A stretch of DNA of 64,000 nt, taken from Bradyrhizobium diazoefficiens (GTDB taxonomy: Bacteria; Pseudomonadota; Alphaproteobacteria; Rhizobiales; Xanthobacteraceae). The notes beneath the pieces were generated by a model. It did no database searches. It was given only the letters and a program-made list of their open reading frames with translations, and was not told the origin of the DNA. How positions within the stretch are numbered: position 1 is the stretch's first letter; every line of letters starts with the position of its first letter. Position numbers and translations under genes: made by a program. The DNA lies in assembly GCF_016599855.1 (NCBI RefSeq), contig NZ_CP067041.1, positions 2,170,001 through 2,234,000 of the forward strand, read 5' to 3'. This document shows, piece after piece, positions 1 through 64,000 of the stretch.

Positions 1-229
1 CTCATATTATGGATACGGGAAAGCCGCGAAGAACGGCGAACTGACCTGCGCGCACCGGACGCGTCCGTTCGGCAGCGTGCTCAAAGTGTCCTACAGCGGG
101 CGGACGATTCAATGCCGCGTCAACGATCGCGGCCCCTTCATTCGCGGCCGCATCGTCGATCTCTCGGTGCCTGCCGCCCGCGCCCTCGGCATGATGAGCG
201 CAGGCGTGGTGCGGGTCTCGGTGGAATAG
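1..229 (+). CDS. RlpA-like double-psi beta-barrel protein, C-terminal fragment (5' end outside window)
   Basis: The reading frame is open from base 2 to the TAG at 227-229 and gives 75 residues; the start lies upstream of the window. The segment reads SYYGYGKAAKNGE, then CAHRTRPFGS and VNDRGPFIRGRIVDLS, which is the double-psi beta-barrel signature of RlpA-type septal-ring lytic transglycosylases and related lipoproteins, including the conserved Asp of NDRGPF. Family members act on peptidoglycan in the envelope. No SPOR domain follows before the stop, so this is a short RlpA-like protein rather than the longer RlpA with a C-terminal SPOR. Family identity is clear; export and enzyme activity cannot be judged from the fragment. 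Confidence 0.85.
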   Translation, partial: SYYGYGKAAKNGELTCAHRTRPFGSVLKVSYSGRTIQCRVNDRGPFIRGRIVDLSVPAARALGMMSAGVVRVSVE

Positions 230-277
230 CTTTGCCACCGCGCTATAGTGCCGCCCAAGGCAAGGGTGGGGAGCGCT

Positions 278-1447
278 ATGGCCAAAATCAGGGTCGGACT
301 GGTCGGCTGCGGCTTCGTGTCGGAGCTGCACATGTATGCGTTCCGGCGCGTCTATGGTGTCGACGTCGAGATTGCCGCGATCGCCGCGCGCGGCGATCAT
401 GTCGTCGAGTTCGCCGCGCGTCATAACATCCCGCGTGTCTATCGCAGCTTTGCGGAATTGATCGCGGACCGCGCGCTCGATGTCGTCGACATCTGCACGC
501 CGCCCAATCTCCATGCCGAGATGATCGTCGCTAGCATGCAGGCCGGCAAGCACGTGATCTGCGAAAAGCCCTTTGCCGGCTATTTCGGCCGTGACGACGA
601 CAAGCGACCGATCGGCAAGCACGTGCCGAAGGCGCTGATGTATGAACGCGTGCTGGAGCAGATGGACGCGACACGCGCCGCGATCGAGCGCACCGAAAAA
701 CTCTTCATGTATGCCGAGGACTGGATCTACGCACCCGCGGTGACCAAGACCGCGGAGATCCTCAAGGCGACGAAAGACAAGATCCTGTTCATGAAAGGCG
801 AGGAGAGCCATTCCGGCTCGCACGCGGCGCATGCCGCGCAATGGGCGATGACCGGCGGCGGCTCGCTGATCCGGATGGGCTGTCATCCGCTCTCGGCCGT
901 GCTCTATCTCAAGCAGGTCGAGGCGAAGGCGCGCGGCGAGATCATCAAGGTTGCCAGCGTCACCGGCGATGTGGGCAACGTCACGGCCAGCCTGAAGCCA
1001 GAGGAGCGGACCTACATCAAAGCCAATCCGGTCGATGTCGAGGATTGGGGCACGCTGACCGCGACCTTCTCCGACGGTACCAAGGCCACCGTGTTCTCCG
1101 GCGACATGATCATGGGCGGTGTGCGCAACCTGATCGAGACCTACACCAGCGGCGGCTCGCTGTTTGCCAACATCACGCCTAACACGCATCTGATGAGCTA
1201 CCAGACCAGCGAGGAGAAACTCGCAAGCGTTTACATCACCGAAAAGGTCGACCGCAAAACCGGCTGGCAATATGTCTGCCTCGAAGAGGAATGGACGCGC
1301 GGCTATCTCCAGGAGATCCAGGACTTCATGGAATGCGCCGCGAGCGGGCGCCAGCCGCTGTCCGACCTTGCGCTGGCGTACGAGACAATCAAGGTGAACT
1401 ACGCCGGCTATTGGGCGGCGGAGGAGGGGCGGCGGGTGGTGCTGTAG
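278..1447 (+). CDS. Gfo/Idh/MocA family NAD(P)-dependent oxidoreductase
   Basis: This 389-residue protein starts at the ATG at 278, which is preceded by a GTGGGGAG ribosome site; an upstream in-frame start at 248 lacks one. The N-terminus has a Rossmann fold with VGLVGCGFVS (residues 6-15). The family motif CEKPFAG lies at residues 95-101 and includes the conserved EKP lysine. The C-terminal half matches the Gfo/Idh/MocA substrate-binding domain. Members oxidise or reduce sugars, inositols and related polyols. It sits near a sugar ABC transporter and two lactonase-family genes, which suggests a role in carbohydrate catabolism, but the substrate is unknown. It converges on the binding-protein gene at 1688. 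Confidence 0.9.
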   Translation: MAKIRVGLVGCGFVSELHMYAFRRVYGVDVEIAAIAARGDHVVEFAARHNIPRVYRSFAELIADRALDVVDICTPPNLHAEMIVASMQAGKHVICEKPFAGYFGRDDDKRPIGKHVPKALMYERVLEQMDATRAAIERTEKLFMYAEDWIYAPAVTKTAEILKATKDKILFMKGEESHSGSHAAHAAQWAMTGGGSLIRMGCHPLSAVLYLKQVEAKARGEIIKVASVTGDVGNVTASLKPEERTYIKANPVDVEDWGTLTATFSDGTKATVFSGDMIMGGVRNLIETYTSGGSLFANITPNTHLMSYQTSEEKLASVYITEKVDRKTGWQYVCLEEEWTRGYLQEIQDFMECAASGRQPLSDLALAYETIKVNYAGYWAAEEGRRVVL

Positions 1448-1479
1448 GGCAGATCGTCACCGCGACCGGACTGTGCTCC

Positions 1480-1680
1480 CTCGCCCCGCTCATGTCCGCC
1501 GAAGCCTTGGCGAAGGCGGATGCGGGGCCGCGACGAGCTTCGCTCGCGCTGAGAGGGTTGGGGTGAGGGTGAGTCTCCGCGGGGAAGGTGATAGAGGAGT
1601 TTGGGGAGAGTCCCCTCACCCGGAATCCGCGCTTTCAGCGCGAATTTCGGCCTCTCCCCGCAAGCGGGGAGAGGCGAAGA
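1480..1680. repeat. Intergenic palindromic repeat region with terminator-like hairpins
   Basis: The gap between two convergent genes holds a C/G-rich segment with a perfect inverted repeat at 1651-1674 (11-bp arms CCTCTCCCCGC / GCGGGGAGAGG, two-base centre). A second hairpin lies at 1628-1642 (CGCGCT-TTC-AGCGCG), and an imperfect one around 1498-1525 contains GCCGAAGCC...GGCGAAGGC. From general familiarity I associate such blocks with dispersed intergenic repeats in Bradyrhizobium-type genomes. Its position makes it a likely bidirectional transcription end point or mRNA-stabilising element. Confidence 0.6.
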
Positions 1681-1687
1681 GCGATCG

Positions 1688-2998
1688 TCACACCCCGTAG
1701 GTCGAGCCCTTCGGCAGCGGAAACACCGGATCCTGGGTGCGCATGTTGGTCGGCCACACCACCGAAATGTGCTCGCCCGCGTTCTGCATCACCACCGGCG
1801 TTGAGCGTTCGTTCTGGCCGGAGAGCGGCGTGCCCGGCGGGAAGAACTTCACGCCGTAGCCCTGGATGGTTCCGCCGGCGGGGATGTCGACGTCAAGTGC
1901 GGCCTTGCGGACGGCTTCGGGCTCGAAGCTGCCGTATTTCGCCTTGGCGACCGGCAGCACGTTGTTGAGCAGCACCCAGGTCTGGTTAAAACCCATCGAG
2001 CAATGCGGCGGCACGTCGGTGGCGCCGGTCTTGGCCCGATAGCGCGTGACCATGGTCTTGATCAGGTCGCCCATGCCGGGCGCGAGCTTCGAGGGGTCGA
2101 GCAGTTGCGCCGGTACCGGATCGATGTTGCAGAAATTGTCGATGTCGGCGCCGAAGGTCGCGCGCAGCTTGTCGAGCTGGCTGTAACCGGCGCCGGCGCC
2201 GAACAGCATCTTGAAGCGCAGGCCGCTTTCGCGGGCCTGGCGCAGGAACAGGGTGATATCGGGGTTGTAGCCGGCATGCGAGATCACGTCGGCTTTGGCG
2301 CGCTTGAGCTTGGTCACGAGTACCGAGAGGTCGGGCGCGGAGGCCGAATAGCCTTCGCGCAGCACCACCTGGATGCCGGCCTCCTTGGCATAGGCTTCGT
2401 CGGCGGCTGCGACCCCGACGCCATAGGGGCCGTCCTCGTGGATCAGCGCGACCTTGACGTCCTTGGGCTCCATGCCGAGCTTTGTCTTCGCGTGCTCGGC
2501 GATGAAGCCGGCAAACGCCTGGCCGTATTGATCCGAGTGGATCTGCGCGCGAAACACGTAGTGCAGGTTCTTGTCCTTGAACACGGCGGTCGAGACCGCG
2601 GTCGTGATCCAGAGGATCTTCTTCTGCTGCTCGACCTTCGCCGCCATCGGCACCGCATGCGCGCTGGAATAGACGCCGTTGATGATGTCGATCTTTTCCT
2701 GGCTGATCAGACGCTCGGCCTCGTTGATCGCTACATCAGCCTTGCTCTGGGAGTCGGCCGCAACCGGCACGATCTTGATCTTGCCGCCGATGCCTCCCCT
2801 CTCATTGACAAGGTCGATGGCGATCTGGGTACCGACCGAGGAGGCGACCGAGCCGCCGGCGGCGAACGGGCCGGTGAGATCGTAAATCAGGCCGATGCGC
2901 AAATTCTCGGCTTGCGCCTGGGCCCGGGTCCAATCGAGGCTGAGCGTAGCGGCGGCAGCCGCCGTACCCTTCAGCAGCTGCCTGCGTGAAGTGGGCAT
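1688..2998 (-). CDS. Branched-chain amino-acid-type ABC transporter substrate-binding protein (Tat-exported, orphan)
   Basis: The protein is 436 residues. The N-terminus MPTSRRQLLKGTAAAAATLS is a twin-arginine signal ending near an AQA cleavage site, followed by LRIGLIYDLTGPFAAGG, the typical start of LivJ/LivK-family periplasmic binding proteins (Peripla_BP_6). The length fits the family. No permease or ATPase gene adjoins it in the same orientation, so it either feeds a transporter elsewhere or shares one. It is divergent from the sugar-binding-protein gene at 3282, with 283 bp between them. Substrates in this family range from amino acids to amides and aromatic acids, so the ligand cannot be named. 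Confidence 0.9.
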   Translation of the reverse strand: MPTSRRQLLKGTAAAAATLSLDWTRAQAQAENLRIGLIYDLTGPFAAGGSVASSVGTQIAIDLVNERGGIGGKIKIVPVAADSQSKADVAINEAERLISQEKIDIINGVYSSAHAVPMAAKVEQQKKILWITTAVSTAVFKDKNLHYVFRAQIHSDQYGQAFAGFIAEHAKTKLGMEPKDVKVALIHEDGPYGVGVAAADEAYAKEAGIQVVLREGYSASAPDLSVLVTKLKRAKADVISHAGYNPDITLFLRQARESGLRFKMLFGAGAGYSQLDKLRATFGADIDNFCNIDPVPAQLLDPSKLAPGMGDLIKTMVTRYRAKTGATDVPPHCSMGFNQTWVLLNNVLPVAKAKYGSFEPEAVRKAALDVDIPAGGTIQGYGVKFFPPGTPLSGQNERSTPVVMQNAGEHISVVWPTNMRTQDPVFPLPKGSTYGV

Positions 2999-3281
2999 CC
3001 TATCCTCCCTCCGAACCGTCGTTTGCGACTGGTTTTATGCCTTTTTGCCAGTATTTGGAGGGAGTGTCCGAAAGTCAACATGCACCGCACCAGGCAAATT
3101 CGCAGCTTGTGTTGGTGTCGCCTCGCGCGTTCGCAGGAAGTGAGGCTTACGACGGGCATTCGGCTTGTGCGCCTTGGAGGTTGCGTGCCATCCTAGCCGG
3201 GCAATTGCACGGAAGCCCAATTCCCGGCTTGGCCATCGCGCCACGTTAAGGGTGGAATACAAAAGCATAGGGAGAAGAAAC

Positions 3282-4412
3282 ATGGTGTGGACGCTTCGTT
3301 TTGCGGGGCTGGCTTGCGCTGGCCTGTTGCTGTCGTCGGTCAGTGCCTTGGCAGGGCCGAAGGTCGTGTCCGGTCCGGGCGCTGATCCCGGATGCTTCAA
3401 GCCCTGGTCGTCCCAGACCAAGTTCTTCCAGTGGGACAAGAAGCCCGGTCCGTACAAGATCGCCTTGGTCAACGGCTTCGTCGGCAACACCTGGCGCATC
3501 CAGATGGTGAAGACCGCAAAGGCCTTCTCCGCGCAGCCGGGCATCAAGGAGAACATCAAGGAGTTCAAGGTCGTCTCGACCGGCACCGATGTTGCAGCGC
3601 AACTCGGCGCGATGGAGGACTTCATCAATCAGGGCTTTGACGCCATCGTCACCATCGCGGTGGCACCAGACGGTTTCGACCGCATCATCCGCCTCGCCGA
3701 CAAGAACAACGTGGTCGTTGTCCCCTTCGACAACATCCTCGACACCGACAAGGTGATGATGGTCAACGAGGACCAGAAGGAAATGGGCCGCATGTCGGCG
3801 AAGTGGCTCATCGATGAGAGTGGCAAGAAGACGGGCGACATCCTCGAGGTCCGCGGCCTGCCGGGCAATTCGGTCGACCGGGACCGCCATCTCGGCTTCC
3901 GCGAAGTCATGGAAGCGCCGGGCAATAGCTTCAAGATCACCGAAGTGGTCGGCAATTGGGACACCGGCACCTCGCAGAAAGTGACGGCGGACGCGCTGGC
4001 GGTGCACGGCCATTTCGACGGCGTGTTCACGCAAGGCGGCTCCGACGGCACCGTGCAGGCGATGATGGCAGCCAAGCATCCCTTCGTGCCGATGTCGGGC
4101 GAGGGCGAGAACGAATATCGCAAGCAGATTGCCGATCACGCCAAGGACGGGCTCAAGGGCATGTCCTATGGCCAGTCGCCGGCGCTGGTCGCCATCGCCA
4201 CCAAGGCCGCGATCTCTGCGCTGCAAGGCAATGTCATGCCACAGCTGATCTCGATCCCGATCCCGGTTGCGACCTACAAGGACCTGAAGCCCGGCGTCAA
4301 TTACTGGCCGGAGCTCAACGCAAACTTCTTCGCGCCGAACCAGTTCACGCCCTGCGGCGTCAATTTCACGGCGCCGGAGATCATGTCACAGAGCGAGAAG
4401 AATACCCAGTGA
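3282..4412 (+). CDS. Sugar ABC transporter periplasmic substrate-binding protein (RbsB-like)
   Basis: The ATG at 3282 follows an AGGGAGAAG ribosome site and gives 376 residues; in-frame codons farther upstream lack such a site. A Sec signal peptide (residues 1 to about 23, ending SALA-GP) precedes a Peripla_BP_4-type fold with IALVNGFVGNTWR and GFDAIVTIAVAPDGFD. This matches the ribose/galactose/xylose binding-protein class of CUT2 transporters. It is the first gene of a four-gene operon with the double ATPase (4478) and two permeases (6018, 7127). The sugar or polyol ligand is not predictable from sequence alone. Confidence 0.9.
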   Translation: MVWTLRFAGLACAGLLLSSVSALAGPKVVSGPGADPGCFKPWSSQTKFFQWDKKPGPYKIALVNGFVGNTWRIQMVKTAKAFSAQPGIKENIKEFKVVSTGTDVAAQLGAMEDFINQGFDAIVTIAVAPDGFDRIIRLADKNNVVVVPFDNILDTDKVMMVNEDQKEMGRMSAKWLIDESGKKTGDILEVRGLPGNSVDRDRHLGFREVMEAPGNSFKITEVVGNWDTGTSQKVTADALAVHGHFDGVFTQGGSDGTVQAMMAAKHPFVPMSGEGENEYRKQIADHAKDGLKGMSYGQSPALVAIATKAAISALQGNVMPQLISIPIPVATYKDLKPGVNYWPELNANFFAPNQFTPCGVNFTAPEIMSQSEKNTQ

Positions 4413-4434
4413 GCGCACTGGAGATGTCGCGGTT

Positions 4435-4458
4435 GCGGCCCGGCGTTCGCCGGGCCGC
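4435..4458 (+). promoter_or_regulatory. Intra-operon stem-loop after the binding-protein gene
   Basis: A perfect hairpin with 10-bp arms GCGGCCCGGC / GCCGGGCCGC and a GTTC loop sits 22 nt after the stop codon of the binding protein and 19 nt before the ATPase start. There is no U-tract, so it is unlikely to be a simple terminator. Such hairpins commonly protect the upstream transcript from 3' decay and raise binding-protein expression over the membrane components. Confidence 0.65.
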
Positions 4459-4477
4459 TGCCGCGTGAGCCCCCGCC

Positions 4478-6017
<1,540 letters not shown>

Positions 6018-6025
<8 letters not shown>

Positions 6026-7130
6026 CGATGTCGCCATCAGGATTCGCCAGAACATCGGCATCGTCACCGCCGTCCTGTTGTTCTCCGTTCTCTATCTGCT
6101 CTACAATCTCGCGCACCCCAAGGGCTTCTCGTCGGCGGTGCTGGTGCAGAACGGCGACGAGATTTTTGCGCTCGCCATGCTGGCGATGGCCCAGACCGTG
6201 CCGGTGCTGGCCTCGGGACTGGATCTCTCCGTGGGCGCCGTCATGACCATGGTGGGGTGTTTTGCGAGCTATCTGCTGACCGGCGTGGCGGGCGGCGCCC
6301 CCTTGCATCTCGACATCTTCGGCCTGCATCTCGGTCTCGGCACCTTTCCCGGCGGGGTGAGCGGCATCCTGCTCGGCATCGTCCTATGTCTCGCGACCGG
6401 TACACTGGCCGGCTTCGTCAACGGCTGCGTCGTCGTCTATGGACGGATCCAGCCGATCATCGCGACGCTCGCGACCGGCGCGGTCTATATCGGCATCGCG
6501 CTGTTCCTGCGTCCGACGCCGGGCGGCAAGATCGACGAGGATCTCAACTGGGCGCTGACCAATTCGCTCGGGGATTTCGCCGCGACCGTCCATATCTTCG
6601 ATGATGGCGCAGCGAGCTGGTTTGCGCCGGTGGCCTGGATTCCGGTGCCGTTCGTGCTGCTCGTCCTGATCGCGCTGCTGGTCTGGGTGCCGTTCCGCCG
6701 GTCCGTGCTTGGCCGGGCCGTCTATGCGGTTGGCTCGGCCGAAGGCGCCGCCTACATGTCCGGCCTTCCCATCGAGCGTGCCAAGATCGCGGCCTTCACG
6801 CTGGCCGGCTTCTTCGCCGGCTGCGGCGGCCTGTTCCTCGCCATCCAGACGTCCTCGGGCAATGCCGACATCCCGCAGGCCGGCGCCTATACCCTCAACT
6901 CCATCGCTTCCGTCGTCATCGGCGGGACGTCGCTGCTCGGCGGCACCGGCAGCGCGATCGGCTCGATCTTCGGCGCTATGGTTCTGCGCGTCATCTCCTT
7001 CTTTTTTCGCATCTTCGACATCGCGCCGCTGCTGCAACCGCTGTTCGAGGGCCTGATCCTGCTGGGGGCGGTCAGCATCGGCGCGCTCGGCGTCCTGCGC
7101 GTCAAGAACACGCTGGAGCTGTTCCGATGA
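6018..7130 (+). CDS. Sugar ABC transporter permease (RbsC-like), first of two
   Basis: The protein is 370 residues and starts at the ATG at 6018, inside the end of the ATPase gene. It has about eight to ten hydrophobic spans. SGLDLSVGAVMTMVG near the N-terminal third and the later GTSLLGGTGSAIGSIFGA are characteristic of the BPD_transp_2 permeases of CUT2 systems. It overlaps the next permease by 4 nt (ATGA). A loop of roughly 50 residues containing the PGGKIDEDLNW stretch makes it longer than a standard RbsC of about 320 residues. Confidence 0.9.
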
Positions 7131-8086
7131 GTTCGGCCTCCCTCAGCCTCTCGCGCGATGACCGCCCGATCCTGATCGCAGCCCTGTTCATCCTCGTGAT
7201 CCTCGTGGCGGGCACGGTCTATACCTTTGCCCGCTTCGGCAGCGCGCCGCTGTTGTCACCGACCTATTTGTTGCAGCAGCTCCAGATCGGCGCCTTCCTC
7301 GGCATCGTATCCGCCGGGATGATGATGGTGATCCTGATCGCCCAGATCGACCTGTCGGTGCCGTGGACGCTCGCCGCCGCCGCCATGATAGCGACATCGA
7401 TCGGCGGGCCGCTTGCAATTCCGGTCGGGCTCGGGGTCGGGCTTCTGGTCGGTCTCGTCAACGGCATCGGGGTTGCGTATCTGCGCGTGCCCTCGATGAT
7501 CTTCACCCTTGGCGTCAACGCAGTGATGCGCGGCCTGATGGTCGCGCATACCGGCGGCTACGCCCCGCAGACCACGGCCACCGACCTGATGCAGATGCTC
7601 GCCGGCGACCGCACCCTCGGCATTCCCAACGCCTTGTTCGTCTGGGCCGCGGTCTCCGTGCTCGTCACTATTGTCCTGCAGCGCACGGCGCTGGGCCGTT
7701 ACGTCTACGCCATCGGCAACAAGGAGGCGGCCGCGTATCTGGCGGGCGTCGACACCCGCCGCATCACCGTGATCTGCTTCGTCCTGTGCGGTCTTGCCGC
7801 CGCGCTCGCCGGCGTGCTGCTCGCCGGCTACTCCACCAAGGCCTATCAGGGCATGGGCGATGCCTATCTGCTGCCGTCGATCGCGGCGGTCGTGATCGGC
7901 GGCACCAACATCCTCGGCGGCCGCGGCCGTTATCTCGGCACGCTAATCGGCGTCGTGCTGATCGTGCTGCTCAATAGCGTGCTGTCGATCATGGACATGC
8001 CCGAGGCCGGCCGCCAGGTGATCTACGGCCTCGTCATCATTTTCATGCTGCTGGTCTACGGGCGCGGCGAACGTGTCACGAGCTGA
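7127..8086 (+). CDS. Sugar ABC transporter permease (RbsC-like), second of two
   Basis: This 319-residue polytopic membrane protein of the BPD_transp_2 family contains QIDLSVPWTLAAAAMIATS and, near the end, IGGTNILGGRGRYLGTLIG. Its start overlaps the upstream permease stop by 4 nt. Together with the permease at 6018 it would form a heterodimeric channel, unlike classical ribose transporters that use a homodimer. It ends the plus-strand operon and converges on the lactonase gene at 8119, with only 32 bp between the stop codons. Confidence 0.9.
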   Translation: MSSASLSLSRDDRPILIAALFILVILVAGTVYTFARFGSAPLLSPTYLLQQLQIGAFLGIVSAGMMMVILIAQIDLSVPWTLAAAAMIATSIGGPLAIPVGLGVGLLVGLVNGIGVAYLRVPSMIFTLGVNAVMRGLMVAHTGGYAPQTTATDLMQMLAGDRTLGIPNALFVWAAVSVLVTIVLQRTALGRYVYAIGNKEAAAYLAGVDTRRITVICFVLCGLAAALAGVLLAGYSTKAYQGMGDAYLLPSIAAVVIGGTNILGGRGRYLGTLIGVVLIVLLNSVLSIMDMPEAGRQVIYGLVIIFMLLVYGRGERVTS

Positions 8087-8118
8087 CGCGACACGCTCAT
8101 TTCGTCGCGATTGCTTCC

Positions 8119-9018
8119 TTACACCGCCGCACGCGAGTTGAGATAGATCGAGTACAGCGAGGTCTGTCCGCAGATATAGAGGCGGTTGCGGCGCGGGCCG
8201 CCGAAGCAGACATTGGCAACGATCTCGCCGATCGGGATCGTGCCGAGATGAGTGCCGTCGGACGCATAGCAGAACACGCTGCGGCCCGCCGACGTCCAGA
8301 TGTTGCCGTGGATGTCGCAGCGGAATCCGTCATAGAGCCCGTCGGGGCAGGTGGCGAACAGCGAGGCCTCTCCGACCGTCTGTCCCTTGACCGCGTAGGA
8401 CCAGATCGTCGGCGGTAGCCCGCGGACATGGGTCGCGCCGGTGTCGGCGACGTAGAGCCGGGTCTCATCCGGCGAGAAGGCCAGCCCGTTGGGCTGCACC
8501 CGGTCGGAGACCACGCGCGTGATGGCGCCGGAGCTGCCGTCGATCCGGTAGACGTTGGAGGCGCCGATCTCTGACGGGCTCTGCTGCCCTTCATAGTCGC
8601 TGTCGATGCCGTAAGTGGGATCGGAAAACCAGATCGAATGGTCGGATTTGACCACGACGTCATTGGGCGAATTCAATCGGCGGCCCTCGAACGCGTCCGC
8701 CAGCACTGTGATCGAGCCGTCGTGCTCGGTGCGGGTGACGCGTCGCATGAAATGCTCGCAGGTCACGAGCCGCCCCTGGCGATCGGTCGTGTTGCCGTTG
8801 GAATTGAAGCTCGGTGAACGAAACACCGACACCGATCCGTCGGTCTCGTCGAAGCGCATCATCCGGTTGTTCGGAATGTCGGACCAGATGAGGTAGCGCC
8901 CGGCCGGAAAATAGGCGGGGCCTTCGGCCCAGCGGCAACCGCTGGTGAGTTTCTCGAGATTGACGTGGCCAATGACCAGCCGCTCGAAGCGAGGGTCGTG
9001 GGCGACATAGGGGAGCAT
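8119..9018 (-). CDS. SMP-30/gluconolactonase/LRE family protein
   Basis: The chosen ATG at 9018 sits just after an AAGGAGGA ribosome site and gives 299 residues; a longer in-frame start at 9093 lacks one. The six-bladed beta-propeller family is shown by CRWAEGPAYFPAGRY (metal-binding Glu 32), RRLNSPNDVV, NGLAFSPDE and DGFRCDIHGNIW. Members hydrolyse sugar lactones. It is the last gene of the minus-strand liv-type operon (binding protein at 9121) and shows no signal peptide, so it probably acts in the cytoplasm on an imported or oxidised substrate. A paralogue with a Tat signal lies at 16870. Confidence 0.9.
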   Translation of the reverse strand: MLPYVAHDPRFERLVIGHVNLEKLTSGCRWAEGPAYFPAGRYLIWSDIPNNRMMRFDETDGSVSVFRSPSFNSNGNTTDRQGRLVTCEHFMRRVTRTEHDGSITVLADAFEGRRLNSPNDVVVKSDHSIWFSDPTYGIDSDYEGQQSPSEIGASNVYRIDGSSGAITRVVSDRVQPNGLAFSPDETRLYVADTGATHVRGLPPTIWSYAVKGQTVGEASLFATCPDGLYDGFRCDIHGNIWTSAGRSVFCYASDGTHLGTIPIGEIVANVCFGGPRRNRLYICGQTSLYSIYLNSRAAV

Positions 9019-9120
9019 GCGTCCTCCTTGATGAGCCGCAGAGCCCGGGACAGCTGGCGCGAGACGCGCTTCGCGCTTCCGCCCGGGCAACACGTGTTTG
9101 CGCAGTCGTTCGCCCGATAT

Positions 9121-10359
9121 TTACTGGGACAGCTTCACGAAGTTCGGGAACTTCAGCTTGCCTTCCGCGATCTTTTCCGGCCAGACCACGACCTGCTTCT
9201 CGTCCTGCCACTGGAAGACGAGGCCGGTCACGAAGCCGGGGCCGGACTTGATGCCGTGGGTGAACTCGTCGTTCTTGCCGTAGAACTGGATCTGACCGAT
9301 TGTGCCTTCGAAATTGGTCTTCTCCATCTCGGCGACCATCTTGTCCGGATCGGTCGAGCCGGCGCGCTTGATGGCGTCGGTGATGATGTAAACGTCGTCA
9401 TAGGCGGTGTAGCCAGTGTAGGCCGGCGGCGTGCCGAACTTGGCCTTGAAGGCCGCCGCGAACGGCTTTGTCTTGGAGGTGACCGCGACGTCGGGCGTTG
9501 CCACCGCGAGCGACGGCACGCCGTCGGCGGCGCCATTGGTGTCCTTCCAGAAGGTCGGGCTCAGCGCCTGCGCGCTGATGCCGAACATCGGGATCGGCAC
9601 CTGCTGGTTCTTCCACTGTACCGTCGGCTGCACGCCGACATGCGAGATGCCGGTGACGATCACGTCAGGCTTCTTGGCCTCCATGTTGTTGAAGATCGGC
9701 GTGAAATCGGTGGTATCGGGCGAGAAGCGCACGTGCTCGACCACGTTCAGCCCGGCCTTGGGCAGGCAGGCCTCGTAGCCGACATCGAGCGGCTTGGTCC
9801 AGGCGGCATCCTCGCTCATGATCGCGGCGGTCTTCGTGTGCATCTTGTCGACCAGCAGGTCCTTGGCGGCGTCGCAGACGAGCTGGGCTTGTGCGGCCGA
9901 GGTCAGATAGCCGTGGAAGGTGTACTTGTTCTTCTCGTAGTCGTTATGGATCGCCTTGGTGATCTCGTTCGAGGCGGCACCCGGCGTGATCAGCGGCATC
10001 TTCAGCCGCGCCGCCCAGGGTTCGAGCGCCAGCACGACCTCGCTGATGTAGCTTGCGATCACAGCGGACACCTTGTCCTCGCTCACCGCGCGCTGGAACG
10101 CACGCACCGAGTCGGCCGACGAGCTCTTGTTGTCATAGGTGACGATCTCGATCTTGCGGCCGAGGATGCCGCCCTTGGCGTTGATCTCGTCGGCGGCGAT
10201 CTGCGCGCCCCCGGGCGTGGCCGCGCCCGCGATCGATTGCACCTCGGCGATGACGCCGATCTTGATTGGCTGGTTCGACTGGGCGTAGGCGGGCGCTGTG
10301 AGGCACAGCGCCAGCGCGGAGGTGAGGAGGGCAGAGCCCAAAAGCGTCGATGATCGCAT
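9121..10359 (-). CDS. Branched-chain-type ABC transporter substrate-binding protein, copy 2
   Basis: From the ATG at 10359 the protein is 412 residues, with a Sec signal ending APAYAQ at about residue 25. It is a Peripla_BP_6 protein beginning IKIGVIAEVQSIAGAATPGG. It is clearly paralogous to the binding protein at 13798: both share YFHGYLTSAA-like, AIMSEDAAWTKPLDVGYE-like and GISHVGVQPTVQWKNQQ blocks. It lies between the fused ATPase gene (10400) and the lactonase gene (8119). A branched GC-rich inverted repeat around 9045-9090 follows its stop. The substrate is unknown, but linkage to a lactonase suggests something other than a plain amino acid. Confidence 0.9.
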   Translation of the reverse strand: MRSSTLLGSALLTSALALCLTAPAYAQSNQPIKIGVIAEVQSIAGAATPGGAQIAADEINAKGGILGRKIEIVTYDNKSSSADSVRAFQRAVSEDKVSAVIASYISEVVLALEPWAARLKMPLITPGAASNEITKAIHNDYEKNKYTFHGYLTSAAQAQLVCDAAKDLLVDKMHTKTAAIMSEDAAWTKPLDVGYEACLPKAGLNVVEHVRFSPDTTDFTPIFNNMEAKKPDVIVTGISHVGVQPTVQWKNQQVPIPMFGISAQALSPTFWKDTNGAADGVPSLAVATPDVAVTSKTKPFAAAFKAKFGTPPAYTGYTAYDDVYIITDAIKRAGSTDPDKMVAEMEKTNFEGTIGQIQFYGKNDEFTHGIKSGPGFVTGLVFQWQDEKQVVVWPEKIAEGKLKFPNFVKLSQ

Positions 10360-10399
10360 GATCGTTTCCCTTTCGTTGTTTATTGTTGATATGCGCGCA

Positions 10400-11881
10400 T
10401 TAGAGAAAATCGGCGCCGGCTTCGCTCGCGAAGCGGCCGGGATCGCCCTCCCAGACGATCCTTGCGTGCTCCAGCACATAGACGCGGTCGGCATGCGGCA
10501 GCGCGAAGGTGACGTTCTGCTCGCCGAGCAGCACGGTGATCGACGTGGTCTGCCGCAGCCTCGTTAGCGCCTTGGACAACAGCTCGAGGATGACGGGCGC
10601 AAGTCCCAGCGTCGGCTCGTCCAGGATCAGGATCTGCGGCTGCATCATCAGCGCCCGGCCGATCGCCAGCATCTGCTGCTCACCGCCGGAGAGCGTCTGC
10701 GCCATCTGGCCCTGACGCTCCTTCAGGATCGGGAACAGCTCGAACAGCCAGGCAAGCTGCGCGGCGCGCTTGTCGTTGTCGAGATGCTGGCCGCCCAGAT
10801 CGAGATTTTCCCGCACGCTCATCTCGCCGAACAGCTCGCGCGATTCGGGGCATTGCACGAGGCCGCTGCGGGCGATCTTGGCCGGGCTGATGCCGCGCAG
10901 CTTTTCGCCGCCGCGGATGATCTCGCCGCTATAGGGCAGGAAGCCGGAGATGGTGTTGAACAGCGTGGTCTTGCCGGCGCCGTTGAGGCCGACGATCGAA
11001 ACGAACTCGCCCTCATGGATATGGATCGAGACGTTCTCCAGGGCCTGCGCCTTGCCGTAATGGACGCTGACATTCTCGACCTGGAGCAGCGGCACCTTGT
11101 CCTTGAAACTGGTCTCGGGCCGCGCATGGGTCTCGATGGCGCCACCGAGATAGACCCGCCGCACGGTCTCGTTCTTCATGACGTCATCGGCCTTGCCGGT
11201 GACGATCTCCTCGCCGAGATACATCGCCAGCACGCGGTCGACCAGCGCGGCGACGCTCTTGACGTTGTGGTCGACCAGCATCACCGCGCGGCCCTCGTCG
11301 CGAAAGCTGCGGATCAGGTCGGAGAACATTTCGACCTCGGCGCGGGTCAGGCCGGCGAAAGGCTCGTCGACCAGCACCACCTTGGGATCGCGCGCGATGG
11401 CTTTTGCAAGCTCGAGCCGGCGGAGGTCGGCGAAGGGCAGCGTCGGCGGGCGGCGGTTCATCACGGAGCCAAGGCCAACGCGGTCGGCGATCCATTTGGC
11501 GCGCTCGACCAGCGCTTTGTCGGGAAACAGCATGAACAGGCTGTCCGGCAGCAGCGCGACCATGATGTTCTCCAGCACGGTCTGCCGGTTCAGCGGCCGC
11601 GAGTGCTGGAATACCATGCCGAAGCCTTTGCGCGCGATCTTGTGCGCGGGCAGACCGGCGACATTCTCGCCCTCGAAGATCACGTCGCCGGCGGTCGGGC
11701 GCTCGATGCCCATCACGCTCTTCATCGCGGTCGACTTGCCGGAGCCGTTCGGCCCGATCAGTCCAAAGATCTCGCCGCTATTGACCTCGAAGCCGAGGTT
11801 CTTCACCGCCGTCAATCCGCCGAAACGCTTGGTCAGGCCGCGGACTTCCAGCACGGGCCGGTTGGAAAGCCTCTGATCCAT
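10400..11881 (-). CDS. Fused LivG-LivF-type ABC transporter ATPase
   Basis: The 493-residue protein joins two NBDs that are normally separate subunits. NBD1 (about residues 10-250) has GPNGSGKST, VVLVDEPFAGL and the switch histidine in LVDHNVKS, but its signature is LPFADLRRLELAKAI instead of LSxGQ. NBD2 (about 265-490) has GLNGAGKTT, a good signature LSGGEQQMLAIGRAL, ILDEPTLGLAP, and GEQN where NBD1 has VDHN. One composite ATP site (Walker A of NBD1 with signature of NBD2) should therefore be canonical and the other degenerate. The start codon overlaps the LivM-like gene's stop codon by one base (TAATG). It energises the adjacent permeases. Confidence 0.92.
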   Translation of the reverse strand: MDQRLSNRPVLEVRGLTKRFGGLTAVKNLGFEVNSGEIFGLIGPNGSGKSTAMKSVMGIERPTAGDVIFEGENVAGLPAHKIARKGFGMVFQHSRPLNRQTVLENIMVALLPDSLFMLFPDKALVERAKWIADRVGLGSVMNRRPPTLPFADLRRLELAKAIARDPKVVLVDEPFAGLTRAEVEMFSDLIRSFRDEGRAVMLVDHNVKSVAALVDRVLAMYLGEEIVTGKADDVMKNETVRRVYLGGAIETHARPETSFKDKVPLLQVENVSVHYGKAQALENVSIHIHEGEFVSIVGLNGAGKTTLFNTISGFLPYSGEIIRGGEKLRGISPAKIARSGLVQCPESRELFGEMSVRENLDLGGQHLDNDKRAAQLAWLFELFPILKERQGQMAQTLSGGEQQMLAIGRALMMQPQILILDEPTLGLAPVILELLSKALTRLRQTTSITVLLGEQNVTFALPHADRVYVLEHARIVWEGDPGRFASEAGADFL

Positions 11882-12807
11882 TATGAGCGAGCCTCGCGCG
11901 AGAGGGCCGCTCCGAGGAAGCCGCCGGGGAAGAACAGGACGACGAGGAGCGCAATCGCCGAAACGATGAAGGTCGCGAGCTCGCCGGTCGGACGCAGGAA
12001 TTCGCCGGCCACGATCAGGAAGATCGCCCCGAGCGCCGCGCCCAGCACGGTGCGCCGGCCGCCGAGCACGGCCGAGACGATCACGTTGACGCCGACCGCG
12101 ACGTCGACGACGGTGCCGACTGAGGCGGTGCCGAAATAGAACACGAGAAGCGCGCCTGACAGCCCCGAGAAGAACGCGCTGACGATGAACGCGGCGAGCT
12201 TGTGCTTGACGATGTTGAAGCCGAGCGCGCCGGCCTGCACCGGATCCTGGCCGCTGGCTTGCAGCACCAGCCCGACCGGAGATTGCGACAGGCCGTAGAG
12301 GATCGCCGCCGAAATCGTCATGAAGCCGAGCGCGATCCAGTAATTGGCGCCGGCATTGATCGTGATGACGTCGGGGATGGTCAGCCCGATCTCGCCGCCG
12401 GTGAGGTCGGCGAACACGACCACGAAGTTCTGCAGCATCAGCACCGCCACCAGCGTGGTCAGGCCAAAATAGGGGCCGCGCACGCGCAGCGCCGGCAGCG
12501 CCAGCACGAGGCCGGCGATGACGGAGGCGAGCGCGCCGAGCACGATGCAGAGATAGACCGACCAGCCGAACTGGGCATTGAGAATGCCCGCAGTGTAGGC
12601 GCCGACACCTATCAGGAAGGTCGGGCCGAAATTGACCTCGCCTGCGAAGCCGAACAGCAGGTCCCAGGCCATCGCGAACACGCCGAAATAGAATGCGACG
12701 GTGAGGAGCCCGAGCACATAGCCGGAAACATAAAGCGGCAACGTTGCCGCGACGACGACGAGCGCGAGCGAGACGAAGAACAGGCGCGAGGTGAAAAAGC
12801 CGGCCAT
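11881..12807 (-). CDS. Branched-chain-type ABC transporter permease (LivM-like)
   Basis: This 308-residue multispanning membrane protein contains FGFAGEVNFGPTFLIGVGAY and, near the C-terminus, VLGGRRTVLGAALGAIFL, the conserved loops of LivM-type BPD_transp_2 permeases. It lies 1 bp after the LivH-like gene and overlaps the fused ATPase by one base, which shows tight translational coupling. It is expected to heterodimerise with the LivH-like subunit. Confidence 0.9.
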   Translation of the reverse strand: MAGFFTSRLFFVSLALVVVAATLPLYVSGYVLGLLTVAFYFGVFAMAWDLLFGFAGEVNFGPTFLIGVGAYTAGILNAQFGWSVYLCIVLGALASVIAGLVLALPALRVRGPYFGLTTLVAVLMLQNFVVVFADLTGGEIGLTIPDVITINAGANYWIALGFMTISAAILYGLSQSPVGLVLQASGQDPVQAGALGFNIVKHKLAAFIVSAFFSGLSGALLVFYFGTASVGTVVDVAVGVNVIVSAVLGGRRTVLGAALGAIFLIVAGEFLRPTGELATFIVSAIALLVVLFFPGGFLGAALSREARS

Positions 12808-12808
12808 C

Positions 12809-13684
12809 TCAGCGCCTCCCCAGAAGGCCCTGGGGCCGGATATACATCACGAACACGAGCAGCAGCAGGGCCGGGATGGTGCGGTAGGCCGGCGAGACCA
12901 GATAAGCCGTCAGCGTTTCGAGATAGCCGACCACGAAAGCCGCGATCAGCGAGCCGGAGACGCTGCCGAGCCCGCCGAGCACCACGATCGAGAATGCGCT
13001 CGCGGTGAGCGGTCCGACACTATAAGAGCTGACCCCTAAGAACATGCCGAGCAGCACGCCGGCGATGCCGGCCAAAATGCCGTAGATCGCCCAGACCACG
13101 ATGTAGATGTTGGTGAGCTCGAGCCCGAGCAGCGTTACGCCGCGCGGGTTCATCGAGGCTGCCAGCACCGCCTTGCCGGTGCGGGTGCGGTTCACCAGCA
13201 GCCACAGCAGCGCGATGACGAGGCAGCACACGATCGCCGTGAAAATTTCGTTTTTCGGCGTGCGGACGCCGAGAATGTCGACCACGCCCTCGACAATCGG
13301 CAGCACGGTCTTGGCGTTGTTGGTGAAGAAATAGGCGATCAGCTCCTGGATCATGATGCCCCAGAGCAGCGTGCCCGTGAGGACGAAGATCTCCTTCTCC
13401 TCGTTCGGGATGCGACGGGAGTCCTGGATCGGCTTTACCACCGCGAAGTAAGTGGCGAACGCGGTGAGGAGGGCGACGCCGACCCCGATCAGCGCGCCGG
13501 CATAGGTGCCGACATTGAGCAAGCTGGCGGCGGCCCAGGCCGCCACTGCTGCCGCCACCATGATCGCACCGTGGGAGAGGTTGAGCACGCCGGAGACGCC
13601 GAAGATCAGCGTGAAGCCGGTAGCACCGAGAGCGTAGAGAGCGCTGATGGCAAAGCCATCGATCAAAATCTGGAATGCTCGCAT
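12809..13684 (-). CDS. Branched-chain-type ABC transporter permease (LivH-like)
   Basis: The protein has 291 residues and about eight transmembrane spans. GATGFTLIFGVSGVLNLSHG and VVLGGLGSVSGSLIAAFVVG are LivH hallmarks. It is the second gene of the operon, 113 bp downstream of the first binding-protein gene, and a strong stem-loop lies in that gap. The middle region, around KTVLPIVEGVVDI, probably forms an external loop. Confidence 0.9.
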   Translation of the reverse strand: MRAFQILIDGFAISALYALGATGFTLIFGVSGVLNLSHGAIMVAAAVAAWAAASLLNVGTYAGALIGVGVALLTAFATYFAVVKPIQDSRRIPNEEKEIFVLTGTLLWGIMIQELIAYFFTNNAKTVLPIVEGVVDILGVRTPKNEIFTAIVCCLVIALLWLLVNRTRTGKAVLAASMNPRGVTLLGLELTNIYIVVWAIYGILAGIAGVLLGMFLGVSSYSVGPLTASAFSIVVLGGLGSVSGSLIAAFVVGYLETLTAYLVSPAYRTIPALLLLVFVMYIRPQGLLGRR

Positions 13685-13764
13685 CTATAATTGGCAATCC
13701 GGTCTAGGGCTGGCAGCCAAGCTGCCGCTTTGAGGAAAGGTGCTGCGGAGGGCCGCATGTGGAA

Positions 13765-13789
13765 GCTCCCGGGAGGTGGTCCCGGGAGC
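13765..13789 (-). promoter_or_regulatory. Intra-operon stem-loop between binding-protein and livH-like genes
   Basis: Perfect 10-bp arms (GCTCCCGGGA / TCCCGGGAGC) flank a five-base loop, starting 8 nt after the binding-protein stop codon. No U-tract follows in the minus-strand direction. The likely role is to stabilise the abundant binding-protein message relative to the permease and ATPase part of the transcript. Confidence 0.65.
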
Positions 13790-13797
13790 GTGTCCTG

Positions 13798-15042
13798 CTA
13801 GTTGCTGAGCTTGATGAAGCCCGGGAACTTGATGTCGGCCTTGGCGACATCCTTGGGCCAGACCGCAATCTGCTTGCCGTCCTGCCATTGCAGCATCAGC
13901 CCGGTGATCAGGCCCTTGCCGTATTTGATCGAATGGGTGAACGGATCGTCCTTGCCGTAGAACTGGACGCGGCCAATCGTGCCTTCCCAATCGGTCTTTT
14001 CCAGCGCATCGACCAGCTTGTCGGCACCCGTCGATCCGGCGCGCTTCACCGCATCGGCGATGTAGTAGACCTCGTCATAGGCGGTGTAGCCGGCATAGGA
14101 CGGATAGTTGCCGAACTTCTTCTTGAAGTTTTCCGCGAATGGCACCGATTTAGGCGTCACCGCGACGCCGGGACCGGAGACACCCTGGTAGAGCACGCCT
14201 TCGGCGGCCTGGTTGGTGTCCTTGGCGAAAGTCTCGTTGGTCGCCTGCGAGGAGATGCCGAACATCGGGATCGGCACCTGCTGGTTCTTCCACTGCACCG
14301 TCGGCTGCACGCCGACGTGGGAGATGCCGGTGATGATCACGTCGGGCTTCGAGCCTTCGATCTTGTTGAAGATCGGCGTGAAGTCGGTGGTGTCAGGCGA
14401 GAAGCGGATGTGGTCGAGCACCTTCAGCCCGATCTTGGGCAGGCATTCCTCGTAGCCGATATCGAGCGGCTTGGTCCATGCGGCGTCCTCGCTCATGATC
14501 ACCGCTGTCTTCATGTGCAGCTTGTCGACGAGCAGGTCCTTGGCGCCGTCGCAGACCGAGAGCGCCAATGCTGCCGAGGTCAGATAGCCGTGAAAGGTGT
14601 ACTTGTTCTTCTCGTAGTCGGCGTGGACGCTCTTGCTGATCTCGTTGGAGGCCGCACCGGGCGTCACGAACGGTGTCTTCAGCCGCGCGGCCCAGGGCTC
14701 CAGCGCCAGCACCACCTCGCTGATGTAGCTGGCGATGACCGCGTTGACCTTGTCCTCGTTCACCGCGCGCTGGAAGGCGCGCACCGAGTCGGCCGAGGAG
14801 GAGTGGTTGTCGTAAGAGATGATCTCGATCTTGCGGCCATCGACGCCGCCTTTGGCGTTGATCTCGTCGGCGGCAAGCTGTGCCGCCTGCGGGATCGAGG
14901 CGCCGGCAATCGCCTGCGCTTCCGCGATCACGCCGATCCTGATCGGATCGGCCGCAAAGGCCGCGCCTGACACTGCTAATAATGCGCCCGTCGCGGCCGC
15001 AGCAAACGCTCTTCGCAATGCAACAGAGAGTGCTTTATTCAT
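13798..15042 (-). CDS. Branched-chain-type ABC transporter substrate-binding protein, copy 1
   Basis: This 414-residue protein has a Sec signal peptide ending GAAFAADP (about residue 31), followed by IRIGVIAEAQAIAGASIPQA. It belongs to the Peripla_BP_6 family and is a paralogue of the product at 9121. It is the promoter-proximal gene of the six-gene minus-strand operon binding protein-livH-livM-livGF-binding protein-lactonase. A GGGAGAG ribosome site lies 5 nt before the ATG. The two binding proteins may broaden the substrate range of one membrane complex. Confidence 0.9.
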   Translation of the reverse strand: MNKALSVALRRAFAAAATGALLAVSGAAFAADPIRIGVIAEAQAIAGASIPQAAQLAADEINAKGGVDGRKIEIISYDNHSSSADSVRAFQRAVNEDKVNAVIASYISEVVLALEPWAARLKTPFVTPGAASNEISKSVHADYEKNKYTFHGYLTSAALALSVCDGAKDLLVDKLHMKTAVIMSEDAAWTKPLDIGYEECLPKIGLKVLDHIRFSPDTTDFTPIFNKIEGSKPDVIITGISHVGVQPTVQWKNQQVPIPMFGISSQATNETFAKDTNQAAEGVLYQGVSGPGVAVTPKSVPFAENFKKKFGNYPSYAGYTAYDEVYYIADAVKRAGSTGADKLVDALEKTDWEGTIGRVQFYGKDDPFTHSIKYGKGLITGLMLQWQDGKQIAVWPKDVAKADIKFPGFIKLSN

Positions 15043-15610
15043 GTTGTTCTCTCCCTTGAACCAAGCTTCTTTGAGCTATTGGGCGCGACTATAACGACGA
15101 GAGAAGCCTCGGCAAGTGGAACTGTATTCAGGATTGTACGATGGGGACTAAAGTCTAGCGCTTGCGTAAAATGGCCGGACCGGCGTGGACTCCGGCTTGT
15201 GAGCAGGCATGCAGATTTCGTCGGGGGGCATGCATTTGCATCGCGGACGCACGGCGATGCATTGATCGGCCTCGCGTGCTTGCAGCAGTGACGCATAGAG
15301 CGGCCGAGGCCCAACGCGAAGCTTGGCGCCATGCTCAAGCGCTACGTTCATCACAGCTGACGTGAACTTGCGTGGCCAGCGCGCGTGCTCTCTCCGCCTC
15401 GTTGATCACATAGCTCGTGGCGCTGCATCACACGCAACGTGTTTCAAAATGTTTTCACGCGGGCGTCACAACGCGCCGCTACGTTCACCACAGCAATTTG
15501 AAGCTTTGGGCGGGCTTTCTCTCATTTCGTAAACCAGGCTTGGCGCAGGACAACGCGACGTTGTTGCTGTGGTGAGCTGCCTTTTGTCTAGACCTGTTTG
15601 GGGAGCAATC
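15043..15610. other. Intergenic region without a supported gene
   Basis: These 568 bp separate the divergent liv-type operon and the gene at 15611. Short open frames exist on both strands, but none has a convincing ribosome site, composition or family match. The region must hold both promoters; I cannot place them confidently. Confidence 0.5.
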
Positions 15611-16777
15611 ATGACGAGACTCGGCGGATGGAATTCGGAAGGCGTCTACGGCAAGCTGCGCAGGATGAGCTTTCTCGTGCTGGCAGCCTGCCTTGCAGTT
15701 GGTCCGATCGTCGGCGCGCATGCTGACGATGACGACCGCGACAGAGGAGGCGAGAGCCGGGCTTACGCCATCGGGCTCTGGGGCGATCTGCCCTATTCCG
15801 ACCTCCAGGCGCAGGTCGGCGTGCCGAACCTGATCGCCGACATGAACGACCAGAAGCTTGCCTTCACGGTTCATGATGGCGACCTGAAAGCCGGCAACGG
15901 CACGCCGGGATCGGTGACCCCCACGACGTGCAGCGACGCTCTCTATCAACAGGGGCTCGGATATTTCAACGCGCTGAAATCGGCTGCGATGGTGACCCCC
16001 GGCGACAACGACTGGACCGATTGCGATCGGGCAGCGAACGGCTCGTACAGCTCGCGTGAGCGGCTCGACTACGAACGGAAGATCTTCTTCAGCACCGACT
16101 TCTCACTTGGCCAGCGGCCGATCAAGCAGCAGGTGCAGCACGACAAGCTCTGTCTTGACCATAACAACCAGTTGACCGGCTGCGTGGAAAATCGCCGCTG
16201 GATCATGAAAGGCGTCGTCTACGCCACGCTCAACATTCAGGGATCGTGCAACAATCGTTGCGATACGCTGCCCGACGACGCCGAATGGGCCGCGCGCAAC
16301 AACGCCGACATCCTCTGGATGCAGCAGACCTTCGAGATGGCGAGAACCTACCGCGCCTCGGCGATCATGTTCATCTCGCAGGCGGACCCGGGCTGGGACC
16401 AGTCGGATGCAACCCGCTCCCCGTTGCGGGATCCGAAGACGCTCAAGGAAACCGATGCCAATCCGGATGGTTTCCAGGCCTTCCTGCTGGCGCTGCGCGA
16501 TGAAGTGGTCGGCTTCGGCAGGCCCGTCGCCTACGTTCATGGCGACTCCCACTATTTCCGGATCGATCGGCCGTTCCTCGATGCCCAGGGCCGGCGGCTG
16601 GAAAACTTCGTTCGCGTCGAGACCTTTGGCGACAATCAGGCCAACGGCAACAACGACGTGCACTGGCTGAAGGTGTTGGTGGACGACCGCACCCGCGAGG
16701 TGTTCGCGTTCCAGCCGCAGATCGTGCCCGCCAACCGAACCGCCGTGCCGGCGCCCCCGAACCGCGCTGACAACTGA
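15611..16777 (+). CDS. Secreted metallophosphoesterase-like protein with variant motifs
   Basis: The ATG at 15611 follows GGGGAGC and gives 388 residues. A signal peptide spans about residues 1-38, ending IVGAHADD. The body resembles calcineurin-like phosphoesterases but with altered motifs: LWGDLPYSD, HDGDLKAGNG (the GD motif), TPGDNDW in place of GNHD/E, and YVHGDSHYFRID in place of GHxH. Several cysteines (C-DAL, DWTDC, DKLCLD, GC, SCNNRC) suggest disulfides in the periplasm. Its substrate is unknown and full metal coordination is uncertain. A strong terminator follows at 16826. Confidence 0.7.
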   Translation: MTRLGGWNSEGVYGKLRRMSFLVLAACLAVGPIVGAHADDDDRDRGGESRAYAIGLWGDLPYSDLQAQVGVPNLIADMNDQKLAFTVHDGDLKAGNGTPGSVTPTTCSDALYQQGLGYFNALKSAAMVTPGDNDWTDCDRAANGSYSSRERLDYERKIFFSTDFSLGQRPIKQQVQHDKLCLDHNNQLTGCVENRRWIMKGVVYATLNIQGSCNNRCDTLPDDAEWAARNNADILWMQQTFEMARTYRASAIMFISQADPGWDQSDATRSPLRDPKTLKETDANPDGFQAFLLALRDEVVGFGRPVAYVHGDSHYFRIDRPFLDAQGRRLENFVRVETFGDNQANGNNDVHWLKVLVDDRTREVFAFQPQIVPANRTAVPAPPNRADN

Positions 16778-16825
16778 CAAGCGATGCCAAGGCCGGTCTG
16801 AGATCGGCCCCATCTTCCGCAAAAT

Positions 16826-16860
16826 ATGGTGCCGGCGCCTTGCGCCGGCACCATTTTTTT
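16826..16860 (+). terminator. Rho-independent terminator
   Basis: A 13-bp perfect stem (ATGGTGCCGGCGC / GCGCCGGCACCAT) with a CTT loop is followed by seven T residues, 49 nt after the stop codon at 16777. It is a textbook intrinsic terminator for the plus-strand gene. The hairpin could also serve the convergent minus-strand gene ending at 16870. Confidence 0.9.
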
Positions 16861-16869
16861 GAAGCCGGC

Positions 16870-18093
16870 TCAGCCCGGCCCCGCGCCCTGCGTCGCCGTA
16901 TACAGCGCATAGAGCGACTGGCTCGCGGCCATGAACAGGCGGTTGCGCTTGGGCCCGCCGAAGCAGATGTTGCCGCAGACTTCCGGCAGGCGGATGCGGC
17001 CGAGCAGCTTGCCCTCCGGCGACCACACCGTCGCTCCGTTATAGCCGACCGCACGGCCGGCATTGCTGGAGGCCCAGACATTGCCGTTGACGTCGCAGCG
17101 CACGCCGTCGGGGCCGCACTTCACGCCGTCGATCATGAAGTCGCTGAACCGCTTCTGGTTCGACAGCTTGTTGTCGCTGCCGACGTCGAACACGAACACC
17201 TCGCCCTTGCCGCCCGCGCCCGTATCGCCCGGACCCTTGCCGGTCGAGACGACATAGAGCTTCTTGTAGTCGGGCGAGAAGCAGAGGCCGTTCGGATCCG
17301 GCACCTGATCCTCGGTAACGACGAGATCGACGCGGCCTGAAGGATCGATGCGATAGCAATTGGTCGGCAGCTCGCGCTTGCTCGGTGCGAAGCCGGCCGG
17401 CTGTCCGATCCGCGGATTGAGCTTGCCGGGCGCATTGCTTGGACCGCCCGCCGCATCGGGTTCGCCTTCATAGAGCTGGCCGCCATAGGGCGGATCGGTG
17501 AACCAGTAGCTGCCGTCGGGATGGGCGACCACGTCGTTCGGCGAGTTCAGCTTCTTGCCGTTGTAGTTGTCGCACAGCACCGTGGCGGTGCCGTCGTTCT
17601 CATAGCGCGTCACCCGCCGGGTCAGGTGCTCGCAGGAGAGCTGGCGGCCCTGGAAGTCGAACGAGTTGCCGTTGCTGTAGTTCGACGGCGTGCGGAATAC
17701 GCTGACATGACCATCGTCCTCGCTCCAGCGCATCTGTCGGTTGTTGGGGATGTCGCTCCAGAGCAGATAACGCCCCTGTGCGCTCCACGCCGGGCCTTCG
17801 GCCCACAACACACCGGTGTAGAGCCGCTTGATCGCGGTGTTGGGCTGCGCCAGATCGTTGAAGGAGGGATCGACCGCGATGACGTCGGGGTCCCAGAAAT
17901 AGGTGGTCGGCGCGCCGCGCGGGCCGAAGTCGCGCGGCGGGGTGGTGATCGTCGTCGGCGGAGCGGCGGGGCTGGTCTGGGCCAGCGCGGCACCTGTTCC
18001 GGCCATCGTGGCGGCGGCGCCGAGCGCAAGCCCCTGCACCAGCGTTCGTCGTGAAAGCGCAACATCCTGCTCACGCTGCTGTTGGCGTGTCAT
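16870..18093 (-). CDS. Tat-exported SMP-30/gluconolactonase family protein
   Basis: Starting at the ATG at 18093 (ribosome site GGGAGGA), the protein is 407 residues. LSRRTLVQGLALGAAATMAG at about residues 13-32 is a twin-arginine signal, followed by a Pro/Thr linker and the beta-propeller. Propeller motifs are WAEGPAWSAQGRYLLWSDIP, KKLNSPNDVVAHPDGSYWF, NGLCFSPDYKK and DGVRCDVNGNVWASS. It is paralogous to the cytoplasmic protein at 8119 but has an insertion after PPYGGQLYEGEPD. It probably hydrolyses a lactone in the periplasm. It stands alone on the minus strand. Confidence 0.9.
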   Translation of the reverse strand: MTRQQQREQDVALSRRTLVQGLALGAAATMAGTGAALAQTSPAAPPTTITTPPRDFGPRGAPTTYFWDPDVIAVDPSFNDLAQPNTAIKRLYTGVLWAEGPAWSAQGRYLLWSDIPNNRQMRWSEDDGHVSVFRTPSNYSNGNSFDFQGRQLSCEHLTRRVTRYENDGTATVLCDNYNGKKLNSPNDVVAHPDGSYWFTDPPYGGQLYEGEPDAAGGPSNAPGKLNPRIGQPAGFAPSKRELPTNCYRIDPSGRVDLVVTEDQVPDPNGLCFSPDYKKLYVVSTGKGPGDTGAGGKGEVFVFDVGSDNKLSNQKRFSDFMIDGVKCGPDGVRCDVNGNVWASSNAGRAVGYNGATVWSPEGKLLGRIRLPEVCGNICFGGPKRNRLFMAASQSLYALYTATQGAGPG

Positions 18094-18405
18094 TCGCGTC
18101 CTCCCAGTGTTCGGCTGGCCGGTTGATCCGGCCCGAGTGGAGGTTAGTCCGGTCCGCGCCCAGTTGCGAGCGCAACAGTTGCAGGCTTTACGCGCGATTT
18201 CCTTGATGTCGCCAAATTCGTCCTGTGCCAGCGGACTGTCGCGGCTGATGATGCCGAACCATGCGCGCATGGCTGCTCCGCTCTGCATTGAACGTCAATT
18301 CATCTACTCCGCGAGGTTAACCGCAACCGACTTCCAGGCCTGTCAAGTCTTGACCTCAAGCGCCATGCTGGCAGAACGTCCGCGGGGCAAACGCCGGAGT
18401 TCAAC
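18094..18405. other. Divergent intergenic region
   Basis: These 312 bp lie between the lactonase gene (minus) and the small membrane protein gene (plus). I see no convincing gene, repeat or recognisable operator; it presumably carries both promoters. Confidence 0.45.
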
Positions 18406-18678
18406 GTGGTTCAAGGTCTCGTCGTACTGGTCATATTGCTCGCGATCGCATTTGCGGCCGGCTATTTCACGCGCGACCACATCTCCCGAAAGAAGCGCAA
18501 CGAGGCCCGCCGTTGGCGTGACTATGCGGAACCCGACTGGCTCCAGACGCGCCCGCCCGCTAACACCAATGAGATGACGGCCACCAATCGGATGGCGCGA
18601 CCAGCACCGGCCACCGGCGAGCTCGGCCAGATGCTGGACCGCTGGGAGAACCGAGCCCGCGCCCGCCGGGCGGGGTAG
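18406..18678 (+). CDS. Small single-pass membrane protein, unknown function
   Basis: A GTG start gives 90 residues. Residues 1-20 form a transmembrane helix (VQGLVVLVILLAIAFAAGYF), followed by a basic stretch (RDHISRKKRNEARRWRDY) consistent with a cytoplasmic tail. The tail ends in a Pro/Thr-rich linker and a short amphipathic segment. An upstream GGAG motif supports the start. An overlapping minus-strand frame (18343-18723) is less convincing because it lacks any domain logic. Function unknown. Confidence 0.65.
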   Translation: MVQGLVVLVILLAIAFAAGYFTRDHISRKKRNEARRWRDYAEPDWLQTRPPANTNEMTATNRMARPAPATGELGQMLDRWENRARARRAG

Positions 18679-18740
18679 GCAATCAGACGACGGCTGCAAG
18701 CTGTTGTGGTCCTGATGGAGCAAGGTGCAACAACGGCATC

Positions 18741-18875
18741 CGTCATTCCGGGGCGCGCGTAGCGCGAGCTATGATGCGAAATTGCGCATCTGAGAATCCA
18801 TCATTGCGGTGTCAAATTTCGCTTCGTCATCGCACATTGCCTTCCCATGTCGTCCTGGCGAAAGGCCGGGACGAC
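18741..18875. repeat. Bradyrhizobium-type intergenic repeat with hairpins
   Basis: The block begins CATTCCGGGGCGCGCG, continues through GCGCGAGCTATGATGCG and contains two hairpins: GATGCG...CGCATC at 18773-18790, and GTCGTCCTGGC / GCCGGGACGAC at 18849-18875 with a GAAAG loop and one G:T pair. I recognise this type of sequence as widely dispersed between genes in this lineage, but copy number cannot be checked here. It follows the small gene at 18406 and precedes the convergent CoA-transferase gene. Confidence 0.55.
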
Positions 18876-18898
18876 AATTGAGTGCGTGGCTCCAGCCT

Positions 18899-20092
18899 TT
18901 ACACAATCTCCCTTGCCCGCAACGCTGCAATCTCCGCCGCATCGAAGCCCAGCTCCCCCAGCACCGCATCCGTATCCGCCCCCAGCTCCGGCGCCATGCG
19001 ATCGAGGCGGCCGCCGCCATGAGCGAGCTTGAACCCGCTGCCGGCAAAGCGCAGGCGGCCGTAGGGCGTGTCCAGCTCCTGGATCGCGCCGCGCGCCTTG
19101 ATCTGCGGATGATCGATCACCTCCTCGATCCTCCAGATGCTGGCGCAGGGCGCGCCGGCGTCTTCCAGGATCGTCTCCCATTCGCGCGCCGGTTTGGCCG
19201 CGAGCGCTTCTTCTATGATGGCGCGGAGCGCCGGTTCGTTCTCGTTGCGGGAGAACCAGTCGGCAAAGCGCGGATCGCTCAGCGTGTTCTCGCAGCCGAG
19301 CGCAGACATCAGCGCGCGATATTGCTTCTCGTTGTTGACGGCAAGCAGGATGTAGCCGTCGCCGGCCTTGAACAGATTGGCCGTGGTCTTGCGGCTCACG
19401 GCCTGATTGCCCGAAAGCTGCTGGCGATGGCCGGCGACCGACCAGTCCGCGATCTGACCTGAGAGAAACGCCATCGTTGCCTCCAGCATCGAGACGTCGA
19501 TGAGCTGCCCCTTGCCGGTGCGGTCGCGCTGATACAGCGCGCTCGACACGCCGAACGCCGCCGTCGCGCCCGACAGCACGTCGCACACGGCAAAGCCGGC
19601 GCGCGTCGGCCCCGTTTCGGGATGGCCGGTAATCGCCATGATACCCGAGAGCGCCTGCAGCTTGCCGTCATAGCCGGGCCGCAAACGGTCCGGGCCGGTC
19701 TGGCCAAAACCTGAGACTGCGCAATAGATCAGCTTTGGATTGATCTCAGACAGCGTCTCATAGCCGATGCCGAGCTTATCCATCACGCCCGGCCGGAAAT
19801 TTTCCATGACGACGTCGACGGTCGCAGCCAGCTTCTTCACGATCGCAATGGCGTCGGGCTTTTGCAAATCGAGCGTCAGGCTGCGCTTGTTGCCGTTGAT
19901 AGCCTGGAACGCCGGCGCCAGCCCGCGCTCGGCCCACTCGCGGCTGAGCGGCGTACGGCGCATGTCCTCGCCCTCGCGCCGCTCGATCTTGATGACGTCT
20001 GCGCCCAGCAGCGCGAGCTGGTAGCTCGCATAAGGGCCGGCCAGCACTTGCGTGAAATCCAGGATCTTCACGCCCTCGAACGGTCGCGTCAC
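18899..20092 (-). CDS. CaiB/BaiF family (class III) CoA-transferase
   Basis: The protein has 397 residues, typical for the family. The N-terminus GVKILDFTQVLAGPYASYQL and ADVIKIERREGEDMRR are the CoA-binding region, and RPGYDGKLQALSG contains the catalytic aspartate (Asp 142). VDVVMENFRPGVMDKLGIGY is also diagnostic. Class III enzymes move CoA between carboxylic acids through an aspartyl-CoA anhydride. It is immediately downstream (36 bp) of the GrdB-like gene, so the two may be co-transcribed. The acid substrate is unknown. Confidence 0.93.
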   Translation of the reverse strand: MTRPFEGVKILDFTQVLAGPYASYQLALLGADVIKIERREGEDMRRTPLSREWAERGLAPAFQAINGNKRSLTLDLQKPDAIAIVKKLAATVDVVMENFRPGVMDKLGIGYETLSEINPKLIYCAVSGFGQTGPDRLRPGYDGKLQALSGIMAITGHPETGPTRAGFAVCDVLSGATAAFGVSSALYQRDRTGKGQLIDVSMLEATMAFLSGQIADWSVAGHRQQLSGNQAVSRKTTANLFKAGDGYILLAVNNEKQYRALMSALGCENTLSDPRFADWFSRNENEPALRAIIEEALAAKPAREWETILEDAGAPCASIWRIEEVIDHPQIKARGAIQELDTPYGRLRFAGSGFKLAHGGGRLDRMAPELGADTDAVLGELGFDAAEIAALRAREIV

Positions 20093-20128
20093 GCCTCTCT
20101 CCCTCGTTGTCTTTTGCGTCGGAGAACG

Positions 20129-21058
20129 TCAGGCAGCACGATTGCCGCGCGCGATCTCCTTCTGCTTGTCGAATTCGGCGCGGCGGCGCGCCAGCTCTTC
20201 AGGCGAGAGCTGCGCGACGTTGTTGTAGTCGAGCTTCCAGGAGGCGTCCGCGCTCCAGCGCAGCGGCGATTGCATCGTCGTCTGCGGGCCGCCCGCGCTC
20301 TCCAGCAGCTGCAGCGCCAGCTCCAGCGTCTGCGCCTGCGAGGCGACGTCATGCGGCTTGCCGGCGGAATTGCCGAGCGGGAAGTCCGAGAACAAAAAGC
20401 GCGGGACAGTGGCGTGCTCGATGATGTCCTTGGCGCAGCCCATGATCACGGTCGGAATGCCGTTAGCCTCGAGATGCCGCGCCACCAGCGCCGTGGTCTG
20501 GTGGCAGACCGGGCAGTTCGGCACCAGCACGGCGACGTCCACCTTGTCAGCCAGACAGCGCGCCAAAATCTCCGGCGCATCGGTGTCGAGCGTGACGCGA
20601 TGGCTGCGGTTGGTGGGCGCACCGAAGAAGCGCGGCGCGACCTCGCCGATGCGCCCCGCAGCGCGCGCCTTCAAGAGCTGCGGCAGCGGAAACCAGGTGC
20701 CGTTGTCGGTCGCGGTGGTGTGCTTGCGGTCGTAGCCGATATGCGAGATGCGCAGATCGTGCTGCTGCGATGTGTCGCCGTCATAGACCTGATAAAACTT
20801 CGCCCCGCCATTATACGCCGCGGCCGGCCCCTGGTCGCCCTTGGTCGGATCGTACGGCGCAGCCGTCGTGATGATCGTTACGCGCGATTGCGCCAGCGGC
20901 TTTTTCAGCTTCTGGAACGGCGCTTCGGTGTAGTGCGCCCAGCGATACGGCGTGGTGTAGCCGATCGCCGCGTAATAATCCCGCGTGCGCTGCATATAGG
21001 GGATGGGGGCATCATAGTCGGGCGCAAATCCGAATTCGTCGTCGCGCGGAGCGGACAT
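20129..21058 (-). CDS. Glycine/sarcosine/betaine reductase selenoprotein B (GrdB)-like protein
   Basis: This 309-residue protein contains VLVPNCPVCHQTTALVARHL followed by GIPTVIMGCAKDI, which resembles the redox motif region of GrdB/PrdB-type reductases where the first position is selenocysteine or cysteine. Here it is a plain Cys (NCPVCHQ), so no UGA recoding is needed. The upstream part, SRVTIITTAAPYDPT and HDLRISHIGYDRKHT, also fits the family. No other glycine-reductase subunit is nearby, so a classical Stickland role is unlikely and the activity is unknown. It is followed by the CoA-transferase. Confidence 0.7.
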   Translation of the reverse strand: MSAPRDDEFGFAPDYDAPIPYMQRTRDYYAAIGYTTPYRWAHYTEAPFQKLKKPLAQSRVTIITTAAPYDPTKGDQGPAAAYNGGAKFYQVYDGDTSQQHDLRISHIGYDRKHTTATDNGTWFPLPQLLKARAAGRIGEVAPRFFGAPTNRSHRVTLDTDAPEILARCLADKVDVAVLVPNCPVCHQTTALVARHLEANGIPTVIMGCAKDIIEHATVPRFLFSDFPLGNSAGKPHDVASQAQTLELALQLLESAGGPQTTMQSPLRWSADASWKLDYNNVAQLSPEELARRRAEFDKQKEIARGNRAA

Positions 21059-21160
21059 GGGCGTCTCCTGGTTCTTGGTTGGAGACCAGACTAGAGATAG
21101 TCGGTGGTGAGCTCAACAGGCGCCGCGGCTGTGCAGCCCAGAATTGCTGCGCAGGTGGGG

Positions 21161-21742
21161 CTACCTGAAGATATGCAGTGCCGTGTATTGCAGCAGCATG
21201 ATCGTCTTGGCGTCGATGATCCGGCCGTCCGCGATCATCGCCAGCGCTTCGTCGATGCCGAGTTCCAGCACCTCGATGTCCTCGCCCTCGTGCTCGAGGC
21301 CGCCGCCATCGCTGACGCGCATCGAGGGCTCGTATTCGGCGACGAAGAAATGCAGCTTTTCGGTGATGGCGCCGGGGCTCATGAAGGCCTCGAACACTTT
21401 TTCAACGTGGTGCAGGCGATAGCCGGTTTCCTCCTCGGCCTCGGCACGGATGCGCAGCTCGGGCGCGGCGTTATCCAGCACGCCGGCAGCCGCCTCGATC
21501 AGCAGGTCGTCGTAGCCGCGGATGAACGCGGGCAGGCGGAACTGACGCACCAGAATTACGCTGCGCTGTGCGCGATTGTACGGCAGCACGGCGGCGGCGT
21601 TGTCGCGCTCATAGGTCTCGCGATGCTGCGTCTGCCACTCGCCATTGGCGCGCCGGTAATCGAACGTCGTGGTCTTCAGGGGCGTCCAATTGTCCGAGAG
21701 CACGCGGACGTCCTTAATGCGAACGCGGTCGGAGATGGTCAT
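21161..21742 (-). CDS. Nudix hydrolase, NudK-like (nucleoside-diphosphate-sugar pyrophosphatase)
   Basis: The protein is 193 residues. It aligns along its length with the GDP-mannose hydrolase NudK type: VLSDNWTPLKTTTFDY, VILVRQFRLPAF, then the Nudix box GVLDNAAPELRIRAEAEEET followed by GY, and FMSPGAITEKLHFFVAEY. The catalytic E-x-x-EE part is kept, but the first acidic position of the box is Ala and the Arg/Lys before the catalytic Glu is Ala. It lies 15 bp downstream of the GNAT gene, probably in the same operon. It likely cleans up nucleotide sugars. Confidence 0.85.
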   Translation of the reverse strand: MTISDRVRIKDVRVLSDNWTPLKTTTFDYRRANGEWQTQHRETYERDNAAAVLPYNRAQRSVILVRQFRLPAFIRGYDDLLIEAAAGVLDNAAPELRIRAEAEEETGYRLHHVEKVFEAFMSPGAITEKLHFFVAEYEPSMRVSDGGGLEHEGEDIEVLELGIDEALAMIADGRIIDAKTIMLLQYTALHIFR

Positions 21743-21757
21743 TGCTGCCTTCCGGAG

Positions 21758-22192
21758 TTAGGTGGGATCGCGCCCGTCGAGCCATTTCTGGAACATCACT
21801 GATGTCGATTCCTCGAAGCCGAGCGATTGGTAGAACGCATTGGCCTGCGCATTCTCGCGGCGGACCAGCAGCTGAAGCTTTGCGATGCCGGCTTGGCGCA
21901 ACCAGTCCTCCACCGCCGCCATAATCACCCGGCCAAGACCGCGTTTGCGGCAATTCGGATCGACTGCGACGTAGTAGGCCCAGCCGCGATGACCGTCATG
22001 GCCGACCATGGCTGTCGCGACGATCGCGCCGCCATCGCGGCCGACCAGGATTGTGGAATTGTCGCGCCGCCGCGCCAGCGCGATGTCCGCATGCGGATCG
22101 TTCCAGGGCCGTGTCAGGCCGCAGCGCTGCCACAGCGCCACGACGGTTTCGACGTCGGCATCCTTGATAGCGTCGATCGTAAGAACGCTCAC
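21758..22192 (-). CDS. GNAT family N-acetyltransferase
   Basis: The 144-residue protein has a single GNAT fold. WAYYVAVDPNCRKRGLGRVI contains the acetyl-CoA-binding R/Q-x-x-G-x-G/A signature (RKRGLG), and ENAQANAFYQSLGFEES is the C-terminal beta-alpha-beta. It resembles the YpeA subgroup. Its start overlaps the FAD-oxidase stop by 4 nt (ATGA), so translation is coupled. The acyl acceptor is unknown. Confidence 0.9.
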   Translation of the reverse strand: MSVLTIDAIKDADVETVVALWQRCGLTRPWNDPHADIALARRRDNSTILVGRDGGAIVATAMVGHDGHRGWAYYVAVDPNCRKRGLGRVIMAAVEDWLRQAGIAKLQLLVRRENAQANAFYQSLGFEESTSVMFQKWLDGRDPT

Positions 22193-23616
22193 AGCACCTT
22201 CCCCGGATTCATGATTCCATGCGGATCGAGCATCGCCTTGATCGCGCGCATCAACTCCATTGCAGTCTTGTCCTTCACCTCGGGCAGCTCGTCGCGCTTG
22301 AGCACGCCGATGCCGTGCTCGGCCGAGATCGAGCCGCCCATGCGCAGCACGATCTCGAACACCACTGCGTTCATCTCGTGCCAGCGCGCCAGATAGTCCG
22401 CCGTGTTGGCGCCGATCGGCTGGCTGACATTGTAATGCAGATTGCCGTCGCCGAGATGGCCGAACGGCACCGGCCGCGCGCCGGGGATCAGCTTGACCAC
22501 GGCAGCATTCGCTTCCTCGATAAACGCGGGCACGGCGGCTACGGGCACCGAGATGTCGTGCTTGATCGAGCCGCCCTCGGGCTTCTGCGCCGACGACATC
22601 TCCTCGCGCAGTTTCCAGAAGCCGTTGCGCTGGGTGAGATTGGCCGCGATCACAGCATCGTCGACGATCTCCTCCTCCATGGCGCGGGCGAGGATCGTCT
22701 CCAGCGGCGTGCGGGCATCGTCGCTGGCCGCGGACAATTCCATCAGCACGTACCAGGGATGCTTCTCGCCAAGCGGATCGCGGACGTCGATGCCGTGGCG
22801 GATCGAGAAATCCACCGCCATCTCCGACAGCAGCTCGAAGCTTGTCAGCGCATTGGCGGCCTCGGTTTGCGCGATGGTCAGCAACTTGAGCGCCGCCGCC
22901 GGCGACTTCAGCCCGACATAGGCGGTCTCGATCGCCCGCGGCTTCGGAAACAGTTTTAATGTCGCTGCGGTGATGACGCCGAGCGTGCCTTCCGCGCCGA
23001 TAAAGAGGTTGTGCAGATTGTAGCCGGTGTTGTCCTTCTTCAGCTTCGACAGCACGTTAAGCACGCGCCCGTCGGCGAGCACCACTTCCAGCCCCAGCGC
23101 CATCTCGCGCGCGACGCCATAGGCGAGCGCGGCGGTGCCGCCGGCATTGGTCGAGAGATTGCCGCCGATGGTGCAGCTTCCTTCCGCGCCGAGCGACAGC
23201 GGAAACAGCCGGTCGACGTCGGACGCCTTCTGCTGCGCGATCTGCAGCACCACACCGGCCTCGCAGGTCATGGTGTTGGAAGCGGTGTCGACCTCACGGA
23301 TCTTGTCGAGCCTGCGCAGCGACACCACGACTTCGCCATTATGCGGCGTCTGTCCGCCGACGAGCCCGGTGTTGCCGCCCTGAGGCACCAGTGCGATCTT
23401 ATGTTCGGAGGCGAGCTTGCAGATATCAGATACTTCCGCGGTCGAGCCCGGGCGCAGCACCAGCGGCGAGCGGCCGTGGAACAGGTTGCGCTCCTCGGTA
23501 ACGTAAGCCTCGATTTCGGCTGCATCGGTGATCGCGTGCTTGGCGCCGACGATTTTGCGGAATTGGTCGATCAGCTCGGGCGCAAGCGGAGGAGTGGCGG
23601 ATTTGTTGATGTGCAT
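22189..23616 (-). CDS. FAD-linked oxidoreductase (GlcD / D-2-hydroxy-acid dehydrogenase family)
   Basis: The 475-residue protein has a PCMH-type FAD-binding domain in the N-terminal half (VPQGGNTGLVGGQTP and GAEGSCTIGGNLSTNAGGT) and the FAD-oxidase C-terminal domain (SVPVAAVPAFIEEA, FGHLGDGNLHYN, SAEHGIGVLKRDEL). This architecture covers glycolate oxidase GlcD, D-lactate and D-2-hydroxyglutarate dehydrogenases. The sequence alone does not separate these. It follows the tsaC/sua5 gene by 18 bp, and a cotranscribed tsaC-oxidase-GNAT-Nudix string is likely. Confidence 0.9.
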   Translation of the reverse strand: MHINKSATPPLAPELIDQFRKIVGAKHAITDAAEIEAYVTEERNLFHGRSPLVLRPGSTAEVSDICKLASEHKIALVPQGGNTGLVGGQTPHNGEVVVSLRRLDKIREVDTASNTMTCEAGVVLQIAQQKASDVDRLFPLSLGAEGSCTIGGNLSTNAGGTAALAYGVAREMALGLEVVLADGRVLNVLSKLKKDNTGYNLHNLFIGAEGTLGVITAATLKLFPKPRAIETAYVGLKSPAAALKLLTIAQTEAANALTSFELLSEMAVDFSIRHGIDVRDPLGEKHPWYVLMELSAASDDARTPLETILARAMEEEIVDDAVIAANLTQRNGFWKLREEMSSAQKPEGGSIKHDISVPVAAVPAFIEEANAAVVKLIPGARPVPFGHLGDGNLHYNVSQPIGANTADYLARWHEMNAVVFEIVLRMGGSISAEHGIGVLKRDELPEVKDKTAMELMRAIKAMLDPHGIMNPGKVL

Positions 23617-23634
23617 CGTCTCGTCTTCTGCTTC

Positions 23635-24624
23635 TTATCGTGCCACCGCAGCCCGGCGCAGCCGGTCGTTGATCGCTTCGCCCAGTCCTTCTTCGGGGAT
23701 CGCCATCACCGCGATTCCCCGCGGCGCCTTCGCATCGAGGGCGCGAAGATAGCCGAACAGATGGGCGGCGGCCTCATCGAGATCAGCCGTGGGCGACAAA
23801 TTCATGACAGCGGCAGCGGTCTCCACACCGGGCAGGCGCGCAGGCCCGAACGCCAGCAACGCTTCGCCCGGCGTCACATCCCGCGCATCGAGCCGCACGA
23901 TTGTCCGCGGCGCATAATGCGAGGCCAGCATGCCCGGCGCCAGTGGCTGGCTGTCATCGCTCTCGGCCTCCATCGGCGGTCGCGCCAGTGGCTCGCCGAG
24001 CACCGCCTCGATCCGCTCGCGCGACAGGCCGCCGGGCCGAAGCAGCATTGGTGCCTCGAAGCAGCCGACGATGGTCGATTCGACACCGACCATAACAGGC
24101 CCGCCATCGACGATGAGGTCGATCCGCCCCGCAAGATCACTCTCGACATGCGCCGCCAGCGTCGGCGAGACGTGGCCGGAGAGGTTGGCGGACGGTGCGA
24201 CCACGGCGCCGCCGAAGGCGCGCAAGATCGCTTCCGCCACGGGATGAGCGGGAATGCGGATCGCGACGGTGTCGAGGCCCGCCGTGGCAAGCTCGGCCAC
24301 CGGGCAATCATCCGTCTTCGGTACCACCAGCGTCAGCGGCCCCGGCCAGAACGCCTCGGCGAGCCTCAAGGTGCGCGCATCGAACCGCCCGATCCGTCGT
24401 GCAGCTGCGAGGCCCGCGACATGTGCGATCAGCGGATTGAAGGCCGGCCGCCCTTTGGCGGCGTAGAGATGGGCAATCGCAGTCGCATTGCCGGCGTCCG
24501 CGCCGAGCCCGTAGACGGTTTCAGTTGGAAACGCCACTAGGCCGCCGGCGGCCAGCGTCCGGGCCGCGGCTTCGGCAGCGGCCCGGCCTGCCGGTAAAAT
24601 CGACGTTTCAAGACCCGTTTTCAC
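23635..24624 (-). CDS. L-threonylcarbamoyladenylate synthase, long Sua5 form
   Basis: I start this at the GTG at 24624 (VKTGLETSILPAG), preceded by AAGGAA; an ATG-less upstream extension would run through the tRNA gene at 24693 on the opposite strand and is rejected. The protein is 329 residues: a YrdC/Sua5 domain (GGLVAFPTETVYGLGADA, KGRPAFNPLIAHVAG, APSANLSGHVSPT) plus the C-terminal Sua5 domain (PGMLASHYAPRTIV). It makes threonylcarbamoyl-AMP from Thr, bicarbonate and ATP for the t6A37 modification of ANN-decoding tRNAs. It is the first gene of a likely four-gene operon. Confidence 0.93.
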   Translation of the reverse strand: MKTGLETSILPAGRAAAEAAARTLAAGGLVAFPTETVYGLGADAGNATAIAHLYAAKGRPAFNPLIAHVAGLAAARRIGRFDARTLRLAEAFWPGPLTLVVPKTDDCPVAELATAGLDTVAIRIPAHPVAEAILRAFGGAVVAPSANLSGHVSPTLAAHVESDLAGRIDLIVDGGPVMVGVESTIVGCFEAPMLLRPGGLSRERIEAVLGEPLARPPMEAESDDSQPLAPGMLASHYAPRTIVRLDARDVTPGEALLAFGPARLPGVETAAAVMNLSPTADLDEAAAHLFGYLRALDAKAPRGIAVMAIPEEGLGEAINDRLRRAAVAR

Positions 24625-24692
24625 AGGGACAAAATTCCTTATGCCGGCCGCTTGCGGTGCGTCAAACCCGACGCTATAAGCCGCCTTCTTGT

Positions 24693-24769
24693 CGGAGTGT
24701 GGCTCAGCCCGGTAGAGCACTGCGTTCGGGACGCAGGGGTCGCAGGTTCGAATCCTGCCACTCCGACCA
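24693..24769 (+). tRNA. tRNA-Pro (anticodon CGG)
   Basis: The 77-nt cloverleaf has acceptor arms CGGAGTG / CACTCCG, discriminator A and an encoded CCA at 24767-24769. The D arm is GCTCAGCCCGGTAGAGC and the anticodon arm CTGCG-TTCGGGA-CGCAG with CGG at 24727-24729. The T arm contains GGTTCGAATCC. It reads Pro CCG codons, which are abundant in this GC-rich genome. It is divergent from the tsaC/sua5 gene. Confidence 0.97.
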
Positions 24770-25047
24770 TTCTTCCAATAGTTGACGTTTTCCAGAGGCT
24801 TGGCGGACCGGCCGCCGACGCCTCGGGACGCCTTTTTGCAACGATTTTGCGGGCGGGTCCACGGCCGATTTGGTCGAGCAGGGGTGTTGCCCGCGGCGGC
24901 ATGGCTCCGCAAGGCCCGTCAGGGGCGCGGCGACCGAACAGTCGGCTCCTAGTCCCCGCCGGGAATCCTTACCCTCCTCGACCTTCGCAGCGGCGCCGCC
25001 GGTCTGCCATGTGATACTTAGCGACATCGCCTCGATCCGGAGCCCCG

Positions 25048-26835
25048 ATGCAACCTCCTCGTCCAGCCTTGCTGCGATACGCGCTGATCGGTGGGCTTGT
25101 GCTCGCGGTGATCGCCGCGGCGGGTTGGCTGGCTTACGTTCTTGCGCTGGATGCCGCGTTTGCGCGCATGCAGCGGGAAGCCAATGACCGGCTCGCGCTG
25201 ATCGCCAGCACTTTCGACGCGACGGTCGCGCGCTATCGCTATTTGCCGGCGGTTCTGTCGCTCGCCGATCCCATTCGGGAACTGTATCGCGATCCGCATG
25301 ACGCATCGGCAATCGCCGCTGCCAATCGGTACCTCAAATCACTCAACCAGGGAGCACGATCCGCCGAACTGTATGTTCTCGACAGTACGGGCCTTGCTTT
25401 GGCGGCGAGCAATTTCGATCAGGATTCGAGTTTCGTCGGGCACAATTATGCGTTCCGCGCCTACTTCGTGGACGCCATGCGGGCCGGCGAGGGCCATTAT
25501 TACGCCGTCGGCGCCACCACCGGACAACCCGGCTATTTCCTGTCGCATCGGATCATGGAGGGCGACAAAACTCTTGGCGTCGCCGTGGTCAAGATCGATC
25601 TCACTGCGCTCGAGGCCGACTGGGCGCGTGCCGGCGACCTCGTGGCGATGGAGGACGAGAATGGCGTGATCTTCCTCGCCAGCCGCGAGGACTGGAAATA
25701 TCGTCCGCTGCTGCCGGTCCCGGCGGCGCGGCTTGCGGAACTGAATGCCGTGCAGCAATTCGGTCAGGCGATCGACCCAGCTCCGGTCTTCGTGCCCAGG
25801 GGCGACCGGCAGCGCATTCAGATCGGCCACGCGCGCGGTCGCGGCAATGCCGAGCTTGGGGAATACGCCCTTCAGGTCCATCCGCGCGATCAGGGCTGGA
25901 AGCTGCTCCTGTTTTCGGACGTCGTCGATGCCCGGCGCAATGCGGCGACCGTCGCGATCGCGGGCGTGTTCGCTCTCATCGCTTCTCTGCTGATCTTGCT
26001 GGTTGCCTATCAGCGGCGGCAGGCCGTCAGGGCCAAGCTCGAGGCGCATGACGTTCTGGAGCGGCGCGTGGCCGAGCGCACCGAAGAGCTGCGCCGGACC
26101 CTTGAAAACCTCGTGCAGAGCGCCAAGCTTGCAAGCCTCGGTCAGGCGCTCGCCGGTGTCGCGCACGAGATCAACCAACCGCTCGCGGCGCTGATCACCT
26201 ATGTTGCGAGCAGTCGTGTCCTGCTCCGCCGCAACGAGGTCGATCGTGCAGCCGCCAACCTCGATCTGATGTCTTCGATCGCCGAGCGCATGATGGCGCT
26301 GATCGATCACTTGCGGATGTTCGCGCGCAAGGAGACCGGCACGCGTAGCGCCTTCGAGCTCGCGCCGGTCGTCGACAATGCGGTCCGCCTGCTGCGATAC
26401 CGGATCGACAACGAGCATGTCGAGGTGGTGCGCGCCGCGCCTGCGGAGCCGCTCCATGGCCTCGCCAATCCGATCCGGCTCGAGCAGGTCGTCGTCAATC
26501 TGCTGTCGAACGCGATCGATGCGATGCGCGATCGCGAGCGGCGCGTCCTTACGGTCAGGCTCGGCCGGCGAGACGACAGCGCCGTGATCGAGGTCAATGA
26601 CACCGGCGCCGGCATTGCGTCCGAGCACATCAAATCGCTGTTCGATCCGTTCTTCACCACCAAGGAGATCGGCGAGGGGCTTGGCCTCGGGCTCTCGATC
26701 TCGTACGGAATCGTCAGGGAGTTCGGAGGAGATATCTTGGTGGACAGCGCGCCGGGCAGGGGCTCGACTTTCAAGGTCGTCATTCCGGTCATGGACGTCG
26801 CGCCGATCCCGCAACAGGCGGAATTGGGCGCATGA
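25048..26835 (+). CDS. DctB-like sensor histidine kinase
   Basis: The 595-residue protein has two transmembrane helices (about residues 8-32 and 294-316). They flank a periplasmic double-Cache/PAS-like sensor of about 260 residues. Next come a coiled linker, the DctB-type HisKA with ALAGVAHEINQPLAALITYV (phospho-acceptor His in the HEINQP motif) and an HATPase (NLLSNAIDAM, NDTGAGI, GEGLGLGLSISYGIV). This architecture senses C4-dicarboxylates or related acids. Its stop overlaps the start of the response-regulator gene by 4 nt (ATGA). The linked transporter at 28456 is the obvious target. Confidence 0.9.
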   Translation: MQPPRPALLRYALIGGLVLAVIAAAGWLAYVLALDAAFARMQREANDRLALIASTFDATVARYRYLPAVLSLADPIRELYRDPHDASAIAAANRYLKSLNQGARSAELYVLDSTGLALAASNFDQDSSFVGHNYAFRAYFVDAMRAGEGHYYAVGATTGQPGYFLSHRIMEGDKTLGVAVVKIDLTALEADWARAGDLVAMEDENGVIFLASREDWKYRPLLPVPAARLAELNAVQQFGQAIDPAPVFVPRGDRQRIQIGHARGRGNAELGEYALQVHPRDQGWKLLLFSDVVDARRNAATVAIAGVFALIASLLILLVAYQRRQAVRAKLEAHDVLERRVAERTEELRRTLENLVQSAKLASLGQALAGVAHEINQPLAALITYVASSRVLLRRNEVDRAAANLDLMSSIAERMMALIDHLRMFARKETGTRSAFELAPVVDNAVRLLRYRIDNEHVEVVRAAPAEPLHGLANPIRLEQVVVNLLSNAIDAMRDRERRVLTVRLGRRDDSAVIEVNDTGAGIASEHIKSLFDPFFTTKEIGEGLGLGLSISYGIVREFGGDILVDSAPGRGSTFKVVIPVMDVAPIPQQAELGA

Positions 26836-28190
26836 GCGGGTCCGTGCTCGTCATCGACGACGAGGAGATCGTCCGCAATTCGGTGCGGCAATGGCTGGAG
26901 CTGGGCGGCTTCACGGTGCAGGTCGCCGCCGGTGCGGACGAGGCCATCCGCCTCGTGAAAGAGACCCCGCCCGACGCCGTGCTGACTGATTTTCGCATGC
27001 CGCACCGGTCCGGGCTCGAGTTGATGCGCGACGTTCACCGCGCCGATCCCGACATTCCCGTGGTGCTGCTGACCGCGCACGGCGACGTGCCTCTGGCCGT
27101 GGCTGCGATGCGCGAGGGCGCTTACGACTTCCTCCAGAAGCCACACGATCCCGAACTGCTTTCGGCAGTCCTGGCGCGCGCGATCGAGCGGCGCCGGTTG
27201 AAATTGCAGCTTCGGCAGCTGTCGGATCGACTCGCCGCACCCGGCGCGATCGATGCCCGCCTGATCGGCCTTTCGAAGCCGATGGCCGCGGTGCGCGCGA
27301 GCGTCCTCGAGCTCGCCAGTCACGATCGCGACGTGATCGTCACCGGTGAAACCGGAACCGGCAAGGAGGTAGTGGCGCGAGCACTGCATGACTTCGGACC
27401 GCGTGCAAAGGCGCCTTTCGTCGCCGTGAACTGCGCCGCGATCCCGGCCGAATTGTTCGAAAGCGAATTGTTCGGCCACGAGGCCGGTGCCTTCACCGGC
27501 GCCCGTGGCGTCCGCATCGGAAAGTTCGAGCATGCCAGCGGCGGCACGCTGTTGCTCGACGAGATCGAAAGCATGCCGCTCCCGTTCCAGGCCAAAATCC
27601 TGCGTGCCCTCCAGGAGCGCGCGATCGAACGGGTCGGGTCCAACAAGCTCCTGCCGGTCGACGTTCGCATCATTGCGGCTGCCAAAGGCGATCTCGCCGC
27701 CGAAAGCCGCCAGGGACGCTTTCGCTCCGATCTCTACTTTCGCCTTGCGGCCGCGGAGATCCACCTCCCGGCGCTGCGCGAGCGCGGCAACGACGTCCTG
27801 CTATTGTTCGAGCATTTTGCCGCGTCCGCCGCAAAGGGCGCGGGCCGGACGATGTCGCCGCTGCGGGCGGACGATCTCGATGCGCTGCTGGCCCATGACT
27901 GGCCGGGCAATGTGCGCGAGCTGAAGAACGTTGCCGAACGATACGCGCTGGGACTCGCGGCGACCGGCCGCAGCGTTGCCGAGATCCTTCGGCGCGGCGA
28001 ACCGGGGGCGCCGCCGCGGACGCTCGCCGACCGCGTTGCGGCCTATGAGCGGGCGCTGATCGAGGCCGCCTTGCGCGAGCACGACTGGTCGATTGCGGCC
28101 GTCACCGAAGAGCTCGGCATTCCGCGCCGGACCCTGAACGAGAAGATGGCGAGACACGCGCTGGCGCGGCCCGGCCGCAAGGATCCCTGA
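26832..28190 (+). CDS. DctD-like sigma-54-dependent response regulator
   Basis: The protein has 452 residues in three domains. The receiver has its phospho-acceptor Asp 53 (LTDFRMPHRSG). The AAA+ sigma-54 interaction domain has Walker A GETGTGKE at 172-179, the GAFTGA loop at 219-224 and GGTLLLDEIESM. The C-terminal Fis-type helix-turn-helix is WSIAAVTEELGIPRRTLNEK. It should activate RpoN-dependent transcription on phosphorylation by the kinase at 25048. The downstream intergenic region has two matching palindromes and a perfect -24/-12 promoter, so the MHS transporter gene is its likely target. Confidence 0.93.
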   Translation: MSGSVLVIDDEEIVRNSVRQWLELGGFTVQVAAGADEAIRLVKETPPDAVLTDFRMPHRSGLELMRDVHRADPDIPVVLLTAHGDVPLAVAAMREGAYDFLQKPHDPELLSAVLARAIERRRLKLQLRQLSDRLAAPGAIDARLIGLSKPMAAVRASVLELASHDRDVIVTGETGTGKEVVARALHDFGPRAKAPFVAVNCAAIPAELFESELFGHEAGAFTGARGVRIGKFEHASGGTLLLDEIESMPLPFQAKILRALQERAIERVGSNKLLPVDVRIIAAAKGDLAAESRQGRFRSDLYFRLAAAEIHLPALRERGNDVLLLFEHFAASAAKGAGRTMSPLRADDLDALLAHDWPGNVRELKNVAERYALGLAATGRSVAEILRRGEPGAPPRTLADRVAAYERALIEAALREHDWSIAAVTEELGIPRRTLNEKMARHALARPGRKDP

Positions 28191-28202
28191 GCAGGCGAGC
28201 GA

Positions 28203-28252
28203 TCGGCGGAAATCCGCCGATTGCGGCGTTCGCGTCGGCGGATTTCTGCCGA
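28203..28252 (+). promoter_or_regulatory. Tandem upstream activator sites for the DctD-like regulator
   Basis: Two 18-bp palindromes share the pattern TCGGCGGAWWTCYGCCGA. The first (28203-28220) is perfect, with arms TCGGCGGA / TCCGCCGA around AA. The second (28235-28252) differs at only a few positions. Their centres are 32 bp apart, three helical turns, so two dimers would bind on the same DNA face. They lie 85-135 bp upstream of the -24 element, a usual enhancer distance. Confidence 0.75.
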
Positions 28253-28336
28253 CTTCCCCGTCTTCGCGGGGCTCTTTTCCTGGAAAGGCTGTGCAATTTC
28301 CTGCAATTCCTGGCGTTTCCTCGCGCCGGTCGCGAC

Positions 28337-28352
28337 TGGCACGGCCGTTGCT
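28337..28352 (+). promoter_or_regulatory. Sigma-54 (-24/-12) promoter
   Basis: TGGCAC-N5-TTGCT matches the RpoN consensus perfectly, with the invariant GG (28338-28339) and GC (28350-28351) ten bases apart. The predicted transcription start is near 28363, giving a leader of about 93 nt to the GTG at 28456. It lies directly downstream of a sigma-54 activator gene and its presumed enhancer sites. Confidence 0.85.
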
Positions 28353-28455
28353 GATGGAGCGCTGAAACCATCCGGCTCTTCGGGACGGCGTCGACACGCG
28401 GTCCAGCAAGCGAGCGGATCGTTTCGCCAAAGCACAATAAACGGGAGGAGACGTC

Positions 28456-29799
28456 GTGAGTTCACAGGAAGCCTCAATTCAGAATCTCGAAGCGCCGGTC
28501 TCGAAGACGCGCGCTGATGTCACCGACGTGAAGCGCCGGCTGCGCGCGATCTTCGTCGGCTCGATCGGCAACCTCGTCGAGTGGTACGATTTCTATGCCT
28601 ATGCGGCGTTTTCGCTCTATTTCGCCAAGGCGTTCTTCCCCGCCGGGGACGAGGTGGTGCAACAGCTTAACGCGGCGCTCCTGTTCGCGGCGGGCTTCCT
28701 GGTGCGTCCGCTCGGCGGCTGGCTGTTCGGCCATCTCGCCGATCGCCATGGCCGGCGTAACGCCCTGACCTTGTCCGTCGTGATGATGTGCTTCGGGTCG
28801 CTGATCATCGCGGTGACCCCGACCTATGCCTCGATCGGACTGGCCGCGCCCGCCATCCTTGGCCTTGCGCGGGTCTTGCAGGGGCTGAGCCTGGGCGGCG
28901 AATACGGCACCAGCGCCACCTATCTCAGCGAGGTCGCCGACGCGAAGAATCGCGGCTTCTACTCGAGTTTCCAGTATGTGACGCTGATCGGCGGGCAGCT
29001 CTGCGCCATCCTCGTGCTGCTTCTCTTGCAAAAGGTGTTTCTCTCGACTGACGAGATCCGCGCCTGGGGCTGGCGCGTCCCGTTTGCGTTCGGCGCCGTG
29101 CTCGCGGTCGTCGCTGCACTGATGCGGAGCAACCTTCACGAGACCGACGCCTTCAGGAACAGCCAGGCTGCGGTCAAGCAATCCTCCTCCATCCGCGCGC
29201 TGATGAACTATCCGCGCGAGGTGCTGCTGGTGGTGGGACTGACCATGGGCGGCACGGCAGCCTTCTACACCTACACCACCTATATGCAGAAATTCCTCCG
29301 CCTTTCGGTGAAGCTGACCGACGATCAGACCACCATGGTGACGGCGGGAAGTCTCGTCTTCGCGATGCTGTTGCAGCCGGTCTACGGCGCGATCTCCGAC
29401 CGCATCGGGCGCAAATGGCTCCTGATTGGTTTCGGCGTGTCCGGCACCCTGTTTACGATTCCCTTGTTGACGACGCTCCAGGCTGTGCAAGATCCGCTGT
29501 CGGCGTTCCTGCTGATTGCCGCCGCCTGGATGATCGTGTCAGGCTATACCGCGATCAATGCCGTAGTGAAGGCCGAACTATTTCCGACCAGCGTGCGCGC
29601 CACGGGCGTGGGTGTACCCTATGCACTGACGGTCTCGATCTTCGGCGGCACCGCCGAATCGATCGCGCTGTGGTTCAAGTCCATCGGCCACGAAGGTTGG
29701 TTCTACTGGTATCTGACCGGCTGCATCGCCGTGTCGCTGCTGATCTACCTGACAATGCGCGACACCAAGACGAGGTCCGCAATGGACCATCACGCATAG
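28456..29799 (+). CDS. MHS-family MFS transporter (KgtP-like organic acid:H+ symporter)
   Basis: The 447-residue protein starts at a GTG (28456) after a GGGAGGAG ribosome site. Twelve transmembrane segments carry metabolite:H+ symporter signatures: FVGSIGNLVEWYDFYAYA at about residues 35-52, GWLFGHLADRHGRRNAL, RVLQGLSLGGEYGTSATYL and GAISDRIGRKWLLIG. Closest relatives by motif are KgtP-type 2-oxoglutarate/dicarboxylate permeases. Regulation by the upstream DctBD-like pair through the sigma-54 promoter at 28337 is strongly suggested. The exact acid is unknown. Confidence 0.92.
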   Translation: MSSQEASIQNLEAPVSKTRADVTDVKRRLRAIFVGSIGNLVEWYDFYAYAAFSLYFAKAFFPAGDEVVQQLNAALLFAAGFLVRPLGGWLFGHLADRHGRRNALTLSVVMMCFGSLIIAVTPTYASIGLAAPAILGLARVLQGLSLGGEYGTSATYLSEVADAKNRGFYSSFQYVTLIGGQLCAILVLLLLQKVFLSTDEIRAWGWRVPFAFGAVLAVVAALMRSNLHETDAFRNSQAAVKQSSSIRALMNYPREVLLVVGLTMGGTAAFYTYTTYMQKFLRLSVKLTDDQTTMVTAGSLVFAMLLQPVYGAISDRIGRKWLLIGFGVSGTLFTIPLLTTLQAVQDPLSAFLLIAAAWMIVSGYTAINAVVKAELFPTSVRATGVGVPYALTVSIFGGTAESIALWFKSIGHEGWFYWYLTGCIAVSLLIYLTMRDTKTRSAMDHHA

Positions 29800-29833
29800 G
29801 TCCGGCGCGAAGGTGCCGGCGGTGTGGGGGCCC

Positions 29834-30160
29834 TCACCGCCGCGCCACCAGCACGCCCAGCAAAAACGCCACCATCAGCGACGGCAGCGGCGCCTCACGC
29901 ACCATGCCGCGGACGATGTCCGGCCAGTGCGGCTCCGGGGCGAGTCTCGGCGACCTGACCTCGGCCGCCGGCTCAATGCCCCACTCTGATGCGAGCTCGG
30001 CGATCTCGCTCGCGGCCAGACGCACGCCGTCGCGCACGCGAAAAATCGCGGCCTCGGCGCGCTGGCGCGGGGCAAGCGGCATCACCGTCGCGATCGCTGT
30101 GCGCAACGTCATCTCGCCGTAGCCTTGCAGCCTCACCGACTCTTCGGGGTCGGAGGTCAT
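29834..30160 (-). CDS. Small protein with C-terminal membrane helix, unknown function
   Basis: The protein is 108 residues from an ATG preceded by GAGGAATTTCGC. The first 85 residues are mixed charged sequence, including RQRAEAAIFRVRDGVRLAASEIAELASEWG. The C-terminus PLPSLMVAFLLGVLVARR is a short tail-anchor-like hydrophobic segment. It lies 10 bp after a 37-residue gene, probably in one transcript. No family recognised. Confidence 0.65.
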   Translation of the reverse strand: MTSDPEESVRLQGYGEMTLRTAIATVMPLAPRQRAEAAIFRVRDGVRLAASEIAELASEWGIEPAAEVRSPRLAPEPHWPDIVRGMVREAPLPSLMVAFLLGVLVARR

Positions 30161-30170
30161 GCGAAATTCC

Positions 30171-30284
30171 TCACAGCGCGAAGTGGCGCGCGATGGTGAA
30201 GGCCGCCGTCGCGCACAGGACCAGCGTGGAAACCGCGCCGGTCACACCGCGTGCGAAATGGGCTCGCGTCAGATGCCTGGTCAT
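30171..30284 (-). CDS. 37-residue membrane peptide
   Basis: MTRHLTRAHFARGV leads into a hydrophobic helix GAVSTLVLCATAAFTIA and ends RHFAL. A GGAG motif precedes the ATG at 30284, and the stop lies 10 bp before the gene at 29834. It is too short for family assignment. The ribosome site, membrane helix and coupling favour a real gene. A GGAAC-N16-CATT sequence at 30312-30336 (minus) is a weak EcfG-like promoter candidate. Confidence 0.5.
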   Translation of the reverse strand: MTRHLTRAHFARGVTGAVSTLVLCATAAFTIARHFAL

Positions 30285-30364
30285 GATTTTGCTCCATGCT
30301 CACCACGGCAATGGCGGGGCGGAGCGTTGGTTCCTTGGCACGCCGCGAATCGTCGAGGCCGGAT

Positions 30365-30589
30365 TTACTTCCGCAGCAATTCCCGCAACGCCGCCGTCGC
30401 CTCCGCGCAGCGAATGTCGTCGATCTCCCTGGACAGGCTGAGCGCGCTCGATTTCAGCTCTTCCACCTTCCGGCTCTCGGGATGCTGGCTTTCAAGCTGA
30501 TTCAATCGCTTGTTCAAATCGTCCAATCTGGACTGAAGCTGCCCGATGCTGGCGGCTCCGTTCACGTTCCAAACGCGCTGTGCACGCAT
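30365..30589 (-). CDS. Small coiled-coil protein, unknown function
   Basis: The ATG at 30589 follows AGGGGAACG and gives 74 residues; an upstream GTG at 30613 is possible. Residues about 14-60 form a heptad-rich helix (IGQLQSRLDDLNKRLNQLES, then KVEELKSSALSLSREIDDI). It is likely a small cytoplasmic coiled-coil protein. Function unknown. Confidence 0.6.
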   Translation of the reverse strand: MRAQRVWNVNGAASIGQLQSRLDDLNKRLNQLESQHPESRKVEELKSSALSLSREIDDIRCAEATAALRELLRK

Positions 30590-30936
30590 CGCCGTTCCCC
30601 TGACTTGTCTCACGGCGTTGTGAGCAGGGTTCGTGGCCGCAATGGGCGTTTCTTTTGTCGGGTCTTAGATCGTCCGGAACCGTTGCAGATCGGCAACGAA
30701 AGCTCCGAATGAAGCCTCGCAAATCCGGGAAACCGCCGAAGCCAGTGGACAAAACCCCAGATTGCGCCCCGCTCCATCCAGGTTCACGGACCGGTGCCTG
30801 TATCGCCCGGCCCCGGCTGTCAATCCCAATGATGGAAAGCGGCCTCGAACGGCGACGGCGCGGCTGCATCCGGGCCGTGCATCCTTCGAGCTCCCCTGGC
30901 AAACCAATCCCCAATCACAACCACGTGTCTTTATTC

Positions 30937-30955
30937 GGAAACGATCATTCCCTAA
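30937..30955. promoter_or_regulatory. TetR operator, copy 1 (upstream of tetR)
   Basis: GGAAACGATCATTCCCTAA lies 10 bp before the TetR-type gene start. The reverse complement recurs with a single mismatch at 31598-31616, between the regulator and the MFS gene. The GGAA-N7-TTCC half-site arrangement fits a dimeric TetR operator. The location implies autoregulation. Confidence 0.7.
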
Positions 30956-30964
30956 TGTACCGCA

Positions 30965-31585
30965 ATGCAAAAAGCCGCCCGAAAGTTGCGACCAGCCGCC
31001 CATTCGCCCGGCCGTCCCCGGGAGTTCGACATGGACACGGCCCTGGACGGTGCGATCCGGGTGTTTTGCGAGCGCGGCTATCACGCCACTTCGATCGGAG
31101 ACCTCACCGCCGCGATGCGCCTCGCCACCGGCAGCGTCTACAAGGCCTTTCGCGACAAGCATGCCGTATTTGTCGCGGCTTTCGAGCGCTACGTCATGGT
31201 GCGCCGGGGGCAGACCCGCGACGCGGCGGAGCGGGGGCCGAATGGCCGCGAAAAATTGCGCAACGTGCTCAAGTCCTATGTCGAGCACTCACAGGGCAGC
31301 GAAGGGCGCCGCGGCTGCATCGTGGTCGGCAGCGCGGTCGAGCTGTCGGCGGTCGATCCGGTGATCCGGGCGCGTGTCACGGCGCAGCTCAAGGCCAACG
31401 AGAGCTTCATCGCCGGTCTCATTCGCGAGGGGCAAGCCGACGGCTCGATCCCCCGCCATGTCGCGGTCGACGACACCGCGCGGCTGATGATGTGCGTGAC
31501 ACAGGGCCTGCGCGTCATTGGCAAGGCGCGCCTGCCGCTCGATGGCGAACGCCTGGTCGGCGTCGCGATGAAGCTGCTTGCTTGA
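30965..31585 (+). CDS. TetR/AcrR family transcriptional regulator
   Basis: The 206-residue protein has an N-terminal helix-turn-helix: ALDGAIRVFCERGYHATSIG and LTAAMRLATGSVYKAFRDKH at about residues 27-67. The C-terminal ligand-binding domain includes CIVVGSAVELSAVDPVIRAR (TetR_C_6/YcdC-like). It lies between two copies of a 19-bp element and 50 bp upstream of an MFS transporter gene. It probably represses itself and the transporter until a ligand binds. Confidence 0.9.
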   Translation: MQKAARKLRPAAHSPGRPREFDMDTALDGAIRVFCERGYHATSIGDLTAAMRLATGSVYKAFRDKHAVFVAAFERYVMVRRGQTRDAAERGPNGREKLRNVLKSYVEHSQGSEGRRGCIVVGSAVELSAVDPVIRARVTAQLKANESFIAGLIREGQADGSIPRHVAVDDTARLMMCVTQGLRVIGKARLPLDGERLVGVAMKLLA

Positions 31586-31597
31586 ACTTTTGGCAAA

Positions 31598-31616
31598 TTA
31601 GGGAATGAGCGTTTCC
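31598..31616. promoter_or_regulatory. TetR operator, copy 2 (upstream of MFS gene)
   Basis: TTAGGGAATGAGCGTTTCC is the reverse complement of the site at 30937-30955 with one mismatch in 19. It is centred about 30 bp before the transporter start codon. This placement would allow repression of a transporter-specific promoter separately from the tetR promoter. Confidence 0.7.
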
Positions 31617-31635
31617 TATATGTGGAGACCTCGAC

Positions 31636-32847
31636 GTGTCGGAGATTTTGGAAATGACGATGAATGCCACGATCGAGATCGCACCGGAGACGGATGCGGT
31701 GCCGCAACGACTGACCTTCGTGCTTGCCGCGGCCTGTGGCATGGTCGCCGCCAACATCTATTATGCCCAGCCGCTGATCGCCCCAATCAGCGCCGTGCTT
31801 GGCCTGTCGCATGCGGCGGCGGGGCTGATCGTGACCATGACGCAGATCGGCTATGGCACCGGGCTGCTCTTCATCGTCCCGCTAGGCGATCTCGTCGAGA
31901 ACCGCATGCTGATCTGCACCGTGATCACGCTCGGCGCCGCGGCGCTGCTCGCGGCCGGCTTTGCGACCCATGCGCTGCTGTTCCTGATCGCTGCGCTGTT
32001 CATCGGCCTCGGCTCGGTGGCGGTGCAAATCATCATCCCCTATGCGGCCCATCTCGCGCCGGAAGCGATTCGCGGCCGGGTGGTCGGCAATGTCTCGACC
32101 GGATTGATGCTCGGCATCATGCTGGCACGGCCGGCCTCGAGCTTCGTCACCGCTGCGTCGTCGTGGCACGCGGTGTTCTTCTGCTCGGCGGCGTTGATGA
32201 TTGCGCTCACGATCGTGCTTCGCGTCACGCTGCCGAAGCGCAAGCCGGCGGCGCGCATGCATTACGGCGCGCTGCTACTGTCGATGCCGCATCTGGTGCG
32301 CACCACGCCGCTGTTGCGCCGGCGCGCGCTCTACCAGGCCGGCCTGTTCGGCGCCTTCACCCTGTTCTGGACGGTGGTGCCGCTTCAGCTTGCGAGGCAA
32401 TTCGGCTTCACCCAGCGCGGCATCGCCTTGTTCGCGCTCGCCGGCGTGTCCGGCGTGTTTGCGGCGCCAATTGCAGGACGGCTCGCCGATCGCGGTCATA
32501 GCCGCATCGCCACGCTCGCCGCGATGCTGTTCGTCGCCGTGGGATTCCTGGTGACGCATCTCGGCGCGGCCGGGTCGATGCTCAATCTCGCCTGCCTCGT
32601 CGCGGCCGCGATCGCGATCGATTTCGGCGTTCAGGGCAATGTCGTGCTGGGCTTCCGCGCCATCTTCGGGCTCGGGCACGAGCACCGCAGCCGCCTCAAT
32701 GGGCTCTACATGGCGACGTTCTTCGCCGCCGGTGCCGCCGGATCCGCGCTCGGCACCTGGGCGTTCGCGCAAGGCGGCTGGACGCTGGCCTCGGCCATTG
32801 GCCTTGCGCTGCCCGTCGCCGGTCTGATTTATGCGGCAACCGAATAG
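31636..32847 (+). CDS. MFS transporter (YnfM-like efflux type)
   Basis: From the GTG at 31636 the protein is 403 residues; the ATG at 31654 (after GGAG) is an equally plausible start. Twelve transmembrane spans include AACGMVAANIYYAQPLIAPI and MTQIGYGTGLLFIVPLGDLV, typical of the arabinose/chloramphenicol efflux branch. It follows the TetR gene and its second operator. Efflux of a toxic compound recognised by that regulator is the simplest reading. Confidence 0.88.
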   Translation: MSEILEMTMNATIEIAPETDAVPQRLTFVLAAACGMVAANIYYAQPLIAPISAVLGLSHAAAGLIVTMTQIGYGTGLLFIVPLGDLVENRMLICTVITLGAAALLAAGFATHALLFLIAALFIGLGSVAVQIIIPYAAHLAPEAIRGRVVGNVSTGLMLGIMLARPASSFVTAASSWHAVFFCSAALMIALTIVLRVTLPKRKPAARMHYGALLLSMPHLVRTTPLLRRRALYQAGLFGAFTLFWTVVPLQLARQFGFTQRGIALFALAGVSGVFAAPIAGRLADRGHSRIATLAAMLFVAVGFLVTHLGAAGSMLNLACLVAAAIAIDFGVQGNVVLGFRAIFGLGHEHRSRLNGLYMATFFAAGAAGSALGTWAFAQGGWTLASAIGLALPVAGLIYAATE

Positions 32848-32984
32848 GGGTACGATCGTGTGTCGCGGCCGTTTACCAGCCGGGGATTGGACCGCCCGGA
32901 TGGCGCAATTTCGCCTCGCGGATTCCCTGCAGCTGTAGTACTTTGGTCGCAAGCGGCCTGGTTAACGGCGGCAAGGGAGGCCCT

Positions 32985-33404
32985 ATGAGGCGTGCGGGAC
33001 TGGTTGGCGTACCGCGAGTACGGCCATGGTCGTGGCAGGCGTTTCTGCTCGGATTTGTCGTCGTCGCAGCGTCGGCTGTGCTCCAAGGCGTCTGCGTCGC
33101 GTTCGGCGCGAAGCTCTATTTCGCGGCGTTCCTGCCCAGCCTGTTCGTGCTCGGCGTCGTGGCGGGCGCACCGGCGGCGGTGTTCGCCGCGCTCCTTACC
33201 ATTCCGCTGGTGTGGTGGGCGTTCATCCCGCCCTTTTTCGCGTTTACGCCGCTGTCCAGCGCGAACGCAGATTCCGTCAACCTGTTCTGCCTGCTCGCCG
33301 TGCTTCTGATCGGCCTTGCCGACCTCTACCGCGCGCGCATGATGATCAACAGCCGTCGCGGGTTGAAATCGTCGGGCGAGAGCGCGGCAACGAATTCGCA
33401 ATAA
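32985..33404 (+). CDS. DUF4118-like membrane protein
   Basis: The ATG at 32985 follows AAGGGAGG and gives 139 residues. About four hydrophobic spans (WQAFLLGFVVVAASAVLQG, FLPSLFVLGVVAGAPAAVFA, LLTIPLVWWAFIPPFFAF, LFCLLAVLLIGLADLYRA) resemble the DUF4118 sensor module found at the N-terminus of KdpD and many histidine kinases. Here it stands alone without a kinase domain. Function unknown. Confidence 0.75.
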   Translation: MRRAGLVGVPRVRPWSWQAFLLGFVVVAASAVLQGVCVAFGAKLYFAAFLPSLFVLGVVAGAPAAVFAALLTIPLVWWAFIPPFFAFTPLSSANADSVNLFCLLAVLLIGLADLYRARMMINSRRGLKSSGESAATNSQ

Positions 33405-33539
33405 ACAGATGCTGCGCGAATAGCGCGTGGCGCCCGCGCAACAGTCCGGCAACCATCCGCGCAGCTGCATCGCGCCGCTAACTTTTCAAAAAAGATTTGG
33501 CCGCAATTTCTCCCGGGAAATGACGAGGGAGTTTCCGAC

Positions 33540-33785
33540 ATGAACGGTCAAATCAACGGCCACGCCATCTTTGAGAACGTGCGCCGCTACCGCGGCATCG
33601 CATCGCTCTATCGCCAGACCGCGGCGTTTCGGCCGGGCCAGCGCTGGTCGCTGCTGGAGCAGGCCAGCGAATGGGAAGCCCGCGCGCTGTCGGAGCTGGA
33701 AGCCTATTTCGCAGGCCGTGCGGACTGCGCCGCTCCGTTCGCTGCCTGCATTGGGCGCCCAGCAACTCCGAGACATCAGATTTGA
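33540..33785 (+). CDS. Small protein of a paralogous 'VRRYR' family, unknown function
   Basis: The 81-residue protein starts after a GAGGGAG ribosome site. IFENVRRYRGIASLYRQTAA followed by RPGQRWSLLEQASEWEARAL matches the small protein at 46162 closely (ENVRRYRALASLCRQQAAYR, QNWQLLGQAEHFE). A looser relative is at 60247. The family looks like short helical hairpins. The extended C-terminus (CIGRPATPRHQI) is not shared. Confidence 0.7.
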   Translation: MNGQINGHAIFENVRRYRGIASLYRQTAAFRPGQRWSLLEQASEWEARALSELEAYFAGRADCAAPFAACIGRPATPRHQI

Positions 33786-33914
33786 AACATTCGAAACATT
33801 TCGAGTTCCGATCACGGTCGCGAATAGAGGGACCGTGGCGATTACGGAGTTGCTCCGCTGGCTGCGTGTGCTAGCAAGCCGCTCAGATCTCCTTTACGAC
33901 GGCCGGGGCGCGCG

Positions 33915-34007
33915 ATGACCACCTTCAACCGCATCTTCACGACAGAGCGTCTGCTCCAGATCATCGTGATCCTGGCGGCAACGATCGCAATCAAGCTGAT
34001 GGCCTGA
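33915..34007 (+). CDS. Possible 30-residue membrane peptide
   Basis: The frame MTTFNRIFTTERLLQIIVIL then AATIAIKLMA ends at TGA 34005-34007 and consists mostly of one hydrophobic helix. It overlaps the end of cbbR on the other strand by 17 nt. No strong ribosome site is visible, so it is a tentative call. Confidence 0.35.
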   Translation: MTTFNRIFTTERLLQIIVILAATIAIKLMA

Positions 34008-34995
34008 TCGCCCCAGGGCGTTGCCCGCCGAACTCGGGCACTTCGGGCAGATAGTTCGCTCCCTCGGAGCCCAGAAAGTCGAACATCGCCTGCGCCGGCG
34101 GCAGCAGTACCTTGTCGCTGCGGCGGATCACATACCACTGCCGGACGATCGGCAGGCCCGCGACATCGAGCACGATGAGGCGGCCCTCGGCAAGCTCATG
34201 TGCCACAGTATGTGCCGAGATGAAGGCGATGCCGAGCCCGGCGATCACCGCCTGCTTGATGGTCTCGTTGCTGCTCATTTCCATGCCGATGATCGGCTCG
34301 AGATCGGACTTCTGGAACATCCCCTCCATCAGCGTGCGCGTGCCAGATCCCGGTTCGCGGGTGAGGAAGGTCTCGTGCACGAGGTCGGTCAGGCTGAGGC
34401 CTGAATCCTTCTCCAGCCAGTGCCCTTTGCGCGCGACGATGATGTGCGGATTGCGGCCGAGCTGACGGACGTCGACGCTGACGTCGGCCGGTGGCCGACC
34501 CATCACCGCGAAATCGAGCTCGTAGCCGTGCATGGCCTCGCGGATGTCCTCGCGATTGCCGATGGTGAGCTTGATCTCGATCTTCGGATAGCGCTTGGAG
34601 AAGGCCGCAATCGCGTGCGGCACGAAATACTTGGCAGTCGAGACCGCGCCGAGATGCACCGTCCCGCCGGTCCTGCCTGCAAGCAGATCGAGCGCGCCCT
34701 GGCAGTCCGTGATCGCGGCTTCGACGCGCTCGGCGAGCGCCAGTACTTCCCGGCCGGCTTCCGTCAACAGCATGCCATCGCCGGTCCGCTGCACCAGCGG
34801 CAGACCGGCAAGGTCCTGAAGCTGCCGAAGCTGCTGCGTCACCGCCGGTTGCGTCAGCCCGAGCTGGGTCGAGGCCGCGGTGACGCTGCCTTTGGCCGAA
34901 AGCGCGGCAAGCGAACGCAACTGCCGGATCGTCAGATGCCGGAGCTGTACCGCTGCATGGCCGGGGCCATTATAAGAAAATTCTTTGGCGACCAT
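33991..34995 (-). CDS. cbbR: LysR-type transcriptional regulator of the Calvin cycle operon
   Basis: The protein is 334 residues. The winged helix-turn-helix begins RHLTIRQLRSLAALSAKGSV and TAASTQLGLTQPAVTQQLRQ. The C-terminal LysR substrate-binding domain follows (GAVSTAKYFVPHAIAAFSKR, GIAFISAHTVAHELAEGRL). It is divergent from cbbF, the standard position of CbbR, which activates the cbb operon in response to metabolites such as RuBP or NADPH. The first 17 residues before RHLTIRQ are unusually long, and their codons overlap one arm of the predicted operator. No better downstream start codon is visible. Confidence 0.93.
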   Translation of the reverse strand: MVAKEFSYNGPGHAAVQLRHLTIRQLRSLAALSAKGSVTAASTQLGLTQPAVTQQLRQLQDLAGLPLVQRTGDGMLLTEAGREVLALAERVEAAITDCQGALDLLAGRTGGTVHLGAVSTAKYFVPHAIAAFSKRYPKIEIKLTIGNREDIREAMHGYELDFAVMGRPPADVSVDVRQLGRNPHIIVARKGHWLEKDSGLSLTDLVHETFLTREPGSGTRTLMEGMFQKSDLEPIIGMEMSSNETIKQAVIAGLGIAFISAHTVAHELAEGRLIVLDVAGLPIVRQWYVIRRSDKVLLPPAQAMFDFLGSEGANYLPEVPEFGGQRPGAIRPSA

Positions 34996-35017
34996 TATGA
35001 TTAGAAATTTTCCTTAT
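34972..35017. promoter_or_regulatory. Predicted CbbR operator: AT-rich inverted repeat in the cbbR-cbbF region
   Basis: ATAAGAAAATTCTT (34972-34985) and AGAAATTTTCCTTAT (35003-35017) are inverted copies of one motif, ATAAG(G)AAAATT(T)CT, and stand out in an otherwise GC-rich window. LysR regulators bind such spaced AT-rich dyads. One arm lies inside the first codons of cbbR and the other just upstream of its start, so CbbR binding would also block its own transcription. Confidence 0.7.
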
Positions 35018-35114
35018 TAAACCGTCCCTGTCAATCTCATCGTGCTGGGACTGACCGCGACCTGCCTCCGCCGGGGAGGGAACTGGATGCGGCGCCTGCA
35101 AGGGATGGACGCAG

Positions 35115-36152
35115 ATGACCGGGCAACTCAGGCTGGACGACCACCTTCAACGCTATTCCGAGACGGCGCCGCATGCGCTGGCCGTGGCGGCCGCGGTCGA
35201 CGCCATCGCGGCGGCAGCTATCGAGATCGCCGACCTCATTGCGACAGGTGATCTCGCGGACGCCTCCGGCCTAACCACGGGCCGCAACAGCGACGGCGAC
35301 GTCCAGCGCGATCTCGACGTGCACGCGGATGCGATCCTGCGCCGCTGCCTCGGCAAGCTGCCGATCGCGGCGCTGGCGTCCGAAGAGATGCGCGAGCCGC
35401 AGATCGGCGACCGCAAAGCCAAAATCTGCGTCGCGATCGATCCGCTCGACGGCTCGTCCAACATCGACCTCAATATGACCGTCGGCACGATCTTCTCGAT
35501 CCTGCCCGCGCCTGATGATCTCACACTCGCGTTCCATCAGCGCGGCTCGGCGCAGCTGGCGGCAGGCTTCGTCACTTACGGTCCGCAGACCTCGCTGGTG
35601 CTGACGCTCGGCGATGGCGTGGACATCTTCACCCTCGACCGCAAGTCGGGCTGCTTCCGCCTCGCGCGCGGCGGCGTGCAGATCTCCGAGGCCTGCGAGG
35701 AGTTCGCGATCAACGCGTCCAACCGCCGGCATTGGGATCCGCCGGTGCGCGCCTTCATCGACGAATGCCTCGCCGGCGTCGACGGGCCCGCCAATCACGA
35801 TTTCAACATGCGCTGGATCGGCTCGCTGGTCGCGGAAGCCTATCGCATCCTCACCCGCGGCGGCGTGTTCCTCTATCCCGCCGACGCGCGGCCCGGCTAT
35901 GGCGACGGCCGCCTGCGCCTGACCTATGAGGCGCATCCGATGGCCATGATCATGGAGCAGGCCGGCGGTTCGGCCTCGACCGGGCGCGAGCGCATCCTCG
36001 ATCTCTCGGCGCAAAGCCTGCACCAGCGCGTACCGCTGGTCATGGGCTCCAGCACCGAGGTGCTGCGCGTCGCCGAATTGCACTGCGATCCGTTGCTGGT
36101 CGCCAGCGTCTCCGCGCCGCTGTTCGCGCGGCGCGGATTCTTCCGGTTGTGA
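35115..36152 (+). CDS. cbbF: Fructose-1,6-bisphosphatase, class I
   Basis: The 345-residue protein includes the metal and phosphate motif [20 protein letters not shown], with Asp 109 and Asp 112, and [20 protein letters not shown] in the C-terminal half. It converts FBP (and possibly SBP) to F6P in the regeneration phase of the Calvin cycle. It is the first gene of the cbb operon, and cbbP follows 12 nt after its stop. Confidence 0.95.
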
Positions 36153-36164
36153 GTGAGGTGACCC

Positions 36165-37040
36165 ATGTCCAGGAAGCATCCAATCATCTCCATCACCGGC
36201 TCCTCCGGCGCCGGCACGACCTCGGTCAAGAAGACGTTTGAGCAGATCTTCTTTCGCGAGAAGGTCGACGCCGTCTACATCGAGGGCGATGCTTTTCATC
36301 GCTACGACCGCGCCGAGATGCGCACGCAGATGGCGAAGGAGGCCGAGCGCGGCAACAAGCATTTCAGCCATTTCAGCCCCGAGACCAATCTGTTCGAGGA
36401 GCTGGAGCGGGCGTTCCGCGACTATGGCGAGACCGGCACGGCGACGACGCGGCACTATGTACACGACGCCGAGGAGGCCGCGCTCCACGGGGCTGCGCCC
36501 GGCACCTTCACCGAATGGGAGCGGCTGCCGGAGAATTCGGACCTGCTGTTCTATGAAGGTCTGCACGGCGCCGTGGTCACCGACAAGGTCAATGTCGCGC
36601 GCTATGCCGACCTCAAGATCGGTGTCGTGCCGGTCATCAATCTCGAATGGATCCAGAAGCTGCATCGCGACCGCAGCGCGCGGGGCTATTCGACCGAGGC
36701 CGTCACCGACACCATCCTGCGGCGGATGCCGGATTACATCCACTACATCTGCCCGCAATTCAGCGAGACCGACATCAACTTCCAGCGCGTGCCGACGGTG
36801 GACACCTCCAATCCATTCATCGCGCGCTGGATCCCGACGCCGGACGAATCGATGGTCGTAATCCGTTTCAAGAACCCGCGCGGCATCGATTTCCCCTATC
36901 TGCTATCGATGCTGCCGCACAGCTGGATGTCGCGCGCGAACTCCATCGTGTGTCCGGGCGCGAAGCTGGATCTCGCGATGCAGCTCATCCTGACGCCGCT
37001 GATCATGCAGCTCATCGAGCGCAGGCGGGGCCTGAAATGA
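36165..37040 (+). CDS. cbbP: Phosphoribulokinase
   Basis: The 291-residue protein has P-loop variant [10 protein letters not shown] at residues 11-20, as in proteobacterial PRKs, then [15 protein letters not shown] and [13 protein letters not shown]. It phosphorylates ribulose-5-phosphate to RuBP using ATP, the committed Calvin-cycle step. Length and motifs match the octameric bacterial class that is allosterically activated by NADH. It lies between cbbF and cbbT. Confidence 0.96.
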
Positions 37041-37071
37041 TTGGCGCCAACGACAACAATTGGAGGATCTG

Positions 37072-39093
37072 ATGAACATCTCGGTTCATGCCGACGCCGA
37101 CCTCACGGCAGTCACGCATGGCGATCTCGCCAACGCCATTCGCTTCCTCGCGGTCGACGCCATCGAGACCTCGCAGTCCGGCCATCCCGGCCTACCCATG
37201 GGCATGGCCGATGTCGCGACAGTGCTGTTCTCGCGCTTCCTGAAATTCGACTCCGCGCATCCCAACTGGCCCGATCGCGATCGCTTCGTGCTGTCCGCAG
37301 GCCACGGCTCGATGCTGCTCTATGCGCTGCTGCATCTGACCGGCGGCGATGTCAGCCTCGATGACATCAAGGCGTTCAGGCAGTGGGGCTCGAAAACGCC
37401 GGGCCATCCGGAGTATGGCCACACACCTGGTGTCGAGACCACGACCGGTCCGCTGGGGCAGGGGATTGCGACCGCGGTCGGCATGGCGCTCGCCGAGCGC
37501 ATGGCCAATGCACGTCATGGTGACGGCCTCGTCGACCACTTCACCTATGTGATCGCGGGCGACGGCTGCTTGATGGAAGGCATCAGCCAGGAGGCGATCT
37601 CGCTCGCCGGCCATCTCCAGCTTGGCCGCCTGATCGTGCTGTTCGACGACAACGGCATCTCTATTGACGGGCCGACATCGCTTGCGACGTCGGACGATCA
37701 GCTCGCACGTTTCGCCGCCTCCGGCTGGTCGGTGCGCCGCGTCGACGGACACGATCCCGAGGCCATCGCGCAGGCGATCGCCGAGGAGCGCGAGAGCGCA
37801 AAACCGTCGCTGATCGCCTGCCGCACCATCATCGGCTATGGCGCGCCGGATCGGCAGGGCACCGAGAAGGCGCATGGCGCGCCGCTCGGCGCCGAGCAGA
37901 TCGCGGCGGCGCGGCGGACACTGGGCTGGGACTACCAGCCGTTCGTGGTACCGATGCCGGTTGCGAAGGCGTGGCGGATGATCGGCCAGCGCGGACAGGT
38001 CGAACGTCTGGCCTGGCTCGATCGCTATGAACGCGCGACGCCCGAGCAGCGCGACCTGTTCATCGAGGGCAAAACGGTTGCCCTGCCGAACGCCTATGCC
38101 CAGGCCTCGGCGAAATTGCGTGAGCGCTTTGCCAGCGAGCGTCCGAAGCTCGCGACGCGTCAGGCCTCGCAGCAGGTGCTCGACGGCATCGCCGGGACGA
38201 TTCCCGGCCTGGTCGGCGGCTCCGCAGACCTGACGCATTCGAACCTGACGCACGCCAAGGCACAAGCGCCCGTCAAACCTGATGCGTTCGCCGGGGATTA
38301 CATCCATTACGGCATTCGCGAGCACGGCATGGCGGCCGCGATGAACGGCCTCGCGTTGCATGGGGGCTTCATTCCCTATGGCGGCACCTTCCTCGCATTC
38401 TCCGATTATAGCCGGCCGGCGATCCGCCTTGCGGCCCTGATGCGGCTGCGCGTCATCCATGTCATGACGCACGACTCCATTGGTCTCGGCGAAGATGGCC
38501 CGACGCATCAGCCGGTCGAGCACCTTGCGGCGCTCCGCGTCATTCCGAACTTGCTGGTGTTCCGCCCCGCAGACGCGATCGAGACGTTGGAGGCCTGGGA
38601 CTGCGCGCTTGAAGCGGAGCATCGCCCCTCCGTGCTGTGCCTGTCGCGTCAGGCGCTGCCGACCTTCCGCAGCGATGTCCGCGGCAGGAACCGCGTTGCG
38701 CGGGGCGCCTATCTCATCGTCTCGCCGGACGGCGGCCGCGACGTCACCCTGATCGCAACCGGTTCGGAAGTCTCGATCGCGCTGGAAGCCGCCCGCCTGC
38801 TCGCGACGGAGCATGTCCGCGCCGCTGTCGTGTCCGCACCGTGCTTCGCCCTATTCGAGGAGCAGCCGGACGACTATCGCGCGGCCGTTCTCGGCACCGC
38901 TCCGCGCGTCGGCATCGAGGCGGCTGTCGTCGGCGATTGGCATCGCTGGCTCGGCGCTGACGGCGAGTTCGTCGGCATGCGCGGCTTCGGCGCCTCGGCA
39001 CCGGCGCCGGTGCTCTACCGTGAATTCGGCATCACGCCGCAAAGCATTGCGGAAGCCGCCCGCCGGGCGATCGCCCGCGCAGGCAAGCGATAA
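37072..39093 (+). CDS. cbbT: Transketolase
   Basis: The ATG at 37072 follows TGGAGGATCTG and gives 673 residues. The TPP-binding motif runs from GDGCLMEG (residues 163-170) to the VLFDDN segment. [23 protein letters not shown] and [19 protein letters not shown] complete the PP and PYR domains, and a C-terminal transketolase domain follows. It transfers two-carbon units in the regenerative Calvin cycle. A second, housekeeping copy would be expected elsewhere. Confidence 0.95.
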
Positions 39094-39106
39094 TAGGAGA
39101 TTCTTC

Positions 39107-41684
<2,578 letters not shown>

Positions 41685-41695
41685 GGAGTTTTGTC

Positions 41696-42103
41696 ATGAA
41701 ACTGACCCAGGGTTGCTTCTCGTTCCTGCCCGATCTCACCGACGATCAGATCTATAAGCAGGTGCAATATTGCCTGGCCAACGGTTGGGCGGTGAACATG
41801 GAATTCACCGACGATCCGCATCCCCGCAACACTTATTGGGAAATGTGGGGCCTGCCGATGTTCGATCTCCAGGACGCGGCCGGCGTGATGATGGAGCTCG
41901 CAGAATGCCGCAGGGTCTATGGTGACCGCTACATCCGCATCAGCGGCTTCGATTCCAGCCACGGCTGGGAATCGGTGCGGATCTCCTTCCTGGTCAACCG
42001 CCCGCCGCAGGAGGCCGAGTTCGAGCTGGTGAGGCAGGAGGTGGGCGGCCGCGCGATCCGGTACAGCACCGTTCGCAAGGTGGCCACTCACGCCTCGCAA
42101 TAG
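41696..42103 (+). CDS. cbbS: RuBisCO small subunit, form IC
   Basis: The 135-residue protein starts [20 protein letters not shown], typical of red-type small subunits. [20 protein letters not shown] and the C-terminal extension with [16 protein letters not shown] also fit; red-type enzymes carry such a C-terminal beta-hairpin. It is 11 nt after cbbL with a GAGGAG ribosome site. Two tandem hairpins follow before cbbX. Confidence 0.97.
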
Positions 42104-42117
42104 CCATTGCTCTCCGC

Positions 42118-42189
42118 ACGGAGCTCTCCCTGCTCCGTATCCTTGGCGGACAACTGCTTCGCTGCTCCCCTCGCGGCGAAGCTCTTTTC
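42118..42189 (+). promoter_or_regulatory. Two tandem stem-loops between cbbS and cbbX
   Basis: Hairpin 1 has arms ACGGAGC / GCTCCGT (42118-42124 and 42132-42138). Hairpin 2 has arms GCTTCGC / GCGAAGC (42156-42162 and 42176-42182), with a larger loop and a trailing TCTTTTCTT. The second is terminator-like, and together they sit in the only large gap (98 bp) of the operon. They probably lower expression of cbbXE relative to the very abundant cbbLS message or stabilise its 3' end. Confidence 0.6.
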
Positions 42190-42201
42190 TTCGAGGTGCC
42201 G

Positions 42202-43131
42202 ATGCTTGACGTGCCCCACGCGACGACAACCGAGCCCAACGAGACCAGTTTCGATCTCCGCAAGGAGGCCGAAGCGGCTGGGATCACCGACACGCTGCAA
42301 CAGCTCGAGCGGGAATTGATCGGGCTCAAGCCCGTCAAGAGCCGCGTGCGCCAGATCGCTTCCCTGCTGCTGATCGAGCGCATCCGGCAACGGGCGGGAT
42401 TGGCCTCAGCACCGCCGACGTTGCACATGTCGTTCACCGGTAATCCCGGCACCGGCAAGACCACCGTGGCGCTGCGCATGGCAAAGATCCTGCACGGGCT
42501 CGGTTTCGTGCGGCGCGGACAGGTGATCTCGGTGACGCGCGACGATCTCGTCGGGCAATATATCGGCCACACCGCGCCCAAGACCAAGGAGATATTGAAG
42601 AAAGCGATGGGCGGTGTGCTGTTTATCGACGAGGCCTATTATCTGCACCGGCCCGACAATGAGCGCGACTACGGCCAGGAGGCGATCGAGATCCTGCTCC
42701 AGGTGATGGAGAACCAGCGCGAGGACCTCGTGGTGATCCTCGCCGGCTATGGCGAGCGGATGACGAGCTTCTTCGCTTCCAATCCCGGCTTCCGCTCGCG
42801 TATTGCCCACCACATCGACTTCCCGGACTATGCGGAAGCCGAGTTGCTCGTGATTGCCGAGCTGATGCTGCGGGAACGCGGCTATCGCTTCTCGGCCGCG
42901 GCCCGCGAGGCTTTTGAGAAATACATCGCATTGCGCCGGACACAGCCGTTCTTTTCCAATGCGCGCTCGATCCGCAACGCCGTCGACCGCATCCGCCTGC
43001 GGCAGGCCGATCGCCTGGTCTCCGATCTCGACCGCATGCTCGATGTCGCCGATCTCGAAACGATCGATCCTGCTGACATCCTTGCGAGTCGCGTCTTCAC
43101 TGGCGCCGATACGCGGAGGGCGCAGCCATGA
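42202..43131 (+). CDS. cbbX: Red-type RuBisCO activase
   Basis: The ATG at 42202 (ribosome site GAGG) gives 309 residues; an in-frame GTG lies 6 nt earlier. The AAA+ protein has Walker A GNPGTGKT at 80-87, [10 protein letters not shown] around 139-148 and [19 protein letters not shown] with the pore-loop region. CbbX hexamers remodel inhibited form IC RuBisCO by pulling the large-subunit C-terminus, activated by RuBP. Its stop overlaps the next gene's start (ATGA). Confidence 0.96.
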
Positions 43132-43865
43132 CGCGGGAGATCCTCATTGCCCCATCAATCCTGGCGGCAGACTTCGCGCGCCTCGGCGAGGAGATCGCGG
43201 CGATCGACGCGGCCGGCGCCGACTGGATCCATTGCGACGTCATGGACGGGCATTTCGTTCCGAACATCAGTTTCGGCGCCGATGTCGTCAGGGCGATCCG
43301 GCCGCTGACGAAGAAGATCTTTGACGTGCATCTGATGATCGCATCTGTTGATCCCTATCTGGAGGCGTTTGCGAAGGCGGGTGCCGATGTCATCACCGTC
43401 CATGCCGAGGCGGGCCCGCATCTCGATCGTTCGCTCCAGGCAGTCCGTGCGCTTGGCAAGAAGGCGGGCGTCAGCCTGTGCCCTGCGACGCCCGAGAGCG
43501 CGATCGAATATGTGCTCGATCGTCTCGACCTGGTGCTGGTGATGACGGTCAACCCGGGCTTCGGCGGCCAGTCGTTCCTTAACTCCCAGCTCGAGAAGAT
43601 CGCGCGGCTTCGCGCCATGATCGGCGAGCGGCCGATTCGCCTCGAGGTCGATGGCGGCGTTACGCGCGACAATGCGGCCGCCATTGCCGCCGCAGGCGCC
43701 GACACGCTTGTGGCGGGTTCGGCGGTGTTCGGCGGCCAGAGCAGGGCCGAGTATGCCGGCAACATCGCGGCCATTCGCGTTGCTGCGGAGGCCGGTCGGG
43801 CTCCGAATCTGCAGAATATTTCCGCGCAGCCCATCCGGGCCGGAGAGAGTGCGCTCACCCGGTAG
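43128..43865 (+). CDS. cbbE: Ribulose-phosphate 3-epimerase
   Basis: The 245-residue TIM-barrel protein carries [63 protein letters not shown] and [12 protein letters not shown]. All metal and catalytic residues appear present. It interconverts Xu5P and Ru5P to feed phosphoribulokinase. It is the last gene of the cbb operon and slightly longer at the C-terminus than typical Rpe. Confidence 0.95.
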
Positions 43866-44106
43866 ACTACGGATGAGATGCGCACCGATGCTGTTGTGGT
43901 TCCGGTTGTGCCAAGGCGTGCCACTTTTCTCCGGGGTTCTACGGAGGAGGCGGTGCAAACCGATCGGTTTTTTCAGGCCGGGGTAACCAACACACCCAAG
44001 ACGAGAGTTCGATTAACACCCGTGCAATGATAAGCGTCTCAATCTGTGGTTTAGGAACGCTGTGAGAGCGCGGGATGCGGAACGAAGATATTTGCAAGCA
44101 TGAGGC

Positions 44107-45996
44107 ATGCACGCGGCGTGGCGTGATGGCGTGAGCATGCATCCTCTGTTCGCCGAGCAGCTCCGCTGCGCCACCGATGCGACCGGACAGTTCGATCTCG
44201 TCAAGCTGGGCGAGCTCGTCAGCGCGGCCTATGAGGCGGGCGATCGCGACCGCCAGATGATGACCGACCTGCGCGGGCACACGCCCGATCAAGTCGAGCA
44301 GGATCTGCTGCGGACCCAGGAGTTCCTCGACACTATCGTCGAAAACATCCCGATCGCCGTGTTCGCGAAATGCGCGAAGGATTCGCGCTATATCCTGCTC
44401 AACCGCGCCGGCGAGGACTATTACGGCCTGCCGCGCGAGCAGATGCTGGGCAGGACGCCTGAGGAGATTTTTCCAGCCGACGTCGCCCGCATGGTCAACG
44501 AGCAGGATCGTCGCGTCGTCGCCAGCGGCATGCCGATGTTGCTCGAGGAGCATCTGCTCGAAATCGGCGTCAAGGGCCACGATCGCGTGGTCAACTCGCG
44601 CAAGATGCTGATCACGGACGGCGACGGCGACCCGCAATACCTGCTCGGCGTGATCGAGGACGTCACCGAACGCGTCACCACGCAGGAGCGCATCAGCCAC
44701 CTGGCCCAGCATGATGCGCTGACCGACCTGCCGAACCGCAGCGCTTTCAATGTGGCGCTGGACGAGCGGCTGGAACGGGCGCAGGAGGCGGCGACCAGCT
44801 TCGCTGTGCTCAGCCTCGATCTCGATCACTTCAAGGAGATCAACGATGTGTTCGGCCATCCCGTCGGCGACATGCTGATGCGGGCGGCGGCCGAGCGGCT
44901 TGCAGCTGAAGCCGACGGCGCCTTTGTCGCCCGCATTGGCGGCGACGAGTTCATGATACTGATGCCCGACGACGCCCGCCGTGAAGACGTGCTCTCGCTC
45001 GCTGAGCGTCTGGTCGAGGCGATCGGCAAGGAGCTCGAGGTCGACGACTATCTTTCCCATGTCGGCCTCAGTGTCGGCATCGCGGTCTATCCGGACGACG
45101 GCGTCGATGCGGCGACACTGCTTGCGAACGCCGATTCCGCGCTCTATCGCGCCAAGCGCGAGGGCCGGCGCAGGGTCTGCTTCTTTGAAACCGAGATGGA
45201 CCGGGAGCTGCGCGACCGCAGGCTGTTGCAGCACGATCTGCGGCAGGCGGTGGAGCGGAACCAGTTGTTGGTCTACTTCCAGCCGCAGGCGCGGATGGAT
45301 GGCGAGATCATCGGCTTCGAGGCGCTGGTGCGCTGGAACCATCCGAGCCGCGGCATTGTGCCGCCCGACCAGTTCATTCCGCTTGCCGAGGAGAACGGGC
45401 TGATCATCGAGATCGGCGAATGGGTGCTGCGCGAGGCGTGTCGTGAGGCGGCATCCTGGCCACGGCCGCTGCAGGTTGCGGTCAATTTGTCGCCAGTCCA
45501 GTTCCAGGCAGGCGACCTCGAACGGTCCGTCCACCAGATCCTGCTGGAGACGGGACTTGCGCCGACGCGGCTCGAGGTCGAGATCACCGAGGGCGTGCTG
45601 ATCGGCGATTTCACCCGCGCGCTCAATCTGCTGCGGCGGCTTAAGGCGCTCGGCATCCGCATCGCGATGGACGATTTCGGCACCGGGTACTCATCGCTGT
45701 CCTATTTGCAGTCGTTTCCGTTCGACAAGATCAAGATCGACCGCAGCTTCATCTGCAACCTCGAAGCAACGCCGCAATCGGGCGAAATCGTTCGCGCGGT
45801 CTTGGGCCTTGCCCACGCCCTGCACCTTCCGGTCGTTGCTGAAGGAGTGGAGACGGAGGCGCAGCGCGCCTTCCTGGAACGCGAGGCTTGCGATGAGATG
45901 CAGGGCTATCTCATCGGGCGGCCCGAACCGATCGAACATTACCTCGAGTTGATCGGCATCAACCTGGAACGCCGTCGCTACGCCTATGCATCGTGA
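44107..45996 (+). CDS. PAS-GGDEF-EAL cyclic-di-GMP signalling protein
   Basis: The 629-residue protein has no signal or membrane segment. A PAS domain spans about residues 68-190 (FLDTIVENIPIAVFAKCAKD). The diguanylate cyclase domain has an intact GGDEF motif at 278-282. The phosphodiesterase domain has FEALVRWNHP (405-414), DDFGTGYSSLSYLQSFPFDK and VVAEGVETEAQ, so its core catalytic motifs look intact. No RxxD inhibitory site is visible just before GGDEF. The start at 44107 is uncertain; the ATG at 44137 is an alternative. It stands alone downstream of the cbb operon. Confidence 0.92.
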   Translation: MHAAWRDGVSMHPLFAEQLRCATDATGQFDLVKLGELVSAAYEAGDRDRQMMTDLRGHTPDQVEQDLLRTQEFLDTIVENIPIAVFAKCAKDSRYILLNRAGEDYYGLPREQMLGRTPEEIFPADVARMVNEQDRRVVASGMPMLLEEHLLEIGVKGHDRVVNSRKMLITDGDGDPQYLLGVIEDVTERVTTQERISHLAQHDALTDLPNRSAFNVALDERLERAQEAATSFAVLSLDLDHFKEINDVFGHPVGDMLMRAAAERLAAEADGAFVARIGGDEFMILMPDDARREDVLSLAERLVEAIGKELEVDDYLSHVGLSVGIAVYPDDGVDAATLLANADSALYRAKREGRRRVCFFETEMDRELRDRRLLQHDLRQAVERNQLLVYFQPQARMDGEIIGFEALVRWNHPSRGIVPPDQFIPLAEENGLIIEIGEWVLREACREAASWPRPLQVAVNLSPVQFQAGDLERSVHQILLETGLAPTRLEVEITEGVLIGDFTRALNLLRRLKALGIRIAMDDFGTGYSSLSYLQSFPFDKIKIDRSFICNLEATPQSGEIVRAVLGLAHALHLPVVAEGVETEAQRAFLEREACDEMQGYLIGRPEPIEHYLELIGINLERRRYAYAS

Positions 45997-46161
45997 GTTC
46001 CAAGCTCGAATTCGTCCGATAGGAACCAATGCGTGTCTGCGCATTTCCTAAAATTAACCCAGGTTAACCGGGCGGTGGGCGCAAAAAATGTTTTGCACAA
46101 TCGCCATCGCCCTGACGTAAATCGGGGCAATAAGCCTCATGTGAACGCGAGGGAGGGTCTC

Positions 46162-46374
46162 ATGGAGAACGTACGTCGCTACCGTGCGCTGGCGTCCCTC
46201 TGTCGCCAGCAGGCGGCCTATCGGCCGCTCCAGAACTGGCAGCTCCTCGGACAGGCCGAACATTTCGAATATCTCGCCGAGATTGCGCTGAAGGCGCATT
46301 TCGACGCGTGCAATGCCCAGCGCGAAGAAGACGCGATCGCAGCCGCGGCATGGGAGACCCCCGCCGCGGCGTGA
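46162..46374 (+). CDS. Small protein of the 'VRRYR' family, unknown function
   Basis: The ATG at 46162 follows GAGGGAGGG and gives 70 residues. MENVRRYRALASLCRQQAAY, then RPLQNWQLLGQAEHFEYLAE, parallels the protein at 33540. It is all-helical by appearance, with an Ala-rich tail. Function unknown; the paralogy suggests a lineage-specific family. Confidence 0.75.
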   Translation: MENVRRYRALASLCRQQAAYRPLQNWQLLGQAEHFEYLAEIALKAHFDACNAQREEDAIAAAAWETPAAA

Positions 46375-46504
46375 GAAGCTGCTGCCTTGATCCCGTTAGC
46401 CGTGCGCGACCGCGAGCCCTGCGGACCGAGAATGGCGTTTCCCGGCAACGCCTAATCAGACGCTCACTTGCGGCCTTGGCGCATTCTGAATCGCCGCCTT
46501 GGGC

Positions 46505-46540
46505 CGGGCTTTTCTTTTCCAACGGGCTTTTCTTTTCCAA
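46505..46540 (+). repeat. Perfect 18-bp tandem duplication
   Basis: CGGGCTTTTCTTTTCCAA occurs twice in direct succession (46505-46522 and 46523-46540), about 85 bp upstream of the DegP-like start codon. The T-rich units differ from the surrounding GC-rich DNA. It may reflect slippage in a leader, and its copy number could vary between strains. Confidence 0.85.
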
Positions 46541-46624
46541 GAATTAATCGGACGGACGGGACGTCGTAAGGTGGCGATGACCATGTTGGGTGCAAGGCGA
46601 CTTACCCAATATGGAGATTTCGAC

Positions 46625-48160
46625 ATGAAAGATCCCGTCAGTTCCAACATCACGACATCCCGCAAGATCTTGAAACCGCGCCGCCTTGCGCTGCTCGGTA
46701 CTGTAGCCGCGCTTGGTGTGGCCGTGCTGGTTGCATCACCGGCTTCGACGCCGTTCGGTGTGAGCTCCCTGATTTCACCGGCACGAGCGACCGAGGCAAC
46801 CGCGACGCCGCCGGGCTTCGCCGACCTCGTCAGCAAGGTCAAACCCGCCGTCATTTCGGTGCGGGTGAAGATCGACCAGGACAGCGACAAGAGCGCAATG
46901 CTGCAACAGAACCGGATGGACCACGACGAGGATTCCCCGTTCGACCAGTTCTCGCGGCAGTTCGGTTTCCGCTTGCCCAACGGCATGAACGGCATGGCGC
47001 GTGAACGCCACCAGGTGATCACGGGCGAGGGGTCCGGCTTCTTCATCTCCGCCGACGGCTATGCGGTGACCAACAACCACGTCGTCGATCACGCCCAGTC
47101 CGTACAGGTGACGACGGATGACGGCACGATCTACACCGCGAAGGTGGTCGGCACCGATCCGAAGACCGATCTCGCGCTGATCAAGGTCGACGGCAAGAAG
47201 GATTTTCCGTTCGTGAAATTCTCCGACCAGAAGCCGCGGATCGGTGACTGGGTGGTCGCAGTCGGCAATCCCTTCGGCCTCGGTGGCACCGTGACCGCCG
47301 GCATCGTCTCCGCCAGTGGCCGCGACATCGGCAACGGCCCCTATGACGATTTCATCCAGATCGACGCCCCGATCAACAAGGGCAATTCCGGCGGACCGGC
47401 CTTCGACATGAACGGCAACGTGATCGGCGTGAACACGGCGATCTTCTCGCCGTCCGGCGGCTCGGTCGGCATCGGCTTCGACATTCCGGCTTCGACCGCG
47501 AAGCTCGTGGTCGCACAGCTGAAGGATAAGGGTGCCGTCACCCGCGGCTGGCTCGGCGTGCAGGTGCAGCCGGTGACCCCGGAGATCGCCGACAGCCTCG
47601 GCCTGAAGGCGGCGCGCGGCGCAATCGTCGACAACCCGCAGGATGGCAGTCCGGCAGCGAAGGCCGGCATCGAGGCGGGTGATGTCATCACCGCCGTCAA
47701 CGGCACGGCGATCAAGGATTCGCGCGATCTCGCCCGCACCATCGCCACGCTGGCGCCGGGCACGTCCGTGAAACTCGATGTCATCCACAAGGGCCAAACC
47801 AAGACGGTGACGCTGGCGCTCGGCGAGCTGCCGAACGAGCGGCAGGCCAAGGCCGATGGCGGCAAAACGCAGCAGGCACTCGGTACGCCGCGCCTCGGCT
47901 TGAGCCTGGCGCCGGCCGGCGACGTTCAGGGCGCCGGCCAGAAGGGTGTGGTGGTCACCGACGTCGATCCGCAGGGGCCGGCGGCGCAGCACGGCATCCA
48001 GACCGGCGATGTCATCCTCAATGTCGGCGGCAAGCCCGTCGCCAATGTCGGCGACGTCCGTTCCGAACTGGCGCAGGCCAAATCGTCCGGCAAGAACAGC
48101 GTATTGTTGCAGGTGAAGAGCGCGGAAGCGACCCGCTTCGTCGCGGTGCCCCTGGCATAG
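46625..48160 (+). CDS. DegP/HtrA-like periplasmic serine endoprotease
   Basis: The ATG at 46625 follows TGGAGATT with good spacing and gives 511 residues. A membrane or signal segment lies at about 20-40. The trypsin-like domain has His 152 (TNNHVV), Asp 182 (KTDLALIKV) and Ser 255 (NKGNSGGPAF). Two PDZ domains follow, beginning near RGWLGVQVQPVTPEIA and TPRLGLSLAP. It degrades or refolds damaged envelope proteins. It is monocistronic, with a terminator 25 nt downstream. Confidence 0.93.
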   Translation: MKDPVSSNITTSRKILKPRRLALLGTVAALGVAVLVASPASTPFGVSSLISPARATEATATPPGFADLVSKVKPAVISVRVKIDQDSDKSAMLQQNRMDHDEDSPFDQFSRQFGFRLPNGMNGMARERHQVITGEGSGFFISADGYAVTNNHVVDHAQSVQVTTDDGTIYTAKVVGTDPKTDLALIKVDGKKDFPFVKFSDQKPRIGDWVVAVGNPFGLGGTVTAGIVSASGRDIGNGPYDDFIQIDAPINKGNSGGPAFDMNGNVIGVNTAIFSPSGGSVGIGFDIPASTAKLVVAQLKDKGAVTRGWLGVQVQPVTPEIADSLGLKAARGAIVDNPQDGSPAAKAGIEAGDVITAVNGTAIKDSRDLARTIATLAPGTSVKLDVIHKGQTKTVTLALGELPNERQAKADGGKTQQALGTPRLGLSLAPAGDVQGAGQKGVVVTDVDPQGPAAQHGIQTGDVILNVGGKPVANVGDVRSELAQAKSSGKNSVLLQVKSAEATRFVAVPLA

Positions 48161-48184
48161 TCTTGCGGTCTTGAGGACAACTTC

Positions 48185-48213
48185 AAAAGGCGGCCTGCGG
48201 GCCGCCTTTTTTT
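48185..48213 (+). terminator. Rho-independent terminator of the DegP-like gene
   Basis: An 11-bp stem (AAAAGGCGGCC / GGCCGCCTTTT) with a TGCG loop continues into a run of seven T residues at 48207-48213, 25 nt after the stop codon. Confidence 0.93.
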
Positions 48214-48437
48214 GTGCGCGCCTGCGAGATACCGACAGGCCGCCGATAACATTCTCGTTAACGGCAGCAATGATGACGGGGCTTCGTCCGAAAAAGCCGC
48301 GTTCGCCCGTCAGACTTCGATAGCCCGTTGGGCTTTGGCGGCAATGAAGGCGCCGAAGCAAATTGCAGGAGTGGAACTTCGGACCTCCGGCTGCTTTGTG
48401 GAACCGGCCGGTAGTTCGCATTTGATCGGTGCCCGAT

Positions 48438-48800
48438 ATGGATCGATTGAAGCTTTCGCTGAAGCTTGCGCTGTTTGCGGCGTCTCTCGTGCTGTCGAGC
48501 GGAACTGCCATGGGGCGCGATGACGGCCGCTTTGCAAATTCGCCGCTGAAACCCTGGTTCGACAGTCTGCGCAGCCATCTCGGTCCGTGCTGCTCGGATG
48601 CCGACGGCGTTGTCGTAGCCGATCCCGATTGGGACTCGCACAATGGACACTATCGCGTCCATCTCGACGGGCAGTGGGTCGAAGTCCCTGACGAAGCCGT
48701 CATCACCGAGCCGAACCGCGCCGGCCGCACCATGGTCTGGCCAGTCAAGACGGCGTTTGGCATTTCGATCCGCTGCTTCATGCCCGGTAGCATGATTTAA
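48438..48800 (+). CDS. Small secreted protein, unknown function
   Basis: From the ATG at 48438 (a GTG at 48429 is also possible) the protein is 120 residues. The signal peptide spans about residues 1-25 (LKLALFAASLVLSSGTAMG). The mature part is compact with three cysteines (GPCCSDADG and IRCFMPG) and GQWVEVPDEAVITEPNRAGR. I recognise no family. It is likely a periplasmic conserved hypothetical protein. Confidence 0.75.
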   Translation: MDRLKLSLKLALFAASLVLSSGTAMGRDDGRFANSPLKPWFDSLRSHLGPCCSDADGVVVADPDWDSHNGHYRVHLDGQWVEVPDEAVITEPNRAGRTMVWPVKTAFGISIRCFMPGSMI

Positions 48801-48812
48801 CGCCGGTCAGTG

Positions 48813-49109
48813 TCACCGCTTGGCGGATTTGCGCTTTGAGCTCTTCTTTTTGGACGACTTCTTGGATGTCTTCCGCTTTGAGCTCTTCTTTTTGGATGTC
48901 TTCCGGCTCGATGCCTTCTTCGGCACCTTCTTGCCCTTCTTGCGCGCCTTGGAGAGGCCGATCGCAATCGCCTGCTTGCGACTCTTCACGCGTCCGCCGC
49001 GACCGCCTCGTCCGCTTTTCGCGGTACCCTTCTTGTAACGGCGCATCTCGCGTTCGACATCGCTGCCGGCGCTGCGCGAGTAGCGGCGCTTCTTTGCCTT
49101 GCGTGCCAT
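48813..49109 (-). CDS. Histone-H1-like lysine-rich protein (DUF6496-like)
   Basis: The ATG at 49109 follows GGGAGAGAG and gives 98 residues. The conserved part (MARKAKKRRYSRSAG, then KSRKQAIAIGLSKARKKGKK) resembles DUF6496. The C-terminal 35 residues are almost only Lys, Ser, Thr and Arg in KKxS/KRKxS repeats, like a eukaryotic H1 tail. Such a protein would bind DNA or RNA without sequence specificity. An EcfG-type promoter candidate lies at 49137-49161, suggesting stress or stationary-phase expression. Confidence 0.8.
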   Translation of the reverse strand: MARKAKKRRYSRSAGSDVEREMRRYKKGTAKSGRGGRGGRVKSRKQAIAIGLSKARKKGKKVPKKASSRKTSKKKSSKRKTSKKSSKKKSSKRKSAKR

Positions 49110-49136
49110 CAGCTCTCTCCCTTGGCCCAGGGAAAG

Positions 49137-49161
49137 AACCGTATTGCTGACACAACGTTCC
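49137..49161 (-). promoter_or_regulatory. EcfG-type general stress promoter candidate
   Basis: On the minus strand GGAAC-N16-GGTT lies about 28 bp before the ATG of the H1-like gene. The alphaproteobacterial EcfG consensus is GGAAC-N16/17-CGTT, so only the first -10 base differs. The spacing leaves a short leader containing the ribosome site. Confidence 0.5.
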
Positions 49162-49184
49162 AAATGCGCCGGCGGCTGCGTTCC

Positions 49185-49379
49185 TCAGAAGGAGTTGGCG
49201 AGCTCGATCTCGGCTTCCAGCACCTGGATGCGGCGCGCGGCTTCGGCAAAGGACAGACCTCGATCATATTGCGCGGGCTGGTAGGCCTCTTCACTCAGCC
49301 GCTTCAGCCGCAGCCCCTGCGCCCGGGTCATCTGCTCCATCAGAAAAGCCTTGGCGTCGTATTTACCTTGAACCTGCAT
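49185..49379 (-). CDS. Small DUF3072-like protein
   Basis: The ATG at 49379 (ribosome site GGAGA) gives 64 residues; a GTG two codons earlier is possible. MTRAQGLRLKRLSEEAYQPA followed by DRGLSFAEAARRIQVLEAEI resembles the DUF3072 pattern of a helix, an SEEA motif, and an EA-x-x-RI helix. It may bind nucleic acid, but no function is established. It is divergent from the gene at 49441, and a LexA-type box lies between them. Confidence 0.65.
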   Translation of the reverse strand: MQVQGKYDAKAFLMEQMTRAQGLRLKRLSEEAYQPAQYDRGLSFAEAARRIQVLEAEIELANSF

Positions 49380-49416
49380 GTTCACTCTCCGTCCCGGATT
49401 CGTGGCTTGACTATAT

Positions 49417-49431
49417 GTTCTTATTTTGTTC
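49417..49431. promoter_or_regulatory. Putative LexA (SOS) box, GTTC-N7-GTTC
   Basis: GTTC-TTATTTT-GTTC is an exact match to the direct-repeat SOS operator known from alphaproteobacteria. It lies in the 61-bp gap between two divergent small genes, 10 bp from the start codon at 49441 and 38 bp from that at 49379. It could control both. Eight fixed bases can occur by chance in a window this size, so location is the main support. Confidence 0.55.
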
Positions 49432-49440
49432 TAACAAGCC

Positions 49441-49704
49441 ATGGACAACAGACTTAGTGAAATACGCCGTAAAATCAGCGCCTTGAGGCTGGAAATGGCT
49501 GGTGTCGAGGCGTCTGTGCGCGATCTCGTCAACCGTGATCGCGACTGCACCGAACAGGCCCAGGCGCAGATGGATCTGCGCCGGAAAATCAATCTGCTGA
49601 TCGGTGAATGGAAGGCCGCTGGCGGCGGCGAGGTGTTGCCCGACATCCGCGACCGGGTGCGTCTTCGTCCGCTGAAGAGCGAGAGCAGGCTCGCGCGCCG
49701 CTGA
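49441..49704 (+). CDS. Small coiled-coil protein, possible SOS gene
   Basis: The 87-residue protein begins RLSEIRRKISALRLEMAGVE and continues DCTEQAQAQMDLRRKINLLI; both are amphipathic, charged helices forming a helical hairpin. A basic tail follows (VRLRPLKSESRLARR). It lies directly downstream of a GTTC-N7-GTTC box and is followed by two more tiny co-directional genes. No family is recognised. Confidence 0.65.
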   Translation: MDNRLSEIRRKISALRLEMAGVEASVRDLVNRDRDCTEQAQAQMDLRRKINLLIGEWKAAGGGEVLPDIRDRVRLRPLKSESRLARR

Positions 49705-49738
49705 GGCGTTCGAGAGACGCGACAGATGGAGGCAGGCG

Positions 49739-49948
49739 GTGGAGGAAGAACCGGACACCTACCGAATCCCGAAACTGCGCGCCGAGATTCTCGAATTGGG
49801 CTCCGCGATCCGGCAATTGCAGCGTGAGGGCCTCGACGATGCCGCGGCCCAGCTCCTGATCGCGCGCAAGCGGGCCCAGCTCGACCACCTCATGAAGACG
49901 GGCTCCGCACCCAGCAGCCTTAACATCACTGACATCCGACGCAGCTAA
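49739..49948 (+). CDS. Small helical protein, unknown function
   Basis: A GTG start with an upstream GGAGG (6-nt spacing) gives 69 residues. YRIPKLRAEILELGSAIRQL and GLDDAAAQLLIARKRAQLDH form two helices. It lies 34 bp after the coiled-coil gene and is probably in the same transcript. Unknown function. Confidence 0.6.
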   Translation: MEEEPDTYRIPKLRAEILELGSAIRQLQREGLDDAAAQLLIARKRAQLDHLMKTGSAPSSLNITDIRRS

Positions 49949-49983
49949 AGCGGTCGCGCAGCGCGATATGCCGGAGCTCGTCC

Positions 49984-50184
49984 ATGCCGGATGCCGAAAT
50001 GGCCGCCCTGCTGCGGGCGGTTCTTGATGAAGTCTGCGCCGATGTTGCGCCATCCGAAATGGCGGCGCGCGAACGCGTTGCCGTGCGACTGATTGATCTT
50101 GTGCGGTCGGGGCGCTGCTCGATCGACGAGTTGAAGCGAGCCGGCCGGGACGCGTTGATCCGCGCGCCGACGATGTGGCGCTGA
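49984..50184 (+). CDS. Small helical protein, unknown function
   Basis: The 66-residue protein has a GGAG ribosome site at 7-nt spacing. AEMAALLRAVLDEVCADVAP and AARERVAVRLIDLVRSGRCS form a compact helical domain seen in other small rhizobial hypothetical proteins. It is the third gene of a possible small-protein operon beginning at 49441. Confidence 0.6.
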   Translation: MPDAEMAALLRAVLDEVCADVAPSEMAARERVAVRLIDLVRSGRCSIDELKRAGRDALIRAPTMWR

Positions 50185-50262
50185 GCGAGTATCTACGCCT
50201 TGGCTGCTGATCGAGACCGGCATCGCCAAAACACCGACGGGGTCCTGCGAACACGCAACGAA

Positions 50263-50286
50263 AAGCCCCGCGTTGCCGCGGGGCTT
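50263..50286 (-). terminator. Rho-independent terminator for the minus-strand gene at 50309
   Basis: A 10-bp stem (AAGCCCCGCG / CGCGGGGCTT) with a four-base loop reads into TTTT on the minus strand, 23 nt after the stop codon of the secreted protein gene. Confidence 0.85.
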
Positions 50287-50308
50287 CGTGACTGCCGTGA
50301 GCCCGTGC

Positions 50309-50542
50309 TTACTTGCCCATTCCGTTCTGGGGCTTGGTCATGCTGCCACCGTGATCGCTGCCGGGGCCGGAACCGCCTTGGCCGGACGCATCGGGAGGAA
50401 CGGTCTTCTTCATGTTCGCGCCCGTCGTGGTCTGCGACATAGAGGAGTGGTGCTTTTTGTGCGATTTCGCTTCAGCCGCGAACGGCGCGGCAGCGAGGCC
50501 CGTTGCCAACATCACGGCGAGAGCGAGCTTGATCGTCTTCAT
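50309..50542 (-). CDS. Small secreted protein, Gly/Ser/His-rich
   Basis: The ATG at 50542 (ribosome site GGGAG) gives 77 residues. A signal peptide MKTIKLALAVMLATGLAAAP ends at FAAEA. The mature 52 residues are low complexity (KSHKKHHSSMSQTTTG, then GQGGSGPGSDHGG), probably disordered. It may bind metal through the His cluster. A GGAAC-N16-AGTT promoter candidate lies at 50581-50605 and an intrinsic terminator follows the gene. Confidence 0.75.
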   Translation of the reverse strand: MKTIKLALAVMLATGLAAAPFAAEAKSHKKHHSSMSQTTTGANMKKTVPPDASGQGGSGPGSDHGGSMTKPQNGMGK

Positions 50543-50580
50543 GTGGGGGAACTCCCTGAGTTGAATTGACGCAGGCAGCC

Positions 50581-50605
50581 AACTGCCATTTGGCCCAGGA
50601 GTTCC
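50581..50605 (-). promoter_or_regulatory. EcfG-type general stress promoter candidate
   Basis: The minus strand reads GGAAC-N16-AGTT, 39 bp before the ATG at 50542. It keeps three of four -10 bases of the EcfG consensus and the full -35 GGAAC. Confidence 0.45.
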
Positions 50606-50634
50606 CAATAAAGCGTCGCAGTTGCTCGCTCGCT

Positions 50635-50904
50635 TCAAGATTCTTTGTCCTCGTTGAGGATAAACACGATGCCAGTCAGTGCGGCACCGATGGCAAACAT
50701 CGCCGCCACCGTGACGACCAAGGTGAAGACAGCCGCACTGGTTCCATGGTTCAGCAATTCCGCAACCGCCGGATTGGCCAGAATGAGCGCGAGCGTGAAG
50801 GCCAGACCCAGTGCCGCGCCCATCATCGCATGCGTCATTAGTTTGATGACGCCTGTGGCAGAGAGCAGGCTTGGCGCCCTATTTGGCGACTTTTTTGCGC
50901 GCAT
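50635..50904 (-). CDS. Small two-helix membrane protein, unknown function
   Basis: Two hydrophobic helices (MMGAALGLAFTLALILAN and AAVFTLVVTVAAMFAIGAAL) lie within 89 residues, and the tail is short and acidic (NEDKES). Starts at 50904 or 50838 are both possible, and neither has a strong ribosome site. Function unknown. Confidence 0.6.
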   Translation of the reverse strand: MRAKKSPNRAPSLLSATGVIKLMTHAMMGAALGLAFTLALILANPAVAELLNHGTSAAVFTLVVTVAAMFAIGAALTGIVFILNEDKES

Positions 50905-51044
50905 GGAACTGCCGATCAATTGGCATGCAAAACGCGCGCGGTGACCGCGGGTTCCATCCGATGAAGGATTTGTCAACGGCCGCTTCATCCGACGTTCATG
51001 CACGACTTGCGAATATGAATGCCGTCAACACGGGAATATTCGCC

Positions 51045-51266
51045 ATGGGTAAGGTGGTCTTTCTCTATCGCTCGCTGGCCTACCGTAACGCAGCGGCCGA
51101 CATGTTGCGCAAGGCGCGCAAGCTGCCGCGCGGTGCGGAGCGCAGCGCGGCCCGTCGCTACGCCAGGGCCTTGCGCGAGCTCGCGCAAACGGAAGCCTGG
51201 CTCGAAGGGCGCATTGCCGATGAACCGCGGCCGATGTTGCGACTGAAGGTGGTTGCGTCGCGCTAA
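51045..51266 (+). CDS. Small basic helical protein, unknown function
   Basis: The ATG at 51045 with GGGAATATTC upstream gives 73 residues; in-frame ATGs at 50961 and 51015 are alternatives. FLYRSLAYRNAAADMLRKAR and ARRYARALRELAQTEAWLEG are two basic amphipathic helices. The C-terminal WLEGRI resembles the QDWLDGEI of the protein at 60247. The gene overlaps the convergent kinase gene by 4 nt. Confidence 0.6.
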   Translation: MGKVVFLYRSLAYRNAAADMLRKARKLPRGAERSAARRYARALRELAQTEAWLEGRIADEPRPMLRLKVVASR

Positions 51267-52756
51267 CCCGACGCACGCTGAAGTTCGGGAGAGGTGCTGG
51301 CCTCGAACTTGTCCTGTGCCGCCGATGTTGCCGCGCTCTTGCGCTTCAACGGCACCTCGAGGCGGCACAACAGGCCCTCTGAACGCCAATCGAATTGCGC
51401 CTGTCCGCCGAGCTGGGATTCGACGCTGGCGAGCAGGCTTGTTGTTCCGAAGCCGCGCGATTTCGGCGTCCTGACCAGTGGTCCTCCGGTCTCCTCCCAA
51501 GTCAGTTCGAGGAGATCGTTCTCGGTCTGCCAGCCGATCGCGAGCCGCCCCGACCGGGTCGAGAGGGCGCCATACTTCGCCGAATTGGTGAAGAGCTCGT
51601 GCAGCGCCAGCGCCAGCGTCTGGGCGGTGGCGGGCAGCAATTGTACTTCGGGACCCGCCAGCTTGATCTGTCCGCCGGGCGCATAGGGCGCAAGCTCTTC
51701 GTCGATCAGCTTGGAGAGCTCGGCGCCCTGCCAGCTCGACAACGACAGGATGGTGTGCACGCGGGCGAGGGCATTGATGCGCCCTTCGACGGCATTGACA
51801 TAGGCTTTCATCTCGTCGGCGCGGGTGAGGCGCACGATCGACTGCGCCAGCGCCAGCGCATTTTTGGCGCGGTGATCGACTTCCCGCGCCAGCAGGTTCT
51901 GCCGTTCCTCGGCGCGCTTGCGTTCGGTGATGTCGACGGTGACGCCGCTCACCCGCACCACGCGGCCGCTCGGATCCGCCGTCGCGGCTGCCGTGCCGAC
52001 GCACCAGCGCACCTCGCCATCGGGCCGCACGATTCGGAACTCCGTCTCATATGCGCGCGTGCCTTTGTTGAATTCGGCAACGGCCTTGCGCAATTGATCG
52101 ACGTCGTCCGGATGCAGCAGTGCCTGAACATTGGCCGGGTTGACCTCGAAGGTCTCCGGCGTCACGCCGAAGATGCGGTACTGCCCTTCGTCCCACATCC
52201 AGTCGCCGTTGACCCAGTCCCAGTCCCAGGATCCCATCTTGCCGGCGGCGATGGCCATGCTGCGCCGCTCCTCGCTCTCGCGCAGCTTCGCGGTCGAGTT
52301 CTCCAGCTCCGCCGTGCGGGCGCGGACGCGATCCTCGAGATCCTGGTTCAGCCGTTCGAGCTCGCGCGTCTTGCGATAGAGCTCGGCGAATACCTTGACC
52401 TTTGCGCGAAGCACCTCCGGCACGACCGGCACCGGCACGTAATCGACCGCACCCATCTCGTAGCCGCGCAGGCGATCGATGTCGCTGACTTGAATGGCCG
52501 AAATGAAGATCATCGCGGTCTTCTGGAAGCGCGGATGCTCGCGGATCATCGCCGCAAGCTCGAAACCGTCGAGCTCGGGCATGCAGACGTCGACGAGGAT
52601 CACCGCGATCTCGGTCTTGAGCAGCACCTCGAGCGCCTCGCGGCCTGACGAGGCGACCACGAGGTTCTCACCGAGTTCCTTCAAGATCACCTCATAGGCG
52701 AGCAGCTTGGCCGGCTGGTCGTCGACGAGGAGGATGTTGACCTTTTCATGGTCCAT
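51263..52756 (-). CDS. REC-PAS-HWE histidine kinase
   Basis: The 497-residue soluble protein has three parts. The receiver (1-125) has acidic residues in LLVDDQ, phospho-acceptor Asp 56 (VDVCMP), but Val 109 where receivers normally have the conserved Lys (YVPVPVVPE). A coiled coil leads to a PAS domain at about 165-280. The HWE kinase core has His 295 in REVDHRAKNALALAQS and the diagnostic W-x-E in LELTWEETGGP. It lies 13 bp downstream of the large hybrid kinase and is probably cotranscribed. HWE kinases often act in general stress or light signalling. Confidence 0.9.
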   Translation of the reverse strand: MDHEKVNILLVDDQPAKLLAYEVILKELGENLVVASSGREALEVLLKTEIAVILVDVCMPELDGFELAAMIREHPRFQKTAMIFISAIQVSDIDRLRGYEMGAVDYVPVPVVPEVLRAKVKVFAELYRKTRELERLNQDLEDRVRARTAELENSTAKLRESEERRSMAIAAGKMGSWDWDWVNGDWMWDEGQYRIFGVTPETFEVNPANVQALLHPDDVDQLRKAVAEFNKGTRAYETEFRIVRPDGEVRWCVGTAAATADPSGRVVRVSGVTVDITERKRAEERQNLLAREVDHRAKNALALAQSIVRLTRADEMKAYVNAVEGRINALARVHTILSLSSWQGAELSKLIDEELAPYAPGGQIKLAGPEVQLLPATAQTLALALHELFTNSAKYGALSTRSGRLAIGWQTENDLLELTWEETGGPLVRTPKSRGFGTTSLLASVESQLGGQAQFDWRSEGLLCRLEVPLKRKSAATSAAQDKFEASTSPELQRASG

Positions 52757-52769
52757 TCGCGGATCCTAC

Positions 52770-55700
52770 TCAGCGATGCAGCCACATGCGGATTGCAAGC
52801 AGCAATTGATCGGTGTTGACGGGCTTTGCGAGATAATCGGAGGCGCCTGCCTCCAGGCATTTCTCGCGGTCGCCCTTCATCGCCTTTGCCGTCAGTGCGA
52901 TGATCGGCAGGCGCAGGAAGGCCGGGTTCTCCCGGATCACGCCGATGGTCTGATAGCCATCCATCTGCGGCATCATGATGTCCATCAGCACGATGGCGAT
53001 CTCGGGGTTGGATTCGACCAGCGTCACCGCTTCGCGGCCGGTGGTCGCCGTCAGCACCTTCATGCCGCGCCGTTCCAGCACGCTCGACAGCGCGAAGATG
53101 TTGCGGGCGTCGTCGTCGACGAGCAGCGCGGTCTTGCCGATCAAATCCTCATCGGAACTGTTCAACTTCTCCAGCATGCGCTGCTTCTCGACGGGCAGCT
53201 CCGTGATCACGCGGTGCAGGAACAGCGCGGTTTCGTCGAGCAGGCGTTCGGGCGACTCCACGCCCTTGACGACGATGCTGCGCGCCATGGTGTGGAGCTC
53301 CGCATCCTCTTCGGCAGACAGCTCGCGGCCGGTGAATACCACGACGGGAACGTTCGACAGCGTGTCGTCGCGGCGGATCTGGTCCAGCACCTCGAAGCCG
53401 CTCATGTCGGGCAGCCTGAGGTCGAGCACGACGCAGTCGCACGGCGCTTCGCGCAAGGTCGAGAGCGCGCCTGCGCCCGTGGCGGTAGTCACGATCTCGA
53501 TGTCGTCGTGATGCAACAACTCCCGGATCGACAGCTGTTCGGCCTCGTTGTCCTCGACAATCAGGAGGCGCTTCCGCCGCGGTCGCGCATATTCCTTGAT
53601 CTGGGTCAGCGCGGCGGAGACGCCCTCCGTCGTCGTCGGCTTGTTGACGAAGGAGAAGGCGCCGCGGGCCAGCGCATGCTGGCGATCCTCGTCAAGCGTG
53701 ATGATCTGCACCGGAATGTGGCGCGTCAGCGGGTTGTGCTTGAGCTGGCTCAGGACCGTCCAGCCGAGCATGTCGGGCAGGAACACGTCCAGCGATACCG
53801 CGCGGGGCTGATACTGCTTGGCAAGCTCGAGCGCCTCCGCGCCGCGCGCTGCGACCAGGACCTTGAAGCCCTTGTCGCGCGCGAGGTCAACGAGGATACG
53901 GGCATAATGCGGATCGTCCTCGACGATCAGCAGGATGCTGTCGCCGGGCTCGAGATTGAGCCGGTCGTCGGGCAGCTGCTCGATGACGCGCTGCTGTTCC
54001 GGCGCGGCCGGCTGGAGCGCCGGCGGCTGGTGTTGTGACGCCGGCGCGGCGCGCGGCGCCAGCGTCGGGCCGGAATATTTCAGCGGCAGATATAGGGTGA
54101 AGGTCGAGCCCTTGCCGGGGGCGCTGCGGAGATGGATTTCGCCGCCGAGCAGGCTCGCGAGTTCGCGGCTGATGGCAAGGCCGAGGCCGGTGCCGCCGTA
54201 TTTGCGGCTGGTGCCGGCGTCCGCTTGCTGGAATGCCTCGAAGATCAGCTTCTGCTTCTCCAGGGGGATGCCGATGCCGGTGTCGGAGACCTCGAAGGCG
54301 ATCACTGCCGGCGCGGCATTCAGCACCGGATGATCGCTGCTCCAGCCGCCAAGCGCCCCGGCAACCTTCAGCCGCACTTCGCCTTCGCCGGTGAACTTGA
54401 AGGCGTTGGAGAGCAGGTTTTTCAGGACCTGTTGCAGGCGCTTCGAGTCGGTGACGATGCTGCGTGCGAGGTTCGGATCGACATCGATCTTGAACGACAG
54501 ATTTCGGTTCTCCGCCTCGTGCCGGAACGGCCGCCCGACGGTTTCGAGCAGGTTCGCGGTGAGGATTTCCTCGGCGTCGACCGTCACCGTGCCGGACTCG
54601 ATCTTGGAGAGATCGAGAATGTCGCTGATGAGGTTAAGAAGGTCGGTGCCGGCGCCGTGGATGGTGCGGGCGAATTCGACCTGCTTGGCGGAGAGATTGC
54701 CGTCCGGGTTGTCGGTGAGCTGTTGTCCGAGGATCAGGATCGAGTTCAGCGGGGTGCGCAGCTCGTGGCTCATATTTGCCAGGAATTCGGACTTGTACTT
54801 CGAGGTCAGGGCGAGCTCGGTCGCCTTTTCCTCGAGCGCGCGGCGGGCCTGCTCGATTTCCTGGTTCTTGCGTTCGACCTCGACGTTGCGTTCGGCGAGC
54901 TGCTGCGCCTTCTGCTCGAGCTGGTCGTTGGTCTGCTGCAATTCGCGCTGTTGCGTCTGGAGCTCTCCGGCGAGCTGCTGCGACTGCTTGAGCAGGCCTT
55001 CAGTCTGCATCGTCGCCTCGATCGAATTGAGCACGATGCCGATCGAATCGGTGAGCTGCTCCAGGAACGTCATCTGCGAGGTCGTGAACGAGGTGAGCGA
55101 TGCGAGCTCGATCACGGCCTTGACCTGGCCTTCGAACAGCACCGGCAGCACCACGAGGTTCTTCGGTGCGACGCGGAGCAGCGCCGAGTTGATCGGCACC
55201 ACATCGGCGGGAATGTCGGCGACGACGCGCGGGCGCCGGTCGAGCGCGCACTGGCCGATCAGACCGTCGCCGAACGGCAGCACGCGCTGATATGGATAGA
55301 CGCCATCGCCGGCATAGGAGGCGAGCAGCAGGAGCTGTGGATTGTCCTCGCTCTCGACCTGATAGATCACGCCGGTATGCGCGTTTACCAGCGGCGACAG
55401 CTCGGTCAGCAGCAGCCGGCCGACGGTGGCGAGGTCGCGCTGGCCCTGGAGCATGTTGGTGAATTTGGCAAGGTTGGTCTTCAGCCAGTCCTGCTCGGTG
55501 TTCAGCTCCGTCGTGAGACGGAGATTCGTGATCATCGTGTTGATGTTGTCTTTCAGCTCGGCGACCTCGCCGCGGGCGTCGACCTGGATCGACCGCGTCA
55601 AATCGCCCTTGGTCACTGCGGTCGCGACTTCCGCGATCGCGCGCACCTGCGAGGTCAGGTTGGCCGCCAGCAGGTTGACGTTGCCGGTGAGGTCCTTCCA

Positions 55701-58700
55701 GGTGCCGGCCGCGCCGGGCACGTCGGCCTGGCCGCCGAGACGGCCTTCGACCCCGACCTCGCGCGCCACCGACGTCACCTGGTCGGCGAAGGTCGCAAGC
55801 GTCTCGGTCATGTTGTTGATGGTGTCGGCGAGCGCTGCGACCTCGCCCTTCGATTTCACGGTGAGGTTCTGCTTGAGGTCGCCGTTGGCGACCGCGGTCA
55901 CCACCTTGACGATGCCGCGGACCTGTTCGGTCAGGTTCGCCGCCATGAAGTTGACGGTATCGGTGAGGTCTTTCCAGGTGCCGGCCACGCCCGGCACCGT
56001 GGCCTGGCCGCCGAGCTCGCCTTCGGTGCCGACCTCGCGGGCGACGCGCGTGACTTCGCCGGCGAAGGCGTTGAGCTGGTCCACCATGGTGTTGATGGTG
56101 TTTTTCAGCTCCAGGATTTCGCCCTTCACGTCCACGGTGATTTTTCGCGACAAGTCGCCGCGCGCGACGGCGGTGGTGACCTCGGCGATGTTGCGGACCT
56201 GCGTGGTGAGGTTCGCCGCGAGCAGGTTGACGTTGTCGGTGAGATCTTTCCAGGTGCCGCCGACGCCGGGCACCACGGCCTGACCGCCGAGCCGGCCTTC
56301 GGTGCCGACCTCGCGCGCCACGCGCGTCACTTCGGCGGCGAAGGAGCGCAGCTGCTCCACCATGGTGTTCAACGTGTCCTTCAGCAGCAGGATCTCGCCG
56401 CGCACGTCCACCGTGATCTTCTTGGAGAGATCGCCGCCGGCAATCGCGGTCGCGACCTCGGCGATGTTGCGGACCTGGGCCGTCAGGTTCGAAGCCATGA
56501 AGTTGACGTTGTCGGTGAGGTCCTTCCAGGTGCCGGCAACACCCGGCACCTCGGCCTGGCCGCCGAGCTTGCCTTCGGTGCCGACCTCGCGCGCCACGCG
56601 CGTCACTTCGCCGGCAAAGCCGTTGAGCTGGTCCACCATGGTGTTGATGGTGTTCTTCAGCTCGAGGATTTCGCCCTTCACGTCCACGGTGATCTTGCGG
56701 GACAGGTCGCCGCGGGCCACTGCGGTCGTGACCTCGGCGATGTTGCGGACCTGAGCTGTGAGGTTGCCCGCCATCGAGTTCACGGAGTCCGTCAAATCTT
56801 TCCAGGTGCCGGCGACGCCGGGCACGTTGGCCTGACCGCCGAGCCGGCCTTCGGTGCCGACCTCGCGCGCGACGCGCGTCACCTCGCCCGCAAAGCGGTT
56901 GAGCTGGTCGACCATCGTATTGAGAGTGTCCTTGAGCTGAAGGATCTCGCCGCGGACGTCCACCGTGATCTTGCGCGACAAGTCGCCGCCTGCGATGGCG
57001 GTCGCGACCTCGGCGATGTTGCGGACCTGGGCGGTGAGGTTGCCCGCCATCGAGTTGACGTTGTCGGTGAGGTCCTTCCAGGTGCCGGCGACGCCCGGCA
57101 CCTGCGCTTGACCGCCGAGCTTGCCTTCGGTGCCGACCTCGCGCGCCACGCGCGTCACTTCGCCGGCAAAGGCGTTGAGCTGGTCGACCATGGTGTTGAG
57201 CGTCTCCTTCAGCTGAAGGATTTCGCCCGACACGTTCACTGTGATCTTCTTCGACAAATCGCCCTTGGCGACCGCGGTCGCGACTTCGGCGATGTTGCGG
57301 ACCTGACCGGTCAGGTTCGACGCCATCGAATTGACCGAGTCCGTCAGATCCTTCCAGGTGCCGGCGACGCCGCGCACCTGGGCCTGACCGCCGAGCTTGC
57401 CTTCGGTGCCGACTTCGCGCGCGACGCGCGTGACTTCGCCGGCAAACGCATTGAGCTGGTCCACCATGGTGTTGATGGTGTCCTTCAGCTCCAGAATTTC
57501 GCCGCGCACGTCCACGGTGATCTTCTTGGACAAGTCGCCGCCGGCGACCGCCGTCGTCACCTCGGCGATGTTGCGAACCTGCGCGGTCAGGTTCGACGCC
57601 ATCGAGTTGACGCTTTCGGTGAGGTCCTTCCAGGTGCCGGCGACGCCGAGCACGTTGGCTTGGCCGCCGAGCCGGCCTTCGGTGCCGACCTCGCGCGCCA
57701 CGCGCGTCACTTCGCCGGCGAAGGCGTTGAGCTGATCGACCATGGTGTTGAGCGTTTCCTTAAGCTGGAGGATCTCGCCCGAGACGTTCACGGTGATCTT
57801 CTTCGACAAGTCGCCGCCCGCGATGGCGGTGGCGACGTCGGCGATGTTGCGGACCTGGGCCGTCAGGTTTGACGCCATGAAGTTGACGTTGTCGGTGAGG
57901 TCCTTCCAGGTACCGGCAACGCCTGGCACCTGGGCCTGGCCGCCGAGCTTGCCTTCGGTGCCGACCTCGCGCGCCACGCGCGTCACTTCGGAGGCGAATG
58001 AGTTGAGCTGGTCCACCATTGTGTTGATGGTGTCCTTCAACTCCAGGATTTCGCCGCGCACGTCCACGGTGATCTTGCGGGACAAGTCGCCGCGCGCCAC
58101 GGCAGTCGTCACGTTGGCGATATTGCGGACCTGCGCGGTGAGATTGCCGCACATCGCGTTGACGGAGTCCGTCAGGTCCTTCCAAGTGCCGGCGACGCCG
58201 GGGACGATGGCCTGGCCGCCGAGCTTGCCGTCGGTGCCGACCTCGCGCGCCACGCGCGTCACTTCGGAGGCGAAGGAGCGCAGCTGGTCCACCATCGTGT
58301 TGATGGCTTCCTTGAGCTGAAGGATCTCGCCGCGGACGTCGACGGTGATCTTCTTGGAGAGGTCGCCGTTGGCGACCGCGATCGTCACCTCGGCGATGTT
58401 GCGGACCTGGTTGGTCAGGTTGTTCGCCATCGAGTTGACGCTCTCGGTCAGGTCCTTCCAGACGCCGGTCACCTCCGGCACCTGGGCCTGGCCGCCGAGC
58501 TTGCCTTCGGTGCCGACCTCGCGCGCGACGCGGGTCACCTCGGAGGTGAACACGCCGAGCTGCTTGATCATCGTGTTGACGATGGTCGCCGATTGCAGGA
58601 ATTCGCCGCGGAGCGGACGGCCCTCGACGTCGAGCTTGACGGTGTCGAGCAGGTCGCCTTGCGCCACGGCCGCGACGGCGCGGGTCACCTCGCGCGTCGG

Positions 58701-59060
58701 CCACAACAGATCGTCGATCAGCGTGTTGACGGAGCCTTCCATGTCGGCCCAGGAGCCGGAGGCCAGGCCGAACTTCACGCGCTGACGGGTCTTGCCTTCG
58801 CGTCCGACCACCTGGCCGACCAGCTCCAGCTGCTGCGCCATGCGCTGGTTGGCGGCGATGATTTCATTAAAAGTGTCGGCAAGCTTGCCGTCGATGCCGA
58901 GATAATCGCCGCTCATGCGGACGGAGAAATCGCCGCTGCGCATGGCCTGGAGCGCGAGGAGCAGTTCCGCCCGGGAATCCGGCTCCGACGTGCCGTTGGG
59001 TTTTGGCTTTGGGACGCGACGACCGGAGCGTGTTGCTGATCCGGAATCGAGGTCGCTCAT
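52770..59060 (-). CDS. Giant hybrid sensor histidine kinase with a tandem HAMP array
   Basis: From the ATG at 59060 (GGGGGA ribosome site) the protein is 2,096 residues with no membrane segment. A HAMP-like leader (about 40-198) precedes eleven tandem 92-residue units starting at residue 199, each with [11 protein letters not shown], GDLSxKITV and [16 protein letters not shown]. Next come a GAF domain (about 1205-1360), a coiled coil, HisKA with His 1432 ([11 protein letters not shown]), an HATPase ([19 protein letters not shown]) and three receivers near 1710, 1830 and 1976, with Asp in [16 protein letters not shown] and MDIMMPQM. The architecture resembles fungal group III (Nik1-type) osmosensing kinases. 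It is divergent from the secreted-protein gene at 59336. Confidence 0.95.
55467..58466 (-). repeat. 276-bp tandem repeat array inside the hybrid kinase gene
   Basis: Ten complete in-frame 276-bp units (58466 down to 55707) and an eleventh partial unit encode the HAMP array. Units are highly similar; the segment coding for [19 protein letters not shown] is nearly identical in most. Units fall into two types by their middle segment (EL..TINTM versus QL..TLNTM). The array is a natural hotspot for homologous recombination and for assembly collapse. Confidence 0.95.
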
Positions 59061-59283
59061 ACTAAATCCCCCGCAGGCGTCGGCCGAATCTGATGGCAAG
59101 ACGCGACTGGTCAAAATAGAGCGTCAGCCAAATTCGAAATCAAGCGCCAAGGTTGCGACGCGAGGAATTGGAACCTGCCGTACTCAGCCCAACCGACACA
59201 ACGGGGAAGATCGCCAACGGTTCCATCAGATTTCAGAAAAACTGCAATCGGGACAGCGTTCCCGCTCCCCCGCCGTCGGGCTT

Positions 59284-59309
59284 GGAACGTCCGGGCCCGC
59301 CCTGAGGTT
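59284..59309 (+). promoter_or_regulatory. EcfG-type general stress promoter candidate
   Basis: GGAAC-N17-GGTT ends 26 bp before the ATG at 59336, matching the EcfG pattern except for the first -10 base. The predicted start is close to 59316. Confidence 0.45.
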
Positions 59310-59335
59310 AGCCTGCAAATACAGGGAGAGCGCAT

Positions 59336-59632
59336 ATGAAAGCCGGATCGGCCGTCTTTGTCGCCGCATTATTCGCCACCGGATCGGCCTTGGCCCAGGC
59401 CGGCGCGCCAAGCGGGCGCGGGGCTGTGACCGGCGATCCCGCTGCAAGCTCCGCCACCCCGCATGCGGATTCGCAGACCACAGGGGCGGCCACCAGGTCA
59501 AACCCCAGTGGCAGCGGCACCTCGACCTCGGGCGGCAAGGATGCCAATGGCGATGCTGGCCGGGACAAGATGCCCGAGAGCGGTCGCACCGTGCGGCCGC
59601 TGGACCAGCAGCCGCATCCGGAAGAGAAGTGA
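59336..59632 (+). CDS. Small secreted, disordered Gly/Ser/Thr-rich protein
   Basis: The 98-residue protein follows an AGGGAGAG ribosome site. A signal peptide MKAGSAVFVAALFATGSALA is followed by a polar, probably disordered chain (SQTTGAATRSNPSGSGTSTS) ending RPLDQQPHPEEK. I see no fold or catalytic motif. It lies next to other small envelope proteins and behind a stress-type promoter candidate. Confidence 0.7.
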   Translation: MKAGSAVFVAALFATGSALAQAGAPSGRGAVTGDPAASSATPHADSQTTGAATRSNPSGSGTSTSGGKDANGDAGRDKMPESGRTVRPLDQQPHPEEK

Positions 59633-59637
59633 GACCG

Positions 59638-60150
59638 TTACTTGTCGGCCCTGGTGCGCTCGGCGTCCTTTAACTGCGTACGCAGCGCCGGCAGGTGCTC
59701 GCGCGCGAAGGCGGCGAGCGCGGGATTGTCGGGCGTCCTCAGATAGCGCTCGAGCAGGGCGATTGTGGTTTCGTATTCGGGGATCTGGGCGGCATAGAAG
59801 CTTCTGACATAGGCCGGCCCGTCCGTATCGTCCGGCTGGGCGAGGCTGATGCCGGTGGATGCCATCTTGCTCACGCGCGGCTCGGTGCCTATGGACTGCT
59901 GGATCTCCTTCAGCCTTTTGTCGCGCTTGGCCGCCTCTTCAGCGCGCAAGGCGGCGAGGTTCTTGACCTCCGCATTGCCTTTCAGGTCGGTGCTTTCCAA
60001 CAGACCCTGCTGGAAGCGGCTGAAGGCATAGAGGCCGCTGATGACGTCGGTCGCGTCAGGCACACGGTCGCCGCGCATCTGCTCGCCGGTGCTGTCGGCA
60101 AGCGCAGGAGTGCTGATGAAGGCCAGGAGAATTGCGACGAATATCCGCAT
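59638..60150 (-). CDS. DUF4142-family periplasmic protein
   Basis: The 170-residue protein has a signal peptide (MRIFVAILLAFISTPALA) and an all-helical body including FSRFQQGLLESTDLKGNAEV and YAAQIPEYETTIALLERYLR, then DNPALAAFAREHLPALRTQL. The pattern matches DUF4142, ferritin-like helical bundles found in many rhizobia. A partial paralogue begins beyond the end of the window (63709). Function unknown; the family is often stress-linked. Confidence 0.8.
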   Translation of the reverse strand: MRIFVAILLAFISTPALADSTGEQMRGDRVPDATDVISGLYAFSRFQQGLLESTDLKGNAEVKNLAALRAEEAAKRDKRLKEIQQSIGTEPRVSKMASTGISLAQPDDTDGPAYVRSFYAAQIPEYETTIALLERYLRTPDNPALAAFAREHLPALRTQLKDAERTRADK

Positions 60151-60246
60151 GAATATCCAATGGCCGATGGCGTGCTAAGTTCCCGCGGAGGTTACGATGC
60201 CGTAGGGGCGGTTGCAGGGCAGAGGTTCCATGCCCACGTGTAATCC

Positions 60247-60441
60247 ATGAAACAGTCTGACATCTTCAGGGACAACGCTGAGAACTGCCTGCAATTGGCT
60301 GAGCGCTCGGAAGGGCAACCCGCCTACAAGCGCTATTCGCGCATGGCGGATGCCTGGACGGCGTTGGCGCAAGAGCAGGATTGGCTCGATGGCGAAATCC
60401 CGCCCGTCAAGCTCAGTGTCCTGCACGGCCAGAGTGCCTGA
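60247..60441 (+). CDS. Small helical protein, unknown function
   Basis: The 64-residue protein reads DIFRDNAENCLQLAERSEGQ and SRMADAWTALAQEQDWLDGE, two amphipathic helices. The pattern of an N-terminal helix with Cys and a C-terminal W-T-x-LA-x-E-x-x-WLDG helix recurs in small rhizobial proteins of this type. It is probably cytoplasmic. The ribosome site is weak. Confidence 0.65.
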   Translation: MKQSDIFRDNAENCLQLAERSEGQPAYKRYSRMADAWTALAQEQDWLDGEIPPVKLSVLHGQSA

Positions 60442-60563
60442 CCGCTCTCGCTTTCGTGACTCCGCGTGTGAGACCGTTCACGGTATCAGCGGGACCAATC
60501 GGTCAGCCATATCAGGGATAGTCGATCGCGTTGATTTTTTGAATCCAGAAGGAGGTTTTTGCG

Positions 60564-60695
60564 ATGGCTCCACGTCTGGCACTTCTCTCACTCATTCTCG
60601 CATTTGGCGTTTCGGTTGCGTTCGCGACGGTGACGACGGTTCGGCAAGTGCATCAGGAAAGCGCATCCGTTGGGGTGCACGCGTCGCACAGCTGA
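60564..60695 (+). CDS. 43-residue membrane or secreted peptide
   Basis: The ATG at 60564 follows a very strong AGAAGGAGG ribosome site. MAPRLALLSLILAFGVSVAF forms a signal or membrane helix, followed by a 23-residue polar tail (VTTVRQVHQESASVGV). It is too short for family assignment, but the ribosome site makes translation likely. Confidence 0.65.
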   Translation: MAPRLALLSLILAFGVSVAFATVTTVRQVHQESASVGVHASHS

Positions 60696-60720
60696 TCCCG
60701 AAACACCTCTTGCCAGTTTC

Positions 60721-60745
60721 GGAACATTCGACGCACGGGAGCGTA
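60721..60745 (+). promoter_or_regulatory. EcfG-type general stress promoter candidate
   Basis: GGAAC-N16-CGTA keeps the -35 element and three of four -10 bases, 36 bp before the ATG at 60782. Confidence 0.45.
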
Positions 60746-60781
60746 AGCGCTTCGAGGCATCGGACCAGGCAAGAGGACATC

Positions 60782-60997
60782 ATGGCACATTCCAACCAGG
60801 GCATCGTCAAGGACAAGCGCGCGGAAGAACAGCCGCGCGACAAGCAGCGTGCGCAGACCGTGCACAAGACGGACCAAAAGGGCCAGAAGGGGTCGCCGTC
60901 GCGTGAGGCAACACGTGATCCCAGGCTCAACGACGACAGCAAGACGCCGGGCTCGGGTATGACTTCGGATGATTCCGGCGCAGCGCCAAGCGGCTAA
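60782..60997 (+). CDS. Small hydrophilic disordered protein
   Basis: The ATG at 60782 after AAGAGGA gives 71 residues that are almost free of hydrophobic residues (VKDKRAEEQPRDKQRAQTVH, then KTDQKGQKGSPSREATRD). This composition resembles hydrophilin or desiccation-type proteins. An EcfG-like promoter precedes it. A hairpin-rich segment follows from 61002. Confidence 0.7.
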   Translation: MAHSNQGIVKDKRAEEQPRDKQRAQTVHKTDQKGQKGSPSREATRDPRLNDDSKTPGSGMTSDDSGAAPSG

Positions 60998-61001
60998 TTG
61001 C

Positions 61002-61119
61002 GCGAGGAACGAATCCTCGCACGAGGAGTCGACAGATTGCTTCCGGTTGACATGCCCCCGGTGCTCCGGAAGCAATCTCCAAGGACGGCCCTGGCACCCC
61101 ACTGTGCCGGGGTCGTTTT
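61002..61119 (+). ncRNA. Candidate structured RNA or 3' UTR with three stem-loops and U-tract
   Basis: Three hairpins follow the stop codon at 60997. The first has arms GCGAGGA / TCCTCGC (61002-61020). The second is a perfect 12-bp stem GATTGCTTCCGG / CCGGAAGCAATC (61035-61046 and 61066-61077) with a 19-nt loop. The third is CCCTGGCAC / GTGCCGGGG (61089-61112) followed by TCGTTTTG. The last resembles an intrinsic terminator. The whole could be a 3'-derived small RNA or a stabilising 3' UTR; no gene fits here. Confidence 0.45.
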
Positions 61120-61313
61120 GTATTGAGCCCTTGGAGGGGTCATCCTTCGCTGCCGCCGTCGGGGTCGCCTTGCGTATGTCCGTCAGGTCCACGGCCGAAT
61201 ACGCCGAAATTGCTCGACTTCAGGCCAATTGATGCATCGACGTCCGCTGCTGCCAGTCCGAACCTAAGGAGTTCGCGGACCGCCCCGGCGCGCGTCGGCA
61301 TACCGACTCTTGT

Positions 61314-61338
61314 GGAACTCAAGGTAGGTTGCCAGGTT
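61314..61338 (+). promoter_or_regulatory. EcfG-type general stress promoter candidate
   Basis: GGAAC-N16-GGTT lies 83 bp before the ATG at 61421. The pattern matches those before 49109 and 59336. Confidence 0.4.
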
Positions 61339-61420
61339 ACAAAACCCAAGCGATATCAGAGTGTTAAATCTTGAAACGACTCCCCCGGAAAACGCATTCT
61401 AAAGGAAAGGGAGATGGGCC

Positions 61421-61579
61421 ATGACGGATGAGGTCAGGTTACCCCGCAAGCTTTCCGAGGAGTCGGACGCGCCCAAGCCGGTGCGGCCGAGCCACCCAAA
61501 GGTCATCGAGCAAGTCGAGCGCTGGGCCAACAGCCCAGGACTCCAACCACCGAGGACGGACGATGCGAAAACGATCTGA
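61421..61579 (+). CDS. Small hydrophilic protein, 52 residues
   Basis: The frame MTDEVRLPRKLSEESDAPKP continues VRPSHPKVIEQVERWANSPG and ends at TGA 61577-61579. Purine-rich AAAGGAAAGGGAG precedes the ATG. It is Pro-rich and charged, probably disordered. Function unknown; support comes from ribosome site, composition and promoter candidate only. Confidence 0.5.
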   Translation: MTDEVRLPRKLSEESDAPKPVRPSHPKVIEQVERWANSPGLQPPRTDDAKTI

Positions 61580-61683
61580 GTCCCATACGTTCGAACAGCG
61601 TTTGGAAGCACAGAGGGCGCGCCCCGAACGTAGGCTCGCGAGCCTCCCGGATGGCAGAGAGCGGGCTCCGCCGATTCCCGCTG

Positions 61684-62169
61684 CTACCGCAAGAAACCGC
61701 GATTGCTCGCTGATCGCGGCCTGTGTTCCGGCTGCGGGTGTCGCGAGACGACGCGAACGGTCCGCCTTAGCCACCACGCGGACACGGAGACCACGGCCCA
61801 GGCGATGATCGCGGCAGCGAATGCACCTGGGATGCTTTCCGATACAATGAGGTGGAAGGCGGCGGCGAATGCGGCAAGGCCGATGCTTCCAAGCGCTGCA
61901 CCTGCCGCATCGAGCGCTGCGGCCTGCTGACCGCGTCTGCGGCCGCTGAGAGCGTTCTTCTCTTTCCTACGGCGCTCGTGGCTTTCGATCAGCGTTGCAC
62001 TGGCGCAGAAGATGGCAGGCAGCGCGAGAAAGAGCCCGCCCACGGAGACGCCGAAGCGTGCACCCGCGATCCCCGCCAACACTGTTGCCAGTCCGCCGAG
62101 CAGGAAACGAATGCCATACTCGTACCAGCGCGTTTGCTTGAGCGACGACGGCGACAGCTTGACCAGCAT
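61684..62169 (-). CDS. DUF3147-like membrane protein, copy 2
   Basis: The ATG at 62169 overlaps the stop of the upstream gene (TGATG) and gives 161 residues. Transmembrane segments are IRFLLGGLATVLAGIAGARF, GLFLALPAIFCASATLIESH, LGSIGLAAFAAAFHLIV and AAAIIAWAVVSVSAWWL, with a basic cytoplasmic loop ERRRKEKNALSGRRRGQQ. The pattern fits DUF3147/GlpM-like proteins and its neighbour at 62169. The C-terminal 20 residues are basic. Confidence 0.75.
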   Translation of the reverse strand: MLVKLSPSSLKQTRWYEYGIRFLLGGLATVLAGIAGARFGVSVGGLFLALPAIFCASATLIESHERRRKEKNALSGRRRGQQAAALDAAGAALGSIGLAAFAAAFHLIVSESIPGAFAAAIIAWAVVSVSAWWLRRTVRVVSRHPQPEHRPRSASNRGFLR

Positions 62170-62516
62170 CAGGCAGCACCTCCGAAACCCGCAAGCAGGC
62201 CGAAGGCGACGACAAGCCACACCGCAAAAGCGATGATGGTGGCGGGCAACGCGGCAAGCCGGAACCTCATCAGCAAATGGCAGACGGCGACGCTATAGCA
62301 GGCGAGGGCGGCCGCACCATAGATCATGCTCCAGCTTTCGGCTGCGGCGTAGGATGCGCCGTGCTCAACGACGGCGATGCCAAGCGTGGCAAGCGCGACG
62401 GAAGGGGCGGCGCCGAGAAGTCCGCCGAAGCTCTTGGGCCTGAGCATATCGCCGAGGATCGCGAAAGCGGACACGATGACGCCGCCGGCAATGAAGCGCA
62501 GGACATATTCAGTCAT
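62169..62516 (-). CDS. DUF3147-like membrane protein, copy 1
   Basis: The 115-residue protein has four hydrophobic segments, including VLRFIAGGVIVSAFAILGDM and RPKSFGGLLGAAPSVALATL, which matches the first half of DUF3147 proteins. It overlaps the upstream PAP2 gene by 8 nt and couples to the downstream paralogue by TGATG. Two half-size or paralogous subunits could form a heteromeric membrane complex. Confidence 0.8.
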   Translation of the reverse strand: MTEYVLRFIAGGVIVSAFAILGDMLRPKSFGGLLGAAPSVALATLGIAVVEHGASYAAAESWSMIYGAAALACYSVAVCHLLMRFRLAALPATIIAFAVWLVVAFGLLAGFGGAA

Positions 62517-63081
62517 GGTCGTGCCTGTCGGTCCACCTCATGTATGTCCGTGGCCTCAGCATCCGCTCGACGGCGACGCCGAGCGAGAAGCCGGCGATGA
62601 CGTCGCTGGTCCAGTGCGCAAGCAGCGCGACGCGGCTCAGCGAAAGGAATACGGCGATCAGGCGAACGAGACGCCGTCGCGCCGGCGGCAGCAGGCCGGC
62701 AGCGGACGCCAGCGCTCCCATATGTACGGCATGGCCGGAAGGAAACGCATCATGCGGCTGTCCGGAGAATGGAACGCCGCGCCAATGGCCTCGAACGGTC
62801 AGCCGGTCGGGCCTGACCTGATCGAACACCGATTTCAGGATGTGCGGCAATACCGCGGTTGCCAGCGAAACCACCAGGAGGTGGTTTGCGATGCGACGCT
62901 CTTCGCGAGATCGAAGCTGCGCGTACAGCCAACCCGCGGCTGCCAGCGCGAGTAGCACGTGCTCGTCCGCGCCCCAGGTCAGCGCTTCGGCGGATCGCTC
63001 GAGCCCCGAGTTGGTATGATCCGCGATTTCATTCGCGACCGCGATATCCGCACGGGTCGGTTCGATAGTTAGAAGGGCCAT
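62509..63081 (-). CDS. PAP2-family membrane phosphatase
   Basis: From the ATG at 63081 the protein is 190 residues. The three PAP2 motifs are complete: KSVFDQVRPDR, PSGHA within AFPSGHAVHMG, and SRVALLAHWTSDVIAG. Several membrane spans surround them. Members remove phosphate from lipid phosphates such as undecaprenyl diphosphate or phosphatidic acid. It is the first gene of a three-gene operon with two DUF3147-like proteins. A GGAAC-N16-GCTT sequence at 63120-63144 is a weak stress-promoter candidate. Confidence 0.9.
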   Translation of the reverse strand: MALLTIEPTRADIAVANEIADHTNSGLERSAEALTWGADEHVLLALAAAGWLYAQLRSREERRIANHLLVVSLATAVLPHILKSVFDQVRPDRLTVRGHWRGVPFSGQPHDAFPSGHAVHMGALASAAGLLPPARRRLVRLIAVFLSLSRVALLAHWTSDVIAGFSLGVAVERMLRPRTYMRWTDRHDHD

Positions 63082-63214
63082 CAATCCATCAGCAGAGCTT
63101 CGTTTGTGACGATTATGTAAAGCTTCCGCGACAGATCGGGTTCCAAGACAAACAAGGACGGACCGCCATGATGCTTGAATCGAGCCGGCTGCTACGAAGT
63201 TGCAATTGCGCGGT

Positions 63215-63619
63215 TTAAGGCTGCCCCGATCCTCCTGCCGAGCCATACACCTGCCCGGTCGCGTAGCTGGCGTCAGCCGCGGCAAGCTGCACGTAGATCG
63301 ACGCAAGCTCGGCGGGCTGGCCGGAGCGGCCGAGTGGCGTCATTCCGCCGAACTTTTCCAGCTTCTCCATGGTCGCGCCGCCGGAGACCTGGAGCGGTGT
63401 CCAGATCGGTCCGGGTGCCACCGCATTGACGCGGATGCCCTTGGAGGCAAGCTGCTTCGCCAGCGACTTCACGTAATTCATCGTAGCGGCCTTGGTCTGC
63501 GCATAGTCATAGAGGTCGGGTGAGGGATCGTAGGCCTGCTCGGAGGCTGTTCCGATGATGCAGGCGCCCGGCTCCAGATGGGGCAGCGCCGCCTTGATGA
63601 TCCAGAACGGGGCGTACAC
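63215..63619 (-). pseudogene. Truncated short-chain dehydrogenase/reductase
   Basis: Only the C-terminal 134 residues of an SDR remain. [20 protein letters not shown] starts abruptly, and the catalytic tyrosine motif [34 protein letters not shown] and [12 protein letters not shown] are intact. Full-length relatives are about 285 residues with a TGxxxGIG cofactor-binding half, which is absent here; sequence upstream of 63620 is unrelated. The fragment cannot bind NAD(P) normally and is most likely a deletion remnant. The nominal start is a GTG without a ribosome site. Confidence 0.8.
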
Positions 63620-63708
63620 GAGTCTCCGCGAGTTTGCAGTGTCAACTCACGCAGAGAAGCATCGTTGCCAAAAGAGGACGCCGGCAGAGCCGGCGCCCTC
63701 CGAAGCTG

Positions 63709-64000
63709 CTACTTCGACTGTCCGACGCTCGGCGCCCTGCCGAGCTCCTTGGCCATGTCGAGATGATGCCTGAGTGTCGGCAGCGTCTTGTCGGCCCAGT
63801 CCTTCAGTGCAGGATTATCGCCGCCCTTGGCATAGCGGTTGAACAGCGAGATTGCGTCCTCGTGCGCGCTGACCTGGTAGGAGTCGTAATCCGAGCTGAA
63901 GTCCTTGCCCGAGGCGCTCTTGAGCTTGTCCAGCTTGCTCTGGTGCGAGCTGTCGAGCGCCGTCGGCAGCGTCGCTTTCACCTTGCCGTTGCCGACCAGA
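63709..64000 (-). CDS. DUF4142-family protein, C-terminal part (5' end outside window)
   Basis: The frame is open to the window edge and reads LVGNGKVKATLPTALDSSHQ, SYQVSAHEDAISLFNRYAKG, then DNPALKDWADKTLPTLRHHL and a stop at 63709. It is a paralogue of the protein at 59638, which has the same DNPAL..A...LP.LR ending. The N-terminus and signal peptide lie beyond the window. Confidence 0.75.
   Translation of the reverse strand, partial: LVGNGKVKATLPTALDSSHQSKLDKLKSASGKDFSSDYDSYQVSAHEDAISLFNRYAKGGDNPALKDWADKTLPTLRHHLDMAKELGRAPSVGQSK

Follow-up and report, generated by a model that had tools for sequence, protein, structure and literature searches.

The window, a 64,000-nucleotide stretch of the Bradyrhizobium diazoefficiens genome, carries on its minus strand a gene for a large hybrid histidine kinase, which is followed at once by the gene of a second kinase. 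The features are:

52770-59114, minus strand: open frame of the first kinase gene (2114 aa), opening at 59114
52770..59060, minus strand: poly-HAMP hybrid histidine kinase gene, from the ATG at codon 19 of the open frame, the preferred and probable start
58539..58967, minus strand: N-terminal HAMP region, probably about three HAMPs
55503..58538, minus strand: array of eleven 92-residue units, aa 193-1204
58263..58538, minus strand: unit 1 (T52/Q74/I79)
57987..58262, minus strand: unit 2, type A
57711..57986, minus strand: unit 3, type B
57435..57710, minus strand: unit 4, type A
57159..57434, minus strand: unit 5, type B, first of the B-B slip
56883..57158, minus strand: unit 6, type B, second of the B-B slip
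56607..56882, minus strand: unit 7, type A
56331..56606, minus strand: unit 8, type B
56055..56330, minus strand: unit 9, type A
55779..56054, minus strand: unit 10, C-terminal cap unit, its own clade in a multi-phylum tree (100/100, 13/13 rows)
55503..55778, minus strand: unit 11, C-terminal cap unit, likewise its own clade in that tree (100/100, 13/13 rows)
55029..55439, minus strand: GAF domain (PF13185, aa 1226-1362)
54591..54794, minus strand: HisKA (PF00512), with the SHELRTPL motif beginning at aa 1449
54078..54449, minus strand: HATPase_c (PF02518)
52773..53933, minus strand: three receiver domains (PF00072, 3 stretches; limits of the first two approximate)
51263..52756, minus strand: partner kinase, REC-PAS-HWE_HK by Pfam, 13 bases downstream of the poly-HAMP kinase gene

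Pfam recognizes HAMP, GAF_2, HisKA, HATPase_c and three Response_reg domains on the first open frame. The HAMP family (PF00672) matches in 11 stretches (E 2.6e-115), all N-terminal to the kinase part, and the aspartate motifs of the receivers begin at aa 1774, 1897 and 2043. With a peak 19-residue hydropathy of 1.62, the protein has no transmembrane segment as judged by the hydropathy window alone. It belongs to the soluble hybrid sensor kinases of the poly-HAMP kind known from bacteria, with a layout like that of fungal group III kinases, and the soluble, Nik1-like organization with three receivers described in an earlier note on this DNA was read correctly. In bacteria, poly-HAMP kinases correspond to the fungal kinases that respond to osmotic conditions and fungicides. 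The idea that such a layout is unusual in a rhizobial setting did not hold up: 94 of the 98 genomes of the genus match the kinase at E <= 1e-200, and the layout also occurs in Rhizobium leguminosarum, R. laguerreae, R. giardinii and Neorhizobium, and in several phyla. The same note had rightly recognized eleven units of 92 residues, but its array limits, 55467-58466, were 36 and 72 bases off.

We located the units with a scoring matrix. In 145 distinct arrays of the 176 complete ones, counted after excluding arrays with unread residues or without both ends, 1423 of 1424 unit spacings were 92 aa. Another array (L159), which falls outside this count owing to unread residues, has one spacing of 100.

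Two kinds of unit and their order

In the middle segment of the unit (columns 74 and 79), units 2, 4, 7 and 9 have the EL..TINTM form (type A) and units 3, 5, 6 and 8 the QL/LL..TLNTM form (type B), as the earlier note had observed. The order over units 2-9 is accordingly ABABBABA, an alternation with a single break at units 5-6. Among the 35 possible splits of these eight units into four and four, the A/B split separates best (4 columns versus 2 for the runner-up), with clean separation at only four of the 92 columns, namely 19, 52, 74 and 79. For eight units the alternation alone is not beyond chance, since the probability of 7 or more runs, given four A and four B, is 0.114. What lends it weight is that all 66 same-genus loci parsed with 11 units have this order, slip included. 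On this comparison, the two-kind order is real and old, and the slip, being common to the genus, is also old rather than an event of the source genome.

The array length looks sound as well, because the genome is one contig and because all 20 one-contig genomes (source genome included) among the 98 of the genus gave a single end-to-end match. Fragmented assemblies do break in the kinase gene (e.g. G041, G067, G071), as might be expected if the array length or order were an assembly error. However, the one-contig genomes and the unvarying order leave this explanation next to no probability.

A different question is whether the two types are a mere trace of duplication history, without any role, whose order is preserved by the rarity of recombination between units. 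When units 2-9 of five genomes are placed in a DNA tree, A units fall on one side and B units on the other (support 87/98, below the tool's star), which fits such a history; A/B clades are not apparent in the wider protein unit tree as drawn. Protein identity between units also peaks at lag 2 (87.1% versus 83.7% at lag 1), though at the DNA level lag 5 (85.1%) exceeds lag 2 (84.6%). Units 7 and 9, which had been called almost identical, share 91% protein and 88% DNA identity, so that the description was overstated; for units 3 and 5 the values are 92% and 86%. Deletions that join like units, discussed below, would fit a duplication trace too. On the other hand, the type residues are nearly fixed in the genus while synonymous sites turn over: for units 3 and 7, orthologues disagree at 0.31-0.32 of the fourfold sites, and the constancy of the order despite such divergence suggests that the type residues are held by selection. 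The pairing of residues 52 and 79 points the same way. Outside the genus, in a set of 603 distinct inner units, Leu/Met79 occurs with Ala52 in 133 and with Thr/Ser52 in 10, and Ile/Val79 with Ala52 in 76 and with Thr/Ser52 in 378 (168, 10, 76 and 400 of 660 units when some genus loci are left in), although the independent-pairs test supported 1 independent pair and the coupling may follow descent. Because Thr/Ser52 with Leu/Met79 is rare and the residues are nearly fixed in the genus, selection seems at the least to act on these residues, and a roleless trace, while conceivable, strikes us as doubtful.

Could the order then be a functional code that sets alternating conformers or stiffness, with the slip as a working discontinuity? 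The persistence of order and slip throughout the genus in the face of large synonymous divergence, as well as the coupling of residues 52 and 79, would agree with this. Nevertheless, among relatives with 11 units outside the genus, three loci (L189, L190 and L193) have all-A interiors AAAAAAAA by column 74, four (L145, L169, L175 and L199) are AAAAAABA by the same column, and only 10 of 55 loci are ABABBABA. In several Acidobacteriota the slip lies at another position (ABAABABA). Even within the genus there are exceptions, as L040 is without the slip and L038 is two units short. Moreover, the types are cleanly told apart by the four columns only. We consider such a code unlikely. Since 11-unit relatives of one kind exist, the A/B order is not required; this is a known kind of kinase, and related kinases manage without the A/B pattern.

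Growth and loss of units

Growth of the array had been attributed to duplication of a two-unit (552-bp) block plus one slip. Part of this stands: there are two unit lineages in the DNA tree, and like units appear to recombine with like. The junction in one shortened genus array (L038) joins unit 7 to unit 9, and that in the other (L040) joins unit 5 to unit 6, so that both arose by joining like units. Because like recombines with like, the A/B types probably shape which units are lost. Outside close relatives, the deletion junctions among those listed join both like units (e.g. L098, L100, L118) and unlike ones (L104, L106, L109, L202).

Neither a general two-unit step nor a slip in the source genome was borne out. 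In one parsimony reconstruction, which covered 89 of the 145 arrays with the genus thinned by hand, array length changed by two units 13 times versus 8 times by one (one-sided p = 0.19), and 12 of the 26 changes in unit number in the same set altered its parity. A duplication of two units in the recent past of the source genome is ruled out by the fourfold differences of 0.20-0.40 among its units 2-9 and by positional orthology across the genus. Within the genus, the signs of gene conversion among units are weak or mixed. The DNA identity of units 7 and 9 is 0.863 within a genome, 0.890 for orthologues and 0.854 for paralogues across genomes. Some conversion is possible, because the fourfold differences of units 3 and 5 are smaller inside one genome (0.266) than between genomes (0.318).

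Signal relay and the partner gene

Each 92-aa unit most likely holds two successive HAMPs. Helix and connector are predicted to alternate twice per 92 aa in structural models with mean pLDDT 42 (AF2, units 2-4) and 68. The two half-units align weakly as profiles (E 0.014, probability 3%), and Pfam counts a single HAMP in each unit (11 stretches in all). The poly-HAMP structure of Aer2 from Pseudomonas aeruginosa (3lnr, 4i44, 4i3m; PMC3570549) can be superposed on the N-terminal part, with several unrelated helical chains scoring a higher Z. Aer2 was also the first-ranked, if weak, Foldseek match (E 0.67), and the NCBIfam Aer2 model matched 12 stretches, the best of 93 aa, under its whole-protein cut-off. 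The closest solved chain is 9trk (370 bits over aa 35-324), followed by 9trj (215 bits over aa 35-235). These PDB entries, named 'histidine kinase,Gcn4p', take in the N-terminal part and roughly one and a half units but nothing beyond; 9trk was absent from the matches of the fold search, whose library ended in April 2026.

Aer2, with which the kinase has concatenated HAMPs in common, is the source of the idea of alternating conformers. As described, it is a soluble receptor with three N-terminal HAMPs, a chain without a kinase, and the alternation runs between successive single HAMPs (PMC3570549). This does not suit the earlier proposal that A and B units are the alternating conformations themselves. 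Because the unit shows two helix-connector repeats and the alternation is between single HAMPs, one unit most likely holds both conformers, and A and B would instead be packing variants of one HAMP within it.

Overall, the explanation we favour, and consider probable, is a soluble poly-HAMP rod kinase that relays conformers, has A and B as packings and works with its downstream partner. Two parallel chains most likely make up a single long rod in which about 25 HAMPs are concatenated, about three in the N-terminal region and 22 in the eleven 92-aa units. An input would shift the helices of the rod, and the change would travel, presumably toward the kinase part, as opposite conformers in successive HAMPs until it sets the GAF-HisKA kinase, which would pass phosphate to its own receivers. 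The A and B types, probably two ways of packing one HAMP within the unit, are kept by position and descend from the genus ancestor or an older one. Alternatively, the repeat region might be mainly a scaffold for binding DNA or protein. Partial SpoIIID and HTH_6 matches occur here, like those described for AskA and AskB of Myxococcus xanthus, and AskB is reported to bind DNA in vitro (PMC7643160). However, the matches here lie in the HAMP array without any individually significant stretch, and the fixed 92-aa spacing and the fused kinase fit a relay, which makes a scaffold quite improbable.

In the favoured relay, the kinase probably works with the receiver that heads the downstream-encoded kinase, by contact or phosphotransfer. 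Taking as partner the longest ORF on the same strand with a start no more than 700 bases from the kinase gene, and leaving aside 57 loci with less than 900 bases of flank and one (L183) with no ORF, we found a matching partner ORF behind the kinase in 132 of 140 loci; in the other 8, including both Myxococcota loci (L150, L160), a matching one was not found. In all 17 loci chosen by hand from the 140, conservation of the partner is higher in the receiver than in its remainder, which in 9 of these 17 yields no match. The receiver is conserved, whereas the type of kinase that follows it varies, and a conserved receiver heading the neighbouring gene is a concrete candidate partner in most lineages seen.

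The closest studied systems, by analogy, appear to be AskB/AskC of Myxococcus and OsaA/OsaB of Streptomyces. AskB and AskC, with AskA and Amb07, are described as soluble poly-HAMP hybrid kinases with several receivers, termed group III-like (PMC7643160). Along its HAMPs, AskB is reported to carry HTH-like matches in 11 pairs, equal to the unit number here, a likeness taken from the description (PMC7643160). The askC gene lies immediately downstream of askB (MXAN_6734, MXAN_6735), and a two-hybrid test shows an interaction between the receiver of AskC and receiver 3 of AskA (PMC7643160). A receiver-headed kinase gene directly downstream, 13 bases away, makes for a similar gene pair here; AskC, however, is termed a hybrid kinase (PMC7643160), whereas the partner here is a REC-PAS-HWE kinase. 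Although the literature puts askC behind askB (PMC7643160), the two Myxococcota loci in our set had no matching next ORF. OsaA (SCO5748) of Streptomyces coelicolor is likewise a hybrid kinase without a transmembrane helix and with more than 10 HAMPs, and the gene of the receiver protein OsaB (SCO5749) adjoins osaA as the partner adjoins the kinase here; the pair serves osmotic adaptation (PMC9739842, PMC10117811). The likeness is again one of description: OsaA has 1829 aa with one REC mentioned, and OsaB is given as a receiver and coiled coil with its own promoter and no kinase (PMC9739842, PMC10117811). Fungal group III kinases (Nik1, TcsC) share the HAMP chain, the lack of a transmembrane region, and the kinase and receiver (PMC11253588, PMC7643160). 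Compared by description, TcsC is reported to have six HAMPs, against probably about 25, a GAF domain and three receivers here.

We tentatively suggest, as a minority possibility, that the kinase belongs together with its neighbour in a single widespread module. It would consist of a rod of double 92-aa HAMPs, mostly eleven, whose length changes only by whole double units and so keeps the sign of the signal, and of a partner receiver that stays fixed while its kinase is swapped between lineages, with A and B tuning the packing. Natural unit numbers in the family range from 4 to 16 with the spacing unchanged, and unit types vary as well; relay models can therefore be tested on existing proteins, using these natural length and type variants.

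The poly-HAMP kinase and its 92-residue units

The kinase belongs to a family of a known kind, and the A/B pattern of its repeat units is real and well conserved. More notable than that order, in our judgement, are the constant 92-aa period, the frequency with which eleven units occur and the conserved receiver of the neighbouring gene. Three features are involved:

52770-59114, minus strand: open frame of the poly-HAMP kinase, 2114 aa
55503-58538, minus strand: eleven 92-aa units (aa 193-1204)
51263-52756, minus strand: partner, a REC-PAS-HWE kinase thirteen bases downstream of the poly-HAMP kinase

The likelier start of the gene is the ATG at codon 19 (59060). Pfam assigns 11 HAMP stretches, GAF_2, HisKA, HATPase_c and three receivers. 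Among the matches listed, this is the sole gene of its sort in its own 7.1-Mb one-contig genome, the other listed matches being confined to query aa 1327-2114, behind the array. The best explanation is that of a soluble hybrid kinase in which a rod of concatenated HAMPs relays the signal and which works with the downstream partner. We consider this probable and no firmer, because unrelated helical chains outrank Aer2, the Pseudomonas aeruginosa poly-HAMP receptor, in the structural comparison and 57 loci were short of flank for the partner test. Antisense to the array runs a 1246-aa open frame (54132-57872, plus strand), probably an artefact of high GC content and repetition.

Passages of two sources put the HAMP length at about 50 aa (PMC11253588, PMC12077210). 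Since, in addition, helix and connector each occur twice in the predicted unit, and the confidently modelled N-terminal part superposes on the Aer2 poly-HAMP (below those helical chains in rank), a unit most likely comprises two HAMPs. The alternation of HAMP1-like and HAMP2-like conformers from one HAMP to the next, described in a passage of PMC3570549, would thus already lie inside the unit. Column (position within the unit) 19 belongs to the first HAMP, columns 52, 74 and 79 to the second. Columns 52 and 79 are strongly coupled across 603 units (Ala-Leu/Met 133, Ala-Ile/Val 76, Thr/Ser-Leu/Met 10, Thr/Ser-Ile/Val 378; counts inflated by kinship among units), which fits two ways in which one core may be packed.

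Order of the unit types

The earlier note had divided the units into type A (EL..TINTM; 2, 4, 7, 9) and type B (QL/LL..TLNTM; 3, 5, 6, 8), and columns 74 and 79 separate them in exactly this way, with columns 52 and 19 concurring. This is the top of the 35 possible 4/4 splits, having four separating columns against two for the runner-up. Within a single protein the alternation proves little, because the chance of seven or more runs with four A and four B is 0.114. Protein identity is 91% between units 7 and 9 and between 4 and 7, and 92% between 3 and 5.

The comparison of unit number and order in orthologues, proposed in that note, bore the pattern out within the genus. Matches at E <= 1e-200 occur in 94 of 98 same-genus genomes; of the remaining four, three lack any match and one is matched partially at E <= 1e-60. 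All 66 of the 72 genus loci examined that parsed with 11 units (65 genomes, G020 counted twice) read ABABBABA by column 74, and therefore the B-B slip at units 5-6 is old and common to the genus. In some of them, an A unit carries Val or Phe in place of Ile at column 79. Among the six remaining loci, L038 (9 units) and L040 (10 units) are complete arrays, L039 and L041 contain N, L042 is cut off by the end of its contig and the frame of L072 is broken. In three genomes the orthologue match is broken toward the end of the gene, the pieces lying on one contig in G095 (L043) and G042 (L044) and on two in G050; frameshifts or assembly errors are possible causes.

Within the genus (16 genomes), a unit finds its best DNA match in the same-position unit of another member in 93-100% of comparisons, and in the family sample in 66-100%. 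Beyond the latter, the values are 19-47% for units 2-9 and 99-100% for the C-terminal cap units 10 and 11, each of which forms a single clade in the unit tree (100/100).

Matches at E <= 1e-150 were found in 50 of 119 genomes of the family draw, 12 of 150 of the order draw and 22 of 337 of the class draw, tallies that include own-genus genomes and some hits spanning the kinase end alone. A named-genome scan, covering the best 80 of at least 587 matches and hence biased toward similar relatives, found relatives in Rhizobium (also on plasmid pRLN1), Neorhizobium, Nitrospirillum and Ramlibacter, as well as in Acidobacteriota, Nitrospirota, Verrucomicrobiota, Planctomycetota, Myxococcota, Gemmatimonadota and Fibrobacteres. 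The nearest named relatives in it are Bradyrhizobium, so this is most likely the genus of the window too. By column 74, the 55 11-unit loci outside the genus include 10 with ABABBABA, 7 with ABAABABA, 7 with ABBBBABA and 4 with AAAAAABA; three 11-unit loci outside the genus read AAAAAAAA.

Array length

In 145 distinct complete arrays, the spacing is 92 aa in 1423 of 1424 cases; 113 arrays have 11 units, 14 have 9 and the others range from 4 to 16. Outside the genus, 11 units occur in 48 of 78 arrays and 9 units in 13. Otherwise similar kinases mark the extremes, with 4 units in L104 and L114 and 16 in L176.

Growth by a two-unit block, as suggested earlier, did not emerge as a general rule, since one parsimony reconstruction on a tree of 89 arrays gave 13 two-unit and 8 one-unit changes (p = 0.19). 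Relative to close relatives, L038 has lost two units (fit 0.943 per base), unit 7.66-7.88 being joined to the equivalent point of unit 9, both of type A. L185 likewise joins unit 7 to 9 when set against a relative whose C-terminal part is 89% identical. L040 has lost one unit (fit 0.929 per base) at the B-B slip, with a junction at 5.12-5.22 that is blurrier at the protein level (4.86-5.35). In Ramlibacter albus (L190), inner units are 95% alike and units 1-9 cluster within the species; this is a homogenised array, its count unchanged at 11.

The partner and other genes of the window

Of the 140 loci with sufficient flank (34 from the genus and 106 others, Bradyrhizobium also among the latter and some genomes twice), 132 have a downstream ORF, taken as the longest on the same strand starting at most 700 bases away, that matches the partner. 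Eight of the 140 gave no partner match (L150, L160, L182, L186, L187, L193, L197, L204), and in L172 the match is restricted to the kinase half. Receivers were present in nine of ten downstream ORFs scanned with Pfam, the head receiver being located by match to the partner; behind it follow HisKA and a second receiver, HisKA_2, HisKA_3, GAF-HisKA or PAS-HisKA. The tenth ORF, from L150, had zero Pfam matches. Among 17 chosen loci, receiver identity is 70-79% in nine (family members, Nitrospirillum, Rhizobium, Acidobacteriota and one planctomycete) and 44-53% in the other eight, which are more distant; the remainder of the partner is without a match in nine of the 17.

A passage of PMC7643160 places askC directly behind askB in M. 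xanthus and reports a two-hybrid interaction between the AskA and AskC receivers; in Streptomyces, osaB adjoins osaA according to passages of PMC9739842 and PMC10117811. In relatives of the pair the receiver is retained and the type of kinase varies. We infer that the former serves as a constant contact and that the latter can be exchanged.

Elsewhere in the window, all on the plus strand, lie Calvin-cycle genes (38813-43865; Pfam: class II fructose-bisphosphate aldolase, RuBisCO large chain, an AAA ATPase, presumably CbbX-like, and ribulose-phosphate 3-epimerase), a PAS-GGDEF-EAL protein followed by a trypsin/PDZ protease (44107-48160), and tRNA-Pro (cgg) at 24693-24769, the sole tRNA detected.
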